Source: an uncultured delta proteobacterium
Lineage (GTDB): Bacteria; Myxococcota_A; Polyangia; Haliangiales; Haliangiaceae
DNA length: 35,290 nucleotides
Assembly (NCBI GenBank): GCA_900696455.1
Contig: CAADGB010000490.1
Location: 1-35,290 of the forward strand
Direction: 5' to 3'
In this document: one piece after another, positions 1 through 35,290 of the stretch
Layout: each line of letters opens with the position of its first letter
Position numbering within the stretch: position 1 is the first letter of the stretch
The notes under the pieces: model-generated
What the model saw: only the letters and a program-made list of their open reading frames with translations
Database searches by the model: none
Told to the model about the DNA's origin: nothing
Program-made: the position numbers and the translations under genes

Positions 1-804
1 AGCGTCAAGGCCAACTCGTCGCTCGGCATCCTCGACGTCCTGGCCCGGCTCGGCGCCGGCGCGGACGGCGGGGGCGCGGCGAGCGACGACGACGCGCGGC
101 GGCGGGAGCTCGAGCGGCGGGCGCGGGAGCGATGGTTCGGGTTCGAGCTGGCCGACGTCGAGGCGAGGCACGGGGGCGACTGGGCGGCGTTCGTCGCGGC
201 CAAGGAGGCGCGGGAGGCGGAGCTCGACGCGGCGTGGGAGGAGGAGGCGAAGCAGCACAGCCATCACCTGCGGCTCGACTCGGCGGAGCGGGTGCGGGGC
301 GTGCGGGTGCTGCAGGAGGAGTGGGAGACGGTGGCGATGGCGGATCGCGACGCGGTGATCGTCGAGGCGCGGCGCGTGCTGCGGCTCGTGCAGGAGGGCA
401 AGCTCGACGAGCTGGCGGCGGACTGCGTGCACTACGGCGGGCCCGACCGGGTGGCGCTGTGCCGGAAGATGCTCGAGGACCGGCGGGCGGAGCTGGGGGC
501 GGCGGTGCGCGGGATCGATCCGGCGAGCCTGTCGGCGCGGCAGCTCCGGTTCTCGGCGCCCGAGCCCGAGGCCGGGATGACGGGGCAGGTGGTCATCCCG
601 TTCGGGGTGCCGGCGCCGGCGCCGAAGGATCGGCGGCGATACCCGCCGACCTGGCAGCTCGAGCTGTGGTGGTCGGGGCAGGTGATGCCCGACGCCAACG
701 GGCCGGTGCACGCGCGGCCGCAGGCGCCCGACGCGTCGCCCGGTCGGTGGCGCTTCTTCGACGTCATCGCGCCGTACTCGCGGACGCCGACCTACCGGAT
801 CTGA
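1..804 (+). CDS. Unrecognised protein, 3' part only
   Basis: The reading frame is open from the first base to a TGA at 802-804, so at least 267 residues are present and the start lies outside the window. The visible protein opens with a charged, probably helical stretch (runs of Arg/Glu and a DAAWEEEAKQ segment), followed by a more globular part containing ALCRKMLEDRRAEL and a Trp/Pro-rich C-terminus (YPPTWQLELWWSG, WRFFDVIAPYSRTPTYRI). No signal peptide, membrane segment or catalytic motif is visible in this part. I do not recognise the family. Codon usage matches the neighbouring genes, which supports real coding. Function unknown. Confidence 0.6.
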   Translation, partial: SVKANSSLGILDVLARLGAGADGGGAASDDDARRRELERRARERWFGFELADVEARHGGDWAAFVAAKEAREAELDAAWEEEAKQHSHHLRLDSAERVRGVRVLQEEWETVAMADRDAVIVEARRVLRLVQEGKLDELAADCVHYGGPDRVALCRKMLEDRRAELGAAVRGIDPASLSARQLRFSAPEPEAGMTGQVVIPFGVPAPAPKDRRRYPPTWQLELWWSGQVMPDANGPVHARPQAPDASPGRWRFFDVIAPYSRTPTYRI

Positions 805-832
805 CCCGCACAGGGTGGTAGGCTCGTCGCGC

Positions 833-1024
833 ATGCGCGTCGTGCACGAGGGCCGCGGGGGATACGTCGAGCTCGACGGGCGGCGCTACGCGATCGAGCA
901 CGTCGAGGGCGGGCGGTTCTGCGTCCACTTCCCGGGCGGTCAGCGCCACGCCTGGCTCGACGACGACCGGGCGGCGCTCGAGCGGCTGGTGGCCTCGGCG
1001 CCCGGGACGTGGTCGCTGGCGTGA
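833..1024 (+). CDS. Small unrecognised protein (63 aa)
   Basis: A 63-residue ORF starting at ATG 833 (MRVVHEGRGGYVELDGRRYA). A -10-like hexamer TAGGCT lies exactly 8 nt before this ATG, an arrangement repeated at several other genes here, so I prefer it to the GTG at 815. The protein looks like a small beta-rich domain (alternating YVELDGRRYAIEHVEGGRFCVHF) and ends SAPGTWSLA. There is no signal peptide. Its last 85 bases are antisense to the end of the FAD oxidoreductase ORF, so one of the two termini may be mis-called. Function unknown. Confidence 0.45.
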   Translation: MRVVHEGRGGYVELDGRRYAIEHVEGGRFCVHFPGGQRHAWLDDDRAALERLVASAPGTWSLA

Positions 1025-2397
1025 GCGAGCGCGGCCGTCCGCGGCGCGGCCGGCAGCGACCCGGAGGCCGCGGTGCTGGCGCGGGTCTGGGCGCGGCGCC
1101 AGCGGCCCTGGGCGCGCAGCGTGCGCAGGACGATGCCGGGCTGCATGAGGCGACTCGGCGGTGACAGCATGTACTGGACGTCGCTCATCGCGGCGCACAC
1201 GACCGGATCGATCGTGCATGCGCGCATGACGCGGGCGACGTGGCGGTTGATCATCGCGACCGCTGGCGGGCGCGCGCCCTCGGTCGCCGGGTACGCGAAG
1301 TCGGCGCCGACCGAGACCTGCCAGGCCTGATCGGCGATGGCCGCCAGGCGCCTGATGCCGACGCGGGTGAGCGACGCCGGATCGTCGCCGCGATCGAGGA
1401 GCGCGCCGAGGGCCTCGGCCTGCAGGGCGGCCACCGACATGCCCTGGCCGTAGATCGGGTTCACGCTGGTCATGGCGTCGCCGACGACCAGCAGGCCGGC
1501 GGGCAGGCGGGCGCGCTCGAAGTGGACGCGGCGGCTGGCCGCGAAGCGGTAAGGGTGGAAGGCGGTCGGGCGGCGACGGGCGAGGAGGTCGGCGATCAGC
1601 GGGTCGGGCAGGGCGGCGGCGAACGCACGGTAGCCGTCGGGGTCGGCGGGCGGGCGGTCGCCGAAGTAGCCGCCGAGGAGTACGAGCCAGCGCCCGCCCT
1701 CGACGCCGAGGACGACGCCCATGCGGGTGGCGGGCGGGACGTTCTGGATCACCGCCCAGCGCGTGCCGCCCAGGTCGCGGTCGAGGTCACCCTCGAGCTC
1801 GGCGCCGACATAGCCGAGGTCGACCTTGACCTCGCTGACCGGGGGCGCGGCGTGGCCGGCGGCCTCGAGCCAGGCCGGCAGGCGCGAGCCGCGGCCGCTG
1901 GCGTCGACGACGAGATCGGCGACGAGGTCGCGGCCGCCGTCGGTCACCACCCCGATCACCCGGCCGTCGCGCACGCGCAGGCCGGCCGCGGCCACGCCGT
2001 GCTCGAAGCGGACGGCGGGCAGCGCGTCGACGCGGGCGCGCACGCTGGCTTCGACCAGGCCGCGCGACGCCAGCGGCGCGTACGAGGTGTCGCCGGGGTA
2101 CGGCACCCGCCAGCCCTCCGACCACCACCGGCCGTTCTCGACGGTGGCGTGCCCACCGCCGGCGGTGTCGAGGTCGGCGAGGAGCCCGGGCAGGAGGCGC
2201 TCGAGCGCCTGCGCGCCGCCGGGCAGGAGGACGTGCGGCATCACGCCCTGCGGCGCGATCGAGGCCGACCCCGACGGGCAGGCGCGCCGCTCGAGCACCG
2301 TCACCCGCGGAAAGCGGCGGGCGAGGGCGGCGGCGGCGGCGAGCCCGGCGAGGCTGGCGCCGAGGACGATGGCGTGGTCGCTGCGGTGTCCGTACAT
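940..2397 (-). CDS. FAD-dependent oxidoreductase / monooxygenase-like protein
   Basis: A 485-residue protein of the group-A flavin monooxygenase / geranylgeranyl-reductase fold. Residues about 10-40 (AIVLGASLAGLAAAAAL, then VTVLERR) form the dinucleotide-binding beta-alpha-beta unit. VVDASGRGSRLPAWLE and the later VVGDAMTSVNPIYGQGMSVA are the second FAD-contacting motifs typical of this fold. The substrate cannot be deduced. The gene diverges from the TetR gene at 2474, and palindromes lie between them, so repression by that regulator is the simplest model. The last roughly 45 residues are low complexity (Ala/Ser/Arg) and run antisense into the small plus-strand ORF at 833-1024, which is unusual and makes the C-terminal boundary uncertain. 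Confidence 0.82.
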   Translation of the reverse strand: MYGHRSDHAIVLGASLAGLAAAAALARRFPRVTVLERRACPSGSASIAPQGVMPHVLLPGGAQALERLLPGLLADLDTAGGGHATVENGRWWSEGWRVPYPGDTSYAPLASRGLVEASVRARVDALPAVRFEHGVAAAGLRVRDGRVIGVVTDGGRDLVADLVVDASGRGSRLPAWLEAAGHAAPPVSEVKVDLGYVGAELEGDLDRDLGGTRWAVIQNVPPATRMGVVLGVEGGRWLVLLGGYFGDRPPADPDGYRAFAAALPDPLIADLLARRRPTAFHPYRFAASRRVHFERARLPAGLLVVGDAMTSVNPIYGQGMSVAALQAEALGALLDRGDDPASLTRVGIRRLAAIADQAWQVSVGADFAYPATEGARPPAVAMINRHVARVMRACTIDPVVCAAMSDVQYMLSPPSRLMQPGIVLRTLRAQGRWRRAQTRASTAASGSLPAAPRTAALAHASDHVPGAEATSRSSAARSSSSQAWR

Positions 2398-2428
2398 GGC
2401 AGGTCCCTCCCTGGATGCGCGCTCTTTT

Positions 2429-2474
2429 GAAACGATGTTTCGATACTATGTTTCGTAACAGTGTCGCGTTACGA
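2429..2474. promoter_or_regulatory. Probable TetR operator region between divergent genes
   Basis: The 76-bp gap between the two divergent start codons is locally AT-rich against a GC-rich background. It holds a perfect short palindrome GAAAC-GAT-GTTTC (2429-2441), a direct repeat of ATGTTTCG 13 bp apart (2435-2442 and 2448-2455), and a second inverted repeat TCGTAAC (2453-2459) / GTTACGA (2468-2474) with an 8-nt centre reaching the tetR start codon. TetR proteins usually bind such palindromes and repress both themselves and a divergent neighbour. Binding is inferred. Confidence 0.6.
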
Positions 2475-3088
2475 TGTCAAGCGCGATGGGACGCCCCCGC
2501 GAGCACGACGACCAGACCCGCGCCGCGCTGCTGGCGGCGGCCGAGGAGCTGCTGTCGCGCCAGGGCGAGCAGGGCCTGGCGGTGCGCGCGGTCGCCGACG
2601 CGGTCGGCACCACCACCCGCGCCGTCTACAGCGTGTTCGGCGGCAAGGACGGGCTGCTCCGCGCGCTCTACGTGCGCGCCTTCACGCTGCTCGGCGAGCG
2701 GGTGGCCGGGGTGCGGGCGAGCGACGACCCGGCCGCCGACCTCGTGGCCGTGGGCGTGCGCGCCTTCCGCTGGTTCGCGACCACGCACCCCAACCTGTTC
2801 CGCCTCACCTTCGAGGGCTCGCACCCCGAGCTGGCGCCGACCACTGACGACATCGGCTCGGCGGTGGCGGCCCGGCGTCGCCTCGCGTTCTGGGTCGCGC
2901 GCTGCGCCGACGCCGGGCGCCTCGGAGGTCGCGACGTCGCCGACGTCACGTGGCAGTTCCACGCCCTGTGCCAGGGCCTGGCCTCGGTCGAGCTGCGCGG
3001 CTGGCTCCCGCGTGGCCGCGATCCGGCGCGGGTCTGGCGCGACGCGCTCGAGGCCTTCGTCGCCGGGCTGGCGGCGCGCCGGCCGTGA
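2474..3088 (+). CDS. TetR/AcrR-family transcriptional regulator
   Basis: A 204-residue protein of usual TetR length. The N-terminal helix-turn-helix covers about residues 14-62 (QTRAALLAAAEELLSRQG, AVRAVADAVGTTTRAVYSVFGGKDGLLRALYVRAF), with the recognition-helix pattern T-T-R-A-V-Y-x-x-F-x-x-K common in the family. The remaining part is the helical ligand/dimer domain (FRWFATTHPNLFRLTFEG resembles the TetR_C WHG-type domain). ATG 2474 or ATG 2486 (MGRPREHDD) could be the start. It diverges from the FAD oxidoreductase, its most likely target. It also lies 94 bp upstream of, and codirectional with, the Liv-type operon, which has its own promoter. Confidence 0.88.
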   Translation: MSSAMGRPREHDDQTRAALLAAAEELLSRQGEQGLAVRAVADAVGTTTRAVYSVFGGKDGLLRALYVRAFTLLGERVAGVRASDDPAADLVAVGVRAFRWFATTHPNLFRLTFEGSHPELAPTTDDIGSAVAARRRLAFWVARCADAGRLGGRDVADVTWQFHALCQGLASVELRGWLPRGRDPARVWRDALEAFVAGLAARRP

Positions 3089-3147
3089 GGCCCTCGCGGT
3101 CGCCCGCGCGCCCGCGGCCACCGGCGTCCGCTTCCCGGCGCCGCGCA

Positions 3148-3176
3148 TTGACAGCGGCCGGGCGCCGGCTTTCGAT
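3148..3176 (+). promoter_or_regulatory. Sigma70-like promoter, apparently leaderless, for the Liv-type operon
   Basis: A perfect -35 TTGACA (3148-3153), 17-bp spacer and TTCGAT (3171-3176) as -10. Only six bases separate the -10 from ATG 3183, so transcription would start at or next to the A of the start codon, without a Shine-Dalgarno leader. The same geometry (TTGACA, 17 bp, TTAGAT, 6 nt, ATG) occurs at 23173-23210. Confidence 0.65.
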
Positions 3177-3182
3177 CGCGGC

Positions 3183-4466
3183 ATGAGGACCAAGACAGGA
3201 CTGGTGACCGCCGCGCTGGTGACCGCCGCGCTGGTGGGCTGTGGCAAGAAGGTCGAGGACAAGCCGGGTGCGGGCAGCGGCACCGCCGCCGGCACCGGCG
3301 CGGGGACGGCGGCCAGGCCGGCGAGCGCGCCCGGGGTGGACCTCGAGAACAAGGTCGTCCGCATCGGCGCGCTCAACGACGAGAGCGGGCCGGCCAAGCA
3401 GATCGGCGTCGCCTTCGCCAACGGCAAGCGGCTGCTGGTCAAGGCGGTCGAGACCGGGGCGATCAAGGCCCTGCCCGACGGCTGGAAGATCGCGCTGGTC
3501 GAGAAGGACCACGGCTACAACCCGCAGCAGTCGGTCCAGCTCTACAAGGAGATCAAGGACCAGATCCTGTTCATCACCACCAGCTTCGGCACGCCGCCGA
3601 CCCTGCCACTGCTCGAGGACCTGCAGCGCGACGACGTGGTCGCGTTCCCGGCCTCGCTGTCGTCGAAGATGGCCGAGCACGAGCACACGCCGCCGGTCGG
3701 CCCCAGCTACGTCGTCGAGGCGATGCGGGCCATGGACTGGGCGGTCGAGAGCGGCGGCGGCGCCGCCAAGGTCAAGGCCGCGATCATCTACCAGCGCGAC
3801 GACTACGGCGAGGACGGCCTCACCGGCTGGCGCCAGGCCGCCACTCACCACGGCGTGAAGATCGTCAGCGAGCAGACCATCAAGCCCACCGACCAGGACT
3901 TCACCGCGGTGGTCAAGGCGCTCAAGGACGCCGGCGCCACCCACGTCCTCATGACGGTGCTGCCCAGCGCCACCCCGGGCATCCTCGGCACCGCGGCCAA
4001 GATGAAGTTCGCGCCGACCTGGATCGGCAACACCCCGGCGTGGGTCGACGTGTTCTTCGCCAAGCTGCCGCCGCCGCTGGTCGGCAACTTCGTGTGGGTC
4101 ACCGGCCTGTCGTACTGGGGCGAGGAGCTGAACGGCATGACCGAGTTCCTCGCCACCTGGCACGCCCACGGCAAGGACAAGATGGGCGACCCCGACTACT
4201 ACATCCTGGCCTCGTACGCCCAGGGGCTGGTCCAGCTCGAGGCGCTGCGCCGCGCCATCGAGGCCGGCGAGGTCACCCGCGCCGGCTTCCGCAAGGCGCT
4301 GCACGGCCTCACCGACTTCGACGCCGGCGGCCTGATGCAGCCGGTGAACCTGTCGAAGACGCCCTACGTCACCAGCACCCGCACGCGCCTGTTGCGGCCG
4401 AAGATGGACACCCGGAGCTGGGAGGAGGTCGCTCCCTACGCCGAGCCCAAGGCGCTCGCGCCCTGA
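3183..4466 (+). CDS. Liv-type ABC transporter substrate-binding lipoprotein
   Basis: A 427-residue periplasmic-binding protein of the type I (LivK/AmiC, Peripla_BP_6) fold that would capture a branched-chain amino acid, amide or organic acid for the importer encoded downstream. The N-terminus MRTKTGLVTAALVTAALVGCGKK is a lipoprotein signal with modified Cys20. A Gly/Ala/Thr-rich tether (about 28-52) follows, then the binding domain (VVRIGALNDESGPAKQIG; AAIIYQRDDYGEDGLTGWRQ; FTAVVKALKDAGATHVLMT; DPDYYILASYAQGLVQLEALRRA). The ATG is supported by the leaderless-type promoter at 3148-3176. First gene of the operon; the ATPase gene starts 12 bp after its stop. The actual ligand is not readable from sequence, but the acyl-CoA ligase in the operon points to a carboxylic acid. 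Confidence 0.9.
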   Translation: MRTKTGLVTAALVTAALVGCGKKVEDKPGAGSGTAAGTGAGTAARPASAPGVDLENKVVRIGALNDESGPAKQIGVAFANGKRLLVKAVETGAIKALPDGWKIALVEKDHGYNPQQSVQLYKEIKDQILFITTSFGTPPTLPLLEDLQRDDVVAFPASLSSKMAEHEHTPPVGPSYVVEAMRAMDWAVESGGGAAKVKAAIIYQRDDYGEDGLTGWRQAATHHGVKIVSEQTIKPTDQDFTAVVKALKDAGATHVLMTVLPSATPGILGTAAKMKFAPTWIGNTPAWVDVFFAKLPPPLVGNFVWVTGLSYWGEELNGMTEFLATWHAHGKDKMGDPDYYILASYAQGLVQLEALRRAIEAGEVTRAGFRKALHGLTDFDAGGLMQPVNLSKTPYVTSTRTRLLRPKMDTRSWEEVAPYAEPKALAP

Positions 4467-4478
4467 GCGAACCCTCGC

Positions 4479-5260
<782 letters not shown>

Positions 5261-5264
<4 letters not shown>

Positions 5265-6046
5265 CCGCGTTCCTCGAGGTCGACGCGATCGGGCTCTCGT
5301 TCGCCGGGGTGCGCGCGCTCGACGGCGTGTCGCTGGCGGTCGAGCGCGGCGCGCTGTTCGCCGTCATCGGCCCCAACGGCGCCGGCAAGACCTCGCTGTT
5401 CAACTGCATCTCGGGGGTCTACCGGCCGCAGGCCGGGCGGCTCGCGCTCGACGGGCGCGACCTCGGGCCGCTGCGGCCGCACGAGATCGCGGGCCTCGGC
5501 GTCGCCCGCATGTTCCAGAACACCGCGCTGTTCGAGAACATGACCGTGCTCGACAACCTGCTGGTCGGCCGCAACCACCTCTATCGCTCGGCGTTCTGGA
5601 GCAACCTGTTGTGGTTGCCGTCGACGCGGCGCGAGGAGGTCGCCCACCGCCGCCGGGTCGAGGAGATCGTCGACTTCCTCCACCTCGAGCGCTACCGGGC
5701 CACGCCGGTGCAGATCCTGCCCTACGGCGTGCGCAAGCGGGTCGAGCTCGGCCGCGCGCTGTGCATGGAGCCGCGCCTCTTGCTCCTCGACGAGCCCACC
5801 GCCGGGCTCAACCAGGAGGAGACCGAGGACATGGCGCGCTACCTGCTCGACATCAAGGCCGAGCTGGGCACGACCCAGATCCTCATCGAGCACGAGCTGC
5901 GCTTCGTCCTCGACCTCGCCGACCGGGGCGCGGTGCTCGACTTCGGCCGCAAGATCGCCGAGGGCACGCCCGACGAGGTGCGGGTCGACCCGCGCGTGGT
6001 CGAGGCCTACATCGGCACCGCGCGCGCCGACGAGGCGGCGTCGTGA
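5261..6046 (+). CDS. livG: LivG-type ABC transporter ATPase
   Basis: A 261-residue second ATPase of the importer, partner of LivF in the nucleotide-binding heterodimer. Walker A GPNGAGKT is at about 37-44 and Walker B LLLLDEPT at 173-180. LivG hallmarks are MFQNTALFENMTVLDNLLVG and IEHELRFVLDLADR. The signature segment reads LPYGVRKR instead of LSGGQ, as expected for LivG proteins, which commonly have LPYG. The GTG start overlaps the livF stop by four bases, and its own stop overlaps the GTG of the ligase gene in the same way. Confidence 0.9.
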
Positions 6047-7860
6047 CCGCCGCGGCCGAGGGCCTGCGCCGCACCCTGCCCGGGCTGCTCGCGCTCCACG
6101 CCCGCGAGCGCCCCCAGCAGGTGGCGCTGCGCGAGAAGCGGCTGGGGCTGTGGCAGGAGGTGACCTGGCGCCAGTACCGCGATCAGGTCCACGCCGTCGC
6201 CTGCCAGTTGCGCGCGCTCGGCGTCGGGCCCGGCGACCACGTCGCCATCCTGTCCGACAACCGGACCGAGTGGCTGTACGCCGATCTGGCCGCCCAGGCC
6301 CTGGGCGCGCGCGCCGTCGGCATCTACCAGACCAACCCGCCCGCCGACGTCGCCTACATCCTCCAGGACTCGGGCAGCGTCGTGCTGGTGTGCGAGGACC
6401 AGGAGCAGGTCGACAAGGCGGTGGCGATCGCCGCCGACACGCCGACGGTCCGCCACGTCGTCGTGCTCGAGCCGCGCGGCACCGCCCACCTCGGCGATCC
6501 GCGGCTGGTGACCTGGGCCGACTTCGTGGCCGCCGGCGAGCGCCTGGCCGCCGCCGACGCCGGCTTCGACGAGGCGCTGGCCGAGCTCGATCCGGCGCAG
6601 CCGACGATGGTGGTCTACACCTCCGGCACCACCGGTCCGCCCAAGGGCGCGCTCCTGTCCAGCCGCAACGTGCTCGAGGTGTCGCGGGCGTTCAACGAGG
6701 AGATGGGCTTCACGCCCGACGACACCGTGCTGTCGTACCTGCCGCTGTGCCACGTCGCCGAGAAGATCTTCACGCTGTTCCTGCCGCTCACGGTCGGCGC
6801 CGTCGTCCACTTCGGCGAGTCGCTCGACACCGTTCAGGCCGACCTGCGCGAGGTCTCGCCCACGATCTTCCTGGGCGTGCCCCGCATCTGGGAGAAGATG
6901 AACGCCTCGGTGACGGTGAAGATGCAGGACTCGTCGTGGCTCAAGCGCACGCTGTTCGGGTACTTCACGCGCCGGGGCGCGATCCGGGCGGCGCGGCCGC
7001 GGCCGACCGTGGGCGATCGGGTGGCGCGGGTGCTGGGCGACGCCCTGGTCTACCGCCCGCTGCAGGAGCGCCTCGGCCTGCGGCGCTGCCGCTGGGCCGT
7101 GACCGGCGCCGCGCCCATCGGCGCCGACCTGCTGCGCTGGTACCGGAGCGTGGGCATCGAGGTGCTCGAGGGCTACGGCCAGACCGAGTCGGGCGGGGTC
7201 ACCCACGCCAACCGGCCGGGGCGCGTGCGCATCGGCACCGTCGGCACGCCCCTGCCCCTGGTCGAGCACCGCATCGCCGACGACGGCGAGATCCTGGTGC
7301 GCGGCCCCAACGTCTTCTGCGGCTACCTCAACCAGCCGGAGGCGACGGCGGCCACCATCGACGGTGACGGCTGGCTGCACACCGGCGACCTCGGCGAGAT
7401 CGACGGCGACGGCTACCTGACGATCACCGGCCGCAAGAAGGACATCCTCATCACCGCCGGCGGCAAGAACCTGTCGCCGGAGAAGATCGAGAACGCGCTC
7501 AAGACCAGCCCCTACATCAAGGAGGCGGTGTCGATCGGCGACCGTCGCAAGTTCGTGTCGGCGCTGGTCGTGATCGAGCTCGACAACGTCGGCAACTGGG
7601 CGACCCGGCGCGGCCTGCCCTACACCTCGTTCGCCGATCTGGCGAGCAAGCGCGAGGTGGTCGAGCTCGTCGGCCGCGAGATCGACCAGGCCAACGAGCT
7701 GCTGGCGCCCGTCGAGCAGGTCAAGGCGTTCCGCCTCGTGCCCAAGGAGCTCAGCCAGGACGACGGCGAGCTGACCGCGACCCAGAAGGTCCGGCGGCGC
7801 GAGGTGATGGCGGCGTTCGAGGCGCTGATCGAGTCGATGTACGGCGGAGGCGCGCGCTGA
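6043..7860 (+). CDS. AMP-dependent (long-chain fatty) acyl-CoA ligase
   Basis: A 605-residue ANL-superfamily enzyme that would convert a carboxylic acid, ATP and CoA to acyl-CoA. The ATP/AMP motif VVYTSGTTGPPKGALL lies at about 191-206, LEGYGQTESGGVTHAN is the adenine-binding A5 motif, WLHTGDLGEIDGDGYLTITGRKKDI carries the Asp/Arg hinge motifs and GGKNLSPEKIE is the A10 region with Lys. It resembles FadD15-type ligases. Both ends lie inside the transporter operon: GTG start overlapping livG, then livH 37 bp later. This suggests the imported substrate is an acid activated on entry. Chain length and type (aliphatic or aromatic) cannot be decided here. Confidence 0.9.
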   Translation: MTAAAEGLRRTLPGLLALHARERPQQVALREKRLGLWQEVTWRQYRDQVHAVACQLRALGVGPGDHVAILSDNRTEWLYADLAAQALGARAVGIYQTNPPADVAYILQDSGSVVLVCEDQEQVDKAVAIAADTPTVRHVVVLEPRGTAHLGDPRLVTWADFVAAGERLAAADAGFDEALAELDPAQPTMVVYTSGTTGPPKGALLSSRNVLEVSRAFNEEMGFTPDDTVLSYLPLCHVAEKIFTLFLPLTVGAVVHFGESLDTVQADLREVSPTIFLGVPRIWEKMNASVTVKMQDSSWLKRTLFGYFTRRGAIRAARPRPTVGDRVARVLGDALVYRPLQERLGLRRCRWAVTGAAPIGADLLRWYRSVGIEVLEGYGQTESGGVTHANRPGRVRIGTVGTPLPLVEHRIADDGEILVRGPNVFCGYLNQPEATAATIDGDGWLHTGDLGEIDGDGYLTITGRKKDILITAGGKNLSPEKIENALKTSPYIKEAVSIGDRRKFVSALVVIELDNVGNWATRRGLPYTSFADLASKREVVELVGREIDQANELLAPVEQVKAFRLVPKELSQDDGELTATQKVRRREVMAAFEALIESMYGGGAR

Positions 7861-7897
7861 TGGTCCGGCCGTCGCCACGCCCGGGAGGACCCGGCCG

Positions 7898-8797
7898 ATG
7901 ACCGACGTCATCATGCTCGCCGCCGCCGGGCTGTCCCTGGGCGCGATGTACGCGCTGGTCGCGCTCGGCTTCTCGGTCATCTACCGGGCCTCGCGGGTCT
8001 TCAACTTCGCCCACGGCGAGCTGCTCGGCATCGGCGCGTTCTCGATGACCAGCCTGCTGGCGGCCGGACTGCCCTGGCCGGCGGCGCTGGCGGTGGCGAT
8101 GACGCTGGCCGGCCTGATCGCGGCCGGGGTCGAGCGGGCGGTGGTGCGGCCGATGATCGGGCGGCCGGTGTTCGTGACGATCATCCTGACCCTGTTCGTC
8201 GCGCTGCTCCTGCGCGCGCTCATGATCGTGATCTGGGGCGTGCAGCCGCGGGCGATCGAGAGCCCGTTCGGCGAGGCCGAGCTGGCGGTCAGCGGCGACG
8301 CGGCGATCTCGTACCAGACGCTGGCCCAGATCGGCGTCGCGGTGCTGGCCATGGCCGCCTTCTTCGCCCTGCTCAAGTACTCCCGGCTCGGCATCGGCAT
8401 GCGCGCGACCAGCACCGACCAGGAGGTCGCGCAGGCCCTCGGCATCCCGGTCGGTCGGGTGCTGGGCGCGACCTGGTTCCTCGCCGGCATGCTGGCCGGG
8501 CTCGCCGGCGTGTTCGCGGCGATGAAGCACGCGATGTTCGGCCACGAGAGCACGCTCATCATCGCGTTCCGCGCCTTCCCGGCGGTGATCGTCGGTGGCC
8601 TGACCTCGCCGGTGGGCACGGTGATCGCCGGCTTCCTGCTCGGCCTGCTCGAGATCTTCGCCCCGGTCTACCTGGGCCCGCACCTGGGCGGGTTCGGCCA
8701 CAACCTGCAGAACGTCTTCCCCTACGTGATCATGATCCTGTTCCTGATGGTGCGGCCGTACGGGCTGCTCGGTCAGCGCGACGTGGAGCGGCTCTAG
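7898..8797 (+). CDS. livH: LivH-type ABC transporter permease
   Basis: A 299-residue polytopic inner-membrane permease of the BPD_transp_2 family. The N-terminus LSLGAMYALVALGFSVIYRASRVFNFAHGELLGIGAF is diagnostic for LivH. RLGIGMRATSTDQEVAQALGIPVGRVLGATWFLAGMLAGLAGV is the conserved EAA-like cytoplasmic loop, and FRAFPAVIVGGLTSPVGTVIAGFLLGLLE follows. A clear Shine-Dalgarno GGGAGG precedes ATG 7898. Its stop TAG overlaps the GTG of livM by one base. Confidence 0.92.
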   Translation: MTDVIMLAAAGLSLGAMYALVALGFSVIYRASRVFNFAHGELLGIGAFSMTSLLAAGLPWPAALAVAMTLAGLIAAGVERAVVRPMIGRPVFVTIILTLFVALLLRALMIVIWGVQPRAIESPFGEAELAVSGDAAISYQTLAQIGVAVLAMAAFFALLKYSRLGIGMRATSTDQEVAQALGIPVGRVLGATWFLAGMLAGLAGVFAAMKHAMFGHESTLIIAFRAFPAVIVGGLTSPVGTVIAGFLLGLLEIFAPVYLGPHLGGFGHNLQNVFPYVIMILFLMVRPYGLLGQRDVERL

Positions 8798-9882
8798 TGC
8801 CCACGCGCAAGCTGGTCACCCGCTACGAGGACGACCTGCGGCTGTTCCCCGACCTGTGGCACAAGGTCGGGCTCGGGCTCGGCCTGGCGATCGTGCTGCT
8901 CTTCCCGTTCTGGGTCAGCGCGTCGTGGCTCACGGTCGGCAACCACGCGCTGGTCGCGATCGTCGGCGCCGTCGGCCTGATGGTGCTGACCGGCTTCGCC
9001 GGCCAGATCAGCCTCGGCCACGCCGCGTTCCTGGCCATCGGCGCGTTCACGACCGCGGTGCTGGGCGAGCGCTGGCAGGTCCCGTTCTGGCTGTGCCTGC
9101 CGGCCGGCGGCGCGGTGGCGACCGCGGTCGGCGTGGCCGCCGGCCTGTTCGCGCTGCGCCTGCGCGGCCTGTACCTGGCCATCGTCACGCTCGGCCTGCT
9201 CTACCTCGTCGCCCACACCCTCGAGTCGTATCCGTCGCTGTCGGGCACCGGCGGCGCCAAGAGCGTCGGCATGTACGTGACGTTCGGCCAGTCGCCGGCC
9301 GAGATGCGCGACGTCTACGAGAAGATGGCGTACGGCCCGGTCATCCTCGACTGGGACCAGAAGCTCTACTTCATCTTCCTGGTGGTGGCGGTGCTGGTGG
9401 CGTGGGCGGCGCGCAACCTGACCCGCTCCAACGCCGGCCGCACGATGATGGCGGTGCGCGATCAGGACCTGGCCGCGGCCGCGCTCGGCGTCAACCCGGT
9501 GCGGGCCAAGCTGCTGGCCTTCGCCACCTCGTCGTTCATCGCCGGCGTCGCCGGGGGCATGTTCGCGCTGCAGCAGCGGACCGTGACCGTCGAGTACTTC
9601 AACCTCCAGATCAGCGTCGAGTACGTGGCCATGATCGTGCTCGGCGGCATCGGCACGGTGTGGGGCGCGGTCGCCGGCGCCGTCGCCTTCGTCATCCTCG
9701 GCAAGCTGATGCAGACGCTGGCTCCGTCCCTGCCCTACATCGGCCAGCTCCCCACCGGCCTCCAGACCGCGGTGCTGTTCTCGATCCTGGTCATCGTCGT
9801 CCTCGTGATCGAGCCGCTCGGCCTGTTCGGCCTGTGGCTGCGGGTCAAGCGCTACTTCCTCGCCTGGCCGTTCCGCTACTGA
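8797..9882 (+). CDS. livM: LivM-type ABC transporter permease
   Basis: A 361-residue second permease of the importer. MVLTGFAGQISLGHAAFLAIGAFTTAVL, LRGLYLAIVTLGLLYLVAHTLESY and RDQDLAAAALGVNPVRAKLLAFATSSFIAGVAGGMFALQQ are LivM hallmarks. VEYVAMIVLGGIGTVWGAVAGAVAFVILGKLMQ is the conserved C-terminal membrane segment. The GTG start overlaps the livH stop. Last gene of the operon; it converges with the 5'-nucleotidase gene, and a short GC-rich hairpin lies in the 31-bp gap. The order is binding protein - livF - livG - ligase - livH - livM. Confidence 0.92.
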   Translation: MPTRKLVTRYEDDLRLFPDLWHKVGLGLGLAIVLLFPFWVSASWLTVGNHALVAIVGAVGLMVLTGFAGQISLGHAAFLAIGAFTTAVLGERWQVPFWLCLPAGGAVATAVGVAAGLFALRLRGLYLAIVTLGLLYLVAHTLESYPSLSGTGGAKSVGMYVTFGQSPAEMRDVYEKMAYGPVILDWDQKLYFIFLVVAVLVAWAARNLTRSNAGRTMMAVRDQDLAAAALGVNPVRAKLLAFATSSFIAGVAGGMFALQQRTVTVEYFNLQISVEYVAMIVLGGIGTVWGAVAGAVAFVILGKLMQTLAPSLPYIGQLPTGLQTAVLFSILVIVVLVIEPLGLFGLWLRVKRYFLAWPFRY

Positions 9883-9887
9883 CGCCG

Positions 9888-9902
9888 GCGCCCGTCGGGC
9901 GC
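9888..9902. terminator. Possible bidirectional terminator hairpin (no T-tract)
   Basis: GCGCCCG (9888-9894) and CGGGCGC (9896-9902) form an inverted repeat between the convergent stops of livM (9882) and the 5'-nucleotidase gene (9914). There is no run of T on either strand, so intrinsic termination is uncertain. Confidence 0.3.
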
Positions 9903-9913
9903 GCCGGGCGGGT

Positions 9914-11933
9914 TCAGGGCAGCCGGGTGATGCGGCCGGTGGCCGGCGGCGTCAGCGGCGAGTGCGCGGCGAGGTAGGCCTCGAGGGCGTCGATGTCGAG
10001 CGGGCCGGCGACGCGGTCGGTGCCCTCGACCAGGACGGCGAAGCCGTCGCCGCCGCCGGCGAGGAGGGCGTTGACCGCGATGCGGTAGGTGGCGGTGGGG
10101 ACCACGGGCGCGCCGCCGATGCGGATCGACGACGGCGCGACGCGGTCGCCGATGGCGCGGCTGGCGTCCCAGGTGTAGGTGAAGCCGGCCGACGGCTGGA
10201 GGATGTTGGCGCGCTCGGCGCCGCCGACCAGCGACCACTGCTGCTCGAGCATGAGCTCGAGCTGGGCGCCGGTCACGGTGAGGGTCATCATCGTGTTGCC
10301 GAAGGGCTGGACCGCGAACAGCTCGCCGTAGGTGGCCTCGCCCGGCTGCTCGCCGCCGGCGATGGTGGCCGCCAGCAGGTCGGCGCGGACGCCGCCCGGG
10401 TTCATGAAGGCCGCCACCGCGCCGTCGGCGCGCGCGCCGGCGAGCTGGGCGTCGGCGATCACCAGGCCCATGGTCGACTCGCCGGCCGGGGTCAGGGCGC
10501 GGGTCAGGTCACCGGCGACGCGACCGGCGACGCGGTTGGCGAGGGGGGCCGCCAGCGCCTCGTAGCGCTCGATCAGCGCGGTCTGGGCGGCGTCGCGCTC
10601 GACGGTGCGGGTGACGATCACGTTGTTGGCGGTCATCGTGCGCGGCTCGCCGGTGAGCTCGTCGAGCTCGAGGTCGATGTCGGTCACCAGGCGGCCGGCG
10701 TGGGCGGCGCTGGTCACCAGGCGGCCGTCGAGCTCGCAGGTGTGGGCGGCGTTGGTGTGGCCGGTGACCACGACGTCGACGGCGGGGTGGAAGCGCTGGA
10801 CGATCTCGAACACCGGGCCGGAGATGCCCGCGCACTCGTTGTAGAGGCCGGTGGCGGCGCCGCCCTCGTGGAGGAGGACGACGATGGTCTCGACGCCGCG
10901 CGCCCGCAGGAGCGGCACCAGGGCGTTGACGGTGTCGGCCTCGTCGGCGAAGCGCAGCCCGCGGGTGCCCTCCTGGGTGGTGACCAGGGGCGTGCCCTCG
11001 AGCGTCATGCCGATGAACGCGACCCGGGCCCGGCCGAAGCGGCGGATGGTGAAGGGCGGGAGCACCGTGGCGCCGGTGGCCTCGTCGGTGACGTTGGCGG
11101 CGAGGTAGGCGAACGCCGCGCCGGCGAAGCCGTCGCCGTCCTGACAACCGTCGACCGGGTGGCAGCCGCCGTACTGCATGCGCCACAGCTCGTCAATGCC
11201 CTCGTCGAACTCGTGGTTGCCGACGCCGGCGATGTCGAGGCCCATCAGGTTCATCGACTCGATCGTCGGCTCGTCGTGGAACAGCGCCGACACCAGCGGG
11301 GTGGCGCCGATGATGTCGCCGGCGGCGACCACCAGGGTGTTGGGGTTGGTCGCGCGCAGCGCCTTGATGTGGGTGGCCATGAACTCGGCGCCGCCGGCGT
11401 CGACCGGGCCGGCCGCGGTCACGATGCGGCCGCTCGAGCCGCTGGGCGGGCGCAGGTTGCCGTGGAAGTCGTTGAACGCGAGGAGCTGGAGGGGCACGGT
11501 GCCACACGCGAACTCGGGGTGGCGGGCGGCGTGGTCCCGCAGCCGGGTGAAGGCCTGACGGCCGACGTGCTTGACGGCGTCGAGCTGACGGAGGTCCCGG
11601 AACCAGCCGTCGTCGTCGGTGTCGATCACGCCGTCGGGGCCCTGGCGGTGGGCGACGATGTGCTGGGCGGCCAGCCGGTTGAGGCGGACGCCGTGGTCGA
11701 GCAGGTCGAGGTCGCCGAGGGTCGCCAGCTTGAGGATCGCGCAGGCCTCGGGCGTCCCGTCGGCGATCCCGTAGGCGTCGTCCTTGCCGTCGACCAGGAA
11801 GTCGTCGTCCTCGCCGTCGAGGGGGTCGTCGTCGTCGCCTCCGGCGCAGGCCGGGACGAGCGCGGCGGCGGCGAGGAGGGCGGGGATCAGCGGGCGGCGG
11901 GCGAACGGGCGGAGGGAGCGGGGGGGGACGCAT
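9914..11933 (-). CDS. UshA-like 5'-nucleotidase / metallophosphoesterase lipoprotein, start frameshifted at a C8 tract
   Basis: The body is a bifunctional 5'-nucleotidase-type protein that would dephosphorylate nucleotides outside the cytoplasm. The metallophosphoesterase domain shows LLAFNDFHGNLRP, VVAAGDIIG, GVGNHEFDEG and VVVTGHTNAAHTC. The 5'-nucleotidase C-terminal domain shows MNPGGVRADL and YGELFAVQPFGNTMMTLTVTGAQLELMLEQQW. Upstream in the same frame is a lipoprotein signal (RRPLIPALLAAALVPACAGG) and an Asp-rich tether, but that frame has no ATG or GTG before the signal. ATG 11933 (minus), preceded by GGAG, is in another frame and is joined by an eight-C run (plus-strand G8, 11920-11927). 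One base fewer gives MRPPRSLRPFARRPLIPALLAAALVPAC. Either a sequence error or a phase-variable tract; the first intact in-frame start (GTG 11629) would lack export. Confidence 0.8.
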
Positions 11934-12047
11934 GCGTGGCGACTCCGGTTGGCGGGTTGGTGAGCGCCGGCACGCCGGGAGCACGCCTCGTGCCACGGCC
12001 CGACCCCGAGGATCCGCGCACTTGCCCGTGGCGCCCGGGCCGGACGG

Positions 12048-12066
12048 CTGTCGCGCGCAACGACAG
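12048..12066. promoter_or_regulatory. Inverted repeat upstream of the 5'-nucleotidase gene
   Basis: CTGTCG (12048-12053) and CGACAG (12061-12066) with a 7-nt centre lie about 115 bp upstream of the probable nucleotidase start, in the stretch between it and the tandem repeat. It could be an operator or a short hairpin; no regulator is identified. Confidence 0.25.
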
Positions 12067-12098
12067 TAGCCAGGCACCGCGGGCCGCCCGGCAGTCGT

Positions 12099-12256
12099 CA
12101 GCTCGCGTCCGCCACCCGCCCGCTCGCGTCCCGTCCCCCGCCCGCTCGCGTCCCGTCCCCCGCCCGCTCGCGTCCGTCACGCGCCCGCTCGCGTCCATCA
12201 CCCGTCGGCTCGCGTCCGTCACGCGCCCGCTCGCGTCCATCACCCGTCAACTCGCG
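12099..12256. repeat. 21/22-bp tandem repeat array, about 7.5 copies
   Basis: Consecutive units share the core GCTCGCGTCC (plus strand). There are five 21-bp units, two identical 22-bp units, and a final partial unit that runs into the 3' end of the hemerythrin gene. Within the array a 42-bp dimer (units ending GTCACGCGCC and ATCACCCGTC in turn) occurs twice. Read on the minus strand the units next to the gene encode a heptapeptide of the type V-T-D-A-S-G-R in the same frame as the hemerythrin ORF, after its stop codon. Repeats abut without spacers, so this is not CRISPR. Confidence 0.85.
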
Positions 12257-12801
12257 ATGCGAGCGGCGGCGTAGCGGTCGGCGAGGGTGTCGCCCAGCGC
12301 CTCGAGCCGGCGGGCGGCGTCGCCGTCGGCGGGGACGACGAGGTCGAGGGCGGCGAGGTCGTCGGCGCCGACGAGCTGCTCGGCCATCGGGTAGAGGACG
12401 TTGTTCTCCTTGTGGATGTGATCGGTGAGCAGGCGGACGTAGGCGGGCACGGCCCTGGCCAGGGCGACCAGGTCGGGGCCGACCAGGGGGCCCCGGCCGG
12501 CGGCGAGGTCGGCGAGCACCGCGACGTGGCCGCGGCCGACGTCGTGGTCGTGGCGCATGCAGCCGATGGGACCGGCGTCGCGGGGCAGGCCGGCCCGGAT
12601 CATGGCCTCGAACAGGTGGTCCTCCTCCTTGTGGTGGTGGACGCCATCGACGTACTCGCGCAGGTACGTGACGAACTGTCCGAGGATCGGACGTGGCGCC
12701 GGGTCGTCGACGACGTGGTAGGCCGCGAAGTCGTGGAGGGCGCCGAGCACGCGGCGGATGTGGACGTGCTCGGCGACGAGGGTGGTGAGGAGCTCGCTCA
12801 T
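12247..12801 (-). CDS. Hemerythrin-like (HHE domain) protein
   Basis: A 184-residue four-helix protein with the metal-ligand pattern of hemerythrin HHE domains: EHVHIRRVL (His12/14), HHHKEEDHLFE (His55-57 with Glu), RHDHDVGRGH (His84, 86, 92) and DHIHKENNVLYPMAE. Such domains bind a di-iron centre and act in oxygen, nitric oxide or redox sensing and in iron-centre repair (family knowledge). The start is placed at ATG 12801 (MSELLTTLVAEH), where family similarity begins; a longer frame reaches 12930 but adds only Arg/Pro-rich sequence. It diverges from the MbnP-like gene. Its TGA lies inside the first unit of the tandem repeat, at the triplet where another unit carries CGA. Confidence 0.85.
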   Translation of the reverse strand: MSELLTTLVAEHVHIRRVLGALHDFAAYHVVDDPAPRPILGQFVTYLREYVDGVHHHKEEDHLFEAMIRAGLPRDAGPIGCMRHDHDVGRGHVAVLADLAAGRGPLVGPDLVALARAVPAYVRLLTDHIHKENNVLYPMAEQLVGADDLAALDLVVPADGDAARRLEALGDTLADRYAAARIAS

Positions 12802-12916
12802 CGCCGGCCAGCCTGCCCGGGCGAAGCGGGCGCGACCTGATCCGGCGTCAAGTCGGCGCCGCGGTGCGCAATCCCACCGCATGGGGCGCGCCGCCGCCGG
12901 GACCAAGCTGCCGGGA

Positions 12917-12936
12917 GGTGCACGACGCACCGGAGG
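12917..12936 (+). promoter_or_regulatory. Small hairpin and strong Shine-Dalgarno before the MbnP-like gene
   Basis: GGTGC (12917-12921) and GCACC (12927-12931) form a 5-bp stem with a 5-nt loop directly abutting GGAGG (12932-12936), which sits 5 nt before ATG 12942. The SD fixes this start. The adjacent hairpin could modulate initiation; that part is inference. Confidence 0.4.
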
Positions 12937-12941
12937 ATCTC

Positions 12942-13760
12942 ATGCGTACGACCGGACGTACTCCCCGCCCCCTCGCCCTGGCCTGCCTCGGCGCGACCTC
13001 CCTGCTCGCCGGCCTCGTCGGCTGCGGCGACGACCACGATCACGGCGACGACGTCGACGCCCGTCCCGCCGACGCCGCGCCCGGCAGCGGCGCGGTGACC
13101 GTGGCCTTCGCCCACCGGGTCGGCGGCGACGCGGTGCTGATGGGCACCGACACGCCGTACCTGAACGCCGCCGGCGACGCCTTCGGCGTGACCGTGGTGC
13201 GTTACTTCGTCAGCGACGTCAGCCTCCACTTCGCCGACGGCTCGCGCTGGGACGCCCCCGGCCCTCGCTACGTCGACCACGAGCTGACCGCGACCCTGAC
13301 CCAGCTCCTGGCCAGCGACGTGCCGACCGGCGCCCTGGCCTCGGTGTCGTTCGTGATGGGGCTGCCGCCGGCGCTCAACACCAGCGGGCGCTTCACGGCC
13401 CCGCCCGAGTCGCTGATGGAGTGGCCGGAGATGATGGGCGGCGGCTACCACTACCTGAAGTTCGAGGGCCGCTACCTCAACGAGGCCGGCGAGCCGTTCC
13501 CGTACCGCGCCCACAGCGGCGGCCTCGACGGGGTCGACTACTCGTTCGCGGTCTCGCTCGACGCCAGCGGCCGCGCCGTCGAGGCCACCGGCACCACGCT
13601 CACCCTGGTCATGAACCTCGAGCAGTGGTTCACGGCGCCCCACACATGGGACCTCGACGACTACTTCAACGCCGCCCAGCCCGGCATCATGCGCAACGCC
13701 ACGGCCCAGGCCGAGCTCCAGGCCAACGGCGCCACCGTGTTCGCGCTGGGGGCGCCGTGA
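12942..13760 (+). CDS. MbnP-like copper-binding lipoprotein
   Basis: A 272-residue exported protein resembling the MbnP family (the 'metallo-mystery pair' partner of a di-haem enzyme). The lipoprotein signal RPLALACLGATSLLAGLVGCG places Cys28 at the mature N-terminus, followed by a metal-binding-looking DDHDHGDDVDA stretch. Family-like segments are VTVAFAHRVGGDAVLMGTDTPYLNAAGDAFGVTVVRYFVSDVSLHF, LPPALNTSGRFT and MEWPEMMGGGYHYLKFEGRY. In studied MbnP proteins the partner MbnH oxidises a Trp to kynurenine, completing a copper site; which Trp would serve here is not clear. A strong SD supports ATG 12942. Its TGA overlaps the GTG of the MbnH-like gene, so the two are co-translated. Confidence 0.78.
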   Translation: MRTTGRTPRPLALACLGATSLLAGLVGCGDDHDHGDDVDARPADAAPGSGAVTVAFAHRVGGDAVLMGTDTPYLNAAGDAFGVTVVRYFVSDVSLHFADGSRWDAPGPRYVDHELTATLTQLLASDVPTGALASVSFVMGLPPALNTSGRFTAPPESLMEWPEMMGGGYHYLKFEGRYLNEAGEPFPYRAHSGGLDGVDYSFAVSLDASGRAVEATGTTLTLVMNLEQWFTAPHTWDLDDYFNAAQPGIMRNATAQAELQANGATVFALGAP

Positions 13761-14737
13761 GCGGCGCGGGCCCGACGGCGGGCGCGTGGATCGGGGTCGC
13801 CCTGCTGGCGGTCGCGGCCTGCGCGACCGACGACGGCCCGCGCTCGGTCGATCACCTCATCCCGCGCGGCTTCCCGCCCATGGTCGTGCCCGACGACAAC
13901 CCGTCGACGGTCGAGGGCATCGCCCTCGGCCGCCAGCTCTACTACGACCAGCGGCTGTCGCCGCAGGGCAACCGGGCGTGCGCCGACTGCCACGATCAGG
14001 CGCGCGCCTTCACCAGCCCGACCGCGCCCGGCGTCCTGCCCCACATCAACCTGGCGTGGTCGCGCAACTTCCTGTGGGACGGCCGCTTCGAGGGCACGCT
14101 CGACGAGGCCATGATCATGGAGGTCGAGGAGTTCTTCGTCACCGACGTCGAGCGCCTGAAGCAGCCCGACCTCGAGGCGATGTTCGCGGCCGCGTTCGGC
14201 ACCCCCGAGGTGACGACCCACCGGGCGGCCTACGCCCTGGCCCAGTTCCAGCGCACGATGGTCTCCGGCGACTCGCCGTTCGATCGCTACGCCGACGGCG
14301 AGCTGACCGCGCTCGGCGCCGCCGAGCGCCGCGGCCTCGAGCTCTTCTACAGCGAGCAGGGTGAGTGCTTCCACTGCCACGCCACCCGGCTCCTCACCGA
14401 CAACCAGTTCCACAACATCGGCCTCGACGCCGCCGTCGCCGGCACCGGCCGCGGCGTGGTCACCGGGCGCGCCCTCGACGACGGGCGGTGGAAGACGCCG
14501 ACCCTGCGCAACGTGGCGATGACCGCGCCCTACATGCACGACGACCGCTTCGCCACCCTCGAGCAGGTCGTCGACTTCTACAGCGACCAGGTCGTCGACT
14601 CGCCCACGCTCTCGACCCTGGTCCCGGTCGGCGGCTACCGCCTCAGCGCCGACGAGAAGGCCGACCTCGTCGCCTTCCTGCGCGCGCTCACCGACGAGCG
14701 CTTCCTCGCCGATCCGGCGCTGGCGCCGCCGCCGTAG
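13757..14737 (+). CDS. MbnH-like di-haem cytochrome c peroxidase/MauG-family protein
   Basis: A 326-residue protein with two c-type haem motifs, CADCH (75-79) and CFHCH (204-208), on the bacterial di-haem peroxidase/MauG scaffold. Conserved family segments are IALGRQLYYDQRLSPQGNRACADCH, LAWSRNFLWDGRFEGTLDEA, and TPTLRNVAMTAPYMHDDRFATLEQVVDFY. The N-terminus has a hydrophobic stretch ending VAACAT, a probable lipobox with Cys22. The protein is only about 325 aa and pairs with an MbnP-like gene through a 4-bp GTGA overlap, so I favour the MbnH subfamily (post-translational oxidation of the partner) over a peroxide-scavenging CcpA. Activity is inferred. Confidence 0.85.
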   Translation: MSGAGPTAGAWIGVALLAVAACATDDGPRSVDHLIPRGFPPMVVPDDNPSTVEGIALGRQLYYDQRLSPQGNRACADCHDQARAFTSPTAPGVLPHINLAWSRNFLWDGRFEGTLDEAMIMEVEEFFVTDVERLKQPDLEAMFAAAFGTPEVTTHRAAYALAQFQRTMVSGDSPFDRYADGELTALGAAERRGLELFYSEQGECFHCHATRLLTDNQFHNIGLDAAVAGTGRGVVTGRALDDGRWKTPTLRNVAMTAPYMHDDRFATLEQVVDFYSDQVVDSPTLSTLVPVGGYRLSADEKADLVAFLRALTDERFLADPALAPPP

Positions 14738-14962
14738 CCCTCCGGCTCAGGCACCGGCGCCGGCCGACAAGAAGGCGCTCAAGGGCACGGGCACATTCCC
14801 CTTCTCGGGCTCTGCGGGCTCTGCTGCTCGGTCATCGAACCCGCGCCGGTCAGGCAGCAGCCGCGCGCGACCCGCTAGACGTGGAGGAGAGCCGTAGAGC
14901 GCGAAGGTCCATGCCCATGCTATGAATCGGCGAGTTCGTAGCGCCGCAGCCAGCAGCATCTC
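14738..14962. other. Gene-free stretch with short repeats, left edge of the lower-GC segment
   Basis: No convincing gene. It holds a motif AAGGG-12 nt-CCCTT-like (about 14781-14803, also rich in GGGCAC) and a 9-bp direct repeat GGGCTCTGC twice in tandem (14807-14815, 14816-14824). Base composition falls from about 14880 onward. It could be the degenerate border of an inserted segment; no transposase or terminal repeat is identifiable. Confidence 0.4.
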
Positions 14963-16369
14963 ATGGAGATAGCTTCGACAGACAATCACAGCGTCCCCGT
15001 TGATCGTGCGCCTCTCAAGATCTTGCTTGGTACCTGGCTTCTTGTCGTGCTGTACGCATATCCGGGGTACCTGAACTTCGATGCCGCCGACCAACTTCTA
15101 CAGGCGCGCAGGGGAGTCTATGGGGATTGGCATCCGCCTCTGATGGCAGCCTACTGGCGGGTGCTCGAACTGATCTTTCGTGGTCCTGTGGCGATGCTGG
15201 TGGTGCAGGTCACTCTCTTTCTATGGGGCCTCTACCGACTGCTTCGTCTGCGGCTGGCCCCTCGGACGGCAGCGTGGGTGGCGGCGGGGCTGATGCTGTT
15301 TCCGCCGATCCTGACGCCGATGGCGCCGGTGTGGAAGGACGCTCAGATGGCGGCGTTCCTGTTGGCGGGCCTTGCGCTGCTTCTCGAGCCCGAGCCCCGC
15401 TGGGGCCGCAGGGCGCTTGGTTGCCTCCTCTTGATGTTTGCCTGTGGCGTTCGGGACAACGCGCTGGCGGCCCTCCCACCGCTTTGTGTCCTTGTCGCCA
15501 CTCGGTCGGAATTTCGCAGTCGTCTCGCTGGTTTCGCCTTGCTCATTGGACTCATCGTCGTTCCGCCGGCTACGGCCTTCCTAATCAATCACGGACTGGC
15601 CGGTCAGCGAACCAACCCGTGGGCCCGCAGCGTCGGACCGATGGACTTGATTGGGATCGTGTGTCTGGCAGACCCGATCTCCGACGCCGAGCTCAAGCGC
15701 GATCTTGAAGGAACAGGCTATGCCGATGACATCACGGAGGGAATTCAGCGCAGGTTCTGTGCTGCATACTCGTCACGAGACTGGTTTGGGACAGGCGTCA
15801 TCTTCAACGAAATGCCTAGTAGCGAGCAGGTTGCTGCTCGCCATCGAGCGTGGCGGGTGCTCGTGCGCAAACATCCGTCAGCGTACCTGTCCCATCGGTC
15901 ACGAGTCATGGCGGAAGTTCTGGGGCTTACCGACGCCGAACTCTGGGAGCCTGTCTGTCAGAACAGCGCAATCGAAGATCAGTACATTCGACTTCGGCAC
16001 TTCACGACGCCGTCCTATCTCCAGAAACGCCTGGGTCGTGCGTTTGGCTCGCTAAGTCGAACGATGGTGTACCGACCGTGGGTCTACCTCGCGCTCTCCG
16101 TGGTGTTCCTTGGGTGGGCGGCGTGGCGACGCGATGGCCTTGTTGCTGCATTGGTCGCAAGCGGTCTATTGTATCAGAGCAGCTTCTTTGTCGGAGCGGC
16201 GGCTCCCGACTTCCGATACTCACACTGGATGATCACACTCTGTTGCCTCGCCGCTGCCTTGATCGTTGCGGATCGGCTGAGCTTGCGCCACCGGCCTCAC
16301 GCCACCGCTCCTCCAGACACTTCGCGAGAAGACCCTTCCAAGGCATCAGGAAGTCGAGCAACGTCGTAG
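14963..16369 (+). CDS. Polytopic membrane protein, GT-C glycosyltransferase-like, on lower-GC DNA
   Basis: A 468-residue protein with about ten hydrophobic segments (for example ILLGTWLLVVLYAYPGYL, VAMLVVQVTLFLWGLYRLL, FAGFALLIGLIVVPPATAFL-like, WVYLALSVVFLGWAAW and LCCLAAALIVADRL). The first periplasmic loop reads NFDAADQLLQARRGVYGDWHPPLMAAYW. An acidic residue plus DWHPP after the first helix resembles lipid-linked-sugar GT-C transferases and DUF6020-type proteins; this assignment is tentative. Codons such as CTT, TTG, TCT and GCA are frequent, unlike the GC3-saturated neighbours, which suggests horizontal acquisition. No good SD precedes ATG 14963. A perfect hairpin lies 41 bp after the stop. 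It may modify a cell-surface glycan. Confidence 0.6.
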   Translation: MEIASTDNHSVPVDRAPLKILLGTWLLVVLYAYPGYLNFDAADQLLQARRGVYGDWHPPLMAAYWRVLELIFRGPVAMLVVQVTLFLWGLYRLLRLRLAPRTAAWVAAGLMLFPPILTPMAPVWKDAQMAAFLLAGLALLLEPEPRWGRRALGCLLLMFACGVRDNALAALPPLCVLVATRSEFRSRLAGFALLIGLIVVPPATAFLINHGLAGQRTNPWARSVGPMDLIGIVCLADPISDAELKRDLEGTGYADDITEGIQRRFCAAYSSRDWFGTGVIFNEMPSSEQVAARHRAWRVLVRKHPSAYLSHRSRVMAEVLGLTDAELWEPVCQNSAIEDQYIRLRHFTTPSYLQKRLGRAFGSLSRTMVYRPWVYLALSVVFLGWAAWRRDGLVAALVASGLLYQSSFFVGAAAPDFRYSHWMITLCCLAAALIVADRLSLRHRPHATAPPDTSREDPSKASGSRATS

Positions 16370-16410
16370 GTGCCCGCGCCCGCGCCCAGGCCCTCGCGTC
16401 TTCCGAGCGC

Positions 16411-16442
16411 GAGCGCGCACCGTCATCGAGATGACGGTGCGC
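16411..16442. terminator. Perfect 14-bp-stem hairpin, probable terminator or mobile-element remnant
   Basis: GCGCGCACCGTCAT (16411-16424), loop CGAG, then the exact reverse complement (16429-16442). It lies 41 bp after the stop of the lower-GC membrane protein gene and ahead of the GFA-fold gene. No T-run follows on the plus strand, so it would be a non-canonical terminator; it could also mark the right edge of an inserted segment. Confidence 0.5.
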
Positions 16443-16483
16443 GGCTCCTGCCACTGACCCTCCGGAGGATCGGTTGTCGAAAC

Positions 16484-16501
16484 CTGACACAAGGCTGTCA
16501 G
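16484..16501. promoter_or_regulatory. Palindrome upstream of the GFA-fold gene
   Basis: CTGACA (16484-16489) and TGTCAG (16496-16501) with a 6-nt centre lie 22 bp before ATG 16524. The position and symmetry suit an operator for the single downstream gene. No matching regulator is identified. Confidence 0.4.
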
Positions 16502-16523
16502 CGGCCTGGGGCACGGTCGGGGC

Positions 16524-17009
16524 ATGAGCACCAAGGACACCGACGTTCCGAGCCAGGCCTCCGACGGCGCCGCGACCGGACTCGCGCGCGATGGCGGCGC
16601 GCGGCCGCACCAGGGCGGCTGCCACTGCGGCGACGTGCGCTACGAGGCCGTCGTCGAGCCGGCGCGCGCGTCGCGCTGCAACTGCAGCGTTTGCGTCCGC
16701 CTCGGCGCCGCGACCCAGGTCGTGAAGCCCGACGCCCTCACGCTGCTCGTCGACGAGGCGGCGCTGGCGTCGTTCTCGCGCTTCCCGGAGATCGGCAGCC
16801 GCTACTTCTGCCGGCGCTGCCACGTCTTCGTCTTCAGCAAGGGCACGCTGGCCGAGCTCGGCGGCGCCTTCGTGTCGGTCAACCTGAACACCCTCGACGG
16901 CTTCGACCCGAGCCTCGCGACGTTCGAGTACTGGGACGGCCGCCACGACAACTGGCAGGCCGGCCCGCGCCCCGCGCCCTGGCCGGTGCGGCCGCCGGCC
17001 GCCGGCTGA
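16524..17009 (+). CDS. GFA/CENP-V-fold zinc protein
   Basis: A 161-residue protein of the glutathione-dependent formaldehyde-activating (GFA) fold. Zinc-binding cysteines are GGCHCGDVRYEA (Cys33, Cys35), CNCSVC (Cys52, 54, 57) and CRRC (Cys96, Cys99). The family usually has C-x-x-C-G at the last site; here it is CRRCHVFVF. The first 28 residues are a polar, Asp/Ser/Ala-rich extension absent from minimal family members. Members are rarely proven enzymes and many are S-(hydroxymethyl)glutathione synthase-like only by name, so no reaction is claimed. Single gene with an upstream palindrome and a downstream dispersed repeat. Confidence 0.8.
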   Translation: MSTKDTDVPSQASDGAATGLARDGGARPHQGGCHCGDVRYEAVVEPARASRCNCSVCVRLGAATQVVKPDALTLLVDEAALASFSRFPEIGSRYFCRRCHVFVFSKGTLAELGGAFVSVNLNTLDGFDPSLATFEYWDGRHDNWQAGPRPAPWPVRPPAAG

Positions 17010-17023
17010 GCCGAGGCGCAGCC

Positions 17024-17110
17024 GAGGCGATCTGCTCCGACTCAGGTCGGCACCGGCGTCCTCGCCGGGACCGCCCGATCGACAGGAGCGTGTGACTCCT
17101 TCACACGCTC
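17024..17110 (+). repeat. Dispersed extragenic repeat, copy A, ending in a hairpin
   Basis: About 87 bp that align, roughly three-quarters identical by eye with single-base gaps, to 34164-34252 in the same orientation. Shared blocks include TCAGGTCGGC and CGATCGA. The copy ends in GAGCGTGTGA (17086-17095), loop CTCCT, TCACACGCTC (17101-17110). It starts 14 bp after the GFA-gene stop and lies before the convergent end of the ABC ATPase gene, so the hairpin may help end transcription. Confidence 0.6.
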
Positions 17111-17147
17111 TGAGCCGGGGTGGCGCGGCGCGCGCCTGGTCCGGCGC

Positions 17148-17853
17148 CTAGCCCGGCGCCGGCGGCACCGGCCGGTCGCTGACGACGCGGCCGTCGACGA
17201 GCTCGACGATGCGGTCGCACTGGTCGGCGATGCGGGGGTCGTGGGTGACGACGATGAAGGTGGTGCCGAGCTCGCGGTTGAAGCGGCGCATGAGGGCGAA
17301 GACCTCGGCCGACGACGCGGTGTCGAGGTTGCCGGTGGGCTCGTCGGCGAGGACCAGCGGCGGGCGGTGGGCGAGGGCGCGGGCGATGGCAACGCGCTGC
17401 TGCTGGCCGCCGGAGAGGTCGGTGGCCTTGTAGTGCAGGCGGTCGGCGAGGCCGACGGCGCGCAGCATGGCCTCGGCGGCGGCGCGGGCGTCCGCCGTGG
17501 GCCGGCCGCGGTCGCCCCAGCTCGGCAGGAGCACGTTCTCGAGCGCGGTGAAGGCCGGCAGGAGGTGGTGGAACTGGAAGACGAAGCCGAGCATGCGGGC
17601 GCGCAGCGCGGTCAGGCCGCGCTCGTCGAGGGTCGAGGTGTCGTGGCCGCCGAGCACGATCGTGCCGGCGGTGGGGCGGTCGAGCAGGCCGATCAGGTTG
17701 AGCAGCGTGCTCTTGCCCGAGCCCGACGGGCCGATCAGCGCGGTCAGCTCGCCGGGGCCGATCGTGAGGTCGACGCCGGCCAGGGCCCGGGTCTTGACCG
17801 CGGCGCCGTACTCCTTGACGGCGCCCGCGACCACCAGCACCGGCGGCGGGGGC

Positions 17854-17861
<8 letters not shown>
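17148..17861 (-). CDS. LolD/MacB-type ABC exporter ATPase
   Basis: A 237-residue ATPase of the MacB/LolD/FtsE class. Walker [11 protein letters not shown]-loop [23 protein letters not shown], signature [15 protein letters not shown], Walker [14 protein letters not shown] and switch VVTHDPRI are all intact. [16 protein letters not shown] resembles LolD. Its ATG lies inside the 3' end of the permease gene (8-bp overlap), so the two are coupled. With the permease and membrane-fusion protein upstream it would drive a mechanotransmission exporter rather than import. LolD (lipoprotein release) versus MacB (peptide/antibiotic export) cannot be settled by this protein alone. Confidence 0.9.
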
Positions 17862-19074
<1,213 letters not shown>

Positions 19075-19117
19075 CAGCGCCTCGGCCGCGGGGGCAGGTG
19101 GGGCACGGGGCCGGGCA

Positions 19118-20326
19118 CTACCGCCGCTCCGTGCGCACGCGCGCGCCCGGGGCGAGGCGGCGGCCGTCGGGGAGGATGACCTCGACGCCCTCGGCCAGGC
19201 CGGACAGGACCTCCATGCTGCCCTCGCCGCGGATGCCGAGCTCGACGTCCTTGCGCACCACCCGGCCGCCCTCGACGGCGAGCACGTACGGGGTGGCGGT
19301 GGCCGCGCCCTGCACCGCCTCGCTGCGCACGGTCAGCGTGGCGGGGCGGGTGGCGACGGTCAGGTCGATCGACACCGTCATGTCGGGCTTGAGGTGCGGC
19401 GGCGGGGCCGGCACCGCCAGCCGGACCTCGACGCTGCCGCGGGCGGGATCGATCGCCGGCGCGATGTAGCTGACGGTGGCGTCGAACACGGCCTGGGGGT
19501 AGGCGTCGGCCGAGGCCTTGGCCGGCTGGCCCACCGCGATCCACGCCAGGTTGCGCTCGTCGGCCTGGAACACCAGCTCGTCCTGGGCGTCGGCGGCCAG
19601 GGTCATGAGCGTGCGCGAGGGCTGGACGACGTCGCCGGGCTCGACGGCGCGGGTCAGGACCTCGCCGCCCGACCGCGCGACGATGCGGGTCTGGGCCAGG
19701 CGCACGCGGGCGCCGGCGAGCTGGGCCTCGGCCTGGAGCTGCGCGGTGAGCGCGATGCGCGAGTCGGCGCCGGCCGGCGCCGCCGCCGCCTGCTGGGCCT
19801 CGGCGGCGGTCTTCTGGGCGCGGGCGATGGCGAGGGCGCGCTGCGCGTTCTCGAGCTCCACCGCCGGCACCGCCTTGCTGGCGACGAGCTGGCTGGTGCG
19901 CGCCAGCTCGGTCTCGGCGCGCTCGAGGTTGGTCTCGGCCTGGCGCAGGGCCTCGGTGGCGACGATGGCGCCGACCCGGCGGAGCTGCGCGACCCGGGCC
20001 TTGGCCTGGTTGACCGCGGCCTCGGCCTGGGCGACCGCCGCCCGCTCGGCGCCGTCGTCGAGCTGCACCAGCAGGTCGCCGGGCTCGACCCGCTGGCCCT
20101 CGGCCGCGCCCACCGCCACCACCAGCCCCGAGGTCTGGGCCGCGATCTGGACCCGGGTCGGCACCCGCACGCGCCCGCTGGCGACGATGTGCTGCTCGAG
20201 CGCCTGGCGGACGACCACGGTGGTCCGCACCAGCGGGCCGCGGGCGCGCACGACCCAGACCACCGCGACCACCAGCGCGAGGCCGACCGCGAGCCAGAGC
20301 GCGGGTCGGCGGAGCAGGCTCCTCAT
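19118..20326 (-). CDS. HlyD/MacA-type periplasmic membrane-fusion protein
   Basis: A 402-residue adaptor that would bridge the inner-membrane exporter to the outer membrane. The N-terminal anchor is PALWLAVGLALVVAVVWVVRARG. The lipoyl halves are VAAQTSG/VVAVGAAEGQRVEPGDLLVQLDDGAE and VLTRAVEPGDVVQPSRTLM. A long Ala/Gln/Glu-rich hairpin (AVAQAEAAVNQAKARVAQLRR to AQLQAEAQLAGARVRLAQ) forms the coiled coil between them. The membrane-proximal end shows KDVELGIRGEGSMEVLSGLAEGVEVILPDGRRLAPGARV. I place the start at ATG 20326 (MRSLLRR), because the longer frame adds only six residues. First gene of the export set; it may share a transcript with the upstream outer-membrane-type gene. Confidence 0.88.
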   Translation of the reverse strand: MRSLLRRPALWLAVGLALVVAVVWVVRARGPLVRTTVVVRQALEQHIVASGRVRVPTRVQIAAQTSGLVVAVGAAEGQRVEPGDLLVQLDDGAERAAVAQAEAAVNQAKARVAQLRRVGAIVATEALRQAETNLERAETELARTSQLVASKAVPAVELENAQRALAIARAQKTAAEAQQAAAAPAGADSRIALTAQLQAEAQLAGARVRLAQTRIVARSGGEVLTRAVEPGDVVQPSRTLMTLAADAQDELVFQADERNLAWIAVGQPAKASADAYPQAVFDATVSYIAPAIDPARGSVEVRLAVPAPPPHLKPDMTVSIDLTVATRPATLTVRSEAVQGAATATPYVLAVEGGRVVRKDVELGIRGEGSMEVLSGLAEGVEVILPDGRRLAPGARVRTERR

Positions 20327-20431
20327 CGATCCGCGATGTAGCACGGCGGCGGCCGCCGCGCGCGGCGACGCGAGCGCCGGCGCGGTCGAACCAGCCGCGG
20401 CCCGGGCGCGGGCGCGGCGCGTGTGAAGGAA

Positions 20432-21160
20432 TCAGCGCGGGCTGAAGACGAGCGGGGTGCGGATCGTGAGGCCGCCGCTGACCTGCACCGCGCTCACGTC
20501 GCGGCCCAGATCGCGGCCGGCGACCTCGGCGTAGACGCCGATCGCGTAGGTGCCGAGGAAGACGCCGCGCGGCTCGATGCCGACGCCGCTGGCGTAGAGC
20601 TCGGCGCTCAGCCGGCCGGCGACGCCGAAGCCGGCCTGGGTCTCGCCGAAGGCGTCGCTGCCCAGGTACTCGCCGCGGCCCGAGGCCCAGGTCCGCCAGT
20701 GGTCGCCGCGCGACAGGGTCTGGCCGATCTCGAGGTAGAGGCCGCCGTAGAGGACGTCGTTCTTGGCGTCGGGCATGGCGTCGTTCTCGGGGCCGGCCAG
20801 CACGGCGCCGAACACGCCGAGGCCGACGTCGGTGTTCGTGGGCCGCGGGCTGAGCGACGCCCAGTGGATGCCGGCGCGCAGCTCGATGCCGGGCAGGAAG
20901 CCCTGCGAGGTGTTCGCGCCCTGCGCGCCGATGTCGATCTTGAGCGGCGCCATGATGCGCGGGCCGGGGCGACGCCGGTAGCGACGTGGCGGCGGGGCGT
21001 CGGTCACGGTCACCGTGGTCGGCGGCGGGGGCTGAGTGCGGCGATCGCGGACCGAGCCGTCGCCGGTGCCGGGCGGCACGGGCTTGGCGAGCGCGGGGGC
21101 GGCGTCGGCGAGGAGGAGGGTGGCGGTGGCGAGGAGGAGGGGCGTGGCGAGGCGAGGCAT
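20432..21160 (-). CDS. Exported, probably outer-membrane protein of unknown function
   Basis: A 242-residue protein starting at ATG 21160 with a clear signal peptide ([25 protein letters not shown], then KPVPPG). A Pro/Arg-rich linker with [25 protein letters not shown] follows. The rest alternates polar and hydrophobic residues in beta-strand fashion ([83 protein letters not shown]). I do not recognise a family. It lies 105 bp upstream of, and codirectional with, the membrane-fusion gene, so it may be the outer component or substrate of that export set; this is inference. Confidence 0.65.
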
Positions 21161-21392
21161 GACGGGCGTCGTTTCACGCGGCGTGCCACCGGCCGCCCCG
21201 GCGCGCGGGGGCCTGGACTGGCGGGGTTGCGGGCGGCTCGTGAACGGCCGTTGGCGGGCCGGCCGGGCGCTGGCACGGTCGCGCCGCGCTCGCCCGCGCG
21301 CCCCGCCGCGGGCCGGGTGGGGTAGGGTGAGGCACGGTGCGGGGCGGCGAGACCGGCCGGCGGCGCGACGGGCGGTGGTAGCCTGCCGGCCA
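21161..21392. other. Divergent intergenic region
   Basis: 232 bp between the divergent outer-membrane-type and phosphoesterase genes. Extremely GC-rich with no gene visible. The only signals I see are TAGGGT (about 21323) and TAGCCT (21379-21384), the latter 8 nt before ATG 21393. Confidence 0.4.
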
Positions 21393-21965
21393 ATGCCGCC
21401 GCCCCTGCGCCGCGCCACGGCCACGATCGCGGCCCGCGCCGGCGGCGCGCTGCGGCTGGCCGCGGTCGCCGACACCCACTCGCGGCCGCACCCGGCGGTG
21501 GCGGCGCAGCTCGCGGCGTGGCGGCCCGACGCCATCCTCCACGCCGGCGACATCGGCGAGCGCGCGGTGCTCGACGAGCTGGCGACGATCGCGCCGGTGC
21601 TCGCGGTGCGCGGCAACATCGACGCGCGCGCGGCCGACCTGCCCGACGTCCTGGTCATCGACGTGACCGGCGAGCGGCCGCTGCGGCTCCTGCTCACCCA
21701 CATCGCGATCGCCGGCGTGCGCCTGCGCGCCGACGTCGCCCGCCTGGCCCGGGCCGCCGGCGCGTCGCTGGTGGTGTGCGGCCACTCGCACGTGCCGTTC
21801 CTCAGCGAGGACCGAGGCCTGGTGGTGTTCAACCCGGGCTCGAGCGGGCCGCGTCGCTTCCACCTGCCGATCGTCCACGGCACGATCGAGCTGGGCGCGG
21901 GCGGCGTCCGCCTCGCCCACGTCGACGCCGAGACCGGCCGGGCGTGGACGCCGCCGGCGGCGTGA
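21393..21965 (+). CDS. YfcE/MJ0936-type phosphodiesterase
   Basis: A 190-residue calcineurin-like phosphoesterase. Metal-binding motifs are in the usual order: LAAVADTHS (Asp27, His29), [23 protein letters not shown] and [10 protein letters not shown], closing with the family's [12 protein letters not shown]. Proteins of this group hydrolyse phosphodiesters with a di-metal centre; the natural substrate is generally unknown. ATG 21393 is chosen because it follows TAGCCT by 8 nt (leaderless-type signal) and puts the beta-strand before Asp27 near the N-terminus. A longer open frame upstream is GC-driven. Single gene, divergent from the outer-membrane-type gene. Confidence 0.88.
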
Positions 21966-22101
21966 GCGCGGGTGGGCGCCGCCGCGCGACCCGGTCGTGG
22001 CGTGGCCGTGACGCGAGCCGCGTCGCTGGCGTCCGGCGCCTCGCGGGGAATGACCGGGCCGTGACCGCATCGTGACGGGGTCGCCGCTACCCTCGTCGGA
22101 G

Positions 22102-23157
22102 ATGGAGCTCCGCCCCCTGTCGTCGTACGTCCGCGAGCTGCGCCCGGTCCTGCCGCCCGAGGTCTTCCAGCCGGCGCGGTCGCGCCTGCTGTGGCTGCCG
22201 GTCCACCTGGCGGCGATCGCCGCCATGATCGTGGCGGTGGCGTCGGGCTGGGTGCCGTGGTTCGCCGCGCCGCTGGTGTCGCTGGCGATCGGCGTCAGCC
22301 TCGCCGGCCTGACCTTCCTCGGCCACGAGACCCTGCACGGCGGCGTGGTCCGCAGCAAGCGCCTGCGCCGCGTCGTCGGCTGGCTCGGCTTCCTGCCGTT
22401 CGTGGTGTCGCCGCGGCTGTGGATGGCCTGGCACAACCGCGAGCACCACGGCCACACCAACGAGGTCGACCGCGACCCCGACATGTACCCGACGCGCGCC
22501 GCCTACGACGGCAGCCGTCTGGTCCGCGTCGTCACCGATCGCTTCGCGCTGGGCGGCCGGCGCTGGACCGGCGTGCTCAGCCTGCTGTTCGGCTTCACGG
22601 GGCAGAGCGGCCAGATGCTGGTCTGGGCCCGCCGGCGCGGGCTCCTCGACGCGCGCGGCCACCGGGTCGCGATCGCCGAGACCGCGCTCGGGCTCGCGGT
22701 GTGGGCGACGGTGGCCGTCCTGGTCGGCCCGCTGGCCTTCCTGTTCGTGTACGTGCTGCCGCTGGTCGTGGCGAACTGGATCGTGATGGCCTTCATCCTG
22801 ACCAACCACGGCCTCAACCCGCAGACCGCGATCAACGACCCGCTGGTCAACTCGCTCAGCGTCACCGTGCCCCGGGTGGCCGACTGGCTGACCCTCGGCT
22901 TCGGCTACCACGTCGAGCACCACCTGTTTCCGGCGATGAGCACGCGCCACGGGCCGCGGGTCCGCGACGAGCTGCGCGCGCGCTGGCCGGAGCGCTACCA
23001 GTCCATGCCGCTGGGCCAGGCCCTGCCGGCGTTGCACCGCACCGCTCGCGTCTACCAGGATCCGGTCACGCTGGTCGATCCCCGCAGCGGCCAGGCCTGG
23101 CCGACGCTCCTGCCGTCGCTCGGGTTGCCGCCAGCGTCGCCCGCGCCGTCGCGCTGA
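22102..23157 (+). CDS. Membrane fatty-acid desaturase
   Basis: A 351-residue di-iron integral-membrane desaturase. The three histidine boxes are HETLH (75-79), HNREHH (111-116) and HVEHH (270-274), separated by hydrophobic helices (WLPVHLAAIAAMIVAVASGWVPWF; FAAPLVSLAIGVSLAGLTFL; LAVWATVAVLVGPLAFLFVYVLPLVVANWIVMAF). It would introduce a double bond into an acyl chain using O2 and a ferredoxin or cytochrome b5 donor. I choose ATG 22102 because TACCCT sits 8 nt upstream, as at three other genes here; GTG 22072 is the longer alternative. The product regiochemistry cannot be read. Followed by the propeller lipoprotein with its own promoter. Confidence 0.9.
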   Translation: MELRPLSSYVRELRPVLPPEVFQPARSRLLWLPVHLAAIAAMIVAVASGWVPWFAAPLVSLAIGVSLAGLTFLGHETLHGGVVRSKRLRRVVGWLGFLPFVVSPRLWMAWHNREHHGHTNEVDRDPDMYPTRAAYDGSRLVRVVTDRFALGGRRWTGVLSLLFGFTGQSGQMLVWARRRGLLDARGHRVAIAETALGLAVWATVAVLVGPLAFLFVYVLPLVVANWIVMAFILTNHGLNPQTAINDPLVNSLSVTVPRVADWLTLGFGYHVEHHLFPAMSTRHGPRVRDELRARWPERYQSMPLGQALPALHRTARVYQDPVTLVDPRSGQAWPTLLPSLGLPPASPAPSR

Positions 23158-23172
23158 CGGCGTCCGCGGGCT

Positions 23173-23201
23173 TTGACAGCCGGTGGTCGTCCTCGTTAGA
23201 T
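23173..23201 (+). promoter_or_regulatory. Sigma70-like leaderless promoter of the propeller lipoprotein
   Basis: TTGACA (23173-23178), 17-bp spacer, TTAGAT (23196-23201), then six bases to ATG 23208. The predicted +1 falls on the start codon. Geometry is identical to 3148-3183. Confidence 0.7.
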
Positions 23202-23207
23202 CCGGCG

Positions 23208-24293
23208 ATGGACAGCTCCACGAGGATCGGGGTGGGGACGGCGCTGACGGCGGTGCTCGCGCTGGGCGCGGCGGGCGCGTGTGGGCAGGACGACCCCGTC
23301 GACGTCGACGCCGGGATCGAGCTCGACGCCGGGCCGTCGCCGATCGACGAGATCGGCTTCGTCGCCGGTGACCCGCTGCCGGCGGGAACGTGGCTCCTGG
23401 CCAACGAGTGGGCGGGCACGCCCAACCAGGTGTTCGCGCTCGATCCGGCCGACCTCGGCGGTGTGGCGCGCACGGTGTTCCGGTCGACCCGGGTGTGGTC
23501 GATGGCGGCGCCCCCGGACGGCCGGGCGGTGGTGTTCTCGTCCAACGATCCGCTGCAGGCCGAGCGCTTCGGCGTCACCATCGGCGACGCCATCCAGAAC
23601 TCGTTCTGGTTCGACAGCCGGGAGCGCACGGTGCGCCTGCTCGCGCCCGCGGGCAGCGGGTGGGCCAACGTCAACGACGAGGCGTTCCGCGTCGCGCCCG
23701 ACGGCGCCCACGTCTACCTCAGCCGGCGCTACGACTTCACCGCCGAGGGAGCGTTCCAGGGCTGGCGCCTGGGCCGGTTGGGCGTGGCCGACGGCGGCTT
23801 CGAGTTCCTGCGCCCGGACGTCCCCGGTGGACCGTTCGAGCTGCGACCGCAGCAGGTGCCCGGCACCCGCGAGGTGCTGTTCGAGCTGCGCGCGCGGCCG
23901 CCGGCGACGGGCTCGACGCTCCACGTCCGTCACCTCGACACCGGCGCCGAGCGCCTGGTGCGCGACGGCAGCGGGCGTCCCAACCTCGGCCCCGACGGCC
24001 GCCGCGTGCTGTTCGCGGATCGGACCGATCAGCAGCGGCTCAAGACCTTCGACCTGCAGGCGCCCGGCGACCCCGCGGTCCCGGTCTCGCCGACCGCCGG
24101 CGCCGGGGACGCGGCGTGGTCCCCCGACGGCGAGACCATCGTCTACACCGTCTTCGACAGCGCGCGCTCGTGCGACCACCTCGAGCGCGTGGTCTGGACC
24201 GGCGCGGCGTGGTCGGCGCCGGAGCGGGTGCGCGACTGCGCGCAGACCGGCGAGTTCATCACCAACCTGGCGTGGGTGACGATCGCGCCGTGA
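23208..24293 (+). CDS. TolB/PD40-like beta-propeller lipoprotein
   Basis: A 361-residue exported protein. MDSSTRIGVGTALTAVLALGAAGACG is a lipoprotein signal followed by an Asp-rich tether (DDPVDVDAGIELDAGP). The remainder contains several WD40-like/PD40 blades: MAAPPDGRAVVFSSND, FRVAPDGAHVYLSRRYD, RPNLGPDGRRVLFADRTD and AAWSPDGETIVYTVFD. These match the x-SPDG-x-x-hydrophobic pattern of TolB-type propellers, which normally bind ligands or partner proteins. No enzymatic residues are visible. It faces the FG-GAP lipoprotein gene tail to tail. Function unknown. Confidence 0.8.
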   Translation: MDSSTRIGVGTALTAVLALGAAGACGQDDPVDVDAGIELDAGPSPIDEIGFVAGDPLPAGTWLLANEWAGTPNQVFALDPADLGGVARTVFRSTRVWSMAAPPDGRAVVFSSNDPLQAERFGVTIGDAIQNSFWFDSRERTVRLLAPAGSGWANVNDEAFRVAPDGAHVYLSRRYDFTAEGAFQGWRLGRLGVADGGFEFLRPDVPGGPFELRPQQVPGTREVLFELRARPPATGSTLHVRHLDTGAERLVRDGSGRPNLGPDGRRVLFADRTDQQRLKTFDLQAPGDPAVPVSPTAGAGDAAWSPDGETIVYTVFDSARSCDHLERVVWTGAAWSAPERVRDCAQTGEFITNLAWVTIAP

Positions 24294-24326
24294 GCCCGCG
24301 GCCGCCGCGGTCGGCGGACCGCGGCA

Positions 24327-26399
24327 TCAGCCCAGGGGCTGGCAGGCGAAGGGGCCGCTGGCCTGATCGAGGTTGTTGTCCTCGCGGCACTCGTTGTTGG
24401 CGCCGCCGGCGGAGGCGCAGGCGAAACCGGCGTTGTCGACGCAGGCGCGGAGGTCGATCGGGTTGGGCGCGTCGTTCCAGATGCACTGGACGTCGACGCA
24501 GGCGTCGGGCGCCAGCGGGCCGGGCGTCACCGGCGTGCCGCCCATGCACGGGATCTCGGTCATGGTGGCGTTGTCCCAGAAGCGCACCGGCAGGCCGGCG
24601 CCGGCGACCACGTCGCCGTAGTTGCAGACCCGGGCGTTGAGCAGGCAGCCGTTCTCGACGAGCGACAGGAACACCACCAGGTCGGGGGCGGCGCTGGCGT
24701 CGTACTCGGGCAGGTTCTGGCGGAAGTTGTTCATGAGGCCGGAGGCGGTGTTGGGGTTGGGCGTGAGCCAGTTGACCGGCTCGACCAGCGGGATCGTGCC
24801 GTCCTCGGCGACGTTGGTGACGTGGTAAGCGTGCTGGTTCCAGATGCGACGGGTCGCCGCCCAGCTATCGGTGGCGTCGCCGTAGACGCGGAGGCCCTGG
24901 TTCGCGCTGCCGCCGTGGGCGTTCTCCACGAACACGATCTCGGCGTTGCCGTCGTTGTCGACGTCGACGACGATCGGCATCTCGAGCCGGGTGTGCGAGC
25001 GGTTGGGGATCGCCAGGCGCTCGCTGCCGTCGACGCCGTCGAGGATGCGGAACTCGACCTCGTCGGCGTAGACCACCTCGGCCCGGCCGTCGGCGTCGAA
25101 GTCGAAGACGCTCGAGCCGGTGACCCGCGAGCTGCAGTCGGCGTTGGTGACCTTCCAGCGGATGCCGGGGTCGCTGCACTGCGCCGGCAGCGGCGTGGCC
25201 AGGCACTCGAGGTCGGCGACGATGTAGTAGTCGGCGGCGGCCACGCCGATCTCGGGGTCGCCGTCGCCGTCGAAGTCGGCGACCGTGGGCGGCCCGCCCT
25301 CGTTGCGGGTGCAGTCGTCGACCGGGATCGTGATCTGGGCCGGGGTGCCGCCCAGCATCATCAGGGAGCCGTCGTGCTCGAGGATGTAGATGACGCCGGC
25401 CCGCACCACGACCAGCTCGCCCTCGTCGTCGCCGTCGAAGTTGCCGGTGGCGGTGTAGCCGTCGCAGGGGAAGCCCTGGGCCTGGCAGTTGGCCGAGGTG
25501 ATGGGGATGGGGTACGCGTAGCTCCACAGCGCGGCGCCGGTGGCGTCGTACATCGTGTTGCCGGCCAGCACGTCGAGCTGGCCGCTCAGATCGAGGTCGC
25601 CGCTCGACGACACCGGGCCCAGGAAGCCGTTGGTGCCGACGCCGGCGGTGCCCTGCCACTTCAGCGAGCCGTCGCTGCCGTTCAGCACGACCCGGCCGAC
25701 GATGACCTCGGGGGCGCCGGTGGCGTCGAGGTTGGCGATCGACGGCTGGACGCCGGCCAGGCGGTCGCTGCCGGTCGGGTACATGCGCTGCACCCACTTG
25801 ACGGTGCCGTCGCGCTCGAAGGCGATCGTGCCGCCGCCGTTGATCATGCCGACGATGTCGGGGGAACCGTCGCCGTCGATGTCGCCGACCGCGAGCCCGC
25901 CCGAGTTGTCCAGCCAGATCCCGGCCTGGCCGGTGTCGGCCTGGATCTCGGTGGCGCCGACCGAGAAGTGCTCGACCAGGGTGCCGGCCGCGCTGCATCC
26001 CCCGGACACCACCCGCAGCACGCCGTTGACGTTGCAGCAGCCGTCCTCCTGGAGCCGGTAGCTCACGAACGCGATGTCGGGGATGTCGTCGGTGTCGACG
26101 TCGCCGTCGCCGTCGTCGTCGGTCAGGTTGATCACCACCGGCGTCATGACGACGTCGTTGTAGTTCTGGTAGGGCACGCCGGCGGCCGGCCCGTCCCAGC
26201 GGCACTCGACCTCGGGGTTGAACTCGCCGGTCGGCGTGAACACGCAGTCGGGCTCGGCGTCGGGACCGGCGTCGGTGCCGACGCCGGCGTCGCCGTCGCC
26301 GCCGCCGTCGCCGTCGCCGTTGCCGCCGTCGTCGCCGCCGCAGGCGACGAGGGCGAGCGAGCACACGGCGAGCGCGACGACGCAGGTCGAGGTCCTCAT
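24327..26399 (-). CDS. FG-GAP/VCBS-repeat lipoprotein
   Basis: A 690-residue exported protein. MRTSTCVVALAVCSLALVACGG is a lipoprotein signal, followed by a Gly/Asp-rich tether. The body holds repeated calcium-loop-like FG-GAP/VCBS motifs: DDDGDGDVDTDDIPDIAFV, VGDIDGDGSPDIVGM, ADFDGDGDPEIGVA, FDFDADGRAEVVYAD and VDVDNDGNAEIVFVE. This is an integrin-alpha-like beta-propeller that binds Ca2+ through D-x-D-x-D-G loops. The last roughly 120 residues are a Cys-rich domain (NGCLLNARVCNYGDV, DACVDVQCIWNDAPN, CASAGGANNECREDNN), perhaps disulfide-bonded. ATG 26399 is supported by the promoter just upstream. Likely a surface or adhesion protein; role unproved. Confidence 0.85.
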   Translation of the reverse strand: MRTSTCVVALAVCSLALVACGGDDGGNGDGDGGGDGDAGVGTDAGPDAEPDCVFTPTGEFNPEVECRWDGPAAGVPYQNYNDVVMTPVVINLTDDDGDGDVDTDDIPDIAFVSYRLQEDGCCNVNGVLRVVSGGCSAAGTLVEHFSVGATEIQADTGQAGIWLDNSGGLAVGDIDGDGSPDIVGMINGGGTIAFERDGTVKWVQRMYPTGSDRLAGVQPSIANLDATGAPEVIVGRVVLNGSDGSLKWQGTAGVGTNGFLGPVSSSGDLDLSGQLDVLAGNTMYDATGAALWSYAYPIPITSANCQAQGFPCDGYTATGNFDGDDEGELVVVRAGVIYILEHDGSLMMLGGTPAQITIPVDDCTRNEGGPPTVADFDGDGDPEIGVAAADYYIVADLECLATPLPAQCSDPGIRWKVTNADCSSRVTGSSVFDFDADGRAEVVYADEVEFRILDGVDGSERLAIPNRSHTRLEMPIVVDVDNDGNAEIVFVENAHGGSANQGLRVYGDATDSWAATRRIWNQHAYHVTNVAEDGTIPLVEPVNWLTPNPNTASGLMNNFRQNLPEYDASAAPDLVVFLSLVENGCLLNARVCNYGDVVAGAGLPVRFWDNATMTEIPCMGGTPVTPGPLAPDACVDVQCIWNDAPNPIDLRACVDNAGFACASAGGANNECREDNNLDQASGPFACQPLG

Positions 26400-26406
26400 G
26401 GGATCG

Positions 26407-26460
26407 ATCGTAGACAATCGCGCCCGAGAACCTCAACGATATCCGACAGATCTCAGATCT
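26407..26460 (-). promoter_or_regulatory. Leaderless promoter plus upstream palindrome of the FG-GAP gene
   Basis: On the minus strand: -35 TTGAGG (26436-26431), 18-bp spacer, -10 TACGAT (26412-26407), then 7 nt to ATG 26399. Immediately upstream of the -35 is AGATCT-C-AGATCT (26448-26460), a near-perfect palindrome that could be an operator. The surrounding roughly 60 bp are AT-rich for this genome. Confidence 0.6.
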
Positions 26461-26651
26461 TCGTCGGGGCGCGGCGGCCCCGGTGCGCCGCCCTCATCGC
26501 GCGCGCGGCCTGACCACGTGGCGGCCGATCTTGTCGCCGCACGAGGTTTCGTGGTCGGTGGCCCCCGGGCGCGACGCCACGAGCGGTCGATCCGCCGGGG
26601 GCTCGACTCCCACCACGTCGTGCCGCGGTCGACGGCGCGCGCGACCCGCCG
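26461..26651. other. Gene-free stretch after the LonH-like gene
   Basis: GC-rich and without a supported gene. It contains inverted repeats such as TCGTGG...CCACGA (about 26548-26584), which may fold in the 3' end of the protease transcript. A superficially tRNA-like T-arm is present but no cloverleaf can be built. Confidence 0.35.
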
Positions 26652-29123
26652 TCAGTCGTTGTCGTTGGCGGGCGCCTCGTCCTCATCCTCGTCGCCGCCG
26701 CCGTCGCCGCCGCCGTCGCGCCCGCCGGCCTGGAACCGGCGCGCGGCCTCGGTGAACGCGGCCAGCCGCGCCTCGACCTGGCCGTTGACGCTGTCGGGCG
26801 GGAACTGGCCGCGCTCGTCGCGGGCGCCGGCCGGCACGCCGGTGAGCAGCGCCATGGCCTCGTCGATGTCGGCGATGGCGTGGACGTGGAAGCGGCCCTC
26901 GGCCACCGCGGCCACCACGTCCTCGCGCAGCATCAGGTGCTGGACGTTGGCCGTCGGGACGAGCACGCCCTGGCTGCCGGTCAGGCCGCGCTCGAGGCAG
27001 GCGTCGAAGAAGCCCTCGATCTTCTCGTTGACGCCGCCGATGGGCTGGGCTCGCCCGTGCTGGTCGACCGAGCCGGTGAGGGCCAGCGCCTGGTCGAGGG
27101 GCAGCTCGGCGATCGCCGACAGGAGCGCGCACAGCTCGGCCATCGACGCGCTGTCGCCCTCGATGCCGCCGTACGACTGCTCGAACACCAGCGTCGCCGA
27201 CAGCGACAGCGGGCGCTCGCGCGCGTAGCGGGCGCCGACCAGCCCGGTCAGGATGAGCACGCCCTTGGAGTGGAGGGGGCCGCCGAGCTCGACCTCGCGC
27301 TCGAGGTCGATGACCTCGCCGTCGCCGACCCGGGCGCGGGCGGTGAGGCGGGTGGGCTGGCCGAAGGCGCTGCCGCCGAGCTCGATCACCGACAGGCCGT
27401 TGACCTGGCCGACCCGGCGGCCGCTGGTCTCGACCAGGAGGACGCCCTTGCGGATGGCCTCGAGCGTGCGCTCGCGCAGGCGGCCGGCGCGCCGGAGCTG
27501 GCCGTCGATCGCGGCCTGGACGTCGGCGGCGGTGACCGTGGGGTGGCCGCCGCGCTCGGCGAGGTGGTCGGCCTCGCGCAGCAGGTCGAGGATCGAGCGC
27601 AGGTGGATCGACAGCTTGTCGGCGTCGCCGGCCAGGCGCGCGGCGTGATCGAGGACGCGCGCGACCGCCGCGCGATCGAACGGGCGCAGCCCCTCGCGCC
27701 CGACCATCGCCGCCACCAGGCGGGCGTAGGCCGAGATCGTGCCCGGGCGGCGGTCGGTGCTCTCGTCGAAGTCGGCCATCACCTTGAACAGCTCGGCGAC
27801 GTCGGGATCGAGGGCGGCGACCAGGTAGTAGAGCAGGCGCTCGCCGAACAGGACGAGCTTCACGCCCTCGAGCGGGATGGGCTCGGGCTCGAGCGACACC
27901 GTCGACAGCAGGCCGAGGGTCTGGCCCAGCGACTCGATCTTGACCTCGCGGCTGCGCAGCGCCCGCTTGAGCGCGTCCCAGGCGAAGGGTTGGGACAGGA
28001 CCTCGACCGCGTCGAGCAGGAGGTAGCCGCCGTTGGCCTGGTGCAGGGCGCCGGCGCGGATCAGGGTGAAGTCGGTGATCAGCGCGCCCATCTGCGGCAC
28101 GTGCTCGACGCGGCCGATCAGGTTGGCGTACGTGGGGTGATCCTCGTCGACGATCGGCGCCCCGCTGGCCCCGCCGTGGTCGACCAGCAGGTTGACCTGG
28201 TAGCGGCGGAACCAGCCGTCCTCGCTGCCGTCGGCGTGCATGGCGCGACGCACCATCTCCTCCACGCCGCCGTCGCCGCGCGCCACGAAGCGCTCGGCAT
28301 GCTCGACCACGTCGGCCTCGATGCCGGTCAGGTAGTCGCCGACCTGGGGCACGTCGCGCATGGCGACCCGCACCGCGTCGATCGCGCGCCGCGCCACCGC
28401 GGTCGCGACCTCGCGGTCGAGGGCGGCCAGCTCGTCGCGGTGCTCGTGGCCCCACTGGTGGAAGGTCGCGAACATCGTCGTGAGCTCGGCGCCGGTCTCC
28501 TCGATGGCGGCCTTGCGCGCGGCCTGCTCGGCCTCGGGGAGCTGCGCGAACTCGCCGGGGTCGAGCACCTCGTCGCCGCGGAGGGGGGCGATCGCGAGGC
28601 CGGTCTCGGTGCGGAGCACCGCGATCTGACGGCCGCGGGCGCGGAGCTGCAGCTCCTCGATGGCGGCCTCCTGCCGCTGCTTGAGGCGATCGATGCGCTC
28701 GCGCTTGCGGCTGCGGTACTCCTCGCTGTCGAAGGCCGCCGGCATGGCGGCGCGCAGCTCGCTGACGGCGCGGGCCATCTCGTCGCGCAGGCGGGCGCCG
28801 GCGCCCGGCGGCAGGCGCAGGGCCCGCGGCCGGTGGGGCGAGGCCAGGTTGCCGACGTAGCACCAGTCGGGCGGCGTCGGCTGGCTGGCCGCGCGCTGGG
28901 CGAGGAGCTGCCGCACGACCGTGCGCTTGCCGATGCCCTCGGGGCCGAGGGCGAACAGGTTGTAGCCGTCGTGGCGGACGCCGATCGCCAGCTCGACGGC
29001 GTCGACCGCCCGCGCCTGCCCCAGCGGCTCCTCGGCGGCGGGCGCATCGGCCGTGGTCGCGAACGGGATCTCGTCCGGATCGCAGCGGCGGCGGAGCTGC
29101 TCGGGGCGAAGCGCGGTGGTCAC
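26652..29123 (-). CDS. LonH/YcbZ-type ATP-dependent Lon-family protease
   Basis: An 823-residue protein related to the Lon proteases that lack the classical Lon N-domain (YcbZ/LonH, AAA_32 plus Lon_C). Walker A GPEGIGKRT is at 60-68. A long coiled-coil insertion (about 110-230) interrupts the AAA module. The C-terminal protease domain has the Ser-Lys dyad in GDSASMAE (Ser658) and GGVNEKIEGF (Lys701), 43 residues apart as in canonical Lon. ANGGYLLLDAVEVLSQPFAWDALKRAL is the sensor region. The tail ends in Gly/Asp/Glu repeats. Start GTG 29123, 32 bp after the preceding stop. It should degrade misfolded or specific regulatory proteins; substrates unknown. Confidence 0.85.
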   Translation of the reverse strand: MTTALRPEQLRRRCDPDEIPFATTADAPAAEEPLGQARAVDAVELAIGVRHDGYNLFALGPEGIGKRTVVRQLLAQRAASQPTPPDWCYVGNLASPHRPRALRLPPGAGARLRDEMARAVSELRAAMPAAFDSEEYRSRKRERIDRLKQRQEAAIEELQLRARGRQIAVLRTETGLAIAPLRGDEVLDPGEFAQLPEAEQAARKAAIEETGAELTTMFATFHQWGHEHRDELAALDREVATAVARRAIDAVRVAMRDVPQVGDYLTGIEADVVEHAERFVARGDGGVEEMVRRAMHADGSEDGWFRRYQVNLLVDHGGASGAPIVDEDHPTYANLIGRVEHVPQMGALITDFTLIRAGALHQANGGYLLLDAVEVLSQPFAWDALKRALRSREVKIESLGQTLGLLSTVSLEPEPIPLEGVKLVLFGERLLYYLVAALDPDVAELFKVMADFDESTDRRPGTISAYARLVAAMVGREGLRPFDRAAVARVLDHAARLAGDADKLSIHLRSILDLLREADHLAERGGHPTVTAADVQAAIDGQLRRAGRLRERTLEAIRKGVLLVETSGRRVGQVNGLSVIELGGSAFGQPTRLTARARVGDGEVIDLEREVELGGPLHSKGVLILTGLVGARYARERPLSLSATLVFEQSYGGIEGDSASMAELCALLSAIAELPLDQALALTGSVDQHGRAQPIGGVNEKIEGFFDACLERGLTGSQGVLVPTANVQHLMLREDVVAAVAEGRFHVHAIADIDEAMALLTGVPAGARDERGQFPPDSVNGQVEARLAAFTEAARRFQAGGRDGGGDGGGDEDEDEAPANDND

Positions 29124-29155
29124 GACCAGGCTCGGGCGGGCTCGGCGAGCTCAGG

Positions 29156-29875
29156 TCAGGAGACGACGCCGTAGACGTTGCGGGCCTGGCGCTGGAGCTC
29201 GATGCCGTCGCGGATCTGCTCGAAGAGCTGGCGCGAGGCGGGGAGCCCGATCATCTCGAGGTGCGGCGTGGAGACGTCGGCGGTGAAGAGCTCGATGTGG
29301 GCGATGCCGAGCATGCGATCGAGCAGGTCCTGCTTGTAACGGATGTCGCGGCAGCGCCAGAGCTCGAGGACGTCGATCTTCTTGGACAGGATGCCGCGCT
29401 CGGACTCGATGTTGGAGGAGGTGACCCGGAAGCGGATCGAGCGGCGGTAGAGGTAGAGGCCCGCGAAGTAGGCGGCGGCCATGGCCAGGCAGATCCCGAC
29501 GGCCAGCACCTTCTTGCTGGTGCCGGCGCCGAACACGCCCGCCAGCCACAGGATCAGGAGCGTCACCAGCGGCGTGGCCAGGACGCCGAGCGCGTAGTGC
29601 TTGAAGAAGGCCCGCCACGACGGGACGCCGTCGTAGAGGATCTTGCGCTCGCCCTTGCCATCGGGGGCGTGCGGCGCGGAGAAGCCGGCCTTGCCGGGCT
29701 CGGCCTGGCGCGCGAACGGCGGCCCCGCGGGCGTGGCCGGCGCCGCGGGCGCGGGCGCGGGTGCCGGGGCGGCGGCCGGCGCCGCCCCGGGCGCGGCGCT
29801 GACGAACGATCCACAGAAGCGGCACTTGATGGCCTCCTCCTGGATCTCCTCGGCGCAGAACGGGCATTTCTTCAT
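29156..29875 (-). CDS. Zinc-ribbon, PH-domain (bPH2) membrane protein
   Basis: A 239-residue protein. The N-terminal zinc ribbon is MKKCPFCAEEIQEEAIKCRFCG (Cys4, 7, 18, 21). An Ala/Pro linker (about 26-55) follows. Two transmembrane helices (YALGVLATPLVTLLILWLAGVF and VLAVGICLAMAAAYFAGLYLY) precede a bacterial PH-like domain (RSIRFRVTSSNIESERGILSKKIDVLELWRCRDIRYKQDLLDRMLGIAHIELFTADVSTPHLEMIGLP), which resembles YdbT/DUF304 proteins. ATG 29875 follows TAGGAT by 9 nt. No enzymatic motif. It sits between the TPR-barrel gene and the LonH-like gene on the same strand and could be part of that transcript. Confidence 0.82.
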   Translation of the reverse strand: MKKCPFCAEEIQEEAIKCRFCGSFVSAAPGAAPAAAPAPAPAPAAPATPAGPPFARQAEPGKAGFSAPHAPDGKGERKILYDGVPSWRAFFKHYALGVLATPLVTLLILWLAGVFGAGTSKKVLAVGICLAMAAAYFAGLYLYRRSIRFRVTSSNIESERGILSKKIDVLELWRCRDIRYKQDLLDRMLGIAHIELFTADVSTPHLEMIGLPASRQLFEQIRDGIELQRQARNVYGVVS

Positions 29876-29934
29876 CGCGGCCCCATCCTATCGCGTTCGG
29901 CGTGGCGCGGGGCGGGCGCGGGCGCCCGCCCCGG

Positions 29935-31107
<1,173 letters not shown>

Positions 31108-31112
31108 GACCT

Positions 31113-31133
31113 TGCTCACTTGACTCACTTGAC

Positions 31134-31139
<6 letters not shown>
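31113..31139 (-). repeat. Triple 9-bp repeat at the kinase/TPR gene junction
   Basis: Minus-strand unit AAGTGAGTC occurs about three times in tandem (the last copy reads AAGTGAGCA). Each copy contains GTGA, so the kinase stop codon overlaps a GTG and further in-frame GTGs follow 9 bp apart. The unit length is three codons, so copy changes would keep frame. Confidence 0.6.
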
Positions 31140-32942
<1,803 letters not shown>

Positions 32943-33044
32943 TCGTACCTCCCGCGGCCACGAGTCTAGCGCATGTCCACGTCTTCATGCTCGAAACCTG
33001 TGAGGTAATCACCCGTCCGGCCGCGTGGAGTTGGGGCGAGTGGA

Positions 33045-33064
33045 CCTCACGGAGCCTCACGGAG
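33045..33064. repeat. 10-bp direct repeat upstream of the D,D-peptidase gene
   Basis: CCTCACGGAG occurs twice in immediate tandem (33045-33054 and 33055-33064) in the region between the divergent kinase and D,D-peptidase genes. Purpose unknown; could be a regulator half-site pair. Confidence 0.4.
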
Positions 33065-33080
33065 CACCACCGGGTTGGAC

Positions 33081-33116
33081 CTCGTCGACACGAGAGCCTT
33101 GGGCAGGAGTCCTGCC
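33081..33116. promoter_or_regulatory. Two adjacent palindromes upstream of the D,D-peptidase promoter
   Basis: CTCGT-cgac-ACGAG (33081-33094) and GGCAGGA-g-TCCTGCC (33102-33116), the second a perfect 7-bp inverted repeat. They lie 30-65 bp upstream of the -35 box, a usual place for an activator or a shared divergent operator. Confidence 0.45.
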
Positions 33117-33145
33117 TGGGGTGGTTGTGACACGTCGTCGGTTTC

Positions 33146-33175
33146 TTGGCCCGCCGGGAGGCGGGCTGTTACGCT
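33146..33175 (+). promoter_or_regulatory. Sigma70-like leaderless promoter of the D,D-peptidase gene
   Basis: TTGGCC (33146-33151), 18-bp spacer, TACGCT (33170-33175), then 8 nt to ATG 33184. The decamer TACGCTCGGG recurs at 34144-34153 ahead of the TldD-like gene. Confidence 0.6.
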
Positions 33176-33183
33176 CGGGATCG

Positions 33184-34116
33184 ATGCGCTGGACGCCGTG
33201 CGTGACCCTGGGAGTGGCCTTGGTCCTGGCAGCGGGTGGCAGCGGCCCGGCCAGCGCCGAGGAGGCTGGACCTGCGCGCTTGCCCGACATCCGGTCGCAG
33301 GCCGCGGTGGTGCTCGACGCGCGCACCGGGGCCGAGGTCTTCGGCAAGCAGGCCGACGAGGTCCGCGCCATCGCCTCGACCACCAAGATCTTCGTGGCGA
33401 TGGCGGTGCGCAAGAAGGGCATCGCCCTCGACGGCTGGACCGAGATCACCCGGACCGACGCCCGCGCCGCCGCCGGCGGCAGCCGGACCCGGCTCGACAT
33501 CGGCCAGTCGTTCAAGAACGTCGATCTGCTGCGGGCGATGCTGATGTCCTCGGACAACCGGGCGCCGACCGCGCTCGGCCGCGCCGTCGGCCTCGATCAG
33601 CCGCAGCTCGTGGCGGCGATGAACGCGCTGGCCAAGGACCTCGGGCTCAAGAAGACGCGCTTCACCGACACCTCCGGCCTGCGCGGCAACGTGTCGACCG
33701 CGCGGGAGATGGCGCTCGCCCTGCGCGCCGCCCTCGCCGATCCGGTGCTCGCCGAGATCATGGGCTCGGTCACGGCCGAGGTCCGGTCCAAGAGCGGCTA
33801 CGCCAAGATCCGCTACAACAGCACCAACGTCCCGCTGGTGGTCGGCGCCCGCCGGGTCGCCGGCGGCAAGACCGGCTTCACCCGCGCCGCCGGCTACTGC
33901 TTCATCACCGGCGCCAGCGTCGGCGGTCGCAGCTACCTGTTCGTGTTCCTCGGGGCCGACGGCAAGCTGACGCGCTTCGCCGACTTCGACCGGGCGGTGG
34001 CGTGGCTCGAGGCCGGGGCGCCGGGCGCCCGGGTGGCGCCGCGCGCGGCCGCCCGGCGAGGCGGCGAGCGCGCCGAGCCGGTGCGCGGCCGGGCCACCGG
34101 CGCCACCCGGCGCTGA
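33184..34116 (+). CDS. D-alanyl-D-alanine carboxypeptidase / endopeptidase-like (peptidase S11)
   Basis: A 310-residue exported penicillin-binding-protein-fold enzyme that would trim or cleave peptidoglycan peptides. The signal peptide is CVTLGVALVLAAGGSGPASA. The three active-site motifs are STTK (Ser65, Lys68), SDN (123-125) and KTG (229-231, in VAGGKTGFTRAAGYC). FTDTSGLRGNVSTAREMALALRAAL is another family hallmark. The C-terminal roughly 40 residues are Arg/Ala-rich and lack the long beta-domain and membrane anchor of E. coli PBP5, so it resembles PBP7-type or short S11 enzymes. ATG 33184 is supported by the promoter. Divergent from the kinase gene. Confidence 0.88.
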   Translation: MRWTPCVTLGVALVLAAGGSGPASAEEAGPARLPDIRSQAAVVLDARTGAEVFGKQADEVRAIASTTKIFVAMAVRKKGIALDGWTEITRTDARAAAGGSRTRLDIGQSFKNVDLLRAMLMSSDNRAPTALGRAVGLDQPQLVAAMNALAKDLGLKKTRFTDTSGLRGNVSTAREMALALRAALADPVLAEIMGSVTAEVRSKSGYAKIRYNSTNVPLVVGARRVAGGKTGFTRAAGYCFITGASVGGRSYLFVFLGADGKLTRFADFDRAVAWLEAGAPGARVAPRAAARRGGERAEPVRGRATGATRR

Positions 34117-34143
34117 CCGGCTTCGCCGGCGTCGACCCGGTGG

Positions 34144-34149
34144 TACGCT
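34144..34149 (+). promoter_or_regulatory. Candidate -10 box for the TldD-like gene
   Basis: TACGCT followed by CGGG, the same decamer as in the D,D-peptidase promoter, about 90 bp before GTG 34239. No convincing -35 is visible. The implied leader would contain the dispersed repeat copy B. Confidence 0.35.
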
Positions 34150-34163
34150 CGGGCGAACGACGT

Positions 34164-34252
34164 GAGCCGAGTTCCTTCGAGTCAGGTCGGCGCCCGCGTT
34201 CCTCGTCGGGGGCGACCGATCGATGAAGGGCGCGTGACGTGTCACGCGCGCT
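34164..34252 (+). repeat. Dispersed extragenic repeat, copy B, palindrome over the start codon
   Basis: Aligns with copy A (17024-17110) in the same orientation. It ends in GCGCGTGAC (34230-34238) GT GTCACGCGC (34241-34249), a perfect 9-bp inverted repeat that covers GTG 34239, the likely start of the TldD-like gene. The stem differs in sequence from that of copy A but keeps the position and symmetry. Confidence 0.6.
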
Positions 34253-35290
34253 GGACGACGTGATCGGCCGCCGGGAGCTCCTGCGCGCGTTCGGCGCCAG
34301 CGCGGCGGTGGCGGCGCTCGCGCCGCTGGCCTGCGGCGGCCGCGGCCGCGTCGGGGCGGTCGAGCCGGGGGCGGCGTCGGCGTCCGAGCTGCGGGCGGCG
34401 CTGCGCGACGCCGTGACCGTGCTCGGCGATCGCCTGGATCGGCCGCGGGCCTGGGTCCTGGTGCGGCGGCGGGTACGGGCGCTGGCCGACGTCAGCCGGA
34501 CCGAGGTCGTCGACGAGGAGCGCACGATCGCGGTGCTCTCGGGGCACGGCCGCGACGGCGAGCGCCTCGAGCGCTGCTTCGACGACGTCACGCCGGCGCG
34601 GGTGCGGGCGATCGCCGCCGAGCTGGCGAGCGCGGCCGCCGGGCCGCGGCGCGAGGTGGCGGCCGCGATCCCGGCCCCCGTCGATCACGGCGCGCCGGTC
34701 GAGGCCGACCCGGCGCGCCTGGCTCCCGCCGAGTGGCTGACGCGGGTGCGGGCGCTGGCGCGGCGCGGCGAGGCCGCCGCGTCGAGCCGCATCGTCTACC
34801 GGGCGGCGTGGCTGGTGACCGACGACGACCGGGTGTGGGTGGTGGGCGAGGACGGCGATCGTCACCAGCGCCTGGTGCGCAGCCGCGTCGGCACGACCTT
34901 CGTGGCCTGGCACGGCAGCCGGCCGCAGCACGGCGAGGCCGAGGTCGCCGGGGGGGTCGGGCCGGCGGTCGAGCGGCTCGACGACGAGGCGATCGCGCGC
35001 GCGGCTGCCCTGGCCCTGGCCCTGTTCACGCCGGCGCCGCCGGCGGCGGGCGCTCACGTCGTGCTGCTCGATCCGGCGGTGGTGGCCGCGCTGGTCGACG
35101 CCCACGCCCGCGGGCCGACGCGCGCCGCCCCGGTCGCGCCGGCGGTCGCGGTGGTCGACGATCCGACGGTGGCCGGGTATGCGCGGCTGTGGTTCGACGA
35201 CGACGGCGCGCCGGCGACGGTGGTGCCGGTGGTGGGCGGCGCCGCCGGGGCCGCGGGGGCGGCGGTCGCGGCCGGGCCGCGGCGACGCGG
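34239..35290 (+). CDS. TldD/PmbA-like protein with Tat-lipoprotein signal, 3' truncated, metal motif apparently missing
   Basis: At least 350 residues, running off the window. GTG 34239 is the first start after an in-frame stop and has GAAGGG 8 nt upstream; GTG 34260 is the alternative. The N-terminus RRELLRAFGASAAVAALAPLACGG combines a twin-arginine pattern with a lipobox (Cys32). The rest resembles TldD: AVLSGHGRDGERLERCFDD, then AHVVLLDPAVVAALVDAHA and VAVVDDPTVAGYARLWFDDDGAPATVVPVV, corresponding to TldD's V-V-D-D-P-T-x-x-x-x-x-x-x-x-D-D-E-G block. Where TldD has HExxxH, only DAHARGP is present, so the zinc site appears lost or relocated. TldD/TldE are normally cytoplasmic; export would be atypical. 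Assignment moderate. Confidence 0.6.
   Translation, partial: MSRALDDVIGRRELLRAFGASAAVAALAPLACGGRGRVGAVEPGAASASELRAALRDAVTVLGDRLDRPRAWVLVRRRVRALADVSRTEVVDEERTIAVLSGHGRDGERLERCFDDVTPARVRAIAAELASAAAGPRREVAAAIPAPVDHGAPVEADPARLAPAEWLTRVRALARRGEAAASSRIVYRAAWLVTDDDRVWVVGEDGDRHQRLVRSRVGTTFVAWHGSRPQHGEAEVAGGVGPAVERLDDEAIARAAALALALFTPAPPAAGAHVVLLDPAVVAALVDAHARGPTRAAPVAPAVAVVDDPTVAGYARLWFDDDGAPATVVPVVGGAAGAAGAAVAAGPRRR

Follow-up and report, generated by a model that had tools for sequence, protein, structure and literature searches.

The window analysed here, a 35,290-nucleotide stretch of DNA, carries a genuine gene pair of the known and widespread MbnP/MbnH system, on a divergent branch of it. We consider it probable, at roughly 60%, that the two products form a maturation couple in which the di-haem enzyme MbnH would convert W161 of its partner MbnP to kynurenine, giving a predicted copper site for copper handling in the envelope. 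The conservation of MbnP/MbnH pairs far beyond methanobactin producers has already been reported (PMC3621798). New here are the delineation of a subfamily that lacks the second WxW Trp, although this subfamily may already have been marked in earlier sequence-network work, its coexistence with a canonical pair within one genome, a multi-domain fusion, and a bufferin neighbour.

Three genes were found, namely, a minus-strand hemerythrin gene, a divergent plus-strand MbnP gene, and an MbnH-like gene after the MbnP gene. Their features are as follows.

12247-12801, minus strand: hemerythrin HHE protein, 184 aa; ATG at 12801, stop at 12247-12249; PF01814
12942-13760, plus strand: MbnP-family lipoprotein of the MxWP-GGGYH subfamily, 272 aa; PF20243 and fold match to 7l6g
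13023-13052, plus strand: lipobox Cys28 (LVG before C28) and His/Asp segment CGDDHDHGDD; from the sequence
13416-13469, plus strand: subfamily motif MEWPEMMGGGYHYLKFEG, residues 159-176; from joint alignments
13422-13424, plus strand: W161, candidate kynurenine precursor; aligned to the first Trp of WxW in 20/20 joint alignments
13512-13514, plus strand: H191 of the HxG motif, candidate copper ligand; invariant in A2, aligned to canonical HxGSTGC
13626-13628, plus strand: W229, Trp typical of the subfamily and alternative candidate target of MbnH; invariant in A2, kept in L165
13689-13691, plus strand: M250, candidate copper ligand; invariant in A2, likely the canonical PGCM Met, with uncertain alignment there
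13757-14737, plus strand: MbnH-like di-haem MauG-family lipoprotein, 326 aa; GTG start; CCP_MauG
13979-13993, plus strand: first haem motif, CADCH; from the sequence
14075-14077, plus strand: inter-haem Trp W107 (LWDG), equivalent of MauG Trp93; invariant in A3
14366-14380, plus strand: second haem motif, CFHCH; from the sequence
14579-14581, plus strand: Tyr275, MauG-type axial Tyr at the bCcP Met-ligand position; aligned to the Met of 1iqc

The MbnP and MbnH-like reading frames share GTGA at 13757-13760, and the intergenic region at 12802-12941 contains a single short palindrome. Next to the pair, no regulator or operator that would respond to copper was identified. All of the features described in the initial annotation (the hemerythrin, MbnP, the MbnH-like gene, the GTGA overlap, and the GYHYLKFEG and DDHDHGDD segments) were recovered at the sequence level. 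The locus is not a product of chance, because the Pfam E-values were 2.4e-24 for MbnP, 7e-32 for CCP_MauG, and 4e-20 for Hemerythrin.

Family assignment and fold of the MbnP protein

The lipoprotein encoded by the first gene of the pair belongs to the MbnP family and has the MbnP fold. The initial annotation had made its proposal depend on an MbnP-family match and on a candidate oxidised Trp; the former was present, with 86.7 bits to PF20243 (Pfam cut-off, 27). The equivalog model for WxW-type MbnP, TIGR04052, gave 19.6 bits versus a curated NCBIfam cut-off of 140. An AlphaFold model built from ten sequences (pLDDT, 86.7; pTM, 0.85) had only one clear match in the PDB, Methylosinus MbnP 7l6g, with a Z score of 15.4 over 204 residues at 3.1 A, and the runner-up was at a Z score of 5.9. 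When the PDB was searched by sequence with a profile of ten subfamily members, no MbnP chain was retrieved; the fold comparison alone retrieved one. The four-Cys pattern is absent from the window MbnP, in which the lipobox Cys is the sole Cys of the mature protein. The His-rich segment behind the lipid anchor recurs in MbnP lipoproteins of the window's family and was unseen in the few other lipoproteins sampled.

The subfamily motif and the retained tryptophan

The WxW motif, carried by 120 of the 154 MbnP sequences sampled, is replaced by MEWP in the window MbnP, in which the first Trp is retained and Glu stands instead of the second. The GYHYLKFEG segment corresponds to residues 168-176, and the pattern [ML]xWPxxxGGGYH is common to relatives in Myxococcota and Bacteroidota. 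Joint alignments were made 20 times, with the sampling varied and four MAFFT modes used, and all 800 comparisons placed W161 on the first of the two WxW Trp residues; a profile-profile alignment with hhalign likewise set it there. The candidate oxidised Trp is thus present in the alignment, and it is retained in 18 of the 19 subfamily domains listed.

The assignment of W161 to the second Trp of WxW was also considered, as hinted by WNWPEML in L030 and L031 (sequence at the motif, WNWPEMLGGGYH). This assignment was dropped in view of the 20 joint alignments and hhalign. It was also contradicted by the MxWP forms of L193 (MTWPHGFGF) and L196 (MTWPPPFGY), for which the alignment to L195, a WxW protein (MYWTWGTRY), needed no gaps and kept the first Trp. 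A third protein, L197 (MTWPHLFGGY), has one extra Gly relative to the L193/L196 form, and in the MbnH tree all three fall into a lineage outside the window clade.

The kynurenine of Methylosinus MbnP reportedly arises from the first Trp of WxW, and the copper site of that protein is said to consist of His, Met, solvent, and Kyn. The site geometry of the subfamily may differ from that of canonical MbnP, because the second Trp of WxW is gone and two residues are inserted before GYH.

In the proposed maturation, MbnP would be exported and anchored to the membrane as a lipoprotein, and MbnH, a lipoprotein with two c-haems, would reach a MauG-like high-valent di-haem state with peroxide or oxygen equivalents. 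MbnH would oxidise W161 of MbnP through inter-protein electron transfer, and the kynurenine, together with H191 and probably M250, would form a single Cu(I) site. The predicted physiological role of MbnP would be to buffer copper in the envelope or to hand it on. CorA and MopE are established cases of kynurenine-copper chemistry, with Kyn-x-His and a second His as the copper ligands (PMC3912023). These methanotroph systems (MopE/SACCP and CorA/CorB) resemble the window pair, with its predicted copper protein, in having a surface copper protein beside a di-haem enzyme, but the copper site derived from Trp by conversion to kynurenine is theirs and only predicted here; MopE and CorA are without marked sequence similarity to MbnP (PMC3621798).

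The target of MbnH in the subfamily could instead be another residue, such as W229, or the product could be other than kynurenine, with a metal site unlike that of canonical MbnP. We consider this unlikely, but it is the most serious of the alternatives. W229 is conserved across the subfamily, the WxW motif has been rebuilt, and its Myxococcota members have an MbnH whose distal-haem loop is about 5 to 7 residues shorter than that of other MbnH. Moreover, in the subfamily member L165 (G498:C3), Val occupies the position of W161 (SFNVPAMLGGGYHY), while the neighbouring MbnH is intact and W229 is present. This member, the loss of the second Trp, the shorter loop, and the scores below the TIGR04052 and TIGR04039 cut-offs all count against the proposed maturation at W161, as does the lack of an identified copper-responsive regulator or operator beside the pair. 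However, W161 aligns with the known target Trp and is lost in a single listed domain, and H191, along with M250 in most subfamily domains, is conserved together with it; conversion of W161 to kynurenine remains our preferred reading. A related and similarly tentative idea is that the subfamily forms its metal site by a non-canonical modification, either of W161 without the second Trp or of W229, in which case the two pairs of one genome would run in parallel and make protein-derived metal sites of two kinds.

A coherent two-phylum subfamily that retains the modifying enzyme can dispense with the second Trp of WxW, which NCBIfam uses to define these proteins, and the subfamily is thus a natural test of the residues needed by MbnH. 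In addition, a Myxococcota MbnP group (L178, L194, and L201) carries GMDHGxADGRQF, with His at the first-Trp position of WxW and the second Trp gone. An MbnH with two CxxCH motifs follows in this group, and the His of HxG also appears changed. Variants without the first Trp mark points at which the chemistry may have shifted.

The di-haem partner and its co-inheritance with MbnP

The MbnH-like protein matched CCP_MauG with 111.5 bits (cut-off, 25.6) and has a lipobox (VAA before C22). With TIGR04039, the MbnH model, it scored 205.4 bits, below the curated cut-off of 362.85, yet this was the best NCBIfam model; TIGR03791 gave 170 bits against a cut-off of 444. The family assignment made in the initial annotation was borne out by the Pfam MbnP and CCP_MauG matches and by the MbnP fold, but the pair differs from the standard metallo-mystery pair in the low scores of both proteins with the curated NCBIfam models, in the missing second Trp of WxW, and in the absent four-Cys pattern. 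The enzyme has the residues of the MauG/MbnH type, namely, both CxxCH motifs, the inter-haem Trp, and an axial Tyr replacing the peroxidase Met, and the axial position is Tyr in all partners of MxWP-type proteins whose sequence covers that region. Charge resonance in the bis-Fe(IV) state of MauG is supported by its inter-haem Trp93 (PMC6405878), and Tyr294 is an axial ligand of MauG according to a work cited there. The window enzyme is like MauG in these two residues and in the predicted use of a partner-protein Trp as the target, whereas its partner is MbnP and that of MauG is methylamine dehydrogenase. An AlphaFold model of MbnH had a mean pLDDT of 60 and was set aside.

Membership in the CCP_MauG superfamily and sequence matches to classical bacterial cytochrome c peroxidases would also suit an enzyme that is mainly a peroxide-detoxifying di-haem peroxidase, with MbnP as its electron donor or anchor. 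This explanation is improbable in view of the Tyr found at the axial position where peroxidases have a Met ligand, the closest PDB sequence, which is the MbnH-type di-heme enzyme 6e1c (E-value, 4e-42), and the near-strict pairing and natural fusion with MbnP described below.

The two partners are co-inherited. MbnH lies directly downstream of MbnP in 146 of the 154 sampled MbnP loci, a count in which a few rows are partial copies of one tandem gene, and the exceptions are mostly short stretches. The window pair has this order with the GTGA overlap. The MbnP and MbnH tree distances were strongly correlated (Mantel r of 0.84; permuted maximum, 0.10), with the motif region cut from most rows of the MbnP tree. 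In G285, a single open reading frame of 1173 aa (L183:5432-8950, G285:C144) encodes three subfamily MbnP domains and a C-terminal CCP_MauG domain, a fusion that offers the reaction for study within one chain. Two tandem MbnH-like genes were observed behind some Bacteroidota MbnP genes (L140-L143, L156, and L158).

Both trees were quick searches without bootstrap. In the MbnP tree, 16 proteins with the subfamily motif grouped together (SH-aLRT, 99) with the motif region excised; this region was not located in five of the 109 rows, none of them in the MxWP-GGGYH subfamily. Eight Myxococcota members, including the window, formed a clade in the MbnP tree (99) and in the MbnH tree (100). The nearest relatives of the window pair belong to the same genus and family, and the contig therefore does not look foreign.

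The claim that the pair sits alone held within the window and not for the genome, which has a second, canonical pair at G000:C531. The MbnP of this pair scored 158.6 bits with PF20243 and carries MFWAWSSGYKF and the four-Cys pattern, and its MbnH exceeded the TIGR04039 cut-off with 464.7 bits. It is a metallo-mystery pair of the TIGR04052/TIGR04039 (MXAN_0977) type, which shares with the window pair the order of MbnP followed by MbnH and a His/Asp segment after the anchor; in contrast, the window pair lies far under both curated cut-offs and in a separate clade in both trees. Genomes of the same order as the window have one type of pair, the other type, or both.

Compared with MbnP/MbnH of Methylosinus trichosporium OB3b, the window pair is alike in the MbnP fold, the gene pairing, the di-haem MauG-like partner, and the first Trp of WxW. 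It differs in the lack of the second Trp and the four-Cys pattern, in the two-residue insert that leads to GGGYH, in the lipoprotein nature of both proteins, in the shorter distal loop of MbnH, and in the absence of adjacent methanobactin genes.

Gene neighbourhood

No methanobactin-type gene was seen near the window pair, in agreement with the initial annotation. The draft genome of 554 contigs nevertheless has a single MbnB-superfamily match, located on another contig (C246) beside a BufA2-like peptide. An existence apart from methanobactin is the rule for these pairs and not a peculiarity of the window, as PF20243 exceeded its cut-off in 125 of 289 genomes from the class and in 77 of 296 genomes that sampled the phylum to which a Flavobacteriales relative belongs, consistent with the earlier report (PMC3621798).

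The protein encoded by the minus-strand gene matched Hemerythrin (PF01814) with 73 bits (cut-off, 25.3). A joint iron, oxygen, or copper/iron redox function of the hemerythrin, MbnP, and MbnH is very improbable: they adjoin in the window and in just one other genome, G023 of the same genus, where the genes are co-directional and not divergent, no hemerythrin was found near the pair at the remaining subfamily loci that had several kilobases of flanking sequence, and the hemerythrin has no obvious signal peptide, whereas MbnP and MbnH are both lipoproteins. The iron role suggested earlier is thus unsupported, and the hemerythrin is probably an incidental neighbour outside the system.

A copper context was found in a relative, G029, in which an MbnP/MbnH variant pair adjoins BufA2 (62.3 bits; cut-off, 60) and BufB (356.8 bits; cut-off, 310) by the NCBIfam models. 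Bufferins chelate excess copper (PMC12452194), and this neighbourhood counts in favour of the maturation of a copper site by MbnH. The homologous bufferin locus of the window genome sits on another contig. In addition, the BufB/BufA2 loci at L185:3630-6224 (G029) and L203 (G000:C246) carry a divergent di-haem MauG-like enzyme.

Of the 16 loci sampled in the window's own family, 8 (L010, L011, L013, L014, L016, L018, L021, and L023) encode a small Cys-rich secreted protein immediately upstream of MbnP, which is missing in the window and in every other locus examined. This Cys-rich protein occurs with both canonical and variant pairs and has the motif CCCG..CGC.DCP or CCCPDPS.C.CHDHED. Elsewhere in the window, an ABC exporter set comprising an ATPase, a MacB/FtsX-type permease, and an HlyD/CusB-type membrane fusion protein is encoded on the minus strand at 17148-20344.

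Follow-up and report, generated by a model that had tools for sequence, protein, structure and literature searches.

The TldD/TldE protease of Escherichia coli (MEROPS M103) combines a cutting subunit with a dead one (PMC5810440). The PmbA/TldE homodimers (1VL4, 3QTD, 3TV9, 1VPB) are hollow shells without a catalytic site. EnvC and NlpD, amidase activators with the LytM fold, offer a parallel in idea only; each is reported to have a catalytically dead peptidase fold and to regulate an enzyme acting on peptidoglycan. Open-access texts, mostly abstracts, on Tld pseudo-peptidases, on Tat in connection with TldD and on myxobacterial TldD contained no pair such as the one described here, and a text search of the pseudopeptidase review PMC11266112 found no mention of TldD.

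The window, the whole 35,290-nucleotide stretch analysed, is the entire contig C490 of a 7.98-Mb genome in 554 contigs, from a bacterium of the myxobacterial group. Its last gene (fam0) is followed in relatives by a second Tld-fold gene (fam4), and the named records of the relatives' loci (16 loci) are all metagenome assemblies. The locus shares with E. coli TldD/TldE the folds of both subunits, the two adjacent genes and an alignment of fam0 to the end of TldD that includes the clamp, but neither subunit has an HExxxH, the third-ligand cysteine is not conserved, one subunit has a predicted Tat lipoprotein signal and the gene neighbourhood is that of the envelope. The PmbA/TldE homodimers are likewise zinc-less Tld shells and are the best structural matches of fam4; however, there are two distinct genes here, one of them for a predicted exported protein, and identity to fam4 is 15-17%. 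The fold of EnvC and NlpD is unrelated to Tld, and regulation by the Tld pair would be an analogy. The anatomy of the pair is solid and unusual, and a conserved pair with both subunits dead would mean that a hollow Tld shell is useful without cutting. A non-catalytic, exported TldD/TldE-like heterodimer without a metal site is the reading toward which the evidence leans, while any particular partner is rated lower.

Table 1. Features at the fam0 end of the window
Feature	Position	Strand	Evidence and remarks
Bacterial PH domain protein, N-terminal zinc ribbon, syntenic	29156..29875	-	PF03703 6.2e-12
TPR-containing protein, syntenic	29935..31137	-	PF07719 1.6e-6
Ser/Thr kinase, C-terminal PEGA domain, divergent from S11 gene	31134..32942	-	PF00069 1.9e-45, PF08308 1.9e-6
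S11 D-alanyl-D-alanine carboxypeptidase/endopeptidase	33025..34116	+	PF00768 1e-38; NF008668 5e-41, under the model's cut-off
fam0, TldD-type pseudo-peptidase subunit	34239..35288	+	First 350 codons; contig end falls inside the gene
Predicted Tat lipoprotein signal IGRRELLRAFGASAAVAALAPLAC	34263..34334	+	RR and Cys in 18/18; cleavage and export predicted only
Region aligning with the HExxxH helix of TldD	35079..35120 (ends approximate)	+	Reads VVAALVDAHARGPT, without zinc ligands; alignment A1 and TldD profile alignment
Conserved VAVVDDPTVAGYARLWFDDDG block, Tld C-terminal domain	35145..35207	+	Sequence; weak PF19289 match at residues 300-332

The window gene and its Tld fold

The frame of fam0 opens with a GTG and is still open at the contig end, with 350 residues visible. 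The start codon is unsure, as the orthologs begin just a few residues ahead of the RR motif, which in the window would correspond to the in-frame GTG at 34260. Against Pfam, the window fragment alone matched PmbA_TldD_3rd at E 0.26, which is too weak to decide, and complete orthologs (440-502 amino acids) were used instead. A search of 36 genomes, the window's own included, gave fam0 matches in 20, the two nearest being 67-68% identical. The dN/dS is approximately 0.4-0.5 for both fam0 and fam4, where dS is likely an underestimate given the G+C content, and these ratios indicate purifying selection on both genes. Since such similar orthologs stand at the same place in other genomes under this dN/dS, fam0 is not a chance frame, and an origin as a reading-frame artefact was rejected.

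The earlier note had proposed a relationship to TldD, and this was borne out over the full length of complete orthologs by Pfam, by profile matches to solved chains and by structure comparison. Three of five fam0 orthologs matched PF19289 above the cut-off (3.9e-10, 2e-19, and 1.3e-14), one fell below it (L035, 7.9e-4) and one had no match (L025). A profile of 15 fam0 orthologs (A3) matched 6j6a at 5.4e-15, 5njf, 5njc, and 5nj5 at 1.1e-14 to 1.8e-14, 1vl4 at 2e-12, and 1vpb at 6.6e-9. The AlphaFold model of the ortholog at L097 (pLDDT 81.6, pTM 0.82) had TldD E263A (5njc_A, 7.3e-26) as its best Foldseek match, and the fam4 model (pLDDT 87.5) had 6j6a (4.5e-26); for each of the two models, all 16 matches with E <0.001 were Tld chains. 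In VIA, the fam0 model matched 1vl4, 5nj5, and 6j6a at Z 25.7-26.5 (3.1-4.5 Å over 375-417 residues). The 1vl4 match had Z 26.5 and 3.1 Å over 375 residues, with the first unrelated row at 5.1, and the 5nj5_A match (Z 26.1, 4.5 Å over 417 residues) indicates that the two-domain Tld fold is present in the ortholog; Z values within 1 of each other are ties and make no choice between TldD and TldE. The fam4 model matched 1vl4 at Z 30.3 (3.6 Å over 403 residues; first unrelated row 5.8). The lower-scoring MHC-like matches of both models (Z 4-6) were taken as common arrangements and not as relatives. By these models and profiles, both proteins are predicted to have the Tld fold.

Two subunits without the zinc motif

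The gene directly 3' of fam0 in relatives encodes 397-451 amino acids. PF19289 was over the cut-off in all four fam4 proteins tested and also in that of L023 (1.5e-11), while the fam4 profile matched solved chains weakly (PmbA 3qtd 1.4e-4, 1vl4 2.2e-4), with rows at chance level next. With gene starts set at the start codon closest to where the profile begins, the fam0 stop and the fam4 start share 4 bp in 11 of the 13 named loci in which both could be placed; the genes abut in L111 and are 7 bp apart in L104, L105 is unplaced, and L109 and L112 hold fam4 only. A fam4 gene accompanies fam0 in 26 of its 27 genomes. By the listed coordinates, 24 of the 26 carry the two genes side by side, sharing strand and contig, and G015 and G020 have them on separate contigs. 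In the window's own genome, a congener's fam4 protein as query gave no match at E up to 10, which is probably due to the contig end or an assembly gap and not to absence, since a contig that stops within fam0 would leave fam4 out.

HExxxH is absent from the 350 visible residues of the window protein, from all 18 curated fam0 proteins (counting the window's, as far as it is visible) and from all 19 fam4 proteins. It is also absent from 20/20 fam0 and 17/17 fam4 segments, and from 15/15 and 16/16 in a second set; the three sets overlap. The lack of the motif claimed in the earlier note holds in the complete fam0 orthologs, where no zinc motif was found at other positions either. In the printed profile alignment of complete orthologs, LLHEAVGHGL of the genome's own TldD (contig C433) faces AALVAAHVSA of a fam0 ortholog; the window reads AALVDAHARG at this position in alignment A1. 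The window has VVAALVDAHARG ahead of VAVVDDPTVAGYARLWFDDDG, and the shortening reported for this segment holds for the window's genus and some other genera, but L028-L031 and L034 retain a long segment and nonetheless have no motif.

The excerpts of PMC5810440 place Cys454 of E. coli TldD in the C-terminal clamp region and note Asp as a possible substitute for this third ligand. Among the 17 complete fam0 orthologs, the C-terminal region, which lies beyond the window's cut, has no conserved cysteine; a cysteine within the final 25 residues occurs only in L027, L029, and L040. In sequence, fam0 aligns with the clamp region without a large gap, to the end of TldD, while a 12-column stretch is unmatched against TldE; the L097 model has strands at 428-438 and 445-460 in the aligned region.

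Hydrolysis of peptides or another amide at a different catalytic site in the Tld shell is unlikely. The purifying selection on both genes would suit it, as would the invariant polar residues D54, R59, D106, S273, R294, N322, and R326 of fam4 and R175, R205, D311, and R340 of fam0. However, no His, Glu, or Lys is among the invariant columns of either family, the sole invariant Cys is that of the lipobox, and many of the invariant positions hold Gly, Pro, or Arg within stretches aligned with conserved motifs of ordinary Tld members. The Tld superfamily is said to include N-deacetylases, going by the title of a 2022 review.

Every one of the 19 other complete Tld pairs taken from this genome and related ones has exactly one HExxxH, always in the first gene. 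These control pairs (eight canonical, seven of the C415 type, and four of a third type) were at loci hand-chosen from search matches; L090, L091, and L092 of the third type showed only the HExxxH member and were left out. With HExxxH absent from all 19 fam4 proteins, an intact TldD as adjacent partner, which the earlier note had suggested looking for, is ruled out for the relatives. That fam0 is an ordinary TldE-like subunit, with the zinc subunit of a normal TldD/E protease just past the window, is accordingly hard to credit: TldE proteins do lack zinc ligands (PMC5810440, in excerpt), but the neighbour in relatives is also motif-free. The idea of a TldE-like partner stands insofar as a second Tld gene does adjoin in relatives; that gene has no zinc motif, and it is fam0 that occupies the TldD-like first position. 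In the relatives, the pair is a Tld pair with a double loss of the metal site.

In a tree of 69 Tld proteins (the fragment L087_96 left out), fam0 forms one clade (support 94) and fam4 another (100), both apart from the control types; their position relative to each other and to the rest has support 43, with long branches flagged by the program. In profile comparisons, fam0 is nearest to canonical TldD (E 1.9e-14; TldE 2.9e-12). For fam4, the third type's TldE-like partner comes first (1.9e-12), ahead of fam0 (4e-10) and TldE (1.4e-6). Together with gene order, these comparisons weakly favour a dead TldD for fam0 and a TldE for fam4. The third type has HES[IVC]GH and forms a clade separate from canonical TldD/E (L090-L096, on G013:C629, G011:C488, G004:C328, G023:C8, G028:C8, and G022:C202).

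The window's genome also has a Tld pair with signal-like N-termini on contig C415 (L047, approximately 10100-13830), of a type widespread in the class. It resembles fam0/fam4 in being a Tld pair with such N-termini but keeps HEVFGH in its first protein, the motif being absent from the second, and belongs to a separate clade. Each dead subunit could instead partner an active Tld protein and tune it, as TldE does for TldD, the predicted-exported HEVFGH protein being an example. The presence of this pair in the same genome speaks for such an arrangement, as does a C415-type pair that G018 and G017 carry approximately 8-10 kb away from fam0/fam4, but fam0 and fam4 are adjacent, mostly overlapping and together in 26 of 27 genomes, as for subunits of one complex, and the C415-type pair is wider spread and has a partner of its own. 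This arrangement is quite unlikely.

Predicted export and possible role

The RR motif and lipobox described in the earlier note lie in GRRELLRAFGASAAVAALAPLACGG of the window protein, and both recur in all 18 fam0 proteins, with the Cys at position 22-32, which supports predicted export as a lipoprotein. Many members have a loose lipobox, with P, W, or A frequent at position -3, and of five fam0 proteins tested, a single one matched the Pfam TAT_signal model, weakly (E 0.023). The N-terminal 15-residue hydropathy maximum is 1.31-1.97 in fam0 versus -0.03 to 1.18 in fam4, which has no signal peptide, and in VIA the Tld-aligned part begins at residue 35-45 in fam0 and at residue 1-4 in fam4. TatC is encoded in the window's genome (E 4.1e-64). 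From these sequence features, we infer that fam0 is exported as a Tat lipoprotein.

In the proposed mechanism, fam0 would be the TldD-type subunit of a metal-less heterodimer, with the TldE-type fam4 of the window strain beyond the contig end. Both would fold in the cytoplasm and join there into the hollow shell usual for Tld proteins, and the twin-arginine signal of fam0 would direct this complex across the Tat translocon, fam4, which has no signal of its own, travelling as a hitchhiker. Tat transports folded substrates of 20-70 Å and also signal-less hitchhiker partners (PMC4273604, in excerpt), a range that would fit the TldD/E shell of approximately 65 Å across (PMC5810440, in excerpt). 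The lipobox cysteine of fam0 would then anchor the complex on the periplasmic side of a membrane, where the shell may serve as a non-cutting pseudo-peptidase that holds peptides or regulates, its ligands being unfolded peptides or an envelope partner. If hitchhiker export is true, the non-cutting use of the shell could be tested cleanly outside the cytoplasm.

A chaperone or peptide-binding role had been suggested for fam0 in the earlier note, and the pair probably binds or guards peptides without cutting. Crystals of the TldD mutants E263A and H262A contained adventitious peptides, and substrate is held through contacts with the main chain (PMC5810440, in excerpt); by analogy, a dead exported pair could hold peptides. 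The pair could also work on an envelope enzyme via surface contacts, as dead LytM proteins reportedly do on amidases. The full chain of assembly, Tat export, anchoring, peptide binding, and a link to S11 is a conjecture built on these features. The specific form of it, a Tat-exported, membrane-anchored, non-proteolytic Tld shell with fam4 as hitchhiker, serving as a peptide-holding cage or as a regulator of a peptidoglycan DD-peptidase, is put forward tentatively.

Distribution and gene neighbourhood

Among 317 genomes of the class, fam0 is present in 27 at E <1e-35 (next match 1.3e-26) and fam4 in 26 at E <1e-45 (next match 4e-12). Family f1 (30 genomes) accounts for 26 genomes with fam0 and 25 with fam4; the remaining carrier of the pair, G022, belongs to another family of the order. 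In L110 (6501-7863) and L038, fam0 is broken over two frames by sequence error or decay, and the copy in G020 has a stop. These broken copies, the loss of the metal site from both subunits and the absence of the pair from four of the 30 f1 genomes (in G043 with the kinase/S11 core intact) could suggest a decaying relic without function, but full-length frames across diverged genera, the kept RR and Cys, the dN/dS and the kept pairing make this very improbable.

In 19 of 27 loci (the 27 include the window), the S11 gene lies upstream of fam0 on the same strand and the kinase gene points away from it, and the STTK, SDN, and KTG motifs can be read in the window's S11 sequence. An enoyl-CoA hydratase-like gene stands between S11 and fam0 in L035 and is present in L037 and L040, where S11 was undetected; the pair in L026 (G003) has no kinase/S11 core nearby, and L033, L036, L039, L109, and L112 begin or stop near the pair. 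The distance from S11 to fam0 ranges from nearly none to 2.3 kb, the latter in L107 (4193-6481) and unlike the other loci. In genomes of the order without the pair, the kinase/S11 core is kept at five of five loci; the contig continues pair-free in four, and L148 ends. The pair was therefore added to, or lost from, a standing locus, and the S11 enzyme has no general need of it. No S11 match at 1e-30 was found in three of eight pair-less genomes searched. On the basis of gene order, the S11 DD-peptidase encoded upstream would be the first candidate for an envelope partner of the favoured non-catalytic heterodimer.

In g2 genomes, a gene for an M15-type D-Ala-D-Ala peptidase lies 3' of the pair (L035:6957-7559, with PF13539 at 4.1e-20; L037:5109-5837; L040:1271-1849), and the enoyl-CoA hydratase-like gene lies 5'. 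Elsewhere in the window, the linker between the kinase and PEGA domains (31400-31800) is a low-complexity repeat resembling GAGTASGGDTGAGTASG, and a Lon-like AAA protease of the LonB/LonC type is encoded at 26652-29123 (PF13654 2.9e-51, PF20437 8.7e-13).
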